Source: a virus
Strand: one strand, 5' to 3'
Length of the DNA stretch: 54,780 bases
IMG/VR virus record: IMGVR_UViG_3300010885_027186
Span: 1 to 54,780 of that record
The notes beneath the pieces were generated by a model that was given only the letters and a program-made list of their open reading frames with translations, made no database searches and was not told where the DNA came from. This document shows positions 1-54,780 of the stretch, in pieces (within the stretch, counting starts at the first letter, position 1; every line of letters starts with the position of its first letter). The position numbers and the translations under genes are program-made.

Positions 1-30
1 AATCCAGGGTTCTAATTGAGTTTAAATCAA

Positions 31-492
31 TTAAGCTAGTTTGAAGCCAGCAGTTGTAACGTCTGTACCAGTAACGTTAACACCTGTTACGGTGCCATCG
101 CTGGCTGTGATTTGAACGTTGCCAAGTGCACGGAGGCTAGCTTGCAATGTAGTTGTAGTCCAGGCAGCTTGTGGATACACACCAATGCTGATCTGACCAG
201 AGCTGTCAGCTTCAACTTGATACATAGCAACTGTAGCTGTGTTTTGGATGTTTTGCATTAGTTGGTTAACAACACCAGGAGTGAAAACACCACCTGAGTA
301 TGAACCCAGTTGTGTTGTCAAATCGATGTTCTGATTGGAACCGTTCTGAACAATAATCTTGAAGTAATCAAGCTTGGGGCCAGCCATCTGCACCAAGGCA
401 GCTGAGCTGATTGTACCAGTTTGTGAACCGTTGTTAACGTCTAACGCAAATACTGGTTGCGAATCACCATTGAAGGGTGGAAAATATGCCAT
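31..492 (-). CDS. Small virion-type protein, unknown function
   Basis: 153 residues, beta-prone and rich in Thr, Val, Gly and Asn, with almost no charged residues and no cysteine, which is typical of a phage structural or decoration protein. No catalytic motif is visible. It is preceded by AGGAG (complement of ctcct) and by a CTAAATA late-type box at 535-541, so late expression fits a virion role. The stop codon overlaps a TAATTGA/TCAATTA inverted repeat without a T-run. The role as a virion component is inferred from composition and promoter only. Confidence 0.6.
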   Translation of the reverse strand: MAYFPPFNGDSQPVFALDVNNGSQTGTISSAALVQMAGPKLDYFKIIVQNGSNQNIDLTTQLGSYSGGVFTPGVVNQLMQNIQNTATVAMYQVEADSSGQISIGVYPQAAWTTTTLQASLRALGNVQITASDGTVTGVNVTGTDVTTAGFKLA

Positions 493-534
493 TTTAAAAA
501 TCTCCTAAGTTAGTGGCCTTTCTGGGCCTACTTT

Positions 535-541
535 TATTTAG
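535..541 (-). promoter_or_regulatory. Late-type promoter box CTAAATA
   Basis: CTAAATA on the minus strand, 43 bases before the ATG of the small virion-type gene. It matches the T4 late consensus core (TATAAATA) in its last six bases. Confidence 0.5.
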
Positions 542-555
542 TCGATTGACAAAAA

Positions 556-2487
556 TCACTGTGGTTGAGGATTATTTCTAGCACGATTTTGTGCGGCAAA
601 AGCATCTGAACTAAAGCGTCCCACTGCTTTGCTGTAGCCTGCAGGGGTGGCCATGACCCAGCCTTCTTGTCCTGGATGCTGTGCATCTAGCTGACCGCGG
701 ATGCCTTCTTTGATGTCGTGCAGTAGTAAAAATGCTTCAAATGCGGCTGTCATCCCAGCTTGTCGCTGTGGGTCATTTACATAGTTGGCAATGTTGTTGT
801 ATTTGCTGGCAGTCACTTTGCCCTGCAACCATTTACCAAATTCAGGCAGTAGTGTTTGTGGATTCAGACGTTGTCCCACTTTGGTGTTAACATAGTCTAC
901 ACAAAGTTTAGCTAGGTCAGCAATCTTGGCATCACGCATGGCAGCAGGGTCAAACAAACGGTTAATATTGGTGCCCTGTGTGGCCACAATGTTTTGTAAC
1001 TGTTTGACCTTGCCAGCATCGGGTACAATAGAACTTGGTACACTTGTTGCAGGATCAGCTAGTAACAAGCCCGGAACAGGATTAAATTCAACACCTCTAA
1101 GTGGCTCACGTGGTGCGTTTTGATCTGCATACATGGTGTGCATGGCCACTCCCACTCGACTTGCACCAATACGTTTGCCCAGTGCGCTGTTTACAGGAAT
1201 TTTATATGTGACTGTGTTGGGAGTAAACACATACCGCCCGTTTTCCACAGGTGGTGTATCCATGTACAATAAGTCACCTTTAACATATCCACGGAAATCC
1301 CGGGGCAAGGCGGCATTTAACATGGGCCACAGTTGAGTATAGATAGGTGCTAGTTGTTCAACACGATTGCCTGCTTTGCCCTTGGCCACAGCACTAGCAT
1401 CACGTTGCGCCATGTTTCGAGTAATAGCATCGGGGCTAGTAAACAATCCGTCGTAGCCCTTGGCATCAAATCCTGATCCGTCTGTGAGCACAAACTCACC
1501 TGTTGTAGGCTTGCGGCCAAATATGATAGCAGGCTTACCGTCCCATTTCACAGTTGTAGTTTCGCCGGGCGCGGCAGCAGCCTGTTGCACAATGTTTAGT
1601 GCCTGCTGAATGCCTGCTGTGCCATTGCGGAATACCATGTCTTCCAGGTGCTCAATACCCTTGGCTTGCCCGCCTACTCCAGCTTGTTCAGCTTCTACAA
1701 GTGGTCGCATGCCTTGGTTCACAATGCGGTCACGTAGTCGAGCCAAGAAGTTGACTTCGTTGTACTCTATGTACAAGCTTTCTTTAACCTGCCCGGGCTC
1801 TTGTAAACCTTCACGAGCCAAGTATTCGCGGAAGTCTGCTAGTTTAGCATCACGCTGTGGATCTTTTGCTAGAGCTTGATAAATTGTTTCTACATTCTTT
1901 AAATCATTGCGATCATGCCCAGGGCCTAGTAATGCATTAGCCACGTAGTCGGGGTCCATGCCCCCGTTGACCAATTGGTTCGTAGTACGACTCAACATGC
2001 CGTTGGCACCAACTTTAAGCCCTTGTGATTTAGCAATTGAACTCATTAAAATGTTTCTGTACACACCTTTGTAGTTGCTGTCTGTTCCGCCAGCATAAAA
2101 GAATGTGCCCCAATCCAGGTTAGGGAAAAACATAAAGTCCGTTTGTACATAGCCATTTTTGGGATCGCCAGCAATGGGTGTCTTAAAGTGTACTTCGCCT
2201 TTTTTAACTACCCATTCACGTGGATCTTGTCCTTGGCTTTGTATGTATTGTGACAGCTTGGCCGCAACTTGATCTTTGTTGACATCGTTTAAATCAACAG
2301 CCATGTCTAGGTCACCTGAGCTGGCAGCTCGACCAGTGGATCCCAGCCAGCGATCCTGTGGAAATTTGATACCTGTTACTTTTTCCAACCAGGCTGCAGT
2401 AGCAGGTACGTCGGCCTTGTTGATACGCTGTGTTAAGGGTTGTCCTTGGGCATCTTTAAATACATTGCCGCCTTCATTAATCTGCAT
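556..2487 (-). CDS. Large protein with a pol-beta-type NTase motif set and a ligase-like KxDG motif
   Basis: 643 residues. An N-terminal module has the pol-beta nucleotidyltransferase signature: GS at 49-50, D59-x-D61 (SSGDLDMAVD) and a third acidic residue D117 in the strand VQTDFMFF. A second module has KWDGKPA (K314), which resembles motif I of ATP/NAD-dependent nucleic acid ligases, followed by YVKGDLLY (401-408, like motif III) and VTYKI (about 426-430, like motif V). The protein starts MQINEGG, so it could carry a prohead-protease-type LxE/G site. Similar proteins occur in marine T4-like phages, to my recollection as an uncharacterised family. Activity on nucleic acid is inference; no substrate can be read from the sequence. 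It overlaps the next upstream gene by 11 bases. Confidence 0.75.
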   Translation of the reverse strand: MQINEGGNVFKDAQGQPLTQRINKADVPATAAWLEKVTGIKFPQDRWLGSTGRAASSGDLDMAVDLNDVNKDQVAAKLSQYIQSQGQDPREWVVKKGEVHFKTPIAGDPKNGYVQTDFMFFPNLDWGTFFYAGGTDSNYKGVYRNILMSSIAKSQGLKVGANGMLSRTTNQLVNGGMDPDYVANALLGPGHDRNDLKNVETIYQALAKDPQRDAKLADFREYLAREGLQEPGQVKESLYIEYNEVNFLARLRDRIVNQGMRPLVEAEQAGVGGQAKGIEHLEDMVFRNGTAGIQQALNIVQQAAAAPGETTTVKWDGKPAIIFGRKPTTGEFVLTDGSGFDAKGYDGLFTSPDAITRNMAQRDASAVAKGKAGNRVEQLAPIYTQLWPMLNAALPRDFRGYVKGDLLYMDTPPVENGRYVFTPNTVTYKIPVNSALGKRIGASRVGVAMHTMYADQNAPREPLRGVEFNPVPGLLLADPATSVPSSIVPDAGKVKQLQNIVATQGTNINRLFDPAAMRDAKIADLAKLCVDYVNTKVGQRLNPQTLLPEFGKWLQGKVTASKYNNIANYVNDPQRQAGMTAAFEAFLLLHDIKEGIRGQLDAQHPGQEGWVMATPAGYSKAVGRFSSDAFAAQNRARNNPQPQ

Positions 2488-2734
2488 CTGTGCGCCTTAC
2501 TGATCTTACAAACTTACTTGGGTCCCGGTCACGAATGGCGTTTAGCAATTTTCTTGTTAGGTTTTCTGCTTGGTCCGGTGGGTAATTAGATTCAATTTGT
2601 TCAATCAAACGAATAGCACCTGCAATAACATTGCTTGCACGACTTTCAATGATGTACCGACGGTCGTGATCAGGATGTCTTTCTGAATAGATTGACTCTA
2701 GTTCTTCTAAGATGCTCCGTGTTTTTTTCTGCAT
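2477..2734 (-). CDS. Small conserved-type hypothetical protein
   Basis: 85 residues, charged and helical. It starts MQKKTRSILEELESIY and contains an RYIIESRASNVI segment and an amphipathic C-terminal half rich in Arg and Asp. It lies directly upstream of the 643-residue NTase/ligase-like gene and overlaps it by 11 bases, so the two are probably co-translated. The ATG is 18 bases from a CTAAATA box. I do not recognise a fold or function. It could be a small partner of the downstream protein, judged by position only. Confidence 0.6.
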   Translation of the reverse strand: MQKKTRSILEELESIYSERHPDHDRRYIIESRASNVIAGAIRLIEQIESNYPPDQAENLTRKLLNAIRDRDPSKFVRSVRRTDAD

Positions 2735-2752
2735 AATTGTTTGATTTTTATT

Positions 2753-2759
2753 TATTTAG
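2753..2759 (-). promoter_or_regulatory. Late-type promoter box CTAAATA
   Basis: CTAAATA on the minus strand within a run of TATTTATTT-like sequence. It lies 18 bases before the ATG at 2734, in the gap between divergent genes. Confidence 0.4.
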
Positions 2760-2763
2760 TGAA

Positions 2764-3981
2764 ATGGTACCTATAAGTATTGGGATGGACAACGCCTTCC
2801 CCCAACCTTACCACAGTCAATTTGATTTGCGTGGCGAGTCTATGACATGTTACGGCTCTGATTTTAGAAATATCATTGATTATACGTTCAACAATCAAGG
2901 TTATCGATCCTTGGAAGATTTTGAAATAACCGACAAAGATCCATTATTGGTATGTTTAGGTAGCAGTATTGCTACCGGGCACGGACTTGAATTATCACAA
3001 TCATTCTCAAGTATTATAGCACAAAAGTTCAACAAAAAGCTATGGAATCTAGGCCAAGGATGTTTTAGATCCAGTAATCAAACCATGCTGGAACAAGTGG
3101 AATTTTTGGTCACTACAGATCTAAACATAGATTATTGGGTGATACAATTCACGCATATAAATCGCCAGGGCAATCGATCCAACAGCTATGTTGAACTAGA
3201 CAATGAAATTTGTATCAAAAACTTTTGTGACATACTAAACAAAATAACTCGGTTGTTAGCAGGTAAAAAATGGTGTTGGCTGTTAACTGATTGGAGTGGC
3301 AGTAAGTTTCCGAATTGGGTAACCAGCCACCCCAATAAAATTGCCATAGACCCCGACAGCGTGGATTTTGTCCCTGTAGCAGGCTACGAGCACTTGGCAC
3401 CGGGCGACCATGCAATTCGAATGTTAAGGGTGCACCCCGGTCCAGAGTGGAATTTAGTTATTGCCAATCAGATTATCAACTACTTTGATATGCATGCTAC
3501 TATTAGTGGCACTTATTGGCGTAACAAGCAAGTGGGCAATACCGATGTGTTACTTGCACAAGAAGTAGCTTGTGTTAATTTTTTAAAAAAATACCAAAAT
3601 TTAACATGGTGTTGGCAAGGGTTTTCGGATAATTTTTTTAATTACTGCAACAAAAAGTTTGTAATAAACAACACTGATTACACTGGAGTGATAATCATCA
3701 ACAGCCTGATAGGGGTAACACCACGACACTTTGTTGAGTATGTTGATTCTTTGTTGCATGACAATGTTCAAGCAGTTTATTTGGCTATAAATCGTTACGA
3801 GTTTATCCCAACTAATGACTTAAACATTAACTATCACGATGACCTAGGACAAAGTATTCGGCAGATAGTACAACATATTTCAAAACCGTTTCAACCTCTA
3901 GCATGGGACTGCCCAGAAATCAATGGGAATCATTTTGTGGGTATGCATGGACTAGATATTTTTGTTTATGAGCGTAATTAA
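2764..3981 (+). CDS. SGNH/GDSL-like hydrolase with an extra C-terminal domain
   Basis: The N-terminal half resembles an SGNH hydrolase. It has a nucleophile-type block CLGSSIATGHG, a second block LGQGCFRSSNQ, and a late His block VHPGPEWN, comparable with the DxxH block V. Such enzymes remove acyl or acetyl groups from glycans or lipids. The C-terminal 150 residues are unrelated to that fold and end in HFVGMHGLDIFVYERN. The start is taken as the first ATG; a TTG at 2737 in the same frame would add nine residues. No clear ribosome site precedes either. It overlaps the next gene by 14 bases. The enzymatic assignment is moderately sure because block III is weak. Confidence 0.6.
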   Translation: MVPISIGMDNAFPQPYHSQFDLRGESMTCYGSDFRNIIDYTFNNQGYRSLEDFEITDKDPLLVCLGSSIATGHGLELSQSFSSIIAQKFNKKLWNLGQGCFRSSNQTMLEQVEFLVTTDLNIDYWVIQFTHINRQGNRSNSYVELDNEICIKNFCDILNKITRLLAGKKWCWLLTDWSGSKFPNWVTSHPNKIAIDPDSVDFVPVAGYEHLAPGDHAIRMLRVHPGPEWNLVIANQIINYFDMHATISGTYWRNKQVGNTDVLLAQEVACVNFLKKYQNLTWCWQGFSDNFFNYCNKKFVINNTDYTGVIIINSLIGVTPRHFVEYVDSLLHDNVQAVYLAINRYEFIPTNDLNINYHDDLGQSIRQIVQHISKPFQPLAWDCPEINGNHFVGMHGLDIFVYERN

Positions 3982-4531
3982 TCACTATAGCCAACTTGAC
4001 ATACACTCGTTGCAACAAACAAGATTGTATGCACAAGGGCATCCGTTGATCAAACTCTGGCGTATGAAAAGAAGAAACATTGCGTTTACTGAGCCTTCCT
4101 GGGCCACTATGATCGATCAGGAACTAGATGGTGACTTTGTTTCTATCAACAGTGCTGGGTGGTATTTTGCCAACAATGCCAGGCATTGTATTGCAGTAGA
4201 GTCAAATCCGTTAAGCAAAAACTTTTGGACTGATGTACATATTGAGCATGATATCATGACATGGCATCCCACTTATCTTGGGCCGCAGACCGTGTTGGCA
4301 TATTTCTCAGATGAACATCGTTACTGTACCATGGACGAGTTTGTGGGCTTTTGCGAACTTTGGTTGCAGTATCATCCCAAGCTTGTGATTGGGCTAGATC
4401 CTACAAAACTCAAATTCAATTATTTAAAATTTGATTTTGTTGATCACTTGTGTCAACGGCTACCATCAGCACATGTCAACACGCTCAGTTGTAAAGATTT
4501 TCATTTGTTGTTTACTATTGTAAAATTATGA
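3968..4531 (+). CDS. Unknown protein, possibly methyltransferase-like
   Basis: 187 residues from the ATG at 3968 (a TTG two codons upstream is possible). The central part VSINSAGWYF...AVESNPLSK looks like the first two strands of a class I methyltransferase (a glycine-containing turn followed by an acidic residue ending strand 2), but the glycine loop is poor. An SAGYY/SAGWYF segment is shared with the protein at 14709-15401. It overlaps the upstream hydrolase and the downstream gene (ATGA), so the three form one translational unit. Function is not established. Confidence 0.55.
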   Translation: MSVINHYSQLDIHSLQQTRLYAQGHPLIKLWRMKRRNIAFTEPSWATMIDQELDGDFVSINSAGWYFANNARHCIAVESNPLSKNFWTDVHIEHDIMTWHPTYLGPQTVLAYFSDEHRYCTMDEFVGFCELWLQYHPKLVIGLDPTKLKFNYLKFDFVDHLCQRLPSAHVNTLSCKDFHLLFTIVKL

Positions 4532-5277
4532 AAACGTTAATCTGGTTTCGAGAAGGCCTAAGCGGCCATTATTTTAAATCTCTAGTAGATGATCAACCAA
4601 CTGTTGTGTCATTCAGAATTGATCCTTGGTGGCCTGGGTTGTATGATGCACCGCCAGTGGTTGATCCAACAATTAACTGTGTTTGCCTCCACCCTATTCC
4701 TAATTTTGATACATCGGCATTTCAAACAGTTGTTACTATATTAGCACATGACAAAATTTATCATGCTGCCTACAATGTGTTTTATAAAAAACTCTTGGTA
4801 GAACACCAGTTAACCGAAGAACACAAAAATTGGCAACTTAACCCAGTTGCTTGGTATGATCGGGCCTACTATAACATACAAGAATATGTTGGCCTGTTTC
4901 AGCAAGATACCGTAAACAATACCATGCTAAATGTAATAAACTTTGATCATATACTACAAGAAGAATACATTGAATCAGTTTTTAAACAGTATTTCAACCG
5001 TGCCATGAGTGACAACATGAGGTCTATTGTTGCCCGCTATCGAGAACAACAACTTGGTATTGAATTACCTCTTGCAGGTACTGAAATGTCAGACATTGTG
5101 TCTACTATTCCTGATCAATATTTTGCACAAGCCCCTTGGTTTGCTGCCTATTGTATATACAAATACGAACACAATAACAAATTGGCCGAGACTGACCGGT
5201 TGTGGAGTATTGATTCTATTGAGCGTCCAATAGACAAGGAATTTTTACTGCAAATTGCTACTCAATACAACAGCTAG
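4528..5277 (+). CDS. Hypothetical protein
   Basis: 249 residues, starting at ATGA shared with the previous stop. It is rich in aromatic residues (Tyr, Phe, Trp), with WFREGLSGHYFKSLVDD near the start and a long Gln/Tyr-rich middle. I recognise no motif. It is the last gene of the plus-strand trio that begins with the SGNH-like hydrolase and ends tail-to-tail with the gp41 gene, sharing four bases. No terminator hairpin is visible at the convergence. A link to glycan modification is only suggested by position. Confidence 0.55.
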   Translation: MKTLIWFREGLSGHYFKSLVDDQPTVVSFRIDPWWPGLYDAPPVVDPTINCVCLHPIPNFDTSAFQTVVTILAHDKIYHAAYNVFYKKLLVEHQLTEEHKNWQLNPVAWYDRAYYNIQEYVGLFQQDTVNNTMLNVINFDHILQEEYIESVFKQYFNRAMSDNMRSIVARYREQQLGIELPLAGTEMSDIVSTIPDQYFAQAPWFAAYCIYKYEHNNKLAETDRLWSIDSIERPIDKEFLLQIATQYNS

Positions 5278-6716
5278 GATTGTTTGATCTGTCCCAACAA
5301 TTGTTTCAACTTGGCACTTTGTATGTCTGCTGTAACCTTGGGTGCTTGCTCCCAAGCCGGGGTTCCTGTAGGCCGTTCCCATTTGGCGTTGGTATTACCT
5401 TCAACTTCATCAGCAGAGCGGGCTTGGCTTTTGGCCTTGATTGACTCCATAATTGAGCTGGTGGGTGCTCGAGATCCGTTACCTTCATCGCCGCCTTCAT
5501 CAGTAATACGCATGGTTTCAATGTTATACTCCAAATCAATTTTTTGACCAACGCCGGTCGAGCTTCGAGATTTCATACATTGAATCTGATACTTGCCACG
5601 CTCTTTCATGGCACGACTAGTAAAGATACCAAAAACATTATCTGCTGTGTTGATTTTAGAGATACCACCTGAAATATGTGAGTGGTCAAATTCAATTTCT
5701 TCCACAGCCGATCGATTCAACTGTGATGCAGTTACCATTAAGATGCCTAACTCTTTGGCCAAGTTACGCAGTTCTTCTGACACATACTTGTCTTTTACAA
5801 ACAAGTCGTTGGGACTGACCTTTGCACTCACAGGCATCAGCAAATCCAAGTAGTCAATCATCATGAAGTCTACTCGAATACCTGTTTGGATCTGTACTTC
5901 TTTAATGTAACTGCGAATGTCATTGATATTGCTTTGTGCTGGTAATGCTTTCACACGATACTGCCCAGACTTTTTCTGCACCATCTTGACTTTTAGTGTT
6001 GTAGTGTCAATATCTTTGCGAATGTCTTTGGTACTCATGTTAGTCAACATGGCATCTGTTCGCAAACTAGTAAGTTCTTCTGATAGTTCTAGTGTAACGT
6101 AAACGCCGCTGAGTCCTTGTTGCAACCAATTAAGCGCAATGTTCATCATAACAAGACTCTTACCTGAACCTGAACCGCCTGCAAAGATGTTGAGTTCACC
6201 TCGACTGAATCCACCATACAACAATCTATCCAGTTGTGGCCAGCCTGTGCTAACTTGTCCACCTGAGTTAAAGTATTTGTTGATACGTGCCGCAGGATCA
6301 TCAAAGTAATCTGTACCCATGTCCTTGGTAAGTGATATTTGTACAGCATCCTTGATGAGTTTTTCTACTGGATCAAACTCGCCTTTCTCTAACAAGTCTG
6401 CTGCCTTGAGAATTGCACGTTCAAGTTCTTGGCGCTTGGTAAATGCCTCAAACTCTTCCATGAACCAAGCAAAGTGCCCTTCGTTTAGGTCAGGTACATG
6501 TTCTAGCTTAACGCCAGTTGTGGCTGCAATTTGTGTGCGGTCAGGCAGTGTTTTATGTTTGTCACTGTGTTCTTCGATAAACTCTGCGGCTTTGCGCAAA
6601 CTCTTGTCAAAGTTGTTGGGATTATAGATGTTTTGTACCCGCACATAACTCTGTGCGTCTTCAAGCATCATTTCAAGGAATAGTTTTTGGACGTCAAGTC
6701 CGTATTCTTTTAACAA
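5274..6716 (-). CDS. 41: Replicative DNA helicase gp41 (DnaB family)
   Basis: Hexameric 5'-3' helicase that unwinds the fork and works with primase gp61. The N-terminal helical domain (about 1-125) is followed by a RecA-like core with Walker A GGSGSGKS (180-187), the strand GVYVTLELSEE, Walker B FMMIDYLDLL (about 290) and a sensor segment MVTASQLNRS, all in DnaB order. The length of 480 residues is normal for the family. The start is TTG, nine bases after AAGGA; no upstream ATG exists in frame, and the conserved N-terminus KLFLEMMLEDAQSYVR begins soon after. The start overlaps the end of the primase gene by 23 bases, so the two are translationally coupled. Confidence 0.93.
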   Translation of the reverse strand: MLKEYGLDVQKLFLEMMLEDAQSYVRVQNIYNPNNFDKSLRKAAEFIEEHSDKHKTLPDRTQIAATTGVKLEHVPDLNEGHFAWFMEEFEAFTKRQELERAILKAADLLEKGEFDPVEKLIKDAVQISLTKDMGTDYFDDPAARINKYFNSGGQVSTGWPQLDRLLYGGFSRGELNIFAGGSGSGKSLVMMNIALNWLQQGLSGVYVTLELSEELTSLRTDAMLTNMSTKDIRKDIDTTTLKVKMVQKKSGQYRVKALPAQSNINDIRSYIKEVQIQTGIRVDFMMIDYLDLLMPVSAKVSPNDLFVKDKYVSEELRNLAKELGILMVTASQLNRSAVEEIEFDHSHISGGISKINTADNVFGIFTSRAMKERGKYQIQCMKSRSSTGVGQKIDLEYNIETMRITDEGGDEGNGSRAPTSSIMESIKAKSQARSADEVEGNTNAKWERPTGTPAWEQAPKVTADIQSAKLKQLLGQIKQS

Positions 6717-7677
6717 GTTGTTTTTTCCTTAATTCAATTTTGATTTTACTAGTTTCCCTAGCTTGCATTATAGTCAGTAGCGCACCCAACCGCCCGTATT
6801 CAATCACTGCATCATTAACATCCTTAACATGGTTGGGCCAATCAGGAATACTAACTGCCCAACCTAGTTCTACTGCACGATCAATTAGTGCAACACCTGC
6901 GGCGTCCATGTCAGGTACTACAGTAACTGGTCTACCTAGACTGCGTATGAGTCTTGCTTGCCCATCACTAATGGTATTATGCATTACTGCTAGACCGCCA
7001 ATGCTGAGCGCATCAAAGATGCCTTCCATTACCAGTACATGTTCCCAATCAGCATGTTGCAAATCCATTCCAAACACATAGTTGGGCTGGCTGTCGGAAA
7101 TGTACTTAGGCTGTTTGTTGTCGAGAAATCTACATGTATAACCCACAATCTGGTCATTATGGGTAAACGGAATTACCACATGTGGGCGTGTCCAGTGTAT
7201 GCCATCATTCTGTTGTTGTATCATGATTGGAAAGTCATCAGGTACACACCTAGATTGTACATATTCTCGGTACGTGCCTTGTTCAGTTAACAACTCAGCA
7301 AATGGTGGCAAGTCACGCTCTTCAAATTCAATAGCACTCAGTGTGTTAAATGTTCGTTGACGATCTTCTAGTATGCCGTGTATGTTACGATGTTTGAGAC
7401 TTTCCAGATTGAGATGCTCAATTTCATTATCTGGAACACCCATCCAGCTCAAGAGCCTGCGGGCTTTAAAGCTCACTGAGCGGCCAAGGATAAAGCTAGC
7501 GGTGTATCCACAATTGAAGCAGTGATAACTCCAACCCTGATCTGTTGCCTTAAGTCCACCACGCCCACGCTTGTCAGTGTTGGCTCCGTTGTGATGGCAA
7601 CACACAGCATTAAAACTCACCCAACCACTAGGTGTTTGTTTGCGTTTACCTGGAAGATAAGAAAGTATGTCAATCAC
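6694..7677 (-). CDS. 61: DNA primase gp61
   Basis: Makes RNA primers for lagging-strand synthesis with gp41. The N-terminus has a zinc-binding cluster with CCHH (26-29) and HCFNCG (52-57). The middle and C-terminal part carry a TOPRIM-type fold with VLVMEGIFDALSIGG and TVVPDMDAAG, giving the conserved Glu and the DxD. Its 327 residues match the family. The start codon is GTG within GTGA shared with the stop of the upstream SGNH gene. Order primase then helicase with overlap is as expected for marine T4-like phages. Confidence 0.92.
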   Translation of the reverse strand: MIDILSYLPGKRKQTPSGWVSFNAVCCHHNGANTDKRGRGGLKATDQGWSYHCFNCGYTASFILGRSVSFKARRLLSWMGVPDNEIEHLNLESLKHRNIHGILEDRQRTFNTLSAIEFEERDLPPFAELLTEQGTYREYVQSRCVPDDFPIMIQQQNDGIHWTRPHVVIPFTHNDQIVGYTCRFLDNKQPKYISDSQPNYVFGMDLQHADWEHVLVMEGIFDALSIGGLAVMHNTISDGQARLIRSLGRPVTVVPDMDAAGVALIDRAVELGWAVSIPDWPNHVKDVNDAVIEYGRLGALLTIMQARETSKIKIELRKKQLVKRIRT

Positions 7678-8405
7678 TGTGCTAGTATAGCACGTTCAAG
7701 TTCAATAATCAAGCTATCGCGGAGAACCGCATGCCCTTTTTCATTCGGGTGCCCTTGAGGGGCAAACAAATCATCATGGTTGGCACATGAGCGTAACACA
7801 TGATCCAGTGATTGGGTTGGCCAGATAAGTGTCGAGCATGGCATGTTTAGTATGCCAAACATGGTGTTAAACTGCAACAAAGGGCCTGTTTCATATCTTG
7901 ACTGCCCTTCAAAAAACAGCACTGTTTGTTGGTAATTCAATTTGTGTACGGCATCACAATCAGTTAATGCCATGTGATGTTTGACCATTTGTGTCCATAT
8001 GGAACTAGGGCCTGCTCCACCACCATGGATCCAAGCATTGTGTACAAATCGATTCCAAGGAGGGTCATTAGAATAGGCCACATGATCGGGATTGTAAAAT
8101 GTTTGTCTGTTGGGATCAGTTAATCCAACTAGTACCGCGCATTGATCAAGCGGGATAGTTTCGTGTTCGCGCCACCAAAGGTAAGTCCAAATAGTACTTT
8201 GCAAGCTGCCGCCCGGAATACCAAAGTTTTCTGTTGGCACTCCATAATGTGCGCCTAGCTGGCCAAGAAAACAGTTACCTTCACGATAAGGTACATTTTC
8301 TATTATAACTGGGTGTGCATGTTCATGTGTGATTAATTCGGGATCAAGCAGTTCGTCGCCCCAGATCCACGAATCTCCAAATGCTACAATTTTATTAAAT
8401 TTCAT
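7674..8405 (-). CDS. SGNH/GDSL hydrolase
   Basis: 243 residues with block I AFGDSWIWGDE (Ser12), block II NFGIPGGSLQST, and block V HPNEKGH around residue 219-225, the usual Asp/His region with the His present. Such enzymes are esterases, often deacetylating sugars. The gene overlaps the primase gene (GTGA) and the virion-type gene upstream (ATGA), so it is expressed in the same unit as the replication proteins although its likely job is at a glycan or cell surface. A second SGNH-like protein is encoded at 2764-3981; they are not close in sequence. Confidence 0.75.
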   Translation of the reverse strand: MKFNKIVAFGDSWIWGDELLDPELITHEHAHPVIIENVPYREGNCFLGQLGAHYGVPTENFGIPGGSLQSTIWTYLWWREHETIPLDQCAVLVGLTDPNRQTFYNPDHVAYSNDPPWNRFVHNAWIHGGGAGPSSIWTQMVKHHMALTDCDAVHKLNYQQTVLFFEGQSRYETGPLLQFNTMFGILNMPCSTLIWPTQSLDHVLRSCANHDDLFAPQGHPNEKGHAVLRDSLIIELERAILAQ

Positions 8406-9190
8406 CTATACTGTATAAGATCAATATTACCGTTGTCGATACCAAGTTCAAGCCTAATGTAAGGATGGTATCCTTCTACATTTATGCCCAAGCGTTCGGT
8501 GCTGTTAGTAAAATTTATCTGATCTACAGTGTTACCAGTTTTTAAATCTTCAAAGGCAACGTTGTACCATTCCTGATTAGTGTCTGGTGAGAAAGTTGCA
8601 CCTTGCACCTGTAGGTTACCGGTAAACTTTAATGAGTCTAGCTGGAAGGTAGTCAATCCTGCGCCGTTGGTGCTTACAGTACTGGTATAGTATGTATTTC
8701 CTTGTGTGGGCTGTCCAGTGGGAATGGTCAGCACATCACTGGCCACAAATGCAGGATAAACTGAATCCACAATGTTGATAACACCACGTGCACCAGCTTG
8801 ATCATCTGTAAACACTGCTCGATCCAGTACACCCGAGGATATTTCAAGACTCCAGCTAGCAGGCTGTGCTTGGAAGTTTAGAGTTTCTGCAGAGGTAATT
8901 GTTACCTTGGCTCGCCCTAGAGTGTTGCTTAGACTTACCAGTTCTTTGGCAAACAAAAGATTTTGTCCGTCTTGGCTGATCATTCTAAACGTGAAAGTAG
9001 CACCTGTAATGTTTACAGGTTTCTGATCTTGATTTTGGAACTGGAACAATAAAACATTGTCCACTCCCAAGTTGAGAGTTAAATTTTTAGCGTACACTGG
9101 GTCCCACCTCCGGTCAAAAAATGCCCCCGTGATGTCCACCAATAATACCGTCTGGATTTGTTGATATAAATAGGCTGTGGTTGAATACAT
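8402..9190 (-). CDS. Virion-type beta-rich protein, possibly baseplate or fibre
   Basis: 262 residues. The first 110 residues (LTLNLGVDNVLLFQFQNQDQ, then ITGATFTFRMI) resemble the N-terminal domain of phage baseplate upper or receptor-binding proteins of the BppU type. The rest is beta-rich, has no cysteine, and ends in LELGIDNGNIDLIQYR. A structural role is inferred from composition and that resemblance. It is the promoter-proximal gene of a unit that continues into SGNH hydrolase, primase and helicase, which is an odd grouping. AGGA precedes the ATG, with an ATAAATA box 17 bases upstream. Confidence 0.6.
   Translation of the reverse strand: MYSTTAYLYQQIQTVLLVDITGAFFDRRWDPVYAKNLTLNLGVDNVLLFQFQNQDQKPVNITGATFTFRMISQDGQNLLFAKELVSLSNTLGRAKVTITSAETLNFQAQPASWSLEISSGVLDRAVFTDDQAGARGVINIVDSVYPAFVASDVLTIPTGQPTQGNTYYTSTVSTNGAGLTTFQLDSLKFTGNLQVQGATFSPDTNQEWYNVAFEDLKTGNTVDQINFTNSTERLGINVEGYHPYIRLELGIDNGNIDLIQYR
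9165..9172 (+). promoter_or_regulatory. Exact T4 late promoter box TATAAATA
   Basis: TATAAATA on the plus strand, 39 bases before the ATG at 9212. It lies inside the first codons of the divergent minus-strand gene. The predicted leader of about 34 bases contains GAGG at 9203-9206, five bases from the ATG. Confidence 0.65.
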
Positions 9191-9206
9191 AAAGGAGTCC
9201 TAGAGG

Positions 9207-9213
9207 TATTTAT
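9207..9213 (-). promoter_or_regulatory. Late-type promoter box ATAAATA
   Basis: ATAAATA on the minus strand, 17 bases before the ATG at 9190, overlapping the start codon of the divergent plus-strand gene. The two late boxes of this gap point away from each other's genes and each lies in or at the edge of the opposite gene. Confidence 0.4.
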
Positions 9214-9589
9214 GGGTGAAAACATGTTCCGTACTTTAAGCGAACATTATCCGTTTATTACAATGTGCATATATTCCAACGTGGAATACGTGGGCATTGT
9301 TCAAAACAGAGACGTTAACGTTACTACTATTTACGATTTTGGCAGCATAAATGCTGATGCCGACCGTCGTGTGTTCCTGGATCTAGCAGCCACTTGGTGG
9401 TGGGAAAGCAATCGCAGTGTGCCTATCAACATATTTTTAAAAGCTGAGTGGGAACGATTCCGGCCCTGCCTTAAAACTTTTGCCAACAAAGATTTAGAAA
9501 TATTGCATGGCCCTGTGTGCAGTCTCAATGATATCTCGCAGAGACGAAGCAAACGGCGCTCAATAACACTAGTAAGAAAAATTGATTGA
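9212..9589 (+). CDS. Small hypothetical protein
   Basis: 125 residues with a Trp-rich centre (ATWWWESNRSVPINIFLKAEW) and a basic C-terminus (SQRRSKRRS). The pattern is familiar from marine T4-like phages, but I know of no assigned function. The start is the ATG after GAGG; a second ATG five codons on is possible. A true TATAAATA box precedes it, so late expression is likely. Its stop overlaps the TTG start of the next gene. Confidence 0.65.
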   Translation: MGENMFRTLSEHYPFITMCIYSNVEYVGIVQNRDVNVTTIYDFGSINADADRRVFLDLAATWWWESNRSVPINIFLKAEWERFRPCLKTFANKDLEILHGPVCSLNDISQRRSKRRSITLVRKID

Positions 9590-10314
9590 ATAACCAAATA
9601 AAGGTATTATTAGCCATTGGAGTTGGTGGTGCCAGAATGGACTTTGTGGCCGGGTGGCTGGGACTCTTGGATAATTTTCTCAACAACCATTGGTCCATTG
9701 ATATAAACACTGGATGCAGTGCTGGTGACCAGTGGTCTCTTAAACCATTAGATTCTGGATTCCCTTTAACTGAAATACTCAACACTAAAAAACTAGTTCT
9801 GTCAAACACCAGTCGACTGACTTGGGCCGGGTCTGGGCACGGGGTGGGGCTTGACAAACTTCTCCCACAGATCAATGATAACAGTGTACAAATACTACAC
9901 ATTGATACCGCAAACACTCGGTACAAAAATAGAATAGCCTGGGAATTTCATGTCAAGACTTACATGAAACAAGACCGAGATAAAATGGTTTATTTTGGCG
10001 GTAAACCAGTTTGGAACATTGACAAAATTATTGGCGCGACTAACATTACCAACACTGATCGTGCTAACTATCTAATTGAATCATTTCAAAGATATCACCC
10101 AAGTCTTGACAAGACTGTAACAGTCCCGCATCTCAACATTCACTATGACGATATATTTGTACCAGGTGGCAGTAAAATACTATGCCAGACTCTAGCAATA
10201 GATGCTCCAGAGAGATATCATCAATACTGGGATGATATGTTAAAATATGCCCTTAGCCCAGCTGAACTAACTGTCTGGGACCACCTATGGCGCTACAGCG
10301 ACTACTATTCTTGA
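9586..10314 (+). CDS. Hypothetical protein, possible sulfotransferase-like
   Basis: 242 residues. The first residues VLLAIGVGGARMDFVAGWLG form a hydrophobic strand followed by a glycine-rich turn and helix, as in the phosphosulfate-binding loop of sulfotransferase-like proteins, but no further family motif is certain. The start is TTG in TTGA shared with the previous stop; the next ATG (9637) would remove the conserved-looking strand, so TTG is preferred. It converges on the mini-polymerase gene with a 10-base overlap. The function call is weak. Confidence 0.5.
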   Translation: MNNQIKVLLAIGVGGARMDFVAGWLGLLDNFLNNHWSIDINTGCSAGDQWSLKPLDSGFPLTEILNTKKLVLSNTSRLTWAGSGHGVGLDKLLPQINDNSVQILHIDTANTRYKNRIAWEFHVKTYMKQDRDKMVYFGGKPVWNIDKIIGATNITNTDRANYLIESFQRYHPSLDKTVTVPHLNIHYDDIFVPGGSKILCQTLAIDAPERYHQYWDDMLKYALSPAELTVWDHLWRYSDYYS

Positions 10315-10877
10315 TTTAATAAATTCATGTGTAGTGCTACCAAGGCAGCATAGCTCACAGCGTGTGCTTTTTTAAAAGTGTAACCTCGACTGTCATCTCC
10401 ATCCCATACTGAGTCAAATACATTACGCCAAGATTGTTTTTGTAAATGTGCTTTACCTGGTCTAATAATACTAATAAATGCAGCCATCTGTTGTGTATTT
10501 GTTGGGCGCATGCTCTGCAATAATTCAGTGTAGTTGCCCACGTGTACCAGTTGGCTTGCCCAGACAGCGTCTTGCCACAATCTATCCCAGGGTGGAGTAG
10601 TTGTCAGCATTTGATTGTAGTGTTCAGGACTTTTGATCAATTGATACACACTCATATTCAAAAAGTCTATTTTAAAATAGCCACGAGTCTCTGCTGTTTC
10701 GTAATCTATGGCTGCACAGTTGTTCAAAATATCTTGTGGTATGTCTGTAACATACACACCTGAATTGTGTCGGCGCACACGACCGTCAACTACTTGTCTT
10801 GCTGGAGTATGTTTAATCAAGCCAAGTACCTGATCTCGATTGGCAAAATCAATGTCAATATCTGCGCTCATTACCAT
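10305..10877 (-). CDS. Miniature DNA polymerase III alpha (C-family) palm-like protein
   Basis: 190 residues that line up in order with palm segments of bacterial DnaE. ADIDIDF..RDQVLGLI (5-21) matches PDFDVDF..RDQVI with the catalytic Asp pair at D8 and D10. HNSGVYVTDIP (37-47) matches HAGGVVIAP. GYFKIDFLNM (66-75) matches VKFDFLGL with the third catalytic Asp at D71. MAAFISIIRPG (131-141) matches MIALVALFRPG. YTFKKAHAVSYAALVALHM (166-184) matches YGFNKSHSAAYALVSYQT. The usual protein exceeds 1,000 residues; PHP, fingers, beta-binding and tau-binding parts are absent. Last of five overlapping genes. The start is ATG at 10877 or 10871, the latter with AGGA five bases upstream. Polymerase activity is unproven. 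Confidence 0.7.
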   Translation of the reverse strand: MVMSADIDIDFANRDQVLGLIKHTPARQVVDGRVRRHNSGVYVTDIPQDILNNCAAIDYETAETRGYFKIDFLNMSVYQLIKSPEHYNQMLTTTPPWDRLWQDAVWASQLVHVGNYTELLQSMRPTNTQQMAAFISIIRPGKAHLQKQSWRNVFDSVWDGDDSRGYTFKKAHAVSYAALVALHMNLLNQE

Positions 10878-11545
10878 CCTGCCTTTGCTAATATGTCTCG
10901 TGTGTACTCGGTATCAGCTACGTAGTCACGAAACTTTTTTTGCCAAAAATCACTGTCAATAATATTCCAAATCATGGAAATTTGTCCCGGGTTCAGTCTA
11001 GCAAGAAACTCTTGCCCCGATGCACAATTATACACTACCCAGGGACTTATGCGACCTGATACAACGGCATGACATATTGCATTGTCATTGCCATAACGCA
11101 AAAAGTCATGCGATGGGTTGTTGGTTTCCTCGCTCCAGGTTATGCTGTGTTCGATTGCACGAGCCAGTGCATCAGATATGTTTTCACTGCGCAAGTAATC
11201 AGCTAGGTATTCTGTATAAACACTATCCCGGCACCAGTTGTCAATTTTTTTATTTTGTTTAACTACCCAATCTATAAATCTAGACACATTCACAGCACGG
11301 ATAGCTACACAATAACGCCCAAATTTTACAAATGCCTTGTAGTAAGGTGATTTAGCAAAGTCGTCGAATGTTTTTAGTCGTGCTGATCCTTGGCTGATTT
11401 CGTAGAATCGCAAATAAGATTGCAAGCCCAGTTGAACACCTACTTCAGATTGTTCTTGATGTCGGCGTTTGGCCTCACACACGTGAACTGCTAGACTGGT
11501 TTCTTTTATAAAACTTTTTTCACAGTAACGACATTGGTAAGTCAT
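10871..11545 (-). CDS. Zinc-finger protein upstream of the mini-polymerase
   Basis: 224 residues. The N-terminus has a C2H2-like finger, YQCRYCEKSFIKETSLAVHV followed by C28 and H33, so C5, C8, H22 and C28 or H33 can bind zinc. The remainder is helical with conserved-looking Trp and Tyr (PYYKAFVKFGRYC, RFIDWVVKQNKKIDNWC) and no known catalytic motif. It overlaps the mini-polymerase start by up to seven bases and is itself coupled to the upstream gene by ATGA. A DNA-binding partner of the polymerase-like protein is a reasonable inference, not shown by sequence. Confidence 0.65.
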   Translation of the reverse strand: MTYQCRYCEKSFIKETSLAVHVCEAKRRHQEQSEVGVQLGLQSYLRFYEISQGSARLKTFDDFAKSPYYKAFVKFGRYCVAIRAVNVSRFIDWVVKQNKKIDNWCRDSVYTEYLADYLRSENISDALARAIEHSITWSEETNNPSHDFLRYGNDNAICHAVVSGRISPWVVYNCASGQEFLARLNPGQISMIWNIIDSDFWQKKFRDYVADTEYTRDILAKAGW

Positions 11546-11991
11546 TTATCTTGGCCTAGATCCTTGAGATGTGCGTCGATGTCTTTTTGTGACACCAAAT
11601 GACTTAGTGTTTCTGCATCACTACCCTTCATGTTGGGGTACAAGTTCATCAATTGTTTTTTCTTTGTACCAGCATTGGCTTTGTTGTCATCTTTCTTTTT
11701 GGGCGAGATCCACTGGTGTTTAAACGTACCCATGCCCGGACTCACTGCTGTGGCACACAACCATTGCAATTTGGGATGCCGGTTTATGGCAAAAAAGTGT
11801 TTGTTGAGATAGTGATTGCAACTTTGTAGATAGTATTCTTGTAGTTCTTGGCTGCCGTGCACAGCCGACCCCCATCGAATCATTAGATAGTTGCTGAACT
11901 TCTTGCGTTCTTCATCTGTCAGACTGTCGTAAAAGTCTCGATCCTTGCGGTCAAGACATGCCATTTCGTTGTGTATGCTAAGTTTATCCAT
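11542..11991 (-). CDS. Conserved-type hypothetical protein (weak clamp-loader gp62 candidate)
   Basis: 149 residues with DFYDSLTDEERKKFSNYLMI, a RWGSAVHGS turn, and NRHPKLQWLCATAVSPGMG, then a basic KKKDDNK stretch. I have a loose memory of similar proteins near replication genes of marine T4-like phages. The small clamp-loader subunit gp62 is one possibility, but no gp44 is next to it and I cannot align it with T4 gp62, so the name is not assigned. It overlaps both neighbours (8 and 4 bases) in the five-gene unit that ends with the mini-polymerase. Confidence 0.6.
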   Translation of the reverse strand: MDKLSIHNEMACLDRKDRDFYDSLTDEERKKFSNYLMIRWGSAVHGSQELQEYYLQSCNHYLNKHFFAINRHPKLQWLCATAVSPGMGTFKHQWISPKKKDDNKANAGTKKKQLMNLYPNMKGSDAETLSHLVSQKDIDAHLKDLGQDK

Positions 11992-12172
11992 TGCGTCGAT
12001 TAATCATTGCAGTTGCATCGTCGACTCTTGCCTTGAGTCTCTTTAGTTCTCTTTCAAGAAAATCAATACGACTATTTTGTGCTTTTATTAATTCTTTAAG
12101 ATCCTGACTGTGGTCAGTTTTTTGTTCAACAGCAACTTTTACCGGGGGTCCACTTTTTTCGTATTGTTCCAT
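11984..12172 (-). CDS. Small coiled-coil protein
   Basis: 62 residues from the ATG at 12172; a TTG three codons earlier in the same frame is the alternative. The C-terminal half, LIKAQNSRIDFLERELKRLK and on, is a clear heptad coiled coil, so it likely oligomerises. The N-terminus is polar. It overlaps the downstream gene by eight bases and lies in the unit transcribed from the promoter at 12682-12710. Function is unknown. Confidence 0.6.
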   Translation of the reverse strand: MEQYEKSGPPVKVAVEQKTDHSQDLKELIKAQNSRIDFLERELKRLKARVDDATAMINRRNG

Positions 12173-12174
12173 GA

Positions 12175-12675
12175 TTACCAAGCCTTGTTATAATCGACTA
12201 TTTCGCAATTTCTACTTACATCTTTTACAAAATAAACACAGTCGGGGTTTTTATGATCTGTCAGCGGGACTGCCAGCATCTGTCCGTTCTTGAGTTTAGG
12301 AGCATACCATGTGACTTCGTGGTACACGTCTACAATTTCAATCTCAGGGAAACTGGGCCTAAAGCTACTCAAGGGATTGAATTGAAATACCTTAAATCCT
12401 CGATCATTGATTGACGTTAAAGGTAACACTTCAAGGTCCCCTAGATCGGGTTCACCAATAAGTATCTGCCAATCCATGGGCATCTTGATTGTGTCCTCGC
12501 CCACACGCAATATCAATGCAGGAGCCGCAAAGCTTTCTAGAAAGATTAAAGGTATGTAGTAATAGTCAGGATTAGAAGTGTCCGAATTATCTAGGATAGC
12601 AAACCTCATGTCGTCTACCTCTTCTGGCAGCGTGTCAAGGTTGTAGGGCCGATTGTCTAGTGTTAGTATTCTCAT
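12175..12675 (-). CDS. Conserved-type hypothetical protein, first gene of the mini-polymerase unit
   Basis: 166 residues, acidic, starting MRILTLDNRPYNLDTLPEEV. It has segments FLESFAAPALILRVGEDTI, LPLTSINDRGFKVFQFNPLS and VYFVKDVSRNCEIVDYNKAW. The whole protein looks well conserved in marine T4-like phages, but I know no function. No Shine-Dalgarno sequence precedes the ATG; instead the TATACT -10 element ends six bases before it, so the mRNA is predicted to start at the start codon. It heads five overlapping genes. Confidence 0.7.
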   Translation of the reverse strand: MRILTLDNRPYNLDTLPEEVDDMRFAILDNSDTSNPDYYYIPLIFLESFAAPALILRVGEDTIKMPMDWQILIGEPDLGDLEVLPLTSINDRGFKVFQFNPLSSFRPSFPEIEIVDVYHEVTWYAPKLKNGQMLAVPLTDHKNPDCVYFVKDVSRNCEIVDYNKAW

Positions 12676-12681
12676 GAGTGT

Positions 12682-12710
12682 AGTATAGCAGGTATAATTG
12701 TAAATGTCAA
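12682..12710 (-). promoter_or_regulatory. Near-consensus sigma70 promoter, leaderless
   Basis: TTGACA (12705-12710), 17-base spacer, TATACT (12682-12687) preceded by TGC (extended -10), on the minus strand. The -35 overlaps the end of the uvsW gene. Six bases separate the -10 from the ATG at 12675, so +1 is predicted at the A of the start codon. Confidence 0.75.
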
Positions 12711-14173
12711 ATTTTCATCCATTCCAACTTCTCTTGTGTGAAAGGATAGTTGGCTTCTTTGTAAAACTGCTTGCGTTTGGTCAAGTGACGCTTGGCAAAC
12801 TTGCAGGTACTGGTTATGTCCCAGATCTGAACATGATCCTTGTCTTCGGCTTTTCTTATGCCACGCCCAATGCTTTGTATAACGCGGACAAAGCTTTTTC
12901 CGGGTTCCACAAGAACCAGATTAAAAATCCTAGGGATATTAATGCCCACAGCGGCAACACCATAGGTAGCCACAATAATCTTATCAACACTGTCTGCCAC
13001 TTGATCATATTCATCTTGTCTGTCTTTTGCTTTGGTTGCGCCCGATACAAATACTGATTTGTCTCCCAGACGTTCCACCAATTGGCGTCCACACTCGGTA
13101 CGATCTACCAAGACCAAGGTATTGCCGGTTAAATTAACTTGTTGTATTAGATTGGCCATGGTATCTAATCGGCCAGATTCTTCCAGCAAGTATTTAAGCT
13201 CGCTTTGATAATCATTGTACTCCACGTGATCCACCAGTTGTACAATGTTTACATGGCACTGTGCTAGCACTCCTCGATCCTGTAGTTCGCTGGCAGCAAG
13301 TCTGCTAATCACAGGACCTAGACTAACCAACAAACTTACGCTTTCAAATTTCTCCTTGGGTATTGTGCCCGTTAATCCCCAACGAATAGGCACTCTAGAC
13401 ATCACGCCCGTTAGCAAAGTTTTGAGTGCATCTGCCTTGGCCATGTGCACTTCGTCTACTATAACGCACACCACATCTTCCATGAAGTCTTGTATGGTGA
13501 ATTCTGCTTTGCCCGACTTGGTGTCTTTCAACAAGTTGTTTAGACTTTGCCAGGTGCAAATGGTGTGTGTTCGGCCATATTCTTTTCTGTCGCCAAAATA
13601 CACGCCCACATTCAAGCCCAAGTTAACATAGTCTTTTTCTGTTTGTGTCACTAGACTCTTGTTGGGCACAATAACAATGCTACGACCATATGGTTCAATT
13701 CTACTGCTCAAGGCCGCAGTCATAACAGTTTTGCCTGCACCCGTAGCCACTTCCTGAATGCATTGTGGGTTGTTCAAGTAGTTGTTCACAATCTCAACTT
13801 GGTAGTCACGCATCATGACTGGTTCCCCAGCTTGCGGGTGGCCTTTGGGCCAAGACTTGTGTGCAAATGACGTTTCTTCAAATGGTACAAAGTCAAACGA
13901 CACTGAATAGTCTCGTTGGTCATCTAGTTCAACGTCGTAATTGTACTGTTCAAGTACAGGGATGATCTCGGGCAACAAGTTGGTAAATGTACTGCCACCC
14001 AGTTGGAAGTAGGCCATTTTGCCATCCCACCGTCCCAGTCTCACAGCTGGTAGATATCGTGCATAAGGTATTTCGTATTTGAATTGTTTGGTCAATCTTT
14101 GACGCATGTCTAGATCAAGTCCTTCGATCTTGATATTGACTTCATCTTTGATTACTATGGTTGCTGTTTTCAT
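12707..14173 (-). CDS. uvsW: UvsW-like DNA/RNA helicase (superfamily 2)
   Basis: Branch-migration helicase that remodels recombination and fork intermediates. Motifs in order: N-terminal UvsW domain with VRLGRWDGKMAYF, Walker A EVATGAGKT (about 141-149), DEVH (240-243, where DEAH/DECH is usual), GLTGTIP, and the motif VI region QSIGRGIRKAED. The start is set at ATGA (14173) shared with the stop of the upstream gene; an ATG at 14203 in the same frame would add ten unlikely residues and overlap the upstream gene by 34 bases. 488 residues is normal. The -35 of the next operon's promoter overlaps the 3' end. Confidence 0.9.
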   Translation of the reverse strand: MKTATIVIKDEVNIKIEGLDLDMRQRLTKQFKYEIPYARYLPAVRLGRWDGKMAYFQLGGSTFTNLLPEIIPVLEQYNYDVELDDQRDYSVSFDFVPFEETSFAHKSWPKGHPQAGEPVMMRDYQVEIVNNYLNNPQCIQEVATGAGKTVMTAALSSRIEPYGRSIVIVPNKSLVTQTEKDYVNLGLNVGVYFGDRKEYGRTHTICTWQSLNNLLKDTKSGKAEFTIQDFMEDVVCVIVDEVHMAKADALKTLLTGVMSRVPIRWGLTGTIPKEKFESVSLLVSLGPVISRLAASELQDRGVLAQCHVNIVQLVDHVEYNDYQSELKYLLEESGRLDTMANLIQQVNLTGNTLVLVDRTECGRQLVERLGDKSVFVSGATKAKDRQDEYDQVADSVDKIIVATYGVAAVGINIPRIFNLVLVEPGKSFVRVIQSIGRGIRKAEDKDHVQIWDITSTCKFAKRHLTKRKQFYKEANYPFTQEKLEWMKI

Positions 14174-14712
14174 TTTGTCAATCCGGTTTGTTGTTGCAAC
14201 CATGTATGGTATATGTTTGCATCTACTGCGGGCACTAGTTGTAGTAAATCTTCCACAGCATGTCCTGTTACAATACGTTCAAGTTGTATTATACGCTGAG
14301 TTTTTGTTTTAATCAAGCTGGAAAAGTCCCGCATTACTTGTGCATATCCTTTTACATTGTTTGCGCCACATGATTCAACCATTTCTTGCCACACATGCGG
14401 TCGGTGTAGTTGTTGAAATCGTGTGGCTGCCCATAAAGCAGTATCCCAATCTTCGACTGTGATGGCAATAAAATCATGTGCTTGGCGCACATGGTATTCT
14501 AAATCATGACTAGGGATGCTGTTCCAGTGTTGCGATGCTCGAACCAGGTACTGATTGCGTTCCTGATCACCGGCAAACAAGTGTGTCTTTTTCAATAAAC
14601 TACGGTCAGGTGCTAGACGCAGTGTGTTATTTACTACAGCTTCCTGGGGATCGATCATGGCAGTAACAAGATCGCCACATGCGCCGCCATTATAACACAC
14701 AATTTCAATCAT
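14170..14712 (-). CDS. Hypothetical protein with a P-loop-like start
   Basis: 180 residues. MIEIVCYNGGACGDLVTAMI has the strand, Gly-rich loop and helix of a degenerate nucleotide or phosphosulfate binding loop, as in sulfotransferase-like phage proteins and the gene at 9586-10314. The rest is helical with several Trp/His. It is coupled by ATGA to both the upstream and downstream genes, inside the early-type unit from 15943 to uvsW. The functional suggestion is weak. Confidence 0.55.
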   Translation of the reverse strand: MIEIVCYNGGACGDLVTAMIDPQEAVVNNTLRLAPDRSLLKKTHLFAGDQERNQYLVRASQHWNSIPSHDLEYHVRQAHDFIAITVEDWDTALWAATRFQQLHRPHVWQEMVESCGANNVKGYAQVMRDFSSLIKTKTQRIIQLERIVTGHAVEDLLQLVPAVDANIYHTWLQQQTGLTK

Positions 14713-15401
14713 GCAATTACTTCCCAGGGGCTACCTTGATACACAAACCAGAACTTTAGATTGCCATTGGTGGTATCAGGATTTTCTAACATGTCATAAT
14801 GGCCATTTTCATCTGGCACTTTCCGTTCAAAGTCTATCGAATGCCATACCAAAGTAAATCCATGCGCTGATAAATCAATTGCCCAATTTAAAAAATGTTG
14901 TTCCATGTCAACAGTAAGTCTATTAACATACATTTGGGTATCTCGAAAACTGTAAAATACTCTGCACCCAGGGCGCATTATTTTGCTGTAATTAATCAAA
15001 TGGTTGTTGAGTCCCGGCAGTGTGACCCAATGGTCTCCCCGATTGTTTACCACAGCAAAATTATCAGCACGAAAATTTACAGTATTTGCGATATCAGCAC
15101 GGTCAAGACAGATATGTGCATCGGGATAAAAGGTTTTAACCACTGGGTGCATTTCAATTACTTCTACATCAGGAAAGATATCCCGTATGTAGTAGCCGGC
15201 ACTGCCAAAAAATACAGTGGTACCTGGTTGGCAATTTTTAAGTATAGAATAATCATATTCATCTAGTACTGCTGAATCAGGGTTCTTTCTGTTTGTTAAC
15301 CAATACTGGTGTTTGAGTCGCCCTGCTCGATATCTAAAGTACTGAGTTTTCCAGTCAGTTCGAATACGCTGTTCATGAAAATGTTCTATTAGCTTTGTCA
15401 T
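14709..15401 (-). CDS. Putative class I methyltransferase-like protein
   Basis: 230 residues. VFFGSAGYYIRDIFPDVEVI followed by EMHP resembles methyltransferase motif I and the acidic end of strand 2. Later segments RADNFAVVNNRGDHWV and MRPGCRVFYSFRD resemble the strand 4 and strand 5 region. The glycine loop is atypical (GSAGYY) and is shared with the protein at 3968-4531 (NSAGWYF). Substrate unknown. Coupled by ATGA to the genes on both sides. An alternative is a degenerate methyltransferase fold used for binding. Confidence 0.5.
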   Translation of the reverse strand: MTKLIEHFHEQRIRTDWKTQYFRYRAGRLKHQYWLTNRKNPDSAVLDEYDYSILKNCQPGTTVFFGSAGYYIRDIFPDVEVIEMHPVVKTFYPDAHICLDRADIANTVNFRADNFAVVNNRGDHWVTLPGLNNHLINYSKIMRPGCRVFYSFRDTQMYVNRLTVDMEQHFLNWAIDLSAHGFTLVWHSIDFERKVPDENGHYDMLENPDTTNGNLKFWFVYQGSPWEVIA

Positions 15402-15943
15402 TTTTGAATATAAAATAGTCTGTCAGGGATAACCCAAGTAAAGCTTTCCCCATGGTCTATGTAGTCCTGACTTAGATCCAATATCTTGGTTTGGGGCAAA
15501 CTTTTACGCAGCCATTGAGGAATGGCCAGCGTCAACTTGTCACTTAGTGTAGAGTCAATATAACTATTATCAATATTGATATAATGTCTGTTCAAGCAAA
15601 CAAAAAGATTTGGACATTGATCTAATAGAATGCGTATCTGTTCAACTAACACAGCACACGGATACCTACTGAATTTTTGATCTGTTATTACAACCAAGTC
15701 TGCTTGGTCGGGACTTGCGACACGTTGTACTTGATCAAAGTCCACAAACACATCCGTATCAGTTACAAAGTGCACACGTCGGAATTCATTTAAAACTATG
15801 AAATCCTCAATTTGTTTTTCTCTACGCATACGCACTTCTTCTACAAAAAACTTGCGTTGGGTTGCATTCCAAACGCGGGCCCATTTATAAAGATTGCGTG
15901 GAGATTCTATTTGTAATGTTTTACTGGGTTGATTAATATTCAT
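15398..15943 (-). CDS. Hypothetical protein, first gene of the uvsW unit
   Basis: 181 residues. It starts MNINQPSKTLQIESPRNLYK and has strands HFVTDTDVFVDFDQVQRVA and ADLVVITDQKF with an acidic loop between. I do not recognise the family. It is the first of four coupled genes leading to uvsW and is preceded by a strong sigma70-type promoter whose -10 ends eight bases before the ATG, without any Shine-Dalgarno sequence. Confidence 0.6.
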   Translation of the reverse strand: MNINQPSKTLQIESPRNLYKWARVWNATQRKFFVEEVRMRREKQIEDFIVLNEFRRVHFVTDTDVFVDFDQVQRVASPDQADLVVITDQKFSRYPCAVLVEQIRILLDQCPNLFVCLNRHYINIDNSYIDSTLSDKLTLAIPQWLRKSLPQTKILDLSQDYIDHGESFTWVIPDRLFYIQK

Positions 15944-15951
15944 TGTGTAGT

Positions 15952-15980
15952 ACTATAACATTTATCATCACACAAGTCAA
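15952..15980 (-). promoter_or_regulatory. Sigma70-type promoter, near-leaderless
   Basis: TTGACT (15975-15980), 17-base spacer, TATAGT (15952-15957) with TGT before it. The -35 shares its T residues with the T-run of the terminator at 15979-16010. The ATG at 15943 is eight bases from the -10. Confidence 0.75.
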
Positions 15981-16010
15981 AAAAACAGGTACCGTTTTAT
16001 GGGTACCTGT
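15979..16010 (-). terminator. Intrinsic terminator
   Basis: On the minus strand ACAGGTACC and GGTACCTGT form a nine-base-pair stem with an eight-base loop, followed by seven T. It ends the transcript of the small-gene set (16062-17088) directly before the next promoter. A second stem, CGGATTGTC/GACAATCCG at 16017-16025 and 16045-16053, precedes it in the same transcript. Confidence 0.85.
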
Positions 16011-16061
16011 CAAAAACGGATTGTCTAGGAGCTAGACTAAAATTGACAATCCGGTAAACTG

Positions 16062-16259
16062 TTAGGCCATACGATCTACATTTTGTCCTGGTTGATTCAT
16101 TTGGCGATTGCGTTCAATGCGCTTTTGTTCGTTCACTTCGGCTTGTTGTTTGTTGTGACGTTCTTCTAATCGCCGTTCCTCGTGCCGCTGTTCTAGACGT
16201 TTGTACTCTGTGCGCTGGTATATTTCGTTGTTGTATGCAGTAACTCTGGTCACGTCCAT
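16062..16259 (-). CDS. Small highly charged helical protein
   Basis: 65 residues, almost entirely Glu, Arg, Gln, Asn and Lys in the middle (KRLEQRHEERRLEERHNKQQ), predicted as one long helix or coiled coil. It has AGGAGA seven bases before ATG. It is the last gene before the terminator at 15979-16010. Phage accessory proteins of this type often bind nucleic acid or host protein, but nothing specific can be said here. Confidence 0.6.
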   Translation of the reverse strand: MDVTRVTAYNNEIYQRTEYKRLEQRHEERRLEERHNKQQAEVNEQKRIERNRQMNQPGQNVDRMA

Positions 16260-16278
16260 GTCAATCTCCTGGTTACAC

Positions 16279-16494
16279 TTAATTATCTTCTATCTTTTCA
16301 ATATCAAAATGTATGAGCAAATCTCTACCCAGTAACGGACCATGTTCCCAGGCACCCCTGGCATAACGATCACATTCCCGTACAATCAACTCAGCATACT
16401 TTTCCAACGCGGCTTCCCACTGAGGTCTTTTTGCACCAAGTCCGTAGATTTCAAGACCGCTTTCTTTTTCAAATTGTCTGAGTTGCTTGTTCAT
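16279..16494 (-). CDS. Small hypothetical protein (FAELIV-type family)
   Basis: 71 residues, with LEKYAELIVRECDRYARGAW in the middle. This segment resembles FAKLVVQDCVQTLVNYGYTD in the neighbouring gene, so the two are likely distant paralogs of a small family common in marine phages. AAAGG precedes the ATG. Function unknown. It has a single Cys and no transmembrane segment. Confidence 0.6.
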   Translation of the reverse strand: MNKQLRQFEKESGLEIYGLGAKRPQWEAALEKYAELIVRECDRYARGAWEHGPLLGRDLLIHFDIEKIEDN

Positions 16495-16509
16495 TTGTGA
16501 CCTTTAATT

Positions 16510-16749
16510 TTAAATGTCCGGAAATTGATAAGTCTGCCACTCGGGGTCAGGGCCCAGCTGAGCCTCACTCAAGGCTTTGGCCGCATCAGTGTAACCATAG
16601 TTAACCAAGGTTTGAACACAATCTTGAACAACCAACTTGGCAAACTTTTCAGTATCAAACCGATCCACCATATAGCTATCAAAAGCACTAGTGCCACGTT
16701 GTTCACGCACAATGCACTGGCTCTGTAATTCAAGAAGTTGTTGATTCAT
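16510..16749 (-). CDS. Small hypothetical protein (FAELIV-type family)
   Basis: 79 residues from the ATG at 16749 (MNQQLLELQSQCIVREQRGT). An ATG at 16788 in the same frame would overlap the upstream membrane-protein gene by 38 bases and is less likely. The segment KFAKLVVQDCV matches the FAELIVRECD segment of the next gene. It ends EWQTYQFPDI. No function is known to me. Confidence 0.6.
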   Translation of the reverse strand: MNQQLLELQSQCIVREQRGTSAFDSYMVDRFDTEKFAKLVVQDCVQTLVNYGYTDAAKALSEAQLGPDPEWQTYQFPDI

Positions 16750-16750
16750 T

Positions 16751-16924
16751 TTAGTTGTCCCAGGTGTCAAGAAGTATAATGTAACCAATCATGAAAAACA
16801 ACCAACCTTGTGCGGTGTTACCTTGCGCAAAATACTGTAGGCCACTTAGCACATTGATACCACCGATTGTATAGCCAATGGGCTTGCGATACGTTCCAAA
16901 CCAAACTGCAAATTTTTCAAACAT
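16751..16924 (-). CDS. Small membrane protein
   Basis: 57 residues from the ATG at 16924, which lies seven bases from AGGA; the adjacent ATG at 16927 is closer than optimal. Two hydrophobic stretches, IGYTIGGINVLSGLQYF and WLFFMIGYIILL, suggest two membrane spans joined by the GNTAQG loop. The loop motif GNTAxGWL recurs in the small protein directly upstream (16936-17088), so these are likely paralogs. Location in the host inner membrane is inferred. Confidence 0.6.
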   Translation of the reverse strand: MFEKFAVWFGTYRKPIGYTIGGINVLSGLQYFAQGNTAQGWLFFMIGYIILLDTWDN

Positions 16925-16935
16925 CATTGATTCCT

Positions 16936-17088
16936 TTAAAAAATGGCACTTGCTATTGATGCCCCATTCCACGCTGAGAAGAATATGTTGAGCCACCCCA
17001 TAGCCGTGTTGCCATTTTCAAAATCCCGGGTGGCCCAGTTCCAGCACAGAACCATGACAACTGCATTTAATACAATCATCCACGACAT
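16936..17088 (-). CDS. Tiny membrane protein, paralog of its downstream neighbour
   Basis: A 50-codon open frame. It starts ATG at 17088, two bases after the stop of the AAA+ gene, and reads MSWMIVLNAVVMVLCWNWAT, then FENGNTAMGWLN, then a second hydrophobic segment ending SAIF and TAA. Two short membrane spans separated by a GNTAMGWL loop match the GNTAQGWL loop of the next gene. The stop is followed by AAGGA that serves the next start. No strong Shine-Dalgarno sequence of its own. Confidence 0.55.
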   Translation of the reverse strand: MSWMIVLNAVVMVLCWNWATRDFENGNTAMGWLNIFFSAWNGASIASAIF

Positions 17089-17089
17089 C

Positions 17090-18118
17090 TTAGGCACTCT
17101 TCATACATGTTGTCTCGGCCATCAAGCGCCATTTTGCAGGGAAGCTCTTGACTAAGTCTGCAATCTTGAGCGCCATACGCAAGCTCATCTCACGCAAGCG
17201 AGCTTGGTTGGTGTTCATGAACTCAATGATGTCGTCTTGCTGGTACTCGTTAAAGTCGTAGTCCTGGAACAGTACGCCATCTTTGGCAATCTGCTTGATA
17301 CGCAAGATCTTGTCACGCATGGTGTCCAAGGTCAAGTCCAGATAGTGACAGCGTGACTGCAATGCATCCAAGTGATCCCGCAATTTTTGCGATTTCATTT
17401 TGTCAAACTTTAAGTTTGTAATAAAGATAACGCTACCTTTAAACTCAAAACTGTCTGGGATGCCTTCTCTGCGCAGAGTGCTGGACTCCGACAACCAGGA
17501 AATTTTACGCTTCTTGCCTGAGTCCAGGGCACCTTTTAACAAGTTGAGTGCCACGTCATCTAACAAGATGCTGTCACAGTCATCGAACACCAAGACGCAA
17601 TTGGCATCTGAGTACTTGTACAGGGTCTGGTACAGGCCAATTGGGGTGGCACTACCTTTGACAACTTCTGCACGGAGTCGCTTGCCTGACAGTTTGTCAA
17701 ACAAACAAGCTTTGTCAACTTCGGCTTCTACACCGTAGCTCTTGCCCACACCAGGAGGGCCTGATACAATCATGGCACGAATGTCGCCTGATGTTGCGGC
17801 TTTGGTCATCTCTGTAAGAATCTCAAAACGCTCGCGGATACGAGTCATTGCTTCTTCCTCAGTTTCCTGGGGTTTTACAAAATCAATTGTGTTTTTTGCG
17901 GCTGTAGCTGTCACTGTATGTTCTCCAACAATTTCAATTTGTTCCATGCTGTCAACTTTGACACGCACCACGTCAAATTCTGCGCCAAAGTAGCCGTCAC
18001 TTTTTACAGTAACAAACCCACCTCGTGCACCTTTTGTGTAATCTTTAACTAATGTAAAGGCAATGTTTTGCACAGATTTGTTGCGGTAATTGCCGTTGCG
18101 TATTAGTACTTGAGTCAT
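17090..18118 (-). CDS. AAA+ ATPase
   Basis: 342 residues. An N-terminal 95-residue beta-type domain precedes an AAA+ module with Walker A GPPGVGKS (120-127), Walker B VLVFDDCD (175-182), sensor-1-type FITNL and an SRC motif (LQSRCHYLDL) like that of clamp loaders. Clamp loader gp44 usually lacks such an N-terminal domain, so it is called only AAA+ ATPase. AAGGAGC precedes the ATG, with two tandem promoters upstream (18151-18179 and 18270-18298). It heads the transcript of the small membrane and charged proteins. Its partner is unknown. Confidence 0.8.
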   Translation of the reverse strand: MTQVLIRNGNYRNKSVQNIAFTLVKDYTKGARGGFVTVKSDGYFGAEFDVVRVKVDSMEQIEIVGEHTVTATAAKNTIDFVKPQETEEEAMTRIRERFEILTEMTKAATSGDIRAMIVSGPPGVGKSYGVEAEVDKACLFDKLSGKRLRAEVVKGSATPIGLYQTLYKYSDANCVLVFDDCDSILLDDVALNLLKGALDSGKKRKISWLSESSTLRREGIPDSFEFKGSVIFITNLKFDKMKSQKLRDHLDALQSRCHYLDLTLDTMRDKILRIKQIAKDGVLFQDYDFNEYQQDDIIEFMNTNQARLREMSLRMALKIADLVKSFPAKWRLMAETTCMKSA

Positions 18119-18150
18119 TTATCTAGCTCCTTTTTAATTACTATACTCGT

Positions 18151-18179
18151 ATTGTAACAAATGGGCAATTTCTGGTCAA
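18151..18179 (-). promoter_or_regulatory. Sigma70-type promoter P2 for the AAA+ gene
   Basis: TTGACC (18174-18179), 17-base spacer, TACAAT (18151-18156) with TGT before it. It shares the 12 bases TTGACCAGAAAT with the promoter at 50358-50386. An overlapping alternative is TTGCCC (18163-18168), 17 bases, TATAGT (18140-18145). Confidence 0.7.
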
Positions 18180-18206
18180 CCTCTAGTTATTTTGGGTTTT
18201 TAGCGA

Positions 18207-18228
18207 GTGTTGTACAAAAACAACACTG
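18207..18228. other. Intergenic hairpin between tandem promoters
   Basis: AGTGTTGT and ACAACACT form a perfect eight-base-pair stem with a six-base loop. It lies in the 235-base gap 18119-18353, which holds two promoters and a terminator but no convincing gene. A transcript from the distal promoter would contain it. Confidence 0.5.
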
Positions 18229-18269
18229 TAAAACCTGGGTTTTTTGCCTCTTTTTTAGACTGCAAATGC

Positions 18270-18298
18270 ATTGTACAACATCTAGAATTACAGGTCAA
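18270..18298 (-). promoter_or_regulatory. Sigma70-type promoter P1 (distal)
   Basis: TTGACC (18293-18298), 17-base spacer, TACAAT (18270-18275). It lies just after the terminator at 18308-18334 and 114 bases upstream of the -35 of the proximal promoter, giving a leader of about 145 bases or a small untranslated RNA. Confidence 0.6.
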
Positions 18299-18307
18299 GC
18301 ACAAAAG

Positions 18308-18334
18308 AAAAACCCTGCTCGGGGCAGGGTTTTT
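18308..18334. terminator. Bidirectional intrinsic terminator
   Basis: CCCTGC/GCAGGG stem with a five-base loop, flanked by A5 and T5, so it can act in both directions. It ends the minus-strand gene at 18354-18851. Confidence 0.85.
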
Positions 18335-18353
18335 GGTGTAGTTATAGCATGTA

Positions 18354-18851
18354 TCAAGGGGTTGATTCTGGTGCAATTGCCTGGCACTCATAATCAAATT
18401 CTATAGTAGATCCAGCAGGCACCCACCATACCCACTCACCAGTTTGATCTGGACTAGTGGTTTTTTTAGTTACCGGAATACCGTTAATACGAACATTAGT
18501 TTTTGTATCGCCTGCAGGTATGTCAATATTTTCAATTTGCATGAAAGTGGCCCCGGGTTCTGGGTCAGTGTCCGGAGTTCCTGGGGGCGGGAAATTGCCA
18601 ATTGTGATTTGTTTTAATTTTAAATCACCGTTTGTTACAGTAACCGATACTGGTAATATTCCAGCCAAGCTAACGTCAGTTTGCCATTTACATAGTGCTA
18701 CACCGTCTACTCTTTTTTCTTCAGTGTAAGGTGCAATTGTGGGTACAGTACCAGAATATACTTCTGTGTCATTAAAATTTACCACAAGTGTTGCTGGATT
18801 TGTTGGGTCGCCCACAACTTCCCCTAATAATTCTTGCCATCTTTGAGCCAT
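18354..18851 (-). CDS. Virion-type beta-rich protein
   Basis: 165 residues. The N-terminal half LVVNFNDTEVYSGTVPTIAP and the later LKLKQITIGNFPPPGTP look like a compact beta domain, with a Pro/Asp linker and a second beta segment ending in WVWWVPAGSTIEFDYE. It may be a surface or carbohydrate-binding virion protein; this is inferred from composition. It has a GGAGA site, an ATAAATA late box upstream, and its own terminator, so it is a single-gene late transcript. Confidence 0.6.
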   Translation of the reverse strand: MAQRWQELLGEVVGDPTNPATLVVNFNDTEVYSGTVPTIAPYTEEKRVDGVALCKWQTDVSLAGILPVSVTVTNGDLKLKQITIGNFPPPGTPDTDPEPGATFMQIENIDIPAGDTKTNVRINGIPVTKKTTSPDQTGEWVWWVPAGSTIEFDYECQAIAPESTP

Positions 18852-18873
18852 AATATATCTCCGTTGTTATCTT

Positions 18874-18880
18874 TATTTAT
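18874..18880 (-). promoter_or_regulatory. Late-type promoter box ATAAATA
   Basis: ATAAATA on the minus strand, 22 bases before the ATG at 18851, with GGAGA between box and ATG. Confidence 0.5.
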
Positions 18881-18895
18881 CATTGAATTAGAGAA

Positions 18896-19615
18896 TCAAA
18901 CCCAATGTTGAACAATCTTGTGATCCTGTACATCATGTGGTTTGGGCTTACCGTGGAAAACCACTATGCTTACATTTTCATCTAGAATAGCCCCTGCGTC
19001 GGGACGACGAACTGTACGAGTTCTCAAGTCCATCCCCCCATCGTTTACTTGCCAGCGCCAGCTTTGTACCAGACTTTCGTTAAAGAAACGTAGATTTGTT
19101 GCAGGCACAACTTCAGTTAAAAAGTCCTGGTCCCCGGGATACCTCCGAATAATTTCCATGGGATCGTTGTCAAGAAATTGCTTCCAAATATAAGGATGTG
19201 TTGCGTTGCTCCAGTACATTACACTAGAATTCATGCCCTGCCAATCAGGGCGTTGCAGGTATTTAAAATCCCTAATAGACCAGAAATATCTAGGAGAACA
19301 ATCCAGTATCCAATCAATTGATTTTACCAAAACAGTGTCAAGATCAAAATACAACAATTGCCCCGGAAATGTGTCTGGGTTAAACAATTGCATTTTGTAC
19401 CACCAAGACCGTCTTGGTCCAGCGACACCGGGCCATTCTTCCAGTGTGTGTTTGATCATGTGGTCTGGTACCGGCCTGCTGGCTTCAGTCCAAACATGTA
19501 GTTTTATTGGGCGAGACAAGTTTCTTGACAACATAGAATGCAGTCGGTCAACATAGGTCCAATCATACGCATTGCTGTGTATCACGCAGGCACAGTTTAT
19601 AGGAGTTTGGTTCAT
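18896..19615 (-). CDS. Glycosyltransferase-like protein (GT-A fold, DxD)
   Basis: 239 residues. YFDLDTVLVKSIDWI gives the DxD metal/sugar-nucleotide motif after LLYFDL (about 92-98). GDQDFLTE and a C-terminal FHGKPKPHD block match the order seen in GT8-like and related phage glycosyltransferases. It would transfer a sugar from a nucleotide donor; the acceptor is unknown. It lies divergent from the cytidylyltransferase gene at 19661 and begins the glycan gene cluster on its left. The preceding CTAAATA box is 12 bases away, and no clear Shine-Dalgarno sequence is seen. Confidence 0.75.
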   Translation of the reverse strand: MNQTPINCACVIHSNAYDWTYVDRLHSMLSRNLSRPIKLHVWTEASRPVPDHMIKHTLEEWPGVAGPRRSWWYKMQLFNPDTFPGQLLYFDLDTVLVKSIDWILDCSPRYFWSIRDFKYLQRPDWQGMNSSVMYWSNATHPYIWKQFLDNDPMEIIRRYPGDQDFLTEVVPATNLRFFNESLVQSWRWQVNDGGMDLRTRTVRRPDAGAILDENVSIVVFHGKPKPHDVQDHKIVQHWV

Positions 19616-19627
19616 AGGGAGATTTGA

Positions 19628-19634
19628 TATTTAG
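19628..19634 (-). promoter_or_regulatory. Late-type promoter box CTAAATA
   Basis: CTAAATA on the minus strand, 12 bases before the ATG at 19615; predicted leader about 6 bases. Confidence 0.5.
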
Positions 19635-19647
19635 TATTATATACGTA

Positions 19648-19655
19648 CATAAATA
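19648..19655 (+). promoter_or_regulatory. Late-type promoter box CATAAATA, leaderless
   Basis: CATAAATA on the plus strand, five bases before the ATG at 19661. By T4 spacing the transcript would start at the A of the start codon. No Shine-Dalgarno sequence. Confidence 0.55.
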
Positions 19656-19660
19656 TCATT

Positions 19661-20419
19661 ATGAAAATAATTGTTGTCACTGGTGGGTTTGATCCACTGC
19701 ACTCCGGTCACATTGCCTATTTCAAGGCTGCTCGAGCACTTGGGGATAGGTTAGTTGTGGGACTTAATTCTGATGAATGGCTTGCCCGTAAGAAAGGTAG
19801 GCCTTTCATGCCTTTGCAAGAACGAATGACTATAGTAGGTAATCTTGCAATGGTTGACGAAGTTGTTGTTTACAACGACGATGATGGATCCAGCTGTGAT
19901 GCTATCAGACTGATCAAAGCTCGCTATCCCACAGCAGATATTGTGTTTGCCAATGGTGGCGATCGTACTCAAGATAACATCCCTGAAATGGTTGTTGAAG
20001 GTGTAGAATTTGTGTTTGGTGTTGGTGGTCAGGACAAGAAGAATAGCTCAAGTTGGATTCTTGAAGACTGGAAAAAGCCCAAGACGGGCCGAGCCTGGGG
20101 GTACTATCGTGTGTTGCACGAAGTTGGCACGCATACAAAACTTAAAGAACTCACGGTAAACCCAAAAACTTGCCTTAGTATGCAACGCCATGAAAAACGT
20201 GCTGAGTTTTGGTTTGTGGCCGAAGGCGAAGCCACAGTATACACAGTGGATCCGCATAGCACAGACCGTGACTTAATGGCAAGCCCGGCAAAGCATCAGT
20301 CGACATGGATCAGACTAAATGAATGGCATCAACTGTGCAACGAAACTGACAAACCGTTAAAGTTGATTGAAATACAATATGGCGAAGATTGTGTGGAAGA
20401 GGACATTGAACGCCGATGA
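19661..20419 (+). CDS. Cytidylyltransferase-like / sugar isomerase-type cupin fusion
   Basis: 252 residues in two parts. Residues 1-140 are a nucleotidyltransferase of the TagD/RfaE type: GGFDPLHSGH (8-17) gives the HxGH motif, with LVVGLNSDEW and FANGGDR following. Residues about 145-245 are a cupin like the C-terminal domain of mannose-6-phosphate isomerase type 2/mannose-1-phosphate guanylyltransferase: TCLSMQRHEKRAEFWFVAEG and NEWHQLCNETDKPL. The enzyme would activate a phosphorylated sugar or polyol with a nucleotide, and the cupin may isomerise the sugar. It opens a plus-strand set of glycan genes. No Shine-Dalgarno sequence is seen before the ATG, only a late box. Confidence 0.8.
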   Translation: MKIIVVTGGFDPLHSGHIAYFKAARALGDRLVVGLNSDEWLARKKGRPFMPLQERMTIVGNLAMVDEVVVYNDDDGSSCDAIRLIKARYPTADIVFANGGDRTQDNIPEMVVEGVEFVFGVGGQDKKNSSSWILEDWKKPKTGRAWGYYRVLHEVGTHTKLKELTVNPKTCLSMQRHEKRAEFWFVAEGEATVYTVDPHSTDRDLMASPAKHQSTWIRLNEWHQLCNETDKPLKLIEIQYGEDCVEEDIERR

Positions 20420-21102
20420 AACCTATTCCTGTATTTGTTGGGTATGATCCTAGAGAAGCAATAGCATATCATACATGTGTCAACAGTATCATACGCAATG
20501 CCAGTAAACCAGTAGCAATTATACCAGTGGCACTAAATCTGTTTCGAGATTACGACGAAACTCATACTGACGGCAGTAATCATTTTATATACACACGTTT
20601 TCTTGTACCGCACTTGATGGACTATGAAGGGTGGGCAATCTTCATAGACGGTGATATGATTGTGCGTGGCGATATTACTGAATTATGGGATTTAAAAAAT
20701 TCCTACATGGATGTGATGGTAGTCAAGCACGACTACAAAACACGCATGCCTGTAAAATACCTAGGAGCACCAAATGAAGACTATCCTCGAAAAAATTGGA
20801 GTAGTGTTATTCTGTGGAATTGTAATAGCTTTCCTAACAGGCGACTTACTCCCCAGTTCGTCCAGCAATCCACAGGCAGTGAGCTCCACCGCTTCTCGTG
20901 GTTAGAAGATGCTCGCATTGGTGAACTGCCACCTGAGTGGAATTGGCTACCAGATGAGTACGGTATTAATCGGGATGCTAAATTGCTACATTACACACTG
21001 GGCACACCGTGCTTTCAAGAATTTGCTGACACCCCACAAGGTGATGAATGGCACAGAGAACGTATTCTGACTGAATACTGCTTGCAAAGGAATATGCTAT
21101 GA
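20416..21102 (+). CDS. Glycosyltransferase, GT8-like
   Basis: 228 residues. VFVGYDPREAIAYHTCVNSI starts the fold, IFIDGDM (75-81) supplies the DxD, SSVILWNCNSF follows, and LLHYTLGTPCF near the C-terminus is the HxxG block. This is the order of GT8 retaining glycosyltransferases. It is coupled by ATGA to the upstream cytidylyltransferase-cupin gene and by ATGA to the next gene. The product probably uses the sugar nucleotide made by its neighbour, which is inference. Confidence 0.8.
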   Translation: MKPIPVFVGYDPREAIAYHTCVNSIIRNASKPVAIIPVALNLFRDYDETHTDGSNHFIYTRFLVPHLMDYEGWAIFIDGDMIVRGDITELWDLKNSYMDVMVVKHDYKTRMPVKYLGAPNEDYPRKNWSSVILWNCNSFPNRRLTPQFVQQSTGSELHRFSWLEDARIGELPPEWNWLPDEYGINRDAKLLHYTLGTPCFQEFADTPQGDEWHRERILTEYCLQRNML

Positions 21103-22202
21103 TTTTACCAGTGGCGTTAGTTGATCGGTGGCCTGCTAATGAATATAAACAACATCATACCACAATTGAATCAGCACTCAAGCACAATGTTACAGATTTG
21201 CTAAAACTTCGTAACGAAGTTAACATTCTCAGACAAATTGAACAACAATGGCACATGAGTCCAATTCCCGAAGAGCTACTGACCAAAGAAATCAGAAATT
21301 CCATTAAACGCCAGGGCGGAGATGAGTTAGGTCAAGAGTTTCGTCAATATATTGTAAATCAAAATGAAAAATTTGATCGCTGTTTAAAATTTTCAGATTA
21401 TCCTGCCATGGTTATGTCAGCTTACCCCAACAGCAAATTTGTTGCTAAAAATAGATTTTGGGAGGAAGCTGAAGATATTATCAAAACCCCGGTGTTGGTA
21501 CGTGGAATTAGTTCAGGTAAAATAATTAAATTTGTTCAGGAACACGGACAAGATTACTACTTTATTGAAACTGGATATCTTGGAAACTATCGCTGTGACA
21601 ACAATCTTACAGGTAGAAAAATATATCATCGTATCGTAAAAAATTCCATGCAACATTCCACAATCATGGATGTGCCCGACGATCGTTGGAAGGAATTGGT
21701 CAAATTTAATCCAACACTGAAATACAAGGGCTGGCGGCGTAAGGGATCAAAAATTCTAGTGGTCCTTCCAACTGAAAAACCATTTCAGTATTATGGACAT
21801 AATCGTGAAAAGTGGATTGAGAAAGTTGAAAGAACAATTAAAAAACATTCAGATAGAGAAATTGTCTGGAGGGAAAAGGCTGGTCGAGGCGAGCGTACAA
21901 ATAACACCATCTACGATGCCTTAGACGACGATATCTATGCATTGGTCACCTATAACAGTATTGCAACAGTAGAAGCCGTGCAATACGGTATTCCAGCATT
22001 TGGCCTAGCCCCCACTGCGGCAGATCCTGTGTGTGGTAATGATTTGTCACAGATTGAAAACCCTGTCATGCCCAGTGAAGACATAGTATATAAATGGCTA
22101 TGTTCAATTGCCTACAGTCAATTCAGTCTTGATGAAATTGTAACAGGCCAGGCCTGGAGTTTGGTACAAGAAAATGAACAACGTCCAACCCTTAGTTATT
22201 AA
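21099..22202 (+). CDS. Glycan-cluster protein, paralog family member A
   Basis: 367 residues. The C-terminal two thirds resemble capsule or CDP-glycerol-type transferases with a GT-B-like half: KILVVLPTEKPFQYYG, RTIKKHSDREIVWREK, YALVTYNSIATVEAVQYGIP. The ending WLCSIAYSQFSLDEIVTGQA is shared in pattern with the genes at 22174-23124 and 24630-25469. The NS.A.VEA..G.PAF motif is the typical acceptor- or donor-site loop (compare polysaccharide transferases). Substrate unknown. It overlaps the next gene by 29 bases. Confidence 0.6.
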   Translation: MILPVALVDRWPANEYKQHHTTIESALKHNVTDLLKLRNEVNILRQIEQQWHMSPIPEELLTKEIRNSIKRQGGDELGQEFRQYIVNQNEKFDRCLKFSDYPAMVMSAYPNSKFVAKNRFWEEAEDIIKTPVLVRGISSGKIIKFVQEHGQDYYFIETGYLGNYRCDNNLTGRKIYHRIVKNSMQHSTIMDVPDDRWKELVKFNPTLKYKGWRRKGSKILVVLPTEKPFQYYGHNREKWIEKVERTIKKHSDREIVWREKAGRGERTNNTIYDALDDDIYALVTYNSIATVEAVQYGIPAFGLAPTAADPVCGNDLSQIENPVMPSEDIVYKWLCSIAYSQFSLDEIVTGQAWSLVQENEQRPTLSY

Positions 22203-23124
22203 AAGCTATCTTAGCAGTTTACCTGTACACATCAACGGTGAAGAAAAGATCAATGCCCTGACATATTTTGCTGAAGGCGCAGCCAAGTGCGGAGATAGTG
22301 CTATGACTACCAGCAGTCGCACGTATGAGTCATGTGATGTAGGTGCCATAATTGGCAATGCATTTGATGCCAATCCTAGCAAAACTGGATTGTCACATTA
22401 CAAAGTTCGTAAGATGGTCATGGACACGCAAACACAGTTGAACCGATACTGGCTCAGTATTGACTCGAATGTGTTTATCTACCAGGATCGTGTAAACCCT
22501 CACAAGTACCTACGTTATAGTTTTAATGGCGTATTTCCTGCCACGGGGATATACTGCAATGACAATCCTGGGGATGAAAACTGGGCCAACATACGTAGAG
22601 ACTACAATATGGATTTAAAGCCCTGGCGTACACATGGCAGTCATATTCTCATTACCCTACAACGTCCCTTGGGCTGGAGCATGCGAGGTGCCGATCTCAT
22701 GGCATGGCTAAAAAGAACACTGCGATTAATTCGAGAAAATAGCGATCGTCCTATTGTGCTAAGATGGCATCCTGGGGATTGGAAAGCGTATCCAAAGTAT
22801 AAAGACACGTTGGCCAAATTTGGCGTTACTGTAAGCCCACAAGATCGTCACATCACACAAGACCTAGTCGACTGCTGGGCTTTAGTGTGTCACAATAGCA
22901 CACCTAGTGCAGTTGCTCCTATTGAAGGAATTCCTGCATTTATCACAGATGATCCCAGTTACAGTCAAGGTGGCGATATTGCCAACACCAATTTTAAGCT
23001 ATTAGAAAATCCCTTGATGCCAGATCGAGAACAGTGGATTAGAAAGCTTGCCCAGTGTCACTGGAGTTTTGACGACCTCAAGTCAGGTCGTCAATGGGCT
23101 CACATGCGCCAATGGGTCAAGTAA
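22174..23124 (+). CDS. Glycan-cluster protein, paralog family member B
   Basis: 316 residues. LKPWRTHGSHILITLQRPLG, RPIVLRWHPGDWKAY, CHNSTPSAVAPIEGIPAF and WIRKLAQCHWSFDDLKSGRQ recur in the same order in member C (24630-25469) and in part in member A (21099-22202). RWHPGD and the N-S-x-P-x-V-A-x-x-E-G-I-P loop resemble capsule polysaccharide transferases. It starts inside the preceding gene and its stop overlaps the next start (TAATG). Likely a glycan or glycerol-phosphate transferase; the call rests on motif pattern only. Confidence 0.6.
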   Translation: MNNVQPLVIKSYLSSLPVHINGEEKINALTYFAEGAAKCGDSAMTTSSRTYESCDVGAIIGNAFDANPSKTGLSHYKVRKMVMDTQTQLNRYWLSIDSNVFIYQDRVNPHKYLRYSFNGVFPATGIYCNDNPGDENWANIRRDYNMDLKPWRTHGSHILITLQRPLGWSMRGADLMAWLKRTLRLIRENSDRPIVLRWHPGDWKAYPKYKDTLAKFGVTVSPQDRHITQDLVDCWALVCHNSTPSAVAPIEGIPAFITDDPSYSQGGDIANTNFKLLENPLMPDREQWIRKLAQCHWSFDDLKSGRQWAHMRQWVK

Positions 23125-23807
23125 TGTTGGTCACAGTATTATTACCCACACGGCATAGAACATCCTTGGTTGAACGCACAGTTCGTTCACTACTGGACCA
23201 GGCCAGCAACCCTGCACAGATTGAAATAGCTGTGGCCTATGATGAAGATGATACAGAAAGTCATGATTACTTTGGTTCCGCAACATGGACTACTTTAGTT
23301 GCTGATTATGGCTCAGGGCTACAAGTACACAAAACCCCGGCTTGGGGGTATCAAGAACTACACCAATATTATAATTTACTAGCAGATCATGCGCAAGGAA
23401 AATGGCTACTGGTTTGGAATGATGATGCTTTGATGAAATCTGCTGGCTGGGATAGTATGGTACAACAAGAACAAGATTACATGGGCATGTTGCACATGGT
23501 TACCGAAAACTATCGACCAAAATTTGCATTGTTTCCCTTGATTCCACGAAAGTGGGTTGACCTTTTTGGCTCGGTAAGTTTGTCAAACTCCAACGATTCT
23601 TGGATACATCATATTTGTTTAGAAGCAAATGCTATCAAATTGATCGATGCTGTAGCATTTCATGACCGAGCGGATCTCACGGGCAACAATCTAGATCAAA
23701 CGTATCTAAATAGAACCAATCAAAAAAAACTTTACAAATCAGAATCCATGCGTCAAATCAGACATGAGTGGGCACAACGACTCATTGAATATCGAGCACA
23801 ACTATAG
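23124..23807 (+). CDS. Glycosyltransferase family 2-like
   Basis: 227 residues from the ATG in TAATG shared with the preceding stop; an ATG at 23094 in the same frame is unlikely because it overlaps that gene. MLVTVLLPTRHRTSLVERTV is the GT2 N-terminus, with AVAYDEDD ending the second strand and WLLVWNDDALM the DxD-type motif. The C-terminal half is shorter than in full GT2 enzymes. It converges on the next gene with a six-base overlap. Confidence 0.7.
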   Translation: MLVTVLLPTRHRTSLVERTVRSLLDQASNPAQIEIAVAYDEDDTESHDYFGSATWTTLVADYGSGLQVHKTPAWGYQELHQYYNLLADHAQGKWLLVWNDDALMKSAGWDSMVQQEQDYMGMLHMVTENYRPKFALFPLIPRKWVDLFGSVSLSNSNDSWIHHICLEANAIKLIDAVAFHDRADLTGNNLDQTYLNRTNQKKLYKSESMRQIRHEWAQRLIEYRAQL

Positions 23808-24611
23808 ATATTTTTGTTGCTCTTGTTTGAACACGTCTAGTTCTTTGCGCTTGCCCTTGGCACTCCAAATAGTACTGTCTGGATTCATGTGCCAATCGAT
23901 GTAAGTCACTGGCAGCGCACCTTTACGATACCTACCAATAATGTTGTCTAGGCTGTGTTGGTCTAGGAACCAGTAAATATTGTCTTTTTCAATTTCTGCA
24001 CGTATTGTATTACCTAGTTCTTGTATAAAGTTTACTCCTGTGGGACGTTCAGTAAACAACATTGCCCCAGCAAGATGTCCGCCCTTGGCCTTTTCATACA
24101 AATAAACATCAGTCTTTGGGTCATTGTGCAGTATGTATTCAAATGGCGCCCGTACCAGGCCGTCAACATCTATTTCTAAAAATCTAGTGGGCTTTTGTAT
24201 AATTTCAGCCATGCGAACAAATCGCATACAAGCATAGTAAGTTTTCCACAACCATGTTCTTAAACTTTCAAGGTTGTTGCCTTTGAGTTCATATTGTTTG
24301 AGTCCCAGCATTTTTCGTTTGCGACCCATGTAGGGATCTGGGATTACATCTGGACTCCAAAAATCAAAAGCTGATTGAAACTGTGCTTGATCAACTGTTT
24401 CCCATGTAACACTCACACGAGCATGTTGTTGACAAAACACCAGCTGGTCCTGTCTGGGGTTATACAAGTGCAAGTGTATGCCATGTTGGGTATTACGAGT
24501 TACACTGTTGATTAAAGGTATGCCGTGACAGTCAAAATAATCAGCGTCTGCGGCAGCATAGATAAAGAAATTAGCTTGGTCGAGCTTTCCTTGAAGTGGT
24601 GATATCTGCAT
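23802..24611 (-). CDS. Glycosyltransferase-like protein (DxD, GT8-like)
   Basis: 269 residues. YYACMRFVRMAEII followed by RFLEIDVDGLVRAPFE gives a strand with DxD (near residue 150), and WFLDQHSLDNII fits the DQ motif after it. This suits a GT-A glycosyltransferase. The C-terminus is basic. It runs against the flanking plus-strand glycan genes and shares a palindromic late box with the divergent gene at 24630. Donor and acceptor are not known. Confidence 0.65.
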   Translation of the reverse strand: MQISPLQGKLDQANFFIYAAADADYFDCHGIPLINSVTRNTQHGIHLHLYNPRQDQLVFCQQHARVSVTWETVDQAQFQSAFDFWSPDVIPDPYMGRKRKMLGLKQYELKGNNLESLRTWLWKTYYACMRFVRMAEIIQKPTRFLEIDVDGLVRAPFEYILHNDPKTDVYLYEKAKGGHLAGAMLFTERPTGVNFIQELGNTIRAEIEKDNIYWFLDQHSLDNIIGRYRKGALPVTYIDWHMNPDSTIWSAKGKRKELDVFKQEQQKYL

Positions 24612-24613
24612 AG

Positions 24614-24625
24614 TTAAATATTTAA
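24614..24625. promoter_or_regulatory. Palindromic late box TTAAATATTTAA serving two divergent genes
   Basis: A perfect 12-base palindrome contains TTAAATA on each strand. The plus-strand ATG (24630) is nine bases from its box, the minus-strand ATG (24611) seven bases from its box. There is no room for a Shine-Dalgarno sequence on either side. Confidence 0.5.
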
Positions 24626-24629
24626 CCCT

Positions 24630-25469
24630 ATGAACATCGCCTACTTCCCAAATCAGATTGCCAGAAATGCCGGTCCAGTACTTGATGCTTTTTTACAAAG
24701 TTGTCGCAATCGCGGTATATCAACTGTGCAAGATTCAATGGATGCCGACATGGCCGTGATCTGGAGCCATGTTTGGGCTGGTAAAATGCGAAAAAATCAA
24801 CTGGTATGGCAGCATTATCGCAAACACAATCTACCTGTGATTGTACTAGAAGTAGGCAACCTAAAACGAGATGTCACCTGGCGGGTGGGGTTAAATGGTA
24901 TCAACAGATCAGGATATTTTGGAGCAGTTGATCAAGGTCCCACAAGGGCACAGCAATTGGGGCTGGAGTTGGCGCCATGGCGCAATACCGGAAATTATAT
25001 ATTGATATGCACACAACGTGCCGACAGCGAGCAGTGGTGCAATCAACCTGCTCCCGAACAATGGGTTAGTGATATTATCAAACGCATACGGTGTTACACC
25101 AATAGGCCTATTGTTGTCAGACCTCACCCAAGATTTCAGTTTAAAAAGGCCTGGCCAGATGTTGCCATGCACCAACCGCTAAAAATACCCAACACATACG
25201 ATAGTTACAACTTTGATAGTGCACTAGACAACGCCTGGGCTGTGGTAAATTGGAACAGTGGGCCAGGAGTTGAGGCAGTTATGAAAGGCGTGCCTGCTTT
25301 TGTTGGGGCAACAAGCCTGGCAGCACCTGTGGCCAATATTGATTTCTCGCTTGTTGAACAACCACTACGTCCCGATAGACAGCAGTGGTTAAATGATTTG
25401 GCCTACACTGAGTGGACCGTTGGGGAAATCGCCCAGGGACTTCCTTTACAACGGTTGCTTTACACTTGA
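24630..25469 (+). CDS. Glycan-cluster protein, paralog family member C
   Basis: 279 residues. It shares with member B (22174-23124) the ordered blocks LAPWRNTGNYILICTQRADS, RPIVVRPHPRFQFKKAW, NWNSGPGVEAVMKGVPAF and WLNDLAYTEWTVGEIAQGLP. The RPHPR block and the N-S-G-P-x-V-E-A loop resemble those of polysaccharide and teichoic-acid-type transferases. It ends tail-to-tail with uvsY (10-base overlap). Three diverged copies of one family within 4.5 kb suggest successive transfer steps on one glycan, which is inference. Confidence 0.6.
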   Translation: MNIAYFPNQIARNAGPVLDAFLQSCRNRGISTVQDSMDADMAVIWSHVWAGKMRKNQLVWQHYRKHNLPVIVLEVGNLKRDVTWRVGLNGINRSGYFGAVDQGPTRAQQLGLELAPWRNTGNYILICTQRADSEQWCNQPAPEQWVSDIIKRIRCYTNRPIVVRPHPRFQFKKAWPDVAMHQPLKIPNTYDSYNFDSALDNAWAVVNWNSGPGVEAVMKGVPAFVGATSLAAPVANIDFSLVEQPLRPDRQQWLNDLAYTEWTVGEIAQGLPLQRLLYT

Positions 25470-25912
25470 ATATCTTCCATACCGGCTGTGCGCAAACGCA
25501 CAATATGTCCCATTTGCCATTGCTTGGTATCTAGGCCTTTCATGATGCCCAGCCATTTGTTACGCAACAATGCCACTTCGTTGATCAAAGTCTCAAAATC
25601 AATAACTTCATCTTCTCCATCAACATACTTTTCAGCATCACGTGCTGTAAGAGCACGGGCATATCCTTCAAGATATTTTTGAAAATGTCGTCGACGAATT
25701 TTTCGTAATTGAATATTGAGATAGTTTAGTACTGCTTCAATTTCTTGCAATTGATTAAAACGATGTTCAGTAACACCCGGAAGTTCTTTGATGTTAATTT
25801 CTACATAACCACCGATCCGACATTCTTTCTTGGCATCAACTAACTCATGTTCGTAATGAGCTATGAAGTCAGGAATTTTGCCAAGATCAGCAACTACTCG
25901 ATTATACCACAT
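25460..25912 (-). CDS. uvsY: UvsY-like recombination mediator
   Basis: 150 residues. It loads UvsX onto gp32-covered single-stranded DNA. Recognised by YLEGYARALTARDAEKYVDG, LRNKWLGIMKGLDTKQWQMG and the end IVRLRTAGMEDIQV, the pattern of marine T4-like UvsY, and by its place after uvsX. Length agrees with T4 UvsY (137). The start ATG is at 25912, overlapping the stop of the acidic small gene by one base. It converges with the plus-strand glycan gene. Confidence 0.8.
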   Translation of the reverse strand: MWYNRVVADLGKIPDFIAHYEHELVDAKKECRIGGYVEINIKELPGVTEHRFNQLQEIEAVLNYLNIQLRKIRRRHFQKYLEGYARALTARDAEKYVDGEDEVIDFETLINEVALLRNKWLGIMKGLDTKQWQMGHIVRLRTAGMEDIQV

Positions 25913-26178
25913 TAATTTTCCCAGTCGTCTTCGAGATAATCCTCTTCAGCTTCTTCTTCAATGTCTTCTTCATCTTCATAGTTGTTATCATTGTCAAGAT
26001 AAGAAGTTAGTGCACGTTTTACATCACCGTCACCTTTAAAGGCATCCCGGATATCTTCAACGTCACTGTCATGATCAATTAGCACCGCTACAACTGTTTC
26101 GGCTGCTTCGGCACGATCAACGGTGTTGATATAGCGTTTGAGTTCGCTCCATAATTCACTTACTACGGTTTCGGTCAT
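25912..26178 (-). CDS. Small acidic protein between uvsX and uvsY
   Basis: 88 residues. The C-terminal 25 residues are almost all Asp and Glu (YEDEEDIEEEAEEDYLEDD), the rest is helical (VVSELWSELKRYINTVDRAE). It is coupled to uvsX by ATGA and to uvsY by a one-base overlap, so it is made with the recombination proteins. The acidic tail could mimic DNA or contact gp32/UvsX; that is inference. I know of no named homolog. Confidence 0.65.
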   Translation of the reverse strand: MTETVVSELWSELKRYINTVDRAEAAETVVAVLIDHDSDVEDIRDAFKGDGDVKRALTSYLDNDNNYEDEEDIEEEAEEDYLEDDWEN

Positions 26179-27233
26179 TCCGCATCCTCCTGTTCAAGGT
26201 TACTTACCTCTTCTTTTTGATTTCCAAAGTCCTTCATAACAGTATCCAGGCAGTTATCATCATTGCGTTCCCAACCTTTGCGGAACTTCTTGATGATCTC
26301 GCCTGCACTGGTAGTAAACACAAGACTGTTGCCTTCTTTTTTGAGCAAGCCCTTTTTCTCAATCAAATCAGTAAGACCGGAGTATGGGCTCATACCTGTT
26401 GTGTAAGGAATCTTGACTTGCACACCTTCAAAAGGTTTGGCATAGCGTGTTTTCATAACCTTGCAGCCTGCACGAATACCATTAACTTCCGAAACTTTGT
26501 TGCCGTCCTCATCCTCCTTGAGCTTCATCTTTTTCATAGCTACAACAATTGAGCTAGCGTAAATGAAACCTTGTCCGCCCGAGATCTTGTCGTCTGGATC
26601 AAACATGTCTTGGCTTGCGTATGTGTGATTGGTACAAACCAGGCCGACATTGTAACTACCAAACATATTAACACAGTTACGAACAAGTGCTGTTAGTGCT
26701 TTGGGCTTGCGACCCAAGTCACCTTTCATTTCACCTGCTTCAAACTGATTAACGTCTGTGGGTGTCAACAACATACCCAAGGAGTCAATCACAAACAAAA
26801 TCTTGGGACGGTCGCCATCTGGCAATGCTTTGTAATCACTCATGAATGTTGAAATAGTTTTTGCTACATCATCAATCATGGCCATGCTTAGTTTAAGAAG
26901 TTTATCTTGGCCAGTGTCAACACCAAGTGCTTTGAGCCAGTCTTCATCTAGGGCGTTTTCACTATCAATCAACACAACAAAGATGCCTTGTTCTTGTGCG
27001 TGTTTCACAATGTTACCAGAGCAGATATATGACTTGCCTGCACCGGAATCTCCAGCAAACACAGTGACCTTGCCCAGTGGGATGCCGCGGTTGAAGTCAC
27101 CTGAGATAAGATAGTTTAAGGCATAGTTGCCTGTGGAGATCCAATCTGTAGGATCGTTAAATCCAATGCTTAGGCCGTCAATGCTTTTTGTAATTTCCTT
27201 GCGGAATTTTGATACGTCAAATGGTTTACCCAT
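26175..27233 (-). CDS. uvsX: UvsX, RecA-like recombinase
   Basis: 352 residues. Strand-exchange ATPase for recombination-dependent replication. Walker A GDSGAGKS (61-68), Walker B ILFVIDSLGML (about 145-155), the LVCTNHTYASQDMF segment with KISGGQGF (loop L2 region) and TRYAKPFEGV near the end all match UvsX/RecA. Length is normal (T4 UvsX 391). A lone TATAAT lies at 27262-27267, in the end of the upstream gene, without a good -35. Confidence 0.92.
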   Translation of the reverse strand: MGKPFDVSKFRKEITKSIDGLSIGFNDPTDWISTGNYALNYLISGDFNRGIPLGKVTVFAGDSGAGKSYICSGNIVKHAQEQGIFVVLIDSENALDEDWLKALGVDTGQDKLLKLSMAMIDDVAKTISTFMSDYKALPDGDRPKILFVIDSLGMLLTPTDVNQFEAGEMKGDLGRKPKALTALVRNCVNMFGSYNVGLVCTNHTYASQDMFDPDDKISGGQGFIYASSIVVAMKKMKLKEDEDGNKVSEVNGIRAGCKVMKTRYAKPFEGVQVKIPYTTGMSPYSGLTDLIEKKGLLKKEGNSLVFTTSAGEIIKKFRKGWERNDDNCLDTVMKDFGNQKEEVSNLEQEDAE

Positions 27234-27262
27234 GATAGAAGTTCCTTGTAAAGTTGTATGTA

Positions 27263-28231
27263 TTATACTAAAGGTTTCGGAAGAATGTCTAGTGATTCAG
27301 GAAACAACTTTAGATAGTTTTTGCTGACAAAGTGGTCATAATTGTATTCAATGGTGTCTTGTTCTAACAAATACAAATCGTGCCAATCTTGTCGGGACAG
27401 GTTGCTAAATTTAGATAACATACCTATAATCGCTACCAATCGTTGTATTGGATTTTGTATTTGATCAAAACTGTAATCAAACAGTTGAGTATAATGACGA
27501 AATCCAAAATATTTCTCTATGTGTTTATGCCAACCAGGTTGTGCATACGCAACAAATAATCCACGAGTGACCACACTGTAAACAAATTTTTCAGTGACAA
27601 ATGGATAGTATGTTGTACCCACTGTTTCTGCTATAAGGTGCACAAAGGATCCTGTTAGCTTAGATTCTAGCAATTGAATATTCTTGGTATGGTCTGTTCG
27701 ATTAAAATCAAACCCAAACTCTGAATTGTAAAATTTATCATCTTGATCATCAATGATAAACTTTCGATAGAATGGTTCAGTTGAACTGTCATTCAACAGT
27801 GTTTGCACATTGCCGTCGACCCGATCTCGACTGGTTGTGAAATTTTTACTGCAATGATCAGGATCAAACCAACCCATCTTGTGCAAGGCTGATGTTAGCA
27901 ACTGCTTTGACACATGTGGAGAACCGTTAAACGAACACACAAACGTTTTGAAGTCACACGGTACTGTTGTTGTAAACCCATCAAAATAATCAAATGCTCG
28001 CTTTTGAAATATAAACTGTAAATTTAAATTGTTGTAGTGACGTATTATGTCATCATCTAATGCATAGTTTACATACACCCGGTGTGGAAAAGCAATGGCG
28101 TTGAGATGATCTAAAATGTAGTTTCGTCTATTCTGATCAAACCCGTTCAAGTGATCAGTAATGTATATGTCTCCGTGAAGATACTGCGACTGTAATATGT
28201 CGTTATAGCTGTCATAAGTGTGATATATCAT
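27263..28231 (-). CDS. Glycosyltransferase-like protein (GT10-type C-terminal motif)
   Basis: 322 residues. The C-terminal third, ETVGTTYYPFVTEKFVYSVV, then TRGLFVAYAQPGW and YFGFRHYTQLFDYSFDQIQN, resembles the TEK motif and donor-binding half of alpha-1,3-fucosyltransferase-like (GT10) enzymes: F-x-TEK, repeated small aliphatic residues, G, then the F-D-x-S-x-D block. The N-terminal half is unlike known families. It lies between uvsX and gp32, directly after the gp32 terminator, and no Shine-Dalgarno sequence is seen. It belongs functionally with the glycan cluster. Confidence 0.6.
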   Translation of the reverse strand: MIYHTYDSYNDILQSQYLHGDIYITDHLNGFDQNRRNYILDHLNAIAFPHRVYVNYALDDDIIRHYNNLNLQFIFQKRAFDYFDGFTTTVPCDFKTFVCSFNGSPHVSKQLLTSALHKMGWFDPDHCSKNFTTSRDRVDGNVQTLLNDSSTEPFYRKFIIDDQDDKFYNSEFGFDFNRTDHTKNIQLLESKLTGSFVHLIAETVGTTYYPFVTEKFVYSVVTRGLFVAYAQPGWHKHIEKYFGFRHYTQLFDYSFDQIQNPIQRLVAIIGMLSKFSNLSRQDWHDLYLLEQDTIEYNYDHFVSKNYLKLFPESLDILPKPLV

Positions 28232-28246
28232 GTTAGACCAAATGAT

Positions 28247-28268
28247 AAATGCCCCTGACGGGGCATTT
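28247..28268 (-). terminator. Intrinsic terminator after gp32
   Basis: AAATGCCCC/GGGGCATTT stem of nine base pairs with a four-base loop, followed on the minus strand by a short T-rich stretch. It lies 16 bases after the gp32 stop. Confidence 0.65.
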
Positions 28269-28283
28269 ATTAATCAACAGTGA

Positions 28284-29258
28284 TTAGGCTTTTTGTCTAG
28301 CACGGATAATAGCCAAAATGTCTTGTGCATTTTTGTTGCTATCACCTTGCTTGATTACTGGTGCAGTAGGTGCTGGTGCATCTTCTACATCAAATGGTGC
28401 ATCTTCTGCCACAGCTGGTGCTGTAGCAGGCGCACTTTCGCTAACAGCTGGTGCAGAACCTGCTGGTGCTGCCACTCCCGCTGGACGGAAGTACTGTCCC
28501 CAACGCTCAGTGTCGTAAGGTTTGCCATCTACACTTGCTTCAAACATTTCTTTGATAACCTTGAGCTCAACGTCTGTGGGCTTTTTGGGCAAGAATGTTG
28601 CCAAGTCAAACAAGCCATGTTTTGCAATGGCATCTTGTTCAGCTTCGGTCAGCGCAGACTCTTTACGTGCCCACTTGCTTGTGTTGTAGTCAGCGTAACC
28701 GCCTTTGCTGGTTTTAGCAATACGGAAGTCTAGACCACGCATCAAGTCAGTTGGCAATTCTTCCAACTCAGGATCCATCAATGCACCTTTGATCAAGGTA
28801 AACAACTGTGGGCCGATAATGAAACGTCGGATGGGATTTTCTGGGGTTGTGTCATCGCTGAGAGCATTTTCACGAACAAAGCCTTGGAAGATATATGAAC
28901 GTTTCTTCCAGTACTTACGACCCATGTCCTCAAGACTCTTGTCCTTGAACCATGTACGTACTTCTGCTAAGATTGGGCAAGCGTCGCCCCACATCTCTAC
29001 GCAGGGCACTTGTACCATGACTTGCTTGGATTCCATTTCTCCCTTGATGCCTGCAAAGGGCAGTCGAATCATTGCACGTTCGACCCAGAAGAATGTGTTT
29101 TTGTTGTTACCGTCTGGTAAGAAGCGAACTACGGCTTCTTTGCCTTCGTCCATGTTCCAGTGTGGGTAAATTGCTTTGTCGCCGCCGCCTTGTGTGTTGC
29201 CGCCTTGTTTGGACTCTGCAGCCTGGAGTCGTGCGCGGATTTCTGATAATGATGCCGT
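28284..29258 (-). CDS. 32: Single-stranded DNA-binding protein gp32, with non-standard start
   Basis: Covers single-stranded DNA and organises replication and recombination. AVVRFLPDGNNKNTFFWVER, the VPCVEMWGDACPI segment, KRSYIFQGFVRENAL and an acidic Ala/Pro/Asp tail (FDVEDAPAPTAPV) are the family pattern. From the first ATG (29153) there are 289 residues, but the frame stays open for 35 more codons that read ASLSEIRARLQAAESKQGGN and YPHWN, the expected N-terminus with the cooperative-binding region. In those 35 codons there is no ATG, GTG, TTG or CTG; the first codon is ACG at 29256-29258, nine bases after AAAGG, with an in-frame stop four codons upstream. The start given is therefore ACG (324 residues). 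Confidence 0.85.
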   Translation of the reverse strand, partial: TASLSEIRARLQAAESKQGGNTQGGGDKAIYPHWNMDEGKEAVVRFLPDGNNKNTFFWVERAMIRLPFAGIKGEMESKQVMVQVPCVEMWGDACPILAEVRTWFKDKSLEDMGRKYWKKRSYIFQGFVRENALSDDTTPENPIRRFIIGPQLFTLIKGALMDPELEELPTDLMRGLDFRIAKTSKGGYADYNTSKWARKESALTEAEQDAIAKHGLFDLATFLPKKPTDVELKVIKEMFEASVDGKPYDTERWGQYFRPAGVAAPAGSAPAVSESAPATAPAVAEDAPFDVEDAPAPTAPVIKQGDSNKNAQDILAIIRARQKA

Positions 29259-29318
29259 AGTGTTTTACCTTTCGTTGCCTATGAATGTTTTACTAAATGC
29301 CTAGTATATGCCTGTTGC

Positions 29319-29338
29319 GTACACTTGTTGTAGTGTAC
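29319..29338 (-). promoter_or_regulatory. Hairpin in the gp32 upstream region
   Basis: GTACACT/AGTGTAC, seven base pairs with a six-base loop. It overlaps the -10 of the gp32 sigma70-type promoter (TACACT at 29332-29337). T4 gp32 controls its own translation by binding a structured leader; whether this hairpin has a similar role is unknown. Confidence 0.4.
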
Positions 29339-29360
29339 ACGATGTATTTAGTATTGTCAA
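29332..29360 (-). promoter_or_regulatory. gp32 promoter: sigma70-type with embedded late box
   Basis: TTGACA (29355-29360), 17-base spacer, TACACT (29332-29337). The spacer holds CTAAATA (29345-29351), a late-type box. The predicted leader is about 70 bases. Confidence 0.55.
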
Positions 29361-29363
29361 AGG

Positions 29364-29387
29364 AAAAGGCAGAAGATTCTGCCTTTT
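29364..29387. terminator. Bidirectional intrinsic terminator
   Basis: GGCAGAA/TTCTGCC stem with a two-base loop, flanked by AAAA and TTTT. It separates the 677-residue gene from the gp32 promoter. The remaining bases 29259-29406 hold only the gp32 control region. Confidence 0.75.
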
Positions 29388-29406
29388 GTTAGTAAAGTGG
29401 CAAATG

Positions 29407-31440
29407 TCAGTATTTGAGCATTTGCTTGAGGCGTAGTACAGGATCCGCTGACTCACTTGACATGTTTGATGGTTTGGTCATCATGACCCCGTCGGTGTCC
29501 AGGTCTTCAGCCATGCCTTGCTTTTGTAGATATCCATAATTAGTCACAAAATCGCTGACAAAATCTTCATCGCGGAATATACCATTTACGCTGGTACCTA
29601 GATTGGGTTCTTTTTTGGCCATATCATAGCCTGCTTTTATGATGTCGTCTTGGTTTTGCAAATTGGGCATTTGAGCAAAAACTTTTTCTGCCAGTTGTTC
29701 TGCATAGAAGGAGCCATGTCCTTCCGCCAAACCTTGCTCATTCATACCGTCAAGTGCTTTTTCAACGTATTGCATATAGGCATACATGTCACTGCTGCCA
29801 ATTTCTTCTACATCACCAAAAAATTCAGCGGCATCATCGATTGCTTGAGTAACTTTTACTGGACCATACTTCTTTAGTAAATCCAAACGTTGCGTCATGA
29901 TGCGACGGGTAAGGGCACTAGCCACTGGGCTAGCGTCGTGGCCTTCTGCTACAGGGTTTTTACCATACCTATCCACTAGTTGTTGGACAAAGAAATCATA
30001 AAACTCACGACGCTCTCTGTAATCTCTTTCTCCAACTTGATATTTTATTGCGGCCACAGCATCCAACCATGTTGGACCACGCATTATTTTTAATCCGTTA
30101 GTAACCAGCGTATCAACTCTATCTGAGCCTTCTGTTACATCTTGTTCATAGTCGCCTTCGGGATCAATTCCGTGTTTGTTAATATCGATGTCAAGATTTT
30201 CTTCATCATCTGTGGCGCTAGTAGTTGGTGTAATATCAATGCCAAGCTCACCTAGTCGATTGATAACGCCGGGATCTTCCCAGCAGTTGGCGTCAGGGTT
30301 TTCGTCAGCTAGATCACCTAAACGATCAAACAAGATGTCATCACCTACTAGGTCATACAGTTGTTCTGTAGCATTAGTAGCATCAGTTCCAACAATCAAG
30401 GGCTTGCTCATCAAGTCCTTTAATTGTTGTTCTGTTTCTGCATCATTGGGCAAGGCCCATGTACCTTCCATGACCCGGTTGGTCCAACATTCAAATTCGT
30501 CTGCTTCACGCATGGGAGTTTCCTTTAGTTTTGCTAGTATAGGCAATGCTTCTTCAATTCTTGAGTCTAGCGTTTGCTCTATAAACATATTGCGAATAGA
30601 TTCAGCCATTTTACTGCTGTCGTTGATTTCAGCAGGGTCAAATGATTCACGAGCTTCGTGATAACCACGTTGACTGATCATGTGTTTGGCCTTGGCTTTT
30701 AGATCACTGTAGTGACGAACAGCCGCTTCAATTAGTTTGGCAGCCTCACCTGTAAACGGTTTGTGCTTGGCAGCACGAATAAATCTACTCAAGGTAGCTA
30801 TTTCAGTTACAATTTCATTGATGTGGTTGCCGAATGCGTCATATGGATTGCCACCTTCGGCTACGTGTCGAGCAATCATGCGACCGTGTGCAAGGCTACG
30901 ACTGGGAACTTTAAAACGCTCACCGTCAGCTGTCTCCACAAACAAACTTTCAATTGCACGATGTCGAGGTTCACCTTCAAGGATATTGCGATTGTGTTTG
31001 ATCATCAAACGAACTTGTTTGGGCTGGTCACTATAACTAACATTCTTTTTGCCGTAATAGCCTTCAAACAATCCTTCTTTGATGGCAGCCATGCCTTTCA
31101 TGGTATATTTCAAGCGACTGATATTATCTGCACTAAAGTTTTTAAAATTGTTACCCATGGCAAAATGTTTCATTTGCTCTAGGAAATTATACCAGGCTTT
31201 TTTGTCGTCTTGTTCCATTGTGCGACCTAGATTGTCGCCAAAGAACACAGTGAAATCTTTGTTGGCCCCAAACAGTATAACAACTGTTCCGTAATTTTTG
31301 TTTTCCGTTTTCCAATTGAACACAAACATCTCTGCTTCTGCGGGATTATCCACAGGATTTGCGTTGGCATCTTTGATCTCGGGCTCAAGATCTTTGGTTA
31401 CTAAATCGTTGTAAAGGGAGGTGGCTGCAGGATTTTCCAT
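29407..31440 (-). CDS. Large hypothetical protein, probably virion-associated
   Basis: 677 residues, acidic. The N-terminal third contains an ordered segment FVFNWKTENKNYGTVVILFG, FTVFFGDNLGRTME; later parts are helical and acidic with repeated AEGH elements (NPVAEGHDAS, LAEGHGS). It ends DPVLRLKQMLKY. It is expressed from a CTAAATA box six bases before the ATG. I recall similar proteins in marine T4-like phages without an assigned role. Position among packaging and head genes suggests a structural or ejected protein; this is inference. Confidence 0.6.
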   Translation of the reverse strand: MENPAATSLYNDLVTKDLEPEIKDANANPVDNPAEAEMFVFNWKTENKNYGTVVILFGANKDFTVFFGDNLGRTMEQDDKKAWYNFLEQMKHFAMGNNFKNFSADNISRLKYTMKGMAAIKEGLFEGYYGKKNVSYSDQPKQVRLMIKHNRNILEGEPRHRAIESLFVETADGERFKVPSRSLAHGRMIARHVAEGGNPYDAFGNHINEIVTEIATLSRFIRAAKHKPFTGEAAKLIEAAVRHYSDLKAKAKHMISQRGYHEARESFDPAEINDSSKMAESIRNMFIEQTLDSRIEEALPILAKLKETPMREADEFECWTNRVMEGTWALPNDAETEQQLKDLMSKPLIVGTDATNATEQLYDLVGDDILFDRLGDLADENPDANCWEDPGVINRLGELGIDITPTTSATDDEENLDIDINKHGIDPEGDYEQDVTEGSDRVDTLVTNGLKIMRGPTWLDAVAAIKYQVGERDYRERREFYDFFVQQLVDRYGKNPVAEGHDASPVASALTRRIMTQRLDLLKKYGPVKVTQAIDDAAEFFGDVEEIGSSDMYAYMQYVEKALDGMNEQGLAEGHGSFYAEQLAEKVFAQMPNLQNQDDIIKAGYDMAKKEPNLGTSVNGIFRDEDFVSDFVTNYGYLQKQGMAEDLDTDGVMMTKPSNMSSESADPVLRLKQMLKY

Positions 31441-31446
31441 ATTGTA

Positions 31447-31453
31447 TATTTAG
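31447..31453 (-). promoter_or_regulatory. Late-type promoter box CTAAATA, leaderless
   Basis: CTAAATA on the minus strand, six bases before the ATG at 31440, with no Shine-Dalgarno sequence between. Confidence 0.5.
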
Positions 31454-32283
31454 TCGTTATTAAACAAAATTTCTGTGTAGTACTTGCCTGGTTTGTTTTC
31501 GGTTATGTTGCGATAAGTGGCTATAACTTCGGGGTCAATGGTGTTGGGGTTGACCCACCAGTCTTCGAACATCAACAGAGATGAATCAGGGTATTTTCCC
31601 AGCATTGACATACCTGGAGCTTCACATACATCATTTGCAATCAACTCATACCCATGTGATTTTAATATCTCACGAGACCTGTCTCTGGCATGATATGCTT
31701 CTGCGGTTGCTGTCCATACATCATGCTCAAACGTAATAACTGAAAATTCATGTGAATCTATCAGTTGGTTTAGCACAAGCAAATTGTTAGCAGGAGTGTC
31801 GATGTCAATTTGCAAGTAATCAACATGAGTGGGTATTGTACTGTAATCAAATTTAGTAGCATCATGTTGACAAAAATCAGTGTTGGGTCGTGTTGTTGCC
31901 CAGGTTTGTATGCCTTGTGCTAGCACATATTCTTCGTAACCGTGAAACTTGCATTCGTTTTGAATTTTTACAGGCAGTTGATCTATCGAGTCTGCATCGG
32001 GCCAACTGCTGTCGCGAATGTTACTGTAAAAATTCTTCCAGATAATTGATGTTGTATCTGAAGTATGTTCCTGCACATCAATGCTGGTCCCGCAAAATCC
32101 AAAATATTGTTCTAGCAACCATGTGTTGTTGCCAATCACTGGTAGTCCTGCACCAATTTCTAAAAATGTTCCGTTTAGTTTACCTTTGAGCATGGCTATC
32201 ACAAACAAGTCTTGCCCAGCTTGTGATTGTGAATTAACATTCTTCAGGCAATCGATATTGTCTACAGGGTATTTAAAATTCAT
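31450..32283 (-). CDS. FkbM-like methyltransferase
   Basis: 277 residues. SQAGQDLFVIAMLKGKLNGT followed by FLEIGAGLP is the FkbM-type start with motif I; SIDVQEH gives the acidic residue after strand 2; VDYLQIDIDTPANNLLVLNQ is the characteristic D-x-D/E block; VITFEHDVW follows. These SAM-dependent enzymes methylate sugars or other hydroxyls. It starts at ATG directly next to the gp17 stop (TAATG) and its own stop overlaps the late box of the next gene. It probably serves the glycan pathway. Confidence 0.75.
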   Translation of the reverse strand: MNFKYPVDNIDCLKNVNSQSQAGQDLFVIAMLKGKLNGTFLEIGAGLPVIGNNTWLLEQYFGFCGTSIDVQEHTSDTTSIIWKNFYSNIRDSSWPDADSIDQLPVKIQNECKFHGYEEYVLAQGIQTWATTRPNTDFCQHDATKFDYSTIPTHVDYLQIDIDTPANNLLVLNQLIDSHEFSVITFEHDVWTATAEAYHARDRSREILKSHGYELIANDVCEAPGMSMLGKYPDSSLLMFEDWWVNPNTIDPEVIATYRNITENKPGKYYTEILFNND

Positions 32284-33851
32284 TACATCATGCTCATGAC
32301 AAAGGGCAAAGGTTCAATAAAATTATCACTGTGGTCTCTCATTTGTGTATCCAAGTCCTGATGATAGCTTTGTAACACTTGTAGCATGCGCACTGCCAAC
32401 AAACTACTCATTACCAAATCATCGGTTTCCCCGATCTTGGCAGCATAGCTTGCGCCAGATGCTACAAAATTCTTGAGTTCGCTCACAAGGCTACGACTGT
32501 TAATGGTCATTCGGTTGCTTTCGATCAAGTGTTTGAGTTTTGCACATGCAACCAATTTGGGTTTGTTTGACGTGTTAAATCCCTTGCGGAATCTACGACT
32601 GCCCCTGCTGCCAGGTTCACTCAAGAAGTAACCAGGGATATTTTCTTCTCCGTATTCTGCAATAGAAATCAAGGCAGCTTCGCCTATGGTATTGTTTTCC
32701 ACAGAAAAGTAAATGCTTTTGGGATCACGCACTATTTCATTGATGTGTTGTACAATGTTTGCCAAGGTTCTAACTTGTGTGGGTATGTCACTTTTGTTGT
32801 GGCGCCACTCGGCTATTTGTTCTGTAGTGTTAGCTTCGAACACTTGTATGGCAGAGGGATCTCCGCCTGTACCCAGGCTGGGGTCCAGTGATACAACATA
32901 AATTCTATCACGCAACGGGCGTTTGTACCAGCGCACTTCACCTGTTTTATACAAGGGATCTATACCTTGCAAGTCAAATAGCTTGGCTGGTGCAATTAGT
33001 GTTTCATCATTGATGATGAATTCACAATCCATCTCTCGACGAAAACGATCCACACCCAGGGCCGCACGTTGTTGTTTGGCCCAGCTTTCATCACGATCAG
33101 GATGTTCGTTCCAGAAACTGCGATATGCCTTGAATCCGTTTACACCAACGTTGGTGGGGTTGCCGAATTCATCTTCACAGCGATTGGCTCCTTTCCATAA
33201 CAGCGCAAATTGATCTTCGTCCGAGTTAGGAGTTGATGTAATAATTGCTTTACCACCAGTTGCTAGTGTGGGGCTAATAGAAGTCCAAAACTCTGTGGCA
33301 ATAGTGGGTCGCACAAATGCAAACTCATCTGCGTATAATAGGGAGATAGACATACCACGACCGGTATTTTCAGTAGTTGTTGCTGACACAATACGACTAC
33401 CATTGTCAAAGTCCAAGTTACCTTTGTTATAACTGGTAACGCCTGCACGTATGTGATCTGGTACTGATTCGTAAGCATAGCGAATACGTTGCATGATCTC
33501 TTGCGAGCCTGTGTATTTGTGTGCGGCAACTAGAATTGTTGAATCGGGCACAAACATAGCATACCACAGCAAGTAACCAGCGGCACTTGTTGACTTACCC
33601 GTCTGTCGAGGCATCATGGAGATTGAGAATCGATTTTGGTGGTAGGTATCAATTAGCCTACGCTGATACTCAAAGGGATGATACAACATTCTACCACGTG
33701 TGGGGTGTTGTATATAAAAGAAGTTGTCCATGAAGTACATGGGACCATCATCGGGGTCTGCACAAAGAGCAAATTCTTGTATTTGCTCGTCAGTGTACAT
33801 GGCCCGGGAATAAGGCGATTTGACTAAGGCTGGTTCGTTAACTGTGGGCAT
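32283..33851 (-). CDS. 17: Terminase large subunit gp17
   Basis: DNA-packaging motor with ATPase and nuclease domains. Walker A-type MPRQTGKST (80-88), Walker B LLYADEFAFV with DE at 174-175, coupling motif ITSTPN, and the RNase H-type nuclease VVSLDPSLGTGGDP (D about 322), with later acidic residues in IGETDDLVMS. The start is taken at ATG 33851 (MPTVNEPALVKS), eight bases after the nuclease gene; an in-frame ATG at 34007 would run 149 bases into that gene. 522 residues is normal. The TTAAATA box lies four bases before the ATG. Confidence 0.93.
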   Translation of the reverse strand: MPTVNEPALVKSPYSRAMYTDEQIQEFALCADPDDGPMYFMDNFFYIQHPTRGRMLYHPFEYQRRLIDTYHQNRFSISMMPRQTGKSTSAAGYLLWYAMFVPDSTILVAAHKYTGSQEIMQRIRYAYESVPDHIRAGVTSYNKGNLDFDNGSRIVSATTTENTGRGMSISLLYADEFAFVRPTIATEFWTSISPTLATGGKAIITSTPNSDEDQFALLWKGANRCEDEFGNPTNVGVNGFKAYRSFWNEHPDRDESWAKQQRAALGVDRFRREMDCEFIINDETLIAPAKLFDLQGIDPLYKTGEVRWYKRPLRDRIYVVSLDPSLGTGGDPSAIQVFEANTTEQIAEWRHNKSDIPTQVRTLANIVQHINEIVRDPKSIYFSVENNTIGEAALISIAEYGEENIPGYFLSEPGSRGSRRFRKGFNTSNKPKLVACAKLKHLIESNRMTINSRSLVSELKNFVASGASYAAKIGETDDLVMSSLLAVRMLQVLQSYHQDLDTQMRDHSDNFIEPLPFVMSMM

Positions 33852-33855
33852 GCCA

Positions 33856-33862
33856 TATTTAA
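33856..33862 (-). promoter_or_regulatory. Late-type promoter box TTAAATA before gp17
   Basis: TTAAATA on the minus strand four bases before the gp17 ATG, overlapping the stop of the nuclease gene. No Shine-Dalgarno sequence. Chance occurrence in AT-rich sequence cannot be excluded. Confidence 0.35.
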
Positions 33863-34668
33863 TCGGCTTTGCCGCACCGGGCCCTTTTTGCGTTGGTGAG
33901 TGCACCGTAGTCAACTGGCCATTCTGTGCCAGGTGCCAGTTCCTTTGCTCCAGCTGGCAAGCCAAACTTGACGCCTGCATATTCTTGAATCTGTGCAATA
34001 GGTGCACGGAATTTGGTCAAGTCGTTGCCTAAGTTTTGGTAGGGCTTGACGTGTGGGAAGTTCCAGCCTGCAATTTCTTTAGTGGCATTGTTGATCACAA
34101 TCTTGTAAAAGCCATGTGGCACAATTACGCCATTGCCAATTACATCGTCCTTGGCACCATAAAACGCACCCACATAAATTGTGTAAGGCTGATTGCGTTG
34201 TACTGTCCACCCACGTATTGCTGTTTCTAATAACTTCCAGATTCCACGATTGAGTGATCCGTGTTGTGGATACATGTTGGTCATCAAGAATGACTCGTAC
34301 TCTACTTGTTCGCTCCAGGATAAGTCACCGTCAGGTGCGGCATGTCCTTTGTCATAACCTGTGCCAGCATAGTCGTCTGGCTTGGCACCACCCGGAACTG
34401 AACGATCAGCAACAAAGGCGTTGGTTCTTGGCCAGCATCCCAATGCATTAGGTGGTGTTAATGTGTAAGCAACGTACACAGGGATCTTAACAGGAGCATC
34501 ATATGCCACAAAGTATGCTTCTCTGCAGATAGGTTGTGCTGGTCTCTGTGTTTGTGCAAACCCGTACGGATTGTGTACTTGACAGGCTTGTACAGGATTA
34601 GGAGCACGTTGGTCCCAAGCAAACGCTTGTGTGGATAAAAGTAATAGTGTTAAGAGTATTTTTTTCAT
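33859..34668 (-). CDS. Secreted DNA/RNA non-specific endonuclease (NUC1 family)
   Basis: 269 residues. A Sec signal peptide is clear: MKK, the hydrophobic ILLTLLLLSTQ, then AFA before W18. The mature part has YDKGHAAP (D106-P112), a variant of the DRGHMAP motif with the catalytic His109, then MTNMYPQHGSLNRGIWKLLE with the metal-binding Asn and the NRGIW block. The family cuts DNA and RNA without sequence preference and needs Mg. The signal peptide predicts export to the periplasm or outside. Six Cys in the mature part could form disulfides. It starts in TAATG with the upstream fibre-like gene and lies just before gp17. Confidence 0.88.
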   Translation of the reverse strand: MKKILLTLLLLSTQAFAWDQRAPNPVQACQVHNPYGFAQTQRPAQPICREAYFVAYDAPVKIPVYVAYTLTPPNALGCWPRTNAFVADRSVPGGAKPDDYAGTGYDKGHAAPDGDLSWSEQVEYESFLMTNMYPQHGSLNRGIWKLLETAIRGWTVQRNQPYTIYVGAFYGAKDDVIGNGVIVPHGFYKIVINNATKEIAGWNFPHVKPYQNLGNDLTKFRAPIAQIQEYAGVKFGLPAGAKELAPGTEWPVDYGALTNAKRARCGKAD

Positions 34669-35270
34669 TATGCTATTTGATATATACCACAGAGGTCAAA
34701 GTGACTACCGGTACTAGTACCGTTGACTGGTGTGTTATATTTCCAGGCCAAGTCTGTGGTGCTGCCAGAATAGTACAGTTTGTGAACTGTGGTACTGACT
34801 GCTGTGTCTGTAATACCAGCAATGTGAAACAGTGACGGGGATCCTGGGCCAGTGGTTTGGTGCAGGGTGCCGCCGGCCATACGTATGGTCTGAGCAGCCG
34901 CGAATGGCAAAGTAATTTGATATTGCAGAGTTCCAAAATTGGTGCAGGTAGCAAAATCCACATATACCTGAAAATAACAAAGTGGGCCCATCAATGTGTA
35001 TGATGCTGTGACTGTTGCGCCAGCAGTGGTGCTTGATGCATCAGTCCACTGTGGTTCAAACGCTGTGGGGTTAGTAACGCCAGATCCGTATGCTACCAAA
35101 TTTAAATTTCCGTTGGTGTTCCCTACGTAAAGGTCTTGTGTGAGTTGATCAACCACAAGTTCGCTGGGTCTAGCAACACCATTGTAATTTTGCACAGTGA
35201 TCTGTGCATTGTCTTTCATATCAGCACGTGAAATGCCGGTTATGTTGTTGTATGGTGGTGGATTTGCCAT
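34668..35270 (-). CDS. Fibre-like virion protein
   Basis: 200 residues. The N-terminus (NPPPYNNITGISRADMKDNA followed by QNYNGVARPSELVVDQLTQD and LYVGNTNGN) is a module seen at the start of marine phage fibre or tail proteins, in which RPSELVVD/LYVGN is the usual pattern. The C-terminal 130 residues form a beta sandwich-type domain with several Gly, Thr and Cys (YFQVYVDFATCTNFG). A role in binding a surface is inferred. A TTAAATA box lies 14 bases before the ATG. Confidence 0.65.
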   Translation of the reverse strand: MANPPPYNNITGISRADMKDNAQITVQNYNGVARPSELVVDQLTQDLYVGNTNGNLNLVAYGSGVTNPTAFEPQWTDASSTTAGATVTASYTLMGPLCYFQVYVDFATCTNFGTLQYQITLPFAAAQTIRMAGGTLHQTTGPGSPSLFHIAGITDTAVSTTVHKLYYSGSTTDLAWKYNTPVNGTSTGSHFDLCGIYQIA

Positions 35271-35284
35271 TTTATTTTATTGGA

Positions 35285-35291
35285 TATTTAA
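35285..35291 (-). promoter_or_regulatory. Late-type promoter box TTAAATA
   Basis: TTAAATA on the minus strand, 14 bases before the ATG at 35270, overlapping the stop of the gene upstream. Confidence 0.35.
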
Positions 35292-35602
35292 AAAATGCCA
35301 TTGGTATCAATGCCAGCATTGCGTTTAATTGATGCTAGTTCATCTGCACCGTCTGCACATTGCTCGTCATGAGCATGGTCTACTCCGAGTAGACCCTTGA
35401 CCAATTCCATTTTGCGCTGTAGTGGAGATACCATAGGTTCATTATCAGCACCAGCATCCAGATTGTCAACGTTGTCTATTTCTACACCTGCACTAGCAGG
35501 GCTCATCTCAGCACGATTTTGCAGTCGTTCGTCGGCACCACCTGGGTCGTCTTGTTGATCAATTGCGTCGGCAGCACGTCGTAATAGGTCGCTAATTTTC
35601 AT
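35288..35602 (-). CDS. Small acidic protein, possibly packaged
   Basis: 104 residues, acidic. It starts MKISDLLRRAADAIDQQ and has MSPASAGVEIDNVDNLDAG and a SPLQRKMELVKGLLGVDHAH segment. The start overlaps the preceding stop (ATGA) in a row of similar small genes that carry capsid-targeting-like N-termini, although its own N-terminus lacks the terminal Glu site. Function unknown. Confidence 0.55.
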   Translation of the reverse strand: MKISDLLRRAADAIDQQDDPGGADERLQNRAEMSPASAGVEIDNVDNLDAGADNEPMVSPLQRKMELVKGLLGVDHAHDEQCADGADELASIKRNAGIDTNGIF

Positions 35603-35988
35603 CTTGGATATCCTTTGAATGCTTTTACCGGGCTCTTGGTGTCAACGAAACCAGGTTCTGTGCTGGCAGGGGTTGACACTAGTCGTTTACCACCTGGTGT
35701 GTTGGTCATTCGTAATGCGGCATCAATAATTTGATCTACACTAGGCGCCATGCCTGCAACAATACCGTGCTCGCCAAAAGCTGTTTCGTCGTGCCATTCA
35801 GGCAAGTTGGGGTTTACTTCATCTTTAACAGCTTCGCTTCTTGCTCGTGCAATAGCCACACCAAATCTATAATTTCTATATGGATCAGCGGCGCTGAGTC
35901 CCGGGATTACATAAGTGTAACGCATGGGGTCAGCTTGCTCAGGTGGCAACTTGGCTGCCTGCTCTGTAATAAACTCACGGGCTCTCAT
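35599..35988 (-). CDS. Small protein with capsid-targeting-like N-terminus
   Basis: 129 residues. MRAREFITEQ resembles the T4 internal-protein targeting sequence MKTYQEFIAEA, with ITE as a possible prohead-protease cleavage site (I-x-E). The C-terminus SPVKAFKGYPR is almost identical to SPVKSFKGYPR of the next upstream gene, and the DNA of both gene ends is nearly identical. The middle (YRFGVAIARARSEAVKDEVN) is mixed helical. Packaging into the capsid is inferred. Confidence 0.6.
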   Translation of the reverse strand: MRAREFITEQAAKLPPEQADPMRYTYVIPGLSAADPYRNYRFGVAIARARSEAVKDEVNPNLPEWHDETAFGEHGIVAGMAPSVDQIIDAALRMTNTPGGKRLVSTPASTEPGFVDTKSPVKAFKGYPR

Positions 35989-36353
35989 CTTGGATAGCCT
36001 TTGAATGATTTTACCGGACTGACGATGTTTACGGCTGGGTGTTCTTCACTTTTTAGATCGCCCTTGTTTAAATCTTTGTATTCAGCGCCAGCGGCCTTGT
36101 AACCTTTGATCAACATCTGTTGTTCTTCTTCGGTGTAAGGGTGGGCACTACGATCTTTACCAATCCAAGATTCACCATCAAGATCAGGAACAAATGTTCC
36201 ATCAGTAGATGCCACTGCCATCATCACACGATTTAATGTGTATGTGCTGTCAGTGCGTGATGGATCAAAAAATAAATTCAAGCCAATAGTGGGATTCTGT
36301 TGGCGTCGAGTAATTTTACCTCTTGACTCATGGATAAATTCTGTTGCTCGCAT
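35985..36353 (-). CDS. Small protein with capsid-targeting-like N-terminus
   Basis: 122 residues. MRATEFIHES fits the same pattern as its neighbour (I-H-E as cleavage site), and it ends SPVKSFKGYPR. Between, LNLFFDPSRTDSTYTLNRVM and HPYTEEEQQMLIKGYKAAG suggest a small mixed domain related to that of the gene at 35599-35988 (both contain a row RFGVA/NRVMMA then acid turns). It is coupled to that gene by ATGA. It is probably a diverged tandem copy. Confidence 0.6.
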   Translation of the reverse strand: MRATEFIHESRGKITRRQQNPTIGLNLFFDPSRTDSTYTLNRVMMAVASTDGTFVPDLDGESWIGKDRSAHPYTEEEQQMLIKGYKAAGAEYKDLNKGDLKSEEHPAVNIVSPVKSFKGYPR

Positions 36354-36356
36354 GGA

Positions 36357-36632
36357 TTAGACTTGTCTTACTGCGTACTTGCCTGATGTAGTTGTGCCTA
36401 CTTCTTCAATTGTGCATGTGCCTACAACTGTGAGTTGATTGCCCACTCCCACAAATACGTCCTTAGAACTGTTGGCTGGCACTGATGGCGGGGCAGAATA
36501 CAGGTTACCTGTGGCACTGGGATACAAAATATTGACTTGAAAAGTCACAGGACTTGTCCCAGCATTGATCCTAGCTTTGTCTGTGTAAATTACTTGGTTA
36601 GTAGCACTAGTATATACGTTTGCTTGACTCAT
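36357..36632 (-). CDS. Small virion-type protein
   Basis: 91 residues, beta-prone, with no charged cluster: INAGTSPVTFQVNILYPSAT, PPSVPANSSKDVFVGVGNQL and CTIEEVGTTTSGKYAVRQV. The pattern suits a head decoration or tail accessory protein. AAAGGAA precedes the ATG. It follows the gene at 36636-37157 by three bases. No specific homology recognised. Confidence 0.55.
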   Translation of the reverse strand: MSQANVYTSATNQVIYTDKARINAGTSPVTFQVNILYPSATGNLYSAPPSVPANSSKDVFVGVGNQLTVVGTCTIEEVGTTTSGKYAVRQV

Positions 36633-36635
36633 CGA

Positions 36636-37157
36636 TTATGTTCCTTTATTAATGTTGGCTAATTCTAATACACGATATAAATCTTTAGAAGATTCAGACA
36701 ACTCTTTGTCATGCCCGTACTCATCAGCAAGCCTGTTAACTACAATTTCTAAAATTTCTTCAAAATCATCATCAGGATGTAAACCATTATCTGTTGCCGC
36801 AGTGTCGTACATGTTGTCAAGAATTTGAGACACATACTTTTCTTCTGGGGTGCCAGGACGGGTCATAATGTCATATGCATCTAGTGTTCCATTGATGATA
36901 TCTTGAATTACTTGGTCAACATCGCCCATGCCTTCGTCGATAACACCAGAGGTAGGTCCAGTGGGCTCAAGAGCTAGAGTCTTTGCAACCAATTGTCCAG
37001 CACCTTCATCTTCGTTTGTGTAGCCCATGGCTCGATTATTTCCCACAGCTCCGTACCGACGTATGGTCTCTAATAGCTGACGAGTTTTTTTATCGCTAGC
37101 TACCGGAGCACAAGGTTCAATCTTGGTCTCTGCTATGTAATCGCGTAGGCTTTTCAT
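36636..37157 (-). CDS. Protein with capsid-targeting-like N-terminus
   Basis: 173 residues, acidic. MKSLRDYIAETKIEP matches the T4 targeting pattern (MKTYQEFIAEA) with IAE as a possible protease site. The rest contains DEGMGDVDQVIQDIINGTLD and a DDDFEEILEIVVNRLADEYG helix. Its start overlaps by one base the stop of the 716-residue gene. Likely a packaged or prohead-associated protein, inferred from the N-terminus and location. Confidence 0.6.
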   Translation of the reverse strand: MKSLRDYIAETKIEPCAPVASDKKTRQLLETIRRYGAVGNNRAMGYTNEDEGAGQLVAKTLALEPTGPTSGVIDEGMGDVDQVIQDIINGTLDAYDIMTRPGTPEEKYVSQILDNMYDTAATDNGLHPDDDFEEILEIVVNRLADEYGHDKELSESSKDLYRVLELANINKGT

Positions 37158-39307
37158 TATGCAATTCGCTTGTACAATTCAACAACGTCGTTGCTCTCGG
37201 CCATGGGGCCTTGGCGAGCAGGTTGGCGGTTGAACGGAGCACCTACTGTTTGGCCAGTATCTTTACGACCGTCTAATCCACCGCTAAGACCATTCACCAT
37301 GTAGTCGGTGTCTGCGTATTCAGTGTTGTCACCAGAGTTGGCTAGATCTTCTTCAACATGATCGCACCCGCAATCACTTGATCCACAACCGGGGCATACT
37401 GCGCCGTAACCTTCACTTTGGCCACCAACACCAGCCAAGTTCAACAACTGGCTTAGTTTAACTGCATCTTCATCTGTGGCTGTTACTGTTAGACTCTTTT
37501 TGCCGTCTTGGTCAGCACTCATGTTAACACTCATGCCTTCGTTGAGAACCGTTTTGAGTTTGGAGTTGAAGCTTTCAGCAATGGTGCTTTCATATACACC
37601 TTTACCAAAAGTCATACCGCCCGAGCCATTGGATGCTTTGCCACCTGCGGCAGGTGCTACACTTCCGGACACTGTGTTTTCTTCAACTTCGTCTTTTTTC
37701 TTTTCTTTACGATCTTTTTTGTCATCGTACTCAATGTCTTTTGTGACTTTCTTACCGGCTTTTTCAGCTCGGTTGTCGTCCTTGCCTTTGTGACCTTCGT
37801 CGTGCTCGATGTCTTTGGCAACTCGCTTGCCAGCTTTTTCGGCATGTTGATCTTCTTTGTCTGTAGACTCTTCTTCTACCTTGCCAGCTTTTTTGGCTTT
37901 CCAGGTAGTAGCATAAGCAATAGCTTTGTCTTTACCGCTTAGATTACCATCTTTGCTCAAGGATTTTTTAATACCTTTGACCATGCGTTCAGCCTTTTCA
38001 CCAGGAGGAGCTTTTTCTTCAACTGGTTGTGCACCTTGGCTCAACTTGTACTTGAGTAACTTGACTAAATCATTCCATACTTCACGACCCTGTGGATCAG
38101 ATATGAATGACTTAAGACTAGTTGCCAGTTGCCAGGCTTTTTGTAATTCACTACCAGAGAATGATGCGGCTTCTTCAAGGTCGCCTTCACGAGTCATCAG
38201 CTTGGACTTGCCGCTTGGGCCCTTGGCTCCAATACTCTTGCCAGCACCTTTACCACCTGGGCGTCCACGGCCGCGCTTCTCGCCCGGTTTGTCATCATCT
38301 GTTCCAACTGAGTGGCCTGTGTTGGGATCGACTCTACGTGTTACTTTACGACCAGTTGCTGTATGTTCAATGTCGTGCAATGCGCCATGTTCAATACTGC
38401 CAATTTTGGGTCGTTCAATATGTGGACGCTTGTGTGCTGTAAATGGGCTGTGACCTTCTTCGTCCATTTCAGCACTACGACCCATGCCGCCGCCTAGTGC
38501 TTTCTTCATGGCTTCTGCAGCCACGTCGCCTAGCATTTCGTCAACTTCTTTCTTGGCGCCAGCAATCTTGTCAGCAAATGTAATTTTGTCTGTGGGTGGT
38601 GCCAGTTTAGCAAATGACTTTTGTTTGGGAGTCATTGTGAATGCTCCTTCGACCATGTAGTCAGCTGTGGCAATAGCGTCATCTTGACTTTCTGTAAAGT
38701 AACGGCTTTCCACAATTTCTTGTCCTTTGCTAAACACACGCACATGGAATTCGTTATAGGCTGTGTCGCAATACACCTTAGCTGTTTGATCGGCGCCTTC
38801 TTTTACAGCAACCAACTTGATTGATTCTTTCATACCAAGTTCTTGTTTGCGTCTTGCTAGGCCAGCTGATGTTGTTGGGCTATTGGTTTTTTCTTTTTCA
38901 AGATCTTGCATTTTCATCTTCCAGTCAGGACCTTGCGCTTTGCGTTGCACAGCGGGAATTTGGCTCTTGTCCGGGGCAGCCTGATATGCGCCTTCTTCTA
39001 CTTGATCTTCTTCTAGCTTGCCAGCTTTGGCCAACTTGTTGCGAACAGCACCTGCTACACGCTCACCAGCAGCCTTGCTGCCATATTTGGCCCCAGCTGA
39101 CTTAGCAATCTTAGCAAAGTTCTTGCCTGGCTTGCCTTCGTCTTTGCCTTCAGCCACTTCTTTATCAGCTACAGCTTTTTTAAATGTTTCTTTTTTGTTG
39201 CCGTCTTTGTCAATGTCCAGGAAGTCAGGTTTGGCCTTGCCTTCGTTCAGTGTTTGACGAGCCGCCAAGTCACTCAGCTTTTTGTTTAAGTCGTAAAAAA
39301 ATGTCAT
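37157..39307 (-). CDS. Large low-complexity charged protein, possible internal head or scaffold protein
   Basis: 716 residues. MTFFYDLNKKLSDLAARQTL followed by NEGKAKPDFLDIDKDGNKKE starts it; LNE/G could be a prohead-protease site. Long stretches are Lys/Glu/Asp-rich and disordered (KDRKEKKKDEVEENT, EEESTDKEDQHAEKAGKRVA) with repeated VxKDIEHDE and VTKDIEYDD units. A Cys cluster CPGCGSSDCGCDH near residue 665 could bind zinc. I recall similar N-termini in marine T4-like phages. Packaging in the head, or core scaffold, is likely but not proven. AAGGAAA precedes the ATG. Confidence 0.6.
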   Translation of the reverse strand: MTFFYDLNKKLSDLAARQTLNEGKAKPDFLDIDKDGNKKETFKKAVADKEVAEGKDEGKPGKNFAKIAKSAGAKYGSKAAGERVAGAVRNKLAKAGKLEEDQVEEGAYQAAPDKSQIPAVQRKAQGPDWKMKMQDLEKEKTNSPTTSAGLARRKQELGMKESIKLVAVKEGADQTAKVYCDTAYNEFHVRVFSKGQEIVESRYFTESQDDAIATADYMVEGAFTMTPKQKSFAKLAPPTDKITFADKIAGAKKEVDEMLGDVAAEAMKKALGGGMGRSAEMDEEGHSPFTAHKRPHIERPKIGSIEHGALHDIEHTATGRKVTRRVDPNTGHSVGTDDDKPGEKRGRGRPGGKGAGKSIGAKGPSGKSKLMTREGDLEEAASFSGSELQKAWQLATSLKSFISDPQGREVWNDLVKLLKYKLSQGAQPVEEKAPPGEKAERMVKGIKKSLSKDGNLSGKDKAIAYATTWKAKKAGKVEEESTDKEDQHAEKAGKRVAKDIEHDEGHKGKDDNRAEKAGKKVTKDIEYDDKKDRKEKKKDEVEENTVSGSVAPAAGGKASNGSGGMTFGKGVYESTIAESFNSKLKTVLNEGMSVNMSADQDGKKSLTVTATDEDAVKLSQLLNLAGVGGQSEGYGAVCPGCGSSDCGCDHVEEDLANSGDNTEYADTDYMVNGLSGGLDGRKDTGQTVGAPFNRQPARQGPMAESNDVVELYKRIA

Positions 39308-39316
39308 GTTGTTTCC

Positions 39317-39919
39317 TTATTTTCTAAAGCCGGTTGTTGGCTTGGGGGGTCGTTTAACTGCTGTCATGGGGCTCTTAACGCCCATGGGCAAATCGTTTGT
39401 TGTTTCAGCAGGAGGAGTCTTGCCGCCAGCCACTGTCCAGGTTGCATCTTCTGCAGAATTCTTGACCACTTGTTTGTCTTTACCAACAGCGGCATAATCC
39501 TTCTTGAGATCTTTTTGTTCTTTATTGTCAGCAGGATATGGACTGTTGAGCAGGTCTTTGTTTTGTTCTTCAATTCCCAGCAACTCTTTGTCCATGCCTT
39601 CGGCCCAGTCACGCTGAACAATGCAAATGCGATTTTCATCAAAGCCCAACAATCTAGCAACTTGTTGAACTTGTGGAGGAGTTACAGGGTAACGAAATGT
39701 CACATCCATCATGTTCACAGACTCGTTAGGGAAATCTGGAAAGTCCATGTGTCGACTCATGATTGGGGTTGATTTAATTTCACCCATTGATGCGGGATCA
39801 AACTTTTTGAGTTGATCTTTGAGTTGTTTAACAAACTCAGCGGGCACATCACCTACAATTTTGATTCGATAATCAAAGGTTTGTGTGCTTTCGGTCAAAT
39901 ATTGTGCAAATGTTTTCAT
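39317..39919 (-). CDS. Protein with capsid-targeting-like N-terminus
   Basis: 200 residues. MKTFAQYLTES is the closest match in the window to the T4 targeting sequence MKTYQEFIAEA, with LTE as the possible cleavage site. The domain after it, FDYRIKIVGDVPAEFVKQLK and PVTPPQVQQVARLLGFDENR, looks like a small alpha/beta fold. The C-terminus VKRPPKPTTGFRK is basic. AGGA precedes the ATG and an ATAAATA box lies 18 bases upstream. Probably packaged inside the capsid; inferred. Confidence 0.65.
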   Translation of the reverse strand: MKTFAQYLTESTQTFDYRIKIVGDVPAEFVKQLKDQLKKFDPASMGEIKSTPIMSRHMDFPDFPNESVNMMDVTFRYPVTPPQVQQVARLLGFDENRICIVQRDWAEGMDKELLGIEEQNKDLLNSPYPADNKEQKDLKKDYAAVGKDKQVVKNSAEDATWTVAGGKTPPAETTNDLPMGVKSPMTAVKRPPKPTTGFRK

Positions 39920-39936
39920 TTGTGGAATCCTATATG

Positions 39937-40461
39937 TTATTTATCGGTGTTGGGCTTTTCTGCATCGCGCGATACTAAGGCTCGCAACAGTTCATTACGA
40001 TCTAATACACGACCTTGACCAGTGGGCACGTCAGCATCTTCACCGGCTGCTGATTGATCCAACTTGGCTTTTTTAAGTTGTAGATCAATTATCTTGAGTT
40101 TTTTATTGAGCTTGGCTGTTTTGGCAGTAATAGCATGTCCTAGCATTGCTCCGGCAACTGCAAATATTTCACTGGCATATCGGCTATCAACTTGCATGCC
40201 AAGGTCCATGAGATTGTCAAAACTTTCAGTGGCCTTGGTTGCCAATGCATCCATTTCGTGGTCTGACGCTTCTAGGTCACGCACTGCTGGCAGGGCCTGT
40301 TCGATCTTGTCTAGTGTAGCAAGACTTTCGGGTAAAGTAGGTAATGTGGATTGAAGATCACTATCGGGTCGAGTGACGTCGGTGTCTAATATGTCTGGCG
40401 CGGCCTCAGAGCTGGGAAGATCAAATAATTCTTCAAGATTTCGATTGGATGCAAGATTCAT
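39937..40461 (-). CDS. 16: Terminase small subunit gp16
   Basis: 174 residues from ATG 40461 (MNLASNRNLEELFDLP); an ATG at 40503 is in frame but overlaps gp4 by 35 bases. NLEELFDLPSSE, LEASDHEMDALATKATESFD and NLMDLGMQVDSRYASEIF then KLNKKLKIIDLQLKKAKLD are the helical pattern of marine T4-like small terminases: an N-terminal linear segment, a coiled-coil core and a basic helix. It recognises and regulates packaging of concatemeric DNA by gp17. It is 6 kb away from gp17, a shuffled order compared with T4. Confidence 0.8.
   Translation of the reverse strand: MNLASNRNLEELFDLPSSEAAPDILDTDVTRPDSDLQSTLPTLPESLATLDKIEQALPAVRDLEASDHEMDALATKATESFDNLMDLGMQVDSRYASEIFAVAGAMLGHAITAKTAKLNKKLKIIDLQLKKAKLDQSAAGEDADVPTGQGRVLDRNELLRALVSRDAEKPNTDK
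39938..39944 (-). promoter_or_regulatory. Late-type promoter box ATAAATA
   Basis: ATAAATA on the minus strand, 18 bases before the ATG at 39919, overlapping the end of the gp16 gene. AGGA lies between box and ATG. Confidence 0.45.
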
Positions 40462-40465
40462 GCGG

Positions 40466-40472
40466 TATTTAC
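40466..40472 (-). promoter_or_regulatory. Late-type box GTAAATA in a short palindrome before gp16
   Basis: GTAAATA on the minus strand, four bases before the gp16 ATG. The box is within the perfect inverted repeat GCGGTA-AA-TACCGC. It overlaps the end of the gp4 gene. Confidence 0.35.
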
Positions 40473-40906
40473 CGCTTTTTACTACCATTACGAAACAAAG
40501 CATCTTCGTTTAACACACGAAATACTATGCCTGCTTTGCTACACCAGGCCTGAGCAGCGGCCCATTTGGCATGGTTTATGGCCACCACCATGCGATCACG
40601 CTCGGTCATTTTGCCTTCAATCACACTTTGTTTGCGTGGCTTGATTTCAATGATCTCTGTACATACCTTGTTGTTCTTGGTTCTATAGCGCATGAACACA
40701 TCTGGTATGTAGTTTGTCATTTTTCCGGTAAAGGGATGTATGTACTTGATAGAGATAGCTTCGCTGGCCCACTCTAGCACAGCTTCGTTTTGATCACAGA
40801 ATTGAAAAAAGCTCCATTCCCAGCCTGACCGATAACGCGGATTTCCTTTGCCTACATATTTCTTGGCGTTTAAAGGAACAAAAACACCTTGAGCAAAATT
40901 TGTCAT
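40469..40906 (-). CDS. 4: Head completion protein gp4 (nuclease-like)
   Basis: 145 residues. NPRYRSGWEWSFFQFCDQNE, EWASEAISIKYIHPFTGKMT, YIPDVFMRYR and TEIIEIKPRKQSVIEGK give the PD-(D/E)xK-type arrangement (PD, ExK) found in T4 gp4/gp50-type head-completion proteins. It is needed to close the filled head and join the tail. It overlaps the next upstream gene by four bases (ATGA). Length agrees with T4 gp4 (150). Confidence 0.82.
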   Translation of the reverse strand: MTNFAQGVFVPLNAKKYVGKGNPRYRSGWEWSFFQFCDQNEAVLEWASEAISIKYIHPFTGKMTNYIPDVFMRYRTKNNKVCTEIIEIKPRKQSVIEGKMTERDRMVVAINHAKWAAAQAWCSKAGIVFRVLNEDALFRNGSKKR

Positions 40907-41262
40907 GGCAAAACGTTACGAGCAGTATAGTAATTGGGAGTTAATACTGAGTTCACACCGAGTAGTGTGCTAGGACTACGTAGGCCGTTCAAGTAATAAG
41001 CCAATGTAGCTGATACATGAATGGAATCTTGACCTTGCATTTCTTGTAACAAAGTCAATACTGGAGTGCCAGTTTCCTGTGCCACACGAAACAGTGCTGT
41101 GGTAAAGTTTTTTGCGGCATCTTTGGTTTTAAAAACACTTTCAAAGTAGCTGTTGACCACATCATACTCGGCTACAGGTACATTGAGTTCGAAAGAATAA
41201 AACTGATCGAACACTCGTACGGTTGGGTCAATCTTGTTATTGGCTGTGTTTACTGATCCCAT
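40903..41262 (-). CDS. Small structural-type protein near the tail genes
   Basis: 119 residues. DQFYSFELNVPVAEYDVVNS, then YFESVFKTKDAAKNFTTALF and TGTPVLTLLQEMQGQDSI, and a C-terminal LRSPSTLLGVNSVLTPNYYT. It lies in the unit tail tube, tube-like protein, this gene, gp4. Its conserved place in marine T4-like phages, as I recall, implies a virion or assembly role, but the exact function is unknown. AAGG precedes the ATG. Confidence 0.65.
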   Translation of the reverse strand: MGSVNTANNKIDPTVRVFDQFYSFELNVPVAEYDVVNSYFESVFKTKDAAKNFTTALFRVAQETGTPVLTLLQEMQGQDSIHVSATLAYYLNGLRSPSTLLGVNSVLTPNYYTARNVLP

Positions 41263-41265
41263 GAA

Positions 41266-42390
41266 TTAACCTTTTGGTGGTGTTGGAAATATTGGGCGTC
41301 TGAGTGCGTTGGTTAGCTGGCTAGTATCAACTCCGCCCGGCGTGCCTTGAATTGTGCTTCTTAGCACACCTTGTACTGCATCTGTAGCTGTTTGATTAAC
41401 AACTGATTTTAAGTTGGCACCTTTAAAGGTGTTATAAACTGTTCCGGCTTTTTGTACAGCACCAATTACACTGCCCACACTGGGGTTTTGTAGATCGGAT
41501 ATGATACCCAGGCCAGCATCCAATAGTCCGCCTTGGCCTATAATGCTACGAGTGCCGCCTGGTCGGGTCAATGGGCTTTGTTGTTGATCGTAATTCTCAG
41601 GTGCGGCAAATCCAGCAACGTTTGTGTCTGGACGAACACCGCCTAGTGCTCCTGAGTAATATTTTACAGTTTCATAATTGATGGTCATGTTGTTTTCCAT
41701 CACACCATTGCCCTGACTGTAGTCGTATGTGTCGTGACTCCACTCACTGATCATGGGGTTGATTAACACATAACTGTTCCACTTGTGCTGATTCAATCCA
41801 TAGATTGTGATGTCAGCAAAAAAAGGTGGTTTATTTTGTGTACCATCGTTGTATGATTCACCTATGTAGCCCCAATCGTTGACTTGTCGATTGGCCGAGT
41901 AAATGTCTCGTCCGTTATAATCAAATCCATTGCTCAATGTGGCGCTGGTGCCAAGTGTACCAGCAGTGGGTGCAATGTTTTGATACTTTTGAATAGGGTC
42001 TTTGTAGTAATAACTGTAGTAGTTGTACCACAATGTTCGTATGAGATCGCCTTGATCGTCATGAAATCTCATGCTGACCGGCTGGTATTGGATCTTCTTT
42101 TGAATGATGCGCTTGCGGTTGTACTGATTGAGTACTTCGGTGTCAATACTGAATTTAGGAAGATCTATAGTCTTGATCAACATCCCAATGGTCGATGTAT
42201 CAGGAGTTGAGAATATATTTCTCAGTGCTGGGATTTGTACAGTGTTTAAATTAAAGTAAACATGAAAAAGATATTTAAAGCGAGGGCTATTTGAATAGCC
42301 GTCGCTTCTAAACGTTTTACTAGCGTGGGTATAGTCTTTGACATAGTCATTGCCAAAGAAGGCTTTGAGGAAGTCTTGACCAAACGCCAT
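41266..42390 (-). CDS. Tail-tube-like protein (gp19 paralog, possible tube initiator)
   Basis: 374 residues. The first 150 residues mirror gp19: PRFKYLFHVYFNL matches PKLKYRFRVVFEN, LIKTIDLPKFSIDTEVLNQY matches VIDFTRPSVTFDEIPIEIYN, and VSMRFHDDQGDLIRTLW matches MLTVNLRDDASGEVARL. A 200-residue extension rich in Tyr, Asn and Gly follows (TYDYSQGNGVMENNMTINYE). Baseplate tube proteins gp48/gp54 of T4 are related to gp19, so a tube initiator or completion role is plausible. It follows gp19 by six bases. Confidence 0.75.
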   Translation of the reverse strand: MAFGQDFLKAFFGNDYVKDYTHASKTFRSDGYSNSPRFKYLFHVYFNLNTVQIPALRNIFSTPDTSTIGMLIKTIDLPKFSIDTEVLNQYNRKRIIQKKIQYQPVSMRFHDDQGDLIRTLWYNYYSYYYKDPIQKYQNIAPTAGTLGTSATLSNGFDYNGRDIYSANRQVNDWGYIGESYNDGTQNKPPFFADITIYGLNQHKWNSYVLINPMISEWSHDTYDYSQGNGVMENNMTINYETVKYYSGALGGVRPDTNVAGFAAPENYDQQQSPLTRPGGTRSIIGQGGLLDAGLGIISDLQNPSVGSVIGAVQKAGTVYNTFKGANLKSVVNQTATDAVQGVLRSTIQGTPGGVDTSQLTNALRRPIFPTPPKG

Positions 42391-42396
42391 GCGTTA

Positions 42397-43032
42397 TTAA
42401 GTTGCCGCAGTACCAGTACCAGTAACCACAGTACCAGCCAAACGAGCTACTTGTGCGCCGACACCAGAACCCAATGGGGTCTGAACAGCGTTATCAAAGC
42501 GGATCTGCATGGTGATAGTTACAGCTTCGCTTGAACCATAGTTTAAGTCATTGTAATTGACCTGGTTCAAGTAGCAACCATAAATTTCCCAAGTTTCTAA
42601 TACTGTAGGTGTTGATGTACCATTGCCACCGTCGAGAATTTCGCAACGTGTCAAGAACTTGTAATCAATGCCGGCAGCCGCACTTGCTTGTTCGCTGAAG
42701 TCCAATTGTTTTTGCAATTGTTCGCCAACTAAACGTGCAACTTCACCTGACGCATCGTCACGTAAATTAACAGTAAGCATATCCCAAGTGTGCTTACCAG
42801 CCAAATACATACGGCTGTTGTAAATCTCAATTGGGATTTCGTCAAACGTCACCGAAGGGCGGGTGAAATCAATCACTTGCTTGGTGAGTTCGGTTCGTGG
42901 GGTAGCCACACCAAAATTCTCAAATACCACTCGGAAGCGATACTTGAGTTTGGGCATTAACAACCCCTGATTGGGGTTGCTTTGATCGCTTGCCAAAGGC
43001 ACTGTCATTCTAGTTAGTGATGAAACAGCCAT
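42397..43032 (-). CDS. 19: Tail tube protein gp19
   Basis: 211 residues. LKYRFRVVFENFGVATPRTE, VIDFTRPSVTFDEIPIEIYN, YLAGKHTWDMLTVNLRDDAS and WEIYGCYLNQVNYNDLNYGS are the T4-like tube pattern; gp19 stacks in rings to form the inner tube through which DNA passes. AGGAGA precedes the ATG, and an ATAAATA box lies 20 bases upstream, so it has its own strong late signal as expected for an abundant protein. T4 gp19 has 163 residues; the extra length is in the middle and in a Gly/Thr-rich C-terminus. Confidence 0.9.
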   Translation of the reverse strand: MAVSSLTRMTVPLASDQSNPNQGLLMPKLKYRFRVVFENFGVATPRTELTKQVIDFTRPSVTFDEIPIEIYNSRMYLAGKHTWDMLTVNLRDDASGEVARLVGEQLQKQLDFSEQASAAAGIDYKFLTRCEILDGGNGTSTPTVLETWEIYGCYLNQVNYNDLNYGSSEAVTITMQIRFDNAVQTPLGSGVGAQVARLAGTVVTGTGTAAT

Positions 43033-43052
43033 GTGTTATCTCCTGTATACTT

Positions 43053-43059
43053 TATTTAT
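43053..43059 (-). promoter_or_regulatory. Late-type promoter box ATAAATA before gp19
   Basis: ATAAATA on the minus strand, 20 bases before the ATG at 43032, with AGGAGA between. Good match in position and sequence. Confidence 0.6.
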
Positions 43060-43065
43060 GCTCGA

Positions 43066-46000
43066 TTAGACCGCATTTGATGCGGCTGTTTGGCCGGCTG
43101 CAATCTCACCAGTGTTCTTGATGCGCACTGGTATGTAGATGAATTCAACTGCTTTCACGGGCTCAATTGCGATGTCCATGTACAGTTCGTTTCGATCAAT
43201 ACGAGCTGGAGTGTTGTTGGAAAGATCACACACAATCAGATAATCGTAAATGCCCCGTTTAGCAACCAAATCAATCATGAGTCCATCAACTGCGTTGGTG
43301 AATTCATTGCGTGTGATTTGATCATTGGGCTCAAACACAAATGTCTTGCCAATTTCGTTTAGGCGTCCACGTATGTAAGCAACCAAACGAGCAACGTTGA
43401 TTCGATCCATAGCACTAGTAATAGCACTTTCAGTCTTGTTACCGTAGTTGGTGATACCAACACCTGGAATAAAGGTAATTGGATTGATTTTGTTTATGTA
43501 CAACACGTCACGTAAGCCTTGGCCTGTAGCGATTGTAACAAACTCACCAGTTTGTGATTCAATATAACCAATTGCGTCAGCATTGTCAATGACACCACGG
43601 CGTACACCAGCTGGTGCCAACCAAGGGAATGCCACTTCGTCGCTACGTACAATAGTACGTAACATCATGTGACTTGGCGGTTGTACTACAACGGATCCAG
43701 TGTTATCAACTGTTTGGCAGCTGGGGTAGAATACGCCAACATATGGATCACTAATTGTTAAGCCATCGCCTGTGGCGTAGCCTAAACCACTATTGTTTGT
43801 GGCCCAGGAAACAATATCTCCACCCTGTGGTCCTAAACGCATAGGCGTATCGCCAACAATAAATGCAGTGTTACTACGCTCGTTATTGAGTGCTACCATG
43901 TTAGGGATCAACTCAGGATAAGCAGGAGTAGCAATCAAATTAAACACGTTTTGTTCTTCACGCAATGTGTCTTGTGTATCAATAGCACTCTTCATGGCAG
44001 CAACTATCAATTGACGTTGAGCCATTCGTCCCATGTATGGGCTACCATCAGAACGATTTCCAGCGGAAGTTACCCAAGCATTGGTCTCTAGTGGAGTCCA
44101 GAAAGATGGATTGGTGGGCAAATTGCCAGTTCCTGGAGCAATTGCTGTGTAGATAATGCCTTCATACAACACAAGATCGTTAACTGAATAACTAGATGCG
44201 TTGCTGTAAGCATCAACTGAGAATGTAGTTGGATTGAAATAATCAACTTGGAAGCTCTTTACATTAAAGCCGCTACGACGAGTATTCCACAACAACATGC
44301 CTTCAGGATATAGTGTAGGATCTGGTGCATCAAGATCAGTGTAGTTGCTTGTTAACAAACTAGTAATAGTTGGAAAGTTGTCAGTGATAGGATTGGTTAC
44401 ACCATTAGGTGCCCAACGTGCATCAGCAAACAACACACCATTGCTGGTTGTTTGGTCAACATTGCTAATTGTCACCCACTGTGATGCTCCGCTTACCAAT
44501 TCCCAACGTTTGATAACTGGGTATAGTTCTAGGTTGCTAGTGTCGATCCAAAGGTCACCATATACCAAATCAGTACCGTCGCTTTGAGTCAATGGTGCTG
44601 TAGAAGCAATAATAGGACCTGCTGGGTCAGTTTGTGTTAGATTATAACCACGGATATCTAGATCCACTGTTTTATAACCGCTCCAAGCGCCATCGCTTTG
44701 AATCATGATGTCTACTTGATTTGTAGCACTGTAGTACCACAAGCGGCCATCAGCAGGATCCAAGCTAGGTGCACTTGCACTAGCAGTATAAGTCAATTGT
44801 ACCCAGTTGCTGAGCTCTAAAGAACCAGTCAAGTCACCTGTACCGTCTGTGACACCAGTTACAGTGTTATTAAATCCAGCATCGGTAACGGCTGTGCCAG
44901 TAGACAAATCAGTTAACACAATCACACCGCCTAGAGCGTGTGTAAACACAACTGCACCATCAGAGTCAACAGATGCTGACACGTTTGGCACACCGGCAGC
45001 TGATACAGCTTGTATAAAATCTGCAATAGTTGTTCCGCCTAAAGTGGCAGTAACTGGGGTAGTCAATGTTGCGCTGTTGGCAGTACTTGCTGAGATTTCA
45101 AATTGATTGCCATTTGTAAAACTAGGATTGGTGTCATCACCAGTGATCACTGTTGGTCCAGACGCAAGTCTTTGCTTGATGTCAAATGTAGCTGTGTTGT
45201 TATACAACGAGCTCTCTGACAACTCTGGGGAAACATTATATTGCACATACAAACTGTCAGCAGGAATATTTTTTCCGCCGCCTGCTGGATCAAGTGCTTT
45301 GTTTGCGCTTTGATCGTTTTCATATATAGGTGCGCTTTGAGTAACAAATGCGCCTAGTGTTGCTGAATAACGTTTAACTGCAAACAATGCACCATTATTA
45401 ACCGCAGTCATCATGTTCCAAACGGAACCAGTAGGACGAGGTTGAGCTTGTGCACTGCCCCACTTGGGCACTGTGTAGTTGGGACTTTGTTGCAAAGCAG
45501 GAGTGTAATAGGTATTAGCTGTTAGACCCAGTGCTGTTAACAAAGCAGATGTGCTACTGGCAGACACTTGCAGAACGCCGCCGCCAGCAGTGGAGCCGTC
45601 ACTTTCGGCTGCGCTATTGGCAAAAAGATTAATACGGTTGCTACTATCAACTGTGGCTGAAATACCAAGGTTAGCAGGTAATGAGTTGATCAATGCAACC
45701 AAGTCGTCTAGGTAATTGTTTGGAGCAACAGGTACTGTAATGGTATTACCATTAAGCACAATAGATCCTGCTGGCAAAGCACCAGTTACAGACTCAGTGC
45801 CTTGTACTGTGGGCCATGATTGTTTCCAAGCATCTGAACCTACTACAACCCAGTTATTCAAGGAATTTTTGTAGTAAATTGGGTTGCTTGAATTAGTAGC
45901 AACCACAGCGTAATCGCCGATGCTACCAACGCTGGCGCTAGGGGCGCCAGAGTCAAGTTGAGTAGTGCTGGTAATTACCAATGGAGTTTGTGCTGTGTAT

Positions 46001-46464
46001 GCTTCTGTAGTAGCATTCCACTGGAACAGACCCCAGCTAGTAGTAACAGTATCTAACCAGTAAGTACCGTTAGTTGGTGAACCCAGTGGTCGAGTTAAAC
46101 TTGCTGTTAGTTCAGCAAGGTCAATGTCTGCACGTTGAATATAAGCACGATTTGAAATGCCCAATACTGAGAACGCAGCCAACAAACCATATTCGTTGAG
46201 CTCATATCCGTTGATAGGAGTACCTGCTGATGTTTTGTAGAAGAACGGGTTACCGAATGTGGCAGCCAAATCACGCTGGCTGGTAATTAAATATACCTTG
46301 CCAGCATTCACTTTGAGGGTGCCTGCAGCCACACCAGTGCCAGTTCCTGAGATTTTGTTTTGCGCAGTGGCCAACAAAATGTAAGGTACCGAATTGGTAG
46401 CGGCTGGAATGTAATTCGACTCGTCTACAACGGTTACTTGTACGCCGGGAGAAACTAGTGCCAT
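43066..46464 (-). CDS. 18: Tail sheath protein gp18, enlarged with inserted surface modules
   Basis: 1132 residues against 659 in T4. The N-terminus (ALVSPGVQVTVVDESNYIPA) and the C-terminal 300 residues (GRLNEIGKTFVFEPNDQITR, YLIVCDLSNNTPARIDRNEL, AIEPVKAVEFIYIPVRIKNT) are the contractile sheath. The extra residues lie in the middle and hold several WxxD/W-type modules: YWLDTVTTSWGLFQWN (about 128-145), IYYKNSLNNWVVVG (about 195), LWYYSATNQVDIM (about 570), LWIDTSNLELYPVIKRW (about 635) and a carbohydrate-binding-like YSVNDLVLYEGIIYTAI...FWTPL (about 757-791). AAGGA precedes the ATG and a GTAAATA box lies 31 bases upstream. Confidence 0.92.
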   Translation of the reverse strand: MALVSPGVQVTVVDESNYIPAATNSVPYILLATAQNKISGTGTGVAAGTLKVNAGKVYLITSQRDLAATFGNPFFYKTSAGTPINGYELNEYGLLAAFSVLGISNRAYIQRADIDLAELTASLTRPLGSPTNGTYWLDTVTTSWGLFQWNATTEAYTAQTPLVITSTTQLDSGAPSASVGSIGDYAVVATNSSNPIYYKNSLNNWVVVGSDAWKQSWPTVQGTESVTGALPAGSIVLNGNTITVPVAPNNYLDDLVALINSLPANLGISATVDSSNRINLFANSAAESDGSTAGGGVLQVSASSTSALLTALGLTANTYYTPALQQSPNYTVPKWGSAQAQPRPTGSVWNMMTAVNNGALFAVKRYSATLGAFVTQSAPIYENDQSANKALDPAGGGKNIPADSLYVQYNVSPELSESSLYNNTATFDIKQRLASGPTVITGDDTNPSFTNGNQFEISASTANSATLTTPVTATLGGTTIADFIQAVSAAGVPNVSASVDSDGAVVFTHALGGVIVLTDLSTGTAVTDAGFNNTVTGVTDGTGDLTGSLELSNWVQLTYTASASAPSLDPADGRLWYYSATNQVDIMIQSDGAWSGYKTVDLDIRGYNLTQTDPAGPIIASTAPLTQSDGTDLVYGDLWIDTSNLELYPVIKRWELVSGASQWVTISNVDQTTSNGVLFADARWAPNGVTNPITDNFPTITSLLTSNYTDLDAPDPTLYPEGMLLWNTRRSGFNVKSFQVDYFNPTTFSVDAYSNASSYSVNDLVLYEGIIYTAIAPGTGNLPTNPSFWTPLETNAWVTSAGNRSDGSPYMGRMAQRQLIVAAMKSAIDTQDTLREEQNVFNLIATPAYPELIPNMVALNNERSNTAFIVGDTPMRLGPQGGDIVSWATNNSGLGYATGDGLTISDPYVGVFYPSCQTVDNTGSVVVQPPSHMMLRTIVRSDEVAFPWLAPAGVRRGVIDNADAIGYIESQTGEFVTIATGQGLRDVLYINKINPITFIPGVGITNYGNKTESAITSAMDRINVARLVAYIRGRLNEIGKTFVFEPNDQITRNEFTNAVDGLMIDLVAKRGIYDYLIVCDLSNNTPARIDRNELYMDIAIEPVKAVEFIYIPVRIKNTGEIAAGQTAASNAV

Positions 46465-46495
46465 AATTGAATCCTTAATAAAAAATTGCTAATGA

Positions 46496-46502
46496 TATTT
46501 AC
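46496..46502 (-). promoter_or_regulatory. Late-type promoter box GTAAATA before gp18
   Basis: GTAAATA on the minus strand 31 bases before the ATG at 46464. AAGGA lies in the predicted leader. Confidence 0.45.
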
Positions 46503-46554
46503 CGTGAATGGTAAAAGAAGTCCCCGTTAAGGTGCCTATATATAGGTTTGCTTG

Positions 46555-46561
46555 ATAAATA
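46555..46561 (+). promoter_or_regulatory. Late-type promoter box ATAAATA, leaderless
   Basis: ATAAATA on the plus strand, five bases before the ATG at 46567, the spacing that places +1 on the start codon. No Shine-Dalgarno sequence. Confidence 0.5.
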
Positions 46562-46566
46562 ACACT

Positions 46567-46911
46567 ATGAGACCCTTATGTACTGTTTGCAATGCCCGAC
46601 CTCGAGCCATAGCCTATCACAAGTATGATCGAACATACTATAGATCCAAGTGCGATGCTTGCATACGCAAAGGACGCAAACTCAAACCAGTTTCACCACG
46701 ATGGCATATGGCAGGGTATAAGAAAAAACCCGCATGTGATCGTTGCGGGTTTAAGGCCAGGTATACTGGGCAATTGTCAGTGTATCATGTTGATGGTAAT
46801 CTCAACAATTGTGAATTACGCAATCTCAAAACAGTGTGTTTGAATTGCGTTCAAGAAGTTACAAAACTAGACCTGCCTTGGCGCCGTGGAGATCTTGAAC
46901 CAGATCATTGA
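46567..46911 (+). CDS. HNH-like zinc protein
   Basis: 114 residues from ATG 46567 (an in-frame TTG at 46552 lies before the late box end and is unlikely). Two Cys pairs, CTVC and CDAC, precede a second cluster CDRCGF, and YHVDGNLNNCELRNLKTVCL ending CLNC resembles an HNH nuclease core: His, then DGNxxN, NL and a final CxxC. The usual final His after CxxC is missing (CVQE), so activity is uncertain. Similar proteins occur as single genes in marine T4-like phages. It overlaps gp1 by 53 bases in antisense. Confidence 0.7.
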   Translation: MRPLCTVCNARPRAIAYHKYDRTYYRSKCDACIRKGRKLKPVSPRWHMAGYKKKPACDRCGFKARYTGQLSVYHVDGNLNNCELRNLKTVCLNCVQEVTKLDLPWRRGDLEPDH

Positions 46912-47506
46912 TCTGTGTAAACAAGTCTTCAAGGGTTCCGTTATTGTCTAGCACATGATCAAACTCAGTGCCCACCCATGATGTTTCACTAGCATGTACA
47001 TTGTGGGATTCTAGCACTGCTTGTGCATCTAGATTGCCTGCATTTGCTTTTACAGCAAACTCGTACCACCAAGGCTCTTCACCCCTAGAAACTCTAATTA
47101 CATACCCGCCGCTTTGTTGAATACCACGTATTTCGTTAGGGAATCGGCAGTCGCTTATTACCACATTGTCTTGACTGTTGCGCAGTTTGTTTTCCAAGCT
47201 GGCTATCCAAAGATCATCATGAAAATAGTTACGCAAAATATCGGTGCCCCAGTATTGCAAGATCCAACGTGGAGTCAAATGAGGCATGTTTAGGCGTTTT
47301 GCCCACCATTCATCTACTTGCTCACGCCACTCACGGCTTTGTTTGGTACGCCCTTCAATCAAGGTACGGTCCCACCCAAATACCAAACTCACAGCATCTT
47401 TAAGAGTACTAGCAAAACTATCACGCCTGAACTCATGCACGTTCATCAAGTAGTCCGCTACTGTATCTTTGCCTGATCCAATAAATCCACACACACCCAC
47501 AATCAT
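46859..47506 (-). CDS. 1: Deoxynucleoside monophosphate kinase gp1
   Basis: 215 residues from ATG 47506, which shares ATGA with the stop of the DexA-like gene; an in-frame start 13 codons upstream is not needed. Walker A-type VGVCGFIGSGKDTVADYL (residues about 3-20) and LTPRWILQYWGTDILRNYF with VVISDCRFPNE match T4 gp1, which phosphorylates dGMP, dTMP and modified dCMP. The DCRFPNE segment is typical for the family. It overlaps the antisense HNH-like gene by 53 bases at its 3' end. Confidence 0.88.
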   Translation of the reverse strand: MIVGVCGFIGSGKDTVADYLMNVHEFRRDSFASTLKDAVSLVFGWDRTLIEGRTKQSREWREQVDEWWAKRLNMPHLTPRWILQYWGTDILRNYFHDDLWIASLENKLRNSQDNVVISDCRFPNEIRGIQQSGGYVIRVSRGEEPWWYEFAVKANAGNLDAQAVLESHNVHASETSWVGTEFDHVLDNNGTLEDLFTQINDLVQDLHGAKAGLVL

Positions 47507-48030
47507 ACCAGTTCCTTGACGTTTAAATATTCCAATGTGTCCCACAGCAACAAAATTTGCCTGCGGCAGTCTTCTAACGCATGGTGACTAGCCGGGTATT
47601 TGTTAAGCCCCGGACACAAACTGTAAACTGTGCGAGCATCGCGCACCACATAAAACTGCCAGGGCAAAGCAATGTTATAACTCTTGTAAGCATGCTCTAG
47701 TATGTTTGCGTCAAATGTGGGACCGTTGGCCCAGAATCTCTTGCTGTGCCAGATGTACTTGCCCAGTTCCTGGAGTGCCTGTTCTAGTGGAATTCTGCCT
47801 TCTTCACCAAAGGCTTCTTCTTGTGCTTCGGGAGGTTGTGTGGCCCACCATGCTATTGTGTCATCTTGTACTCGTCGTTCAGGTTGGCTCCCAGGATCAA
47901 CACGAGCATAGTAGCTTCGCATGGACTCAAAATCCTCACGCTCAAGTGGATTAAAACACTGAGCCGCAATTGTGAGAATACAAGCTTCTGGCCCAGTTCC
48001 GCAAGTTTCAATGTCAATCATAATGTCCAT
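47503..48030 (-). CDS. dexA: DexA-like 3'-5' exonuclease
   Basis: 175 residues. MIDIETCGTGPEACILTIAA supplies the DxE of motif I, FWANGPTFDANILEHAYKSY the ExoII Asp, and YPASHHALEDCRRQILLL the H-x-x-x-x-D of ExoIII. This is the DEDD exonuclease pattern of T4 DexA and Rv2179c-like enzymes, which degrade DNA or RNA from the 3' end. T4 DexA has 227 residues. The ATG lies five bases from the TATAAT of the promoter, without a Shine-Dalgarno sequence; a second ATG three codons on is possible. Confidence 0.78.
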   Translation of the reverse strand: MDIMIDIETCGTGPEACILTIAAQCFNPLEREDFESMRSYYARVDPGSQPERRVQDDTIAWWATQPPEAQEEAFGEEGRIPLEQALQELGKYIWHSKRFWANGPTFDANILEHAYKSYNIALPWQFYVVRDARTVYSLCPGLNKYPASHHALEDCRRQILLLWDTLEYLNVKELV

Positions 48031-48035
48031 GCGTT

Positions 48036-48064
48036 ATTATAGCACAGACTGTGTTGACTTACAA
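48036..48064 (-). promoter_or_regulatory. Sigma70-type promoter, leaderless, for dexA-gp1
   Basis: TTGTAA (48059-48064), 17-base spacer, TATAAT (48036-48041) with TGC before it. Five bases separate the -10 from the ATG at 48030. Confidence 0.65.
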
Positions 48065-48071
48065 TCGAGAA

Positions 48072-48833
48072 TTAGCCGATTACAAAGGTAAGTGGTTGAG
48101 ATCCATCTACATAGAGTTTGAGATCTTCTATGCACTTGTCCATCATGGCTTGGCCTTCTGTTTTCATTTGTGCACCATTTAGAGTGCCGCCACCTTGTGG
48201 GCCAGCAATGGTTCCAAACTTTTCACGTGCTTCACCAATGATGTATTTAGAAGCGCCTACCATGTGGTCACGGAACCACTGGCTGATTTGATAATCACTT
48301 AGCAAAGTTATTTCTGGGCGTAGATTATATGTCCAAAGCAATACCACTTCTCCGTTTCCTCTAGGGTCACGTATTAGTTGTAGTTTTTTGGTAACAGGAT
48401 TCCAGGTATAATTGATATAGCCGCCAAACATACGTGCCGCTAGTTCAACATACTGTTGATAGAAATCGTATGTGGCTAGGCCGCCCATGGCCTGGTTCAT
48501 GTTTAACAAGTACACATTAAGGGTAGCGGCACCAAATGGGTCAAAACTGTAGCCACCTGACCCAGTTACACCAATTGTTTTACGAAAGATTTGCCTAACA
48601 CTAACAACTTCTTGAGGCAAGGTGTACACGTTGACATTGTTCTCTAATTGCATAAAACTGTAGCTCTCTTCATATGCATTTTGAGCTCGTTGACGATACA
48701 CGCCTAGAGTGCGCTGGTATGCGGCTTCGTAGTGAGAAGGGTCCAACTCAATGTCAATAATTTGATCACCAAGTTGGAGTTGTACGTATTCTATCAGTTG
48801 TTTTTTAAGCGGGTCTAGTGTTTCGTCAGCCAT
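48072..48833 (-). CDS. 13: Neck protein gp13
   Basis: 253 residues. RMFGGYINYTWNPVTKKLQL, IRDPRGNGEVVLLWTYNLRP and HMVGASKYIIGEAREKFGTI are typical of marine T4-like gp13, the head-completion neck protein that joins head and tail with gp14 and gp15 (both encoded at 50.4-53.4 kb on the other strand). Length is close to T4 gp13 (309). The ATG lies inside an eight-base-pair hairpin whose loop is AGGA, a likely translational control element. A GTAAATA box precedes it. Confidence 0.8.
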   Translation of the reverse strand: MADETLDPLKKQLIEYVQLQLGDQIIDIELDPSHYEAAYQRTLGVYRQRAQNAYEESYSFMQLENNVNVYTLPQEVVSVRQIFRKTIGVTGSGGYSFDPFGAATLNVYLLNMNQAMGGLATYDFYQQYVELAARMFGGYINYTWNPVTKKLQLIRDPRGNGEVVLLWTYNLRPEITLLSDYQISQWFRDHMVGASKYIIGEAREKFGTIAGPQGGGTLNGAQMKTEGQAMMDKCIEDLKLYVDGSQPLTFVIG

Positions 48834-48852
48834 TAGGGACTCCTGTCCCTAA
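48833..48852 (-). promoter_or_regulatory. Hairpin with Shine-Dalgarno sequence in the loop, overlapping the gp13 start
   Basis: TTAGGGAC and GTCCCTAA form a perfect eight-base-pair stem with the four-base loop AGGA. The last stem base is the A of the gp13 start codon. The arrangement is that of a translational operator. Confidence 0.65.
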
Positions 48853-48859
48853 TATTTAC
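48853..48859 (-). promoter_or_regulatory. Late-type promoter box GTAAATA before gp13
   Basis: GTAAATA on the minus strand, 19 bases before the ATG at 48833 and directly upstream of the hairpin, so the transcript would begin with the hairpin. Confidence 0.45.
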
Positions 48860-49995
48860 CAACTCTTTAGAATGATCAAGTTCTCTGTGCCACGCCCGTT
48901 AAACGGTGTTTCTGTGGTAGTCAAGTCCTTGTAGATCTTTCTAGCGGCCGGCTTGCCTGCGGCACCCAGGGCTTTGAGAACATCTGCTGGCTTGCGTAGA
49001 GTTTTTTGCTGGCTTTCTACTGTACTAAACCCAATAATTGAGTTGGACTTTACAGTAAATGCCTGAGTATGGCTGTCGGCTACAAGGTGAATCAACTTGC
49101 GTTTCTTGGTATCATATAACCAAGCTTCTGCCTTGTCCACCAAGCTTGCGGCAGGCAATCCTTTAAGCTTGAGTTCAGCAAATTCTACAATGTGCTTGAA
49201 CTTTGCGGCACGTTTCTCGGGTGGCACTGCCCGGACTTTGCGTGGCTTACGCTCAACCTTTTTAATCTGCACATAGGCACCACAGTCTGAAATCACAAGC
49301 TCACAGAACTTCACGCAATTCTTTAATTGTACTTTGGAAAGATAGCCGTATCCTTGCACCAAGTCGGCGTCTTTACCTGCCACTGCTTCATCAAACTCGG
49401 CTTGTTTACGGATCCAAATTTGTTTAATGTCATTGACCATCTGTGGGGCAATGTTTAGGCTACGCATGAGTACCACGGGTTTGTAGTCTGCATTAAGCTT
49501 GGCGCCACTTGCAATAAAGTCATCAAACAAGCCCTCGAGCTCGCCAGCACACTCGCTTACTTTTTCACGCAACCGATCTTGGATAGTGATTCGTGGTGTA
49601 GCATCTTCAACCACAACTTCTTCTGCTACCTCAACTTGTTTTGTTTCCAAAAGTTCTCGGAGCAAGTTATCTAGCTTGATCTGTTCATGGTCCGTGAGTT
49701 CTAGTCCCACCATGCTCATGCGGCACAGCCAACCAGTGGTCAATCGAATTGCTGAATCCGGGACTCCACGTAAAAGACGTACATCATTTTTACGTCCATG
49801 CAATTCCAAATAGTTAACAATCATGTCACGGGCATCTTTCTTGCCGTAAAAATAATTGTACCAGCCAAACGCCTTGCTCAAGGCGCTGATGCGGTGTTCA
49901 GTTGGTTGGACTTTCCAAGTGGGCTCTGGCCCCATGACGTTGGTATCACTACTTCTGGGGTTCAAAAGTTTTATAGATTTTGTTGCTACTATCAT
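48856..49995 (-). CDS. Hypothetical protein
   Basis: 379 residues. KAFGWYNYFYGKKDARDMIV and LTTGWLCRMSMVGLELTDHE are distinctive and remind me of a family present in many marine T4-like phages without known function. The middle has Glu/Val-rich linker VEVAEEVVVEDATP and a conserved-looking WIRKQAEFDEAVAGKDADLV; the C-terminus is basic and ends ENLIILKSW. GGAGCC precedes the ATG and a perfect consensus sigma70 promoter with an overlapping 15-base inverted repeat lies upstream, so strong and possibly controlled early expression is expected. Confidence 0.65.
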   Translation of the reverse strand: MIVATKSIKLLNPRSSDTNVMGPEPTWKVQPTEHRISALSKAFGWYNYFYGKKDARDMIVNYLELHGRKNDVRLLRGVPDSAIRLTTGWLCRMSMVGLELTDHEQIKLDNLLRELLETKQVEVAEEVVVEDATPRITIQDRLREKVSECAGELEGLFDDFIASGAKLNADYKPVVLMRSLNIAPQMVNDIKQIWIRKQAEFDEAVAGKDADLVQGYGYLSKVQLKNCVKFCELVISDCGAYVQIKKVERKPRKVRAVPPEKRAAKFKHIVEFAELKLKGLPAASLVDKAEAWLYDTKKRKLIHLVADSHTQAFTVKSNSIIGFSTVESQQKTLRKPADVLKALGAAGKPAARKIYKDLTTTETPFNGRGTENLIILKSW

Positions 49996-50024
49996 GTGGG
50001 CTCCTATATTTGATATACTTTATA

Positions 50025-50053
50025 ATTATAGCAGTGATTGATTTTGCTGTCAA
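50025..50053 (-). promoter_or_regulatory. Perfect consensus sigma70 promoter
   Basis: TTGACA (50048-50053), 17-base spacer, TATAAT (50025-50030) preceded by TGC. Drives the gene at 48856-49995 with a leader that contains GGAGCC. Confidence 0.8.
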
Positions 50054-50064
50054 TCACTGCTATA
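50027..50064. repeat. 15-base inverted repeat covering the promoter
   Basis: TATAGCAGTGATTGA (50027-50041) and TCAATCACTGCTATA (50050-50064), perfect, with an eight-base spacer. It spans from the -10 past the -35 of the promoter at 50025-50053. No T-run follows on either side, so an operator is more likely than a terminator. Confidence 0.75.
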
Positions 50065-50074
50065 GGTGTTGTTT

Positions 50075-50332
50075 TTAGAACACAGTACCCCTAAACTGCT
50101 CGTAATCGTAAAATGCTACTAAAGTTTTACCTCGAAAATACACTGTGATACCGCCCAAATCGTCACGCATGTCGTAGCTTGTGAGCTCGGTGATGATGGC
50201 ATCTGCCCGGGCCTCGAGCTGGTCCATTTTATCTCCCTCGCCGGCATTGTAGCTTTTGATTGCCTCGGCTTCGTAATCTAAAGTGTAAACTTTAGTATTA
50301 TTGATTAAATTTGACTGTGCATCTGTAAGCAT
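50075..50332 (-). CDS. Small hypothetical protein
   Basis: 85 residues. MLTDAQSNLINNTKVYTLDY then EAEAIKSYNAGEGDKMDQLE and YFRGKTLVAFYDYEQFRGTV. Acidic, no known motif. GGAGCC precedes the ATG and a TTGACC-N17-TATAAT promoter lies directly upstream, so early expression is likely. It is a single-gene unit, followed by the inverted repeat and the next promoter. Confidence 0.6.
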   Translation of the reverse strand: MLTDAQSNLINNTKVYTLDYEAEAIKSYNAGEGDKMDQLEARADAIITELTSYDMRDDLGGITVYFRGKTLVAFYDYEQFRGTVF

Positions 50333-50357
50333 ACGGCTCCTTTGTTGTTAAGCCATA

Positions 50358-50386
50358 ATTATAGCAATTTGCGTATTTCTGGTCAA
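50358..50386 (-). promoter_or_regulatory. Sigma70-type promoter
   Basis: TTGACC (50381-50386), 17-base spacer, TATAAT (50358-50363) with TGC before it. The stretch TTGACCAGAAAT is identical to that of the promoter at 18151-18179. Confidence 0.75.
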
Positions 50387-50396
50387 CCGAATTTTC

Positions 50397-50404
50397 TATA
50401 AATA
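50397..50404 (+). promoter_or_regulatory. Exact late promoter box TATAAATA, leaderless, before gp14
   Basis: TATAAATA on the plus strand, seven bases before the ATG at 50412. The predicted transcript would start one base before or at the start codon. No Shine-Dalgarno sequence. Confidence 0.65.
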
Positions 50405-50411
50405 CATCACT

Positions 50412-52049
50412 ATGCCAAGACTCAGTATGTGGCGTCCTAATAGGACGAATGATTACAAATTTTTTGATAAAACCATCTCGGAAATGTACACCGTAGGCGG
50501 GCTGGATCTCTACGTACACAAATACCTGGGACCAAAAACTGCTGGTGAGGACTCGCTTGAGAGCGGCAACTATGATGTCACACAACCGCAATACCCAACA
50601 GAAGATCCGTTGTTTATACAAGACTTGTTGCTGTTGGAAAATCGAGATAGAGCCTATGATCCAGACGTGTATCAAATGCGCGGTGTGTATCGATCACAAG
50701 ACATTGATTTTGATCTTACACAATTTGGATTGTTTTTAAACAATGACACATTGTTCATTACCTTTCATTACAACGACATGATTGACACATTTGGGCGCAA
50801 GCTCATGAGTGGTGATGTTTTAGAAGTGCCCAATTTGCGTGATATGAATCCGTTGGATCCTGCTATACCCCGAGCACTTCCTAGATACTATGTTATACAA
50901 GACGCTAATTTTGCCAGCGAAGGCTTCTCTCAAACTTGGATGCCACACTTGTGGCGAGTCAAGGCCACCCCCATGGTCAACGCACAAGAATACCAAGAAA
51001 TTATCAACAAACCATTTATATCAGAACAAATTTGGGATCCAGGTAATTTTTACCCAGCAGGCAGTATTGTAAATTATGGCGACAAGTATTTTAGAGCCAA
51101 AATAGATACACCAGTAGGAACAGAAATCACAGACACCGATTACTGGGAACCAATTGATCCACCAACAGAGGCTGATGTGGCAAGTACTAGACCTAAAGAT
51201 CTCGAAATTAATGATGCATTGTTGGCACAAGCCGAACTTGAAGTTCCTTTATCTGGCTACGATACTGTAAAATTTTACATATTACCCACCAATGAAGATG
51301 GTTCACCAGCTGATCCTGCAGGGGTCACTGCCGACGGTTCTACCAACGAGTTTCCTGCAACAACTACTATCACTACACCAGTTCAATACACCACTGGCGA
51401 AGTTAATCGTACTGGTCAGACCCCCGTAAATGCCACCATTGGTATAGCGTTTCCAGCTGACCCAGCAGTGAACGATTATGCATTGCGGTTGGACTTCTTC
51501 CCTAGTCGACTGTATCGATATGATGGTAGCAATTGGAATATGCAAATGTTAGGTGACTCAGATACAATTTCTTATACTGTATCCACTGTTCAGCCAGTTA
51601 CTGAGACTACTACTATTACTGTGGACTCTAGTTACATTCAAGCAGATGAGGCTGCTGTAACTCCTAGAGCCGATGGTTATACCATGGGCTACTTGACCGG
51701 TGACGGAATTGCACCCAATGGGTTGCCTGTAACTCCCGGCGTAAGCTTCCCACCTAATCCGCAATCCGGTGCATATTGTTTGCGACTAGATTATTTCCCC
51801 AATAGATTGTTCCGTTTCAATGGTGCAACCTGGGTCAAGATAGAAGACAATGTTAGAACAAATCTAACCAATGGTCCGATGAATCAAACTTTACGCTCGG
51901 GCTTTGTTAACAATACATACACTGTGTCAACAACAGACTTGGGCAATATTCCAAGTCGTCAGAGCCTTAGTGAGTTGCTAAAGCCTAGAGCTGACAATGG
52001 TGACCAAAATGGCAACAAGCCACCAAATCCAAGACCACCAGGACGATAA
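50412..52049 (+). CDS. 14: Neck protein gp14, enlarged
   Basis: 545 residues against 256 in T4. The N-terminal 200 residues, RTNDYKFFDKTISEMYTVGG, HKYLGP and LQTW-type surroundings such as EGFSQTWMPHLWRVKATPMV, are the marine gp14 pattern. Then follow a carbohydrate-binding-like module FYPAGSIVNYGDKYFRAK...YWEPI (about 205-250), and two copies of a module reading YALRLDFFPSRLYRYDGSNW (near 356-375) and YCLRLDYFPNRLFRFNGATW (near 455-475). A Pro/Asn-rich end follows. The protein joins the head to the tail. gp15 starts three bases after its stop. Confidence 0.85.
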   Translation: MPRLSMWRPNRTNDYKFFDKTISEMYTVGGLDLYVHKYLGPKTAGEDSLESGNYDVTQPQYPTEDPLFIQDLLLLENRDRAYDPDVYQMRGVYRSQDIDFDLTQFGLFLNNDTLFITFHYNDMIDTFGRKLMSGDVLEVPNLRDMNPLDPAIPRALPRYYVIQDANFASEGFSQTWMPHLWRVKATPMVNAQEYQEIINKPFISEQIWDPGNFYPAGSIVNYGDKYFRAKIDTPVGTEITDTDYWEPIDPPTEADVASTRPKDLEINDALLAQAELEVPLSGYDTVKFYILPTNEDGSPADPAGVTADGSTNEFPATTTITTPVQYTTGEVNRTGQTPVNATIGIAFPADPAVNDYALRLDFFPSRLYRYDGSNWNMQMLGDSDTISYTVSTVQPVTETTTITVDSSYIQADEAAVTPRADGYTMGYLTGDGIAPNGLPVTPGVSFPPNPQSGAYCLRLDYFPNRLFRFNGATWVKIEDNVRTNLTNGPMNQTLRSGFVNNTYTVSTTDLGNIPSRQSLSELLKPRADNGDQNGNKPPNPRPPGR

Positions 52050-52052
52050 TTA

Positions 52053-53438
52053 ATGCAACAATTTTTTTATGACGAGCAGATACGACGATTCCTGTTACAG
52101 TTTGCTCGAATTTTTAGCAACTTTCAAATTGAATATGGTAGTAACAACCCCAATGCCGGGACTTTGATTAGAGTTCCTGTGCGTTACGGTGATGCTACTC
52201 GCCAAGCACAAACTATACTACAACAGAACTCTGCTAGTGCGTTACCTTCAACTCCGTTAATTACGTTTTACATCACGGGCATGGAATATGATCGTCCAAG
52301 GATGCAAGAACCGTACTTTGTAAGCAAACAACAAGTGCGACAGAGAACGTACGATCCTGCAACCGACTCATATGAAACCACACAAGGCAATGCATTTACT
52401 ATCGAACGGTTAATGCCTGTGCCTTACAAGATGACTATCAATTGTGATTTTTGGACTTCAAACACCAATCAAAAATTTCAATTGTTTGAACAAATTGCCA
52501 CATTGTTTAACCCAGCACTGGAAATACAGTCAACTGATAACTTTCTTGATTGGACCAGTTTGAGCGTTGTTGAATTACAGTCAACAACTTGGACCAGCAG
52601 AAGTATTCCCATGGGGACTGAAAATCCCATCGACATCATGACCATGACATTTTCTTTACCCATATGGATTTCCAGTCCAGCCAAGGTCAAGAAGCTGGGT
52701 GTGGTAGAACGTATCATTATGTCAGTGTACGATGCACAAGGCGATGCGGCCAATGCTATATTGAATAATGATCTGTTGTTGGGCACAAGACAAAAACTTA
52801 CACCTTATGGTTATCAAGTATTGCTAATTGGTAACAAGTTGCAAGCACTAAAACAATCAGCAACAATTGTACCCGGAAATGACAATACCGAGACTCAAGA
52901 CAATCCGCCCAGTAATGAATTTTGGAATTCAATTGTGGGCTTGTATGGTACACTAAGACCTGGCGTGAGCCAAGTGCGATTGGACAACCCCTGGGATGAT
53001 AACGAAATTATTGGATTTGTCAGTTACGATCCAACTGATGATAGATTTTTGCTATTTGAAGTTGATCAGGATACTATACCACAAAACACATTACCCCCGA
53101 TTGATGCTGTTATTGATCCGTTGCTATCTGGTCCAGGTTCAGGATTACCGCCAGCTCACATGGGACAAAGATATCTGTTGTTGAATGCAATAGGTAACTA
53201 CGATAACCCTGTGCCGCCAACTGCTTGGGGACAATGCCAGGCCAAGGCAAATGATATCATTGAATATGATGGCACATTTAACGAGTGGGTAGTATCATTT
53301 GAAGCAGGTGCACATTTTGATAATGCACAATTTGTAACAAATATCACTACTGGATTACAGTATCGCTGGACTGGCACGGAATGGGTCAAGAGTTATGAAG
53401 GTTTGTATCCTGGAGGAGAATGGAGTTTAGTACTGTAA
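52053..53438 (+). CDS. 15: Proximal tail/sheath stabiliser gp15, enlarged
   Basis: 461 residues against 272 in T4. RFLLQFARIFSNFQIEYGSN, VPVRYGDATRQAQTIL and MTMTFSLPIWISSPAKVKKL with GVVERIIMSVYDA are typical of gp15, the ring that caps the tail. The C-terminal 100 residues (from about 366: GQRYLLLNAIG, ANDIIEYDGTFNEWVVSFEA, GLQYRWTGTEWVKSYEG) resemble a DUF2793-type surface module. AGGA lies about ten bases before the ATG. It overlaps the Nudix gene by 19 bases. Confidence 0.85.
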   Translation: MQQFFYDEQIRRFLLQFARIFSNFQIEYGSNNPNAGTLIRVPVRYGDATRQAQTILQQNSASALPSTPLITFYITGMEYDRPRMQEPYFVSKQQVRQRTYDPATDSYETTQGNAFTIERLMPVPYKMTINCDFWTSNTNQKFQLFEQIATLFNPALEIQSTDNFLDWTSLSVVELQSTTWTSRSIPMGTENPIDIMTMTFSLPIWISSPAKVKKLGVVERIIMSVYDAQGDAANAILNNDLLLGTRQKLTPYGYQVLLIGNKLQALKQSATIVPGNDNTETQDNPPSNEFWNSIVGLYGTLRPGVSQVRLDNPWDDNEIIGFVSYDPTDDRFLLFEVDQDTIPQNTLPPIDAVIDPLLSGPGSGLPPAHMGQRYLLLNAIGNYDNPVPPTAWGQCQAKANDIIEYDGTFNEWVVSFEAGAHFDNAQFVTNITTGLQYRWTGTEWVKSYEGLYPGGEWSLVL

Positions 53439-53860
53439 ATGCTGTTGGCGTTTGGTTTTATTGTGCCGATACTGACCGGTACCTGTACCTTATGCGCCAA
53501 GACACACGACATCCAGGAACCTGGGGGCTGCCAGGTGGCAAAGTAGAAGCAGGAGAAAGCCTGCATGATGCCATGGTTAGAGAGTGCGAGGAAGAACTAG
53601 GATTCATGCCCGAGCATGTTAGCCTTGTTCCCTTGGAAATGTTTACATCTCCCGATGGTAAGTTTTCTTACCATACATTTTTTTCTTGTGTGGCCACCGA
53701 GTTTCAACCAACCTTAAACCATGAACATGTGGGGTATGCTTGGCTTGCGTCTGGATCGTTACCGCGTCCTCTACACCCTGGATTATGGAACACTGTAAAC
53801 TTTGATGTTGTACAAGCCAAGTTATCAATACTAAAAAATCGATTACACTCAACAAAATAG
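53420..53860 (+). CDS. Nudix hydrolase
   Basis: 146 residues. The Nudix box GKVEAGESLHDAMVRECEEE then LGF fits G-x5-E-x7-R-E-U-x-E-E-x-G-U in full, at about residues 40-62. Such enzymes hydrolyse nucleoside diphosphates linked to another group (oxidised dNTP, ADP-ribose, NADH, capped RNA); the substrate here is not evident. The start ATG lies inside the gp15 gene directly after a strong GGAGGAGA site, so translation is efficient. A terminator overlaps the stop. Confidence 0.9.
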   Translation: MEFSTVNAVGVWFYCADTDRYLYLMRQDTRHPGTWGLPGGKVEAGESLHDAMVRECEEELGFMPEHVSLVPLEMFTSPDGKFSYHTFFSCVATEFQPTLNHEHVGYAWLASGSLPRPLHPGLWNTVNFDVVQAKLSILKNRLHSTK

Positions 53861-53884
53861 GTACTTTGCAGTACCTATTTTTTT
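53855..53884 (+). terminator. Intrinsic terminator after the Nudix gene
   Basis: AAATAGGTACT/AGTACCTATTT, eleven base pairs with the loop TTGC, followed by seven T. It ends the gp14-gp15-Nudix transcript and overlaps the Nudix stop. The 3' end of the convergent fibre-like gene lies in the T-run. Confidence 0.9.
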
Positions 53885-54780
53885 ATATACGTCCCACTGC
53901 AACTTCAATAGTTCCTATATCCCCGTCAAAGTCTTCTAGAGCTTTGCCGATAACAGTACCAATCTTGGGATTGGCTTCAGCTCGTGCATATCCGTTACCA
54001 GTAGACACCATCATGTCACCTTTGCGTGTTGTGCCCATTACCTTGGTTGGCACACGTCCTTGCAACGCAATTGCCGCGGTGTGCGCAGACTCTAAGTGGC
54101 TGTTCATTAAGTAAGCTGGATCTGTTGTGACAACACCTGCTACTCTAGAGCACATGTCTATATCGCAAAGTGTAACCTCTGCTGAACCACCAAAATGCAA
54201 AACTGTCCCAGGTGCATATTCAGCGTCAGCTGTGTACTTTTCTGCCAAGTCAGCGTATTGTGCTGTGGTGGCCTTGGCAAACACTGTATTGAATGTAGTA
54301 GTTGAGCTACCAATATTACCAACGCCAGTTGTGGCACCATTGACAATAGCAGTTGCGGCTGCACCCGAGTTGACTGTAATTGCACCACTAACTGTTAAAG
54401 ATCCAAGAGTACCAACACTAGTGATATTAGTTTGAGAGGCAGTAGTTAATGTACCAACAATACTTGTACCTGATAAATTGCCGCCTGCGATATTGCCAGT
54501 TACACTCAATGATGTCAACGTACCAAGTGATGTAATGTTAGGTTGTGCGGCTGTGGTTAATGTAGCAGACGAATTTGTTGCAGTAATATTACCAAAGGTA
54601 GCATTACCTGTAGCATTCAATGTACCTGTAATATTTGCACCTGTGCTAGTAACAACTACAACGTTAGCAACTCCACCAATTGAAATATTAGCATTACCTC
54701 CACTGGCTCCAATGTTTGCTTCTGATGTGCCATTATAAATTTTGCTTGAGCTAATACCAGTTAATTGGCTGGCATTACCG
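53883..54780 (-). CDS. Fibre-like structural protein, 5' part outside the window
   Basis: Open to the window edge: 298 codons, reading from GNASQLTGISSSKIYNG at the edge; no start is visible (a TTG at 54618-54620 is internal). Repeats of the type PNITSLGTLTSLSVTG and TNITSVGTLGSLTVSG form an elongated beta structure. The C-terminal 130 residues (QYADLAEKYTADAEYAPGTV, SRVAGVVTTDPAYLMNS, GDMMVSTGNGYARAEANPKI) form a compact end domain found in phage fibres and capsid spikes. Probably a tail fibre or baseplate-attached protein. Confidence 0.75.
   Translation of the reverse strand, partial: GNASQLTGISSSKIYNGTSEANIGASGGNANISIGGVANVVVVTSTGANITGTLNATGNATFGNITATNSSATLTTAAQPNITSLGTLTSLSVTGNIAGGNLSGTSIVGTLTTASQTNITSVGTLGSLTVSGAITVNSGAAATAIVNGATTGVGNIGSSTTTFNTVFAKATTAQYADLAEKYTADAEYAPGTVLHFGGSAEVTLCDIDMCSRVAGVVTTDPAYLMNSHLESAHTAAIALQGRVPTKVMGTTRKGDMMVSTGNGYARAEANPKIGTVIGKALEDFDGDIGTIEVAVGRI

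Follow-up and report, generated by a model that had tools for sequence, protein, structure and literature searches.

Proteins that phages inject into their hosts are usually unknown and costly to find, and a sequence rule would allow packaged proteins to be listed from metagenomes as candidate injected cargo. In bacteriophage T4, the internal proteins IPI to IPIII and Alt carry a capsid-targeting sequence (CTS) that is cut by gp21 (PMC9026906). For IPIII, residues 4 and 7 of this sequence matter for targeting, and residues 8 and 10 for processing (PMC9026906). The giant phages SPN3US and phiKZ have large heads with many internal proteins that are cut by a prohead protease (PMC5694885, PMC7411985, PMC10052503), and in phages as well as conjugative elements, multi-domain polyvalent proteins have been proposed to undergo packaging and injection (Iyer et al. 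2017, PMC5512222). In the open-access literature, to which our search was confined, no T4-type CTS cargo was described for the jumbo-phage group considered here or for cyanophages.

The window analysed in this study is a 54.8-kb IMG/VR fragment (54,780 nucleotides), to which all coordinates refer unless stated otherwise. Several of its proteins start with a tag that has, in its 10-residue form, the same K2, aromatic residues 4 and 7, [LI]8 and E10 as the T4 sequence, and likewise an [LI]xE site. As in T4, unrelated bodies stand behind one tag, and relatives of the window encode a protease of the gp21 family (PF03420). Family searches showed no sequence relation of the tagged bodies to the T4 internal proteins. 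The window's phage differs from T4 in the dominance of a 9-residue form, MRAxEFIxE, in its mosaic multi-module cargo with internal sites, and in gene order and genome size. SPN3US and phiKZ belong to another lineage, and the likeness to them lies in the large heads and the many protease-cut internal proteins. Cyanophage virion enzymes carry the same tag (MKNFSSFLTE, MKSFLQFLKE, MRFRQFIIE; PMC10665884, PMC9602691, PMC9146016), although the phages in question, S-CREM2, S-SCSM1 and S-SZBM1, are marine or estuarine phages of about 175-230 kb. The best explanation for these observations, to which we assign a probability of about 0.82, is T4-type CTS packaging followed by a cut by the prohead protease and the probable release of some of the cargo. 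Its direct basis consists of sequence, conservation, modularity, the occurrence of the protease in related contigs and the agreement with virion proteomes published for other phages.

Gene order and tagged proteins of the window

The window's terminase shares about 50% identity with the terminases of Pseudomonas phage PA5oct, its relatives and Sinorhizobium phage Phosso, and the window is therefore part of a T4-related jumbo phage. Capsid, portal and protease genes were not recognised within the 54.8 kb. On the minus strand, the genes for a sheath protein, two tube proteins, a small protein, a gp4-like head closure protein and a TerS-like protein are followed by those for P200, P716, P173, P91, P122, P129 and P104, and then by those for a tail-like protein, a nuclease, TerL, P277 and P677. 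The main elements of this order are the same in PA5oct, of which gp282 (the P200 homologue), gp281 (at the position of P716) and gp278 (the P677 homologue) have been annotated as structural proteins by ESI-MS/MS. Relatives keep P200, P716, P122 and P129 in synteny, at positions between TerS-like and TerL, and all four are highly conserved. The nuclease (phrog_14168; 33859-34668), located between the tail-like gene and TerL, has a signal peptide-like start, and the same arrangement is present in genomes G001 and G004.

Four tagged N-termini were found exactly where the sequence-only reading had placed them, namely at 39919 (MKTFAQYLTE/S, P200), 37157 (MKSLRDYIAE/T, P173), 36353 (MRATEFIHE/S, P122) and 35988 (MRAREFITE/Q, P129), a slash marking the putative cut. 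The single pattern by which they had been joined fits the first two, but the other two are one residue shorter, with two residues instead of three between [KR] and [ED]. The tag family thus comes in two lengths, of 10 and of 9 residues. All four proteins stand as tagged members of the proposed family, but P122 and P129 are paralogues, which leaves three independent tagged families in the window.

P200 is a CTS protein of 200 amino acids (39317..39919, minus strand) with a ferredoxin-like core and a disordered tail, and 150 loci contain a relative. In its 10-residue tag (39890..39919), for which a cut is expected after E10, M1, K2, Y7, L8 and E10 are invariant among 40 orthologues, F4 and S11 are nearly so, and positions 3, 5, 6 and 9 vary. 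An AlphaFold model (pLDDT 68.5), of which the first ten residues have low confidence, shows a helix at residues 4-10 in front of a beta-alpha-beta, ferredoxin-like core. Fold searches returned general ferredoxin/S6-like matches that did not point to a function, and the viral matches were uncharacterised phage proteins; a P200 HMM gave no match in S-CREM2, S-SCSM1 and S-SZBM1. The P200 homologues of PA5oct and Phosso keep MKxF..Y and have lost the glutamate, that of PA5oct beginning with MKSFRDYYDAS. Scanning of the PA5oct ORFs with the regular expression given below revealed no strict tag, and PA5oct was dropped as a test case for this reason. This absence speaks against the T4-type reading, as PA5oct is the closest isolate with a virion proteome. 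P200 is the most conserved of the tagged proteins. Given that its PA5oct homologue is virion-annotated and that its gene in relatives lies between those for the TerS-like protein and TerL, it may belong to the head core and not be an effector.

P173 is a CTS protein of 173 amino acids (36636..37157, minus strand) with modules that are common to other CTS proteins, and its tag (37128..37157) appears in orthologues as MKTLKDYLTE, MKSFRDYLDE or MKSLRDYITE. P122 (35985..36353, minus strand; 304 related stretches in viral contigs) and P129 (35599..35988, minus strand; 117 loci with a relative) carry 9-residue tags (36327..36353 and 35962..35988, respectively) that are conserved in orthologues in the form MRAxEF[IVL]xE, with M1, R2, A3, E5, F6 and E9 invariant in the case of P122. 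The two proteins are 27% identical, and P129 cross-matches a P122 orthologue with E=1e-5. No relative of either was found in the isolated phages searched at an E-value of 0.01. A structure model of P122 was set aside at a pLDDT of 54. P122 and P129 (35599-36353) share a C-terminal tail that is conserved in orthologues, SPVKSFKGYPR in P122 and SPVKAFKGYPR in P129 (SPVK[SA]FKGYPR), and the tail of P200 (39317-39376) reads SPMTxxKRPPKPxTGF, again conserved in orthologues. These tails are a putative second signal common to CTS proteins.

The tag in relatives, in T4 and in cyanophage virions

The regular expression M[KR]x{3,4}[FYW][ILVM]xE was built on the window N-termini and matches the first start codon of 4 of the 73 window ORFs. 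The sequence-only reading had proposed a motif search of all N-termini, and this was performed on the window and three relatives of about 350 kb. Starts of 26 of the 1,454 ORFs matched (24 at first start codons and two at downstream starts, with two or three matches that look false), versus none of 5,114 internal methionine positions. The tag motif is therefore more than a chance occurrence. It is almost invariant in orthologues of the tagged proteins. Its proposed likeness to the T4 sequence is borne out at the positions for which mutations have shown a role: the conserved tag positions coincide with the tested positions 4, 7, 8 and 10 of IPIII, and the tag ends in a conserved [LI]xE, the form of the T4-type cleavage site. 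Moreover, a gp21-type protease (PF03420) and a gp23-type capsid protein (PF07068) are encoded in all eight large related contigs. The capsid N-termini of relatives carry VILE/N and YLKE/NA sites (three capsid genes read), as expected for a gp21-type enzyme.

The regular expression, fixed on the window family, was run untuned on cyanophages with published virion proteomes. In S-CREM2, all three matches, the SAM hydrolase ORF6 (MKDFDSFLEE), ORF13 (MKDLHSFLTE) and the cytidylyltransferase ORF154 (MKNFSSFLTE), are among the 52 virion proteins detected by mass spectrometry. In the APH/ChoK-like kinase ORF14, also a virion protein, the tag (VKRFDAFLTE) has GTG as its start codon and is not covered by the fixed expression. 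One of two matches in S-SCSM1, the NMNAT ORF91, belongs to the virion proteins; the other, ORF30, is missing from the virion list, although its gene lies between two virion genes and adjoins terL. S-SZBM1 has three matches, a cytidylyltransferase that is in the virion list and the small ORFs 191 and 192, encoded near the terminase gene, which are absent from the reported virion proteins. Pooled over the three phages, 5 of 8 tagged ORFs were virion-detected versus 1.4 expected (P=0.006). The authors of the S-CREM2 study left contamination open for the regulatory enzymes and did not mention targeting sequences (PMC10665884). Judged from sequence, the tag would offer a reason for the presence of these enzymes in the head, and it would likewise explain the SAM hydrolase, NMN adenylyltransferase and other such enzymes in virions.

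Minor observations concern the same cyanophages. The regions 7704-10313 and 10579-12846 of S-CREM2 (OR473000) encode a virion-associated Cas9-like nuclease, in which residues 17-25 (LRFASFMAE) are CTS-like, and the virion kinase with the full GTG-start tag. At 122311-125375 of S-SZBM1 (OL473597), near the terminase gene, one of the two tagged small ORFs ends with a KRRSFCARMSG...RSWNC-type module that recurs in CTS proteins of jumbo phages, and a nearby large ORF has a start that resembles the KQQRFMGMVHAAQKGE module of P716 orthologues.

Module borders and candidate internal cleavage sites

Two otherwise unrelated proteins of 716 and 643 residues had been noted to start with L/I-x-E/G sites, and these sites (L20-N-E22/G and I3-N-E5/G) are indeed conserved in orthologues. 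P716 (37157..39307, minus strand), which takes the position of the PA5oct structural protein gp281, is a charged mosaic of short modules. It contains 13 [LIVM]xE[GASNT] sites, compared with 3.6 in shuffled sequences, and none of 1000 shuffles reached this number. The [LI]xE of its leader is kept in all 40 distinct orthologues read, and the length of the leader varies. P677 (29407..31440, minus strand) is homologous to the virion structural protein gp278 of PA5oct in its N-terminal half. In its C-terminal third, modules follow one another and are set apart by VTE/G, VAE/G and LAE/G; the protein has 13 candidate sites versus 3.8 in shuffles. The P677 modules recur in other mosaics and in CTS proteins.

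P643 (556..2487, minus strand) combines an NTase-like half with a ligase-like half. Its only Pfam match is DUF6267 (PF19782, E=5e-30), and motifs are the basis for reading the two halves as NTase and ligase; NTP_transf_2 and Amidoligase_2 matches occur in relatives. The protein starts with MQINE/GG, and [ILV]xE/GGN is kept in all 79 orthologue starts read, behind leaders of 4 to 10 residues (MITE to MINPLKRLLE) that resemble the 7-residue propeptide of T4 Alt. P643 had been counted among the tagged members, of which the conserved site after a short leader stands, but it lacks the full tag and is not a strict CTS protein. A second site, LVE/A at residue 265, lies where the ligase-like half begins, and this half exists by itself as a CTS protein in loci L175, L189 and L190 of other phages.

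When the first 11 residues were removed from 376 unique tagged ORFs, the remaining bodies fell into 18 single-linkage families, including GNAT-like proteins (weak Pfam matches), a ParB-like protein (recognised by eye), ligase-like proteins with DUF6267, and mosaics. Seven modules, checked by hand, occur both directly behind the tag and inside unrelated proteins: MRAQDFIVE/GLSQPVICVDVQPEY versus EQDLAE/GLSHPVICVDVQPEY; MRAQEFITE/GKLSVDVPNE versus KKQGVAE/GKLSVDVPNE; MRANEFVTE/GWSQKYKNSINC versus DDYIEE/KWSSKYKNSINC and QSVAE/QWSQKYKSSINC; MRAQDFIKE/AFDKPYKLLRWEKGDYGDVD versus ESINE/SLDQPYKILRWEKGDYGDVD; MRLKEFILE/NKIKGADGKACWDG versus NAVDE/AKKKGADGKACWDG; MRASEFITE/GAYQGGLRKWFRQKW versus EKISE/TDLEEDLRKWFKQKW; and, for DUF6267, MRAFEFLTE/AEAPAPKKVGREFNHLEDLVF versus ESVNE/EAPAPKKVGREFNHLEDLVF, this module following GMRPLVE/A in P643. 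At every boundary of these modules, or within 4 residues of it, there is an [ILVM]xE. The same module border is therefore a putative cut site in different contexts.

Broader scans were less clear. An all-against-all boundary test on 3,426 proteins gave little signal (1207 versus 1061 in the control), which is attributable to truncated ORFs and interior sites. Restricted to whole genomes, the test gave 0.0089 versus 0.0021 per position, with tail fibres and glycosyltransferases diluting the signal. An automatic boundary tally of 94 out of 97 was inflated by orthologues with GTG starts and was replaced by the seven hand-checked swaps. Genome-wide enrichment of the strict linker G[ILVM]xE[GSNDA] was limited to one of three relatives, and repeated GVAE/G linkers are confined to a few proteins. 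Because the broad automatic scans gave weak or contaminated signals, the argument from modules is based on the seven hand-checked cases.

Probable packaging, rival readings and possible injection

According to the explanation that we favour, the short N-terminal helix M-[KR]-...-[FY]-[IL]-x-E would bind the scaffold core while the prohead assembles and thereby bring the attached protein inside, after which the gp21-type prohead protease would cut behind the tag glutamate and leave the mature protein free in the head. The tag would be exchangeable between unrelated bodies, and mosaic cargo with further [ILVM]xE sites may give several packaged pieces from one precursor. Some packaged proteins would probably exit the head together with the DNA and be active early in the newly infected cell, like T4 IPI and Alt. 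Core binding, the cut and the release into the cell are steps that we infer. Judging by the sequences, packaging and cleavage of the tagged proteins are likely; by analogy, injection and anti-host action would be a reasonable extension for the enzymatic cargo.

The tagged proteins could also be scaffold-like proteins of the prohead core, comparable to T4 gp67 and gp68, which are packed and cut to free space for DNA and have no role after infection. The conserved synteny of P200, P716, P122 and P129, the charged, mosaic and site-rich nature of P716 and the structural annotation of the PA5oct homologues are consistent with this possibility, and a head-core role of these four proteins is a live alternative that may apply. 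However, GNAT-, ParB- and ligase-like bodies in relatives, as well as the SAM hydrolase and cytidylyltransferase of cyanophage virions, carry the same tag and have no obvious scaffold role. We therefore regard a pure core function as possible but somewhat doubtful.

It seems unlikely that the N-terminal peptide is an uncut docking helix for the neck, the tail or the inner face of the capsid. Such a helix would accommodate the P200 homologues of PA5oct and Phosso, since these keep MKxF..Y without the glutamate and gp282 is virion-annotated all the same. Yet in the window's clade the glutamate and the residue two positions before it are invariant, the boundaries of transplanted modules fall at the same site, and P643 and P716 keep [ILV]xE alone while their leaders vary in length and sequence. 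Even less credible is shared ancestry only, in which several genes would have inherited one N-terminal segment without any address function. That P122 and P129 are paralogues and that many tagged genes adjoin each other would agree with common descent, but the variable tag positions change freely and the key ones do not, the bodies are unrelated, and there is agreement with T4 and cyanophages as well as a link to virion proteomes.

Used as a sequence rule, the tag would point to new host-takeover or counter-defence proteins. A further idea, which we put forward tentatively and at slightly less than even odds, is that of capsid-targeted polyproteins: one tag would carry a mosaic precursor into the prohead, the protease would cut at the [ILVM]xE between modules, and small effectors would be delivered with the DNA. 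The modules would be shuffled at exactly these sites, as exchangeable cassettes of injected cargo common to freshwater jumbo phages and marine cyanophages.

Next to tagged genes, cargo islands that encode large mosaic proteins are present in G001 (52170-75524), G004 (336504-345086 and 707-1375) and G002 (283039-295733), in the coordinates of these genomes. The domains of these mosaics are NTase, HExxH metallopeptidase-like, kinase-like, amidoligase and GP88 domains. As in polyvalent proteins, the cargo islands repeatedly contain NTase-, ParB- and GNAT-like domains, whereas a packaging tag and prohead protease-type sites at module borders are visible here in addition. The mosaics of G001, G002 and G004 are candidates for injected polyvalent proteins.
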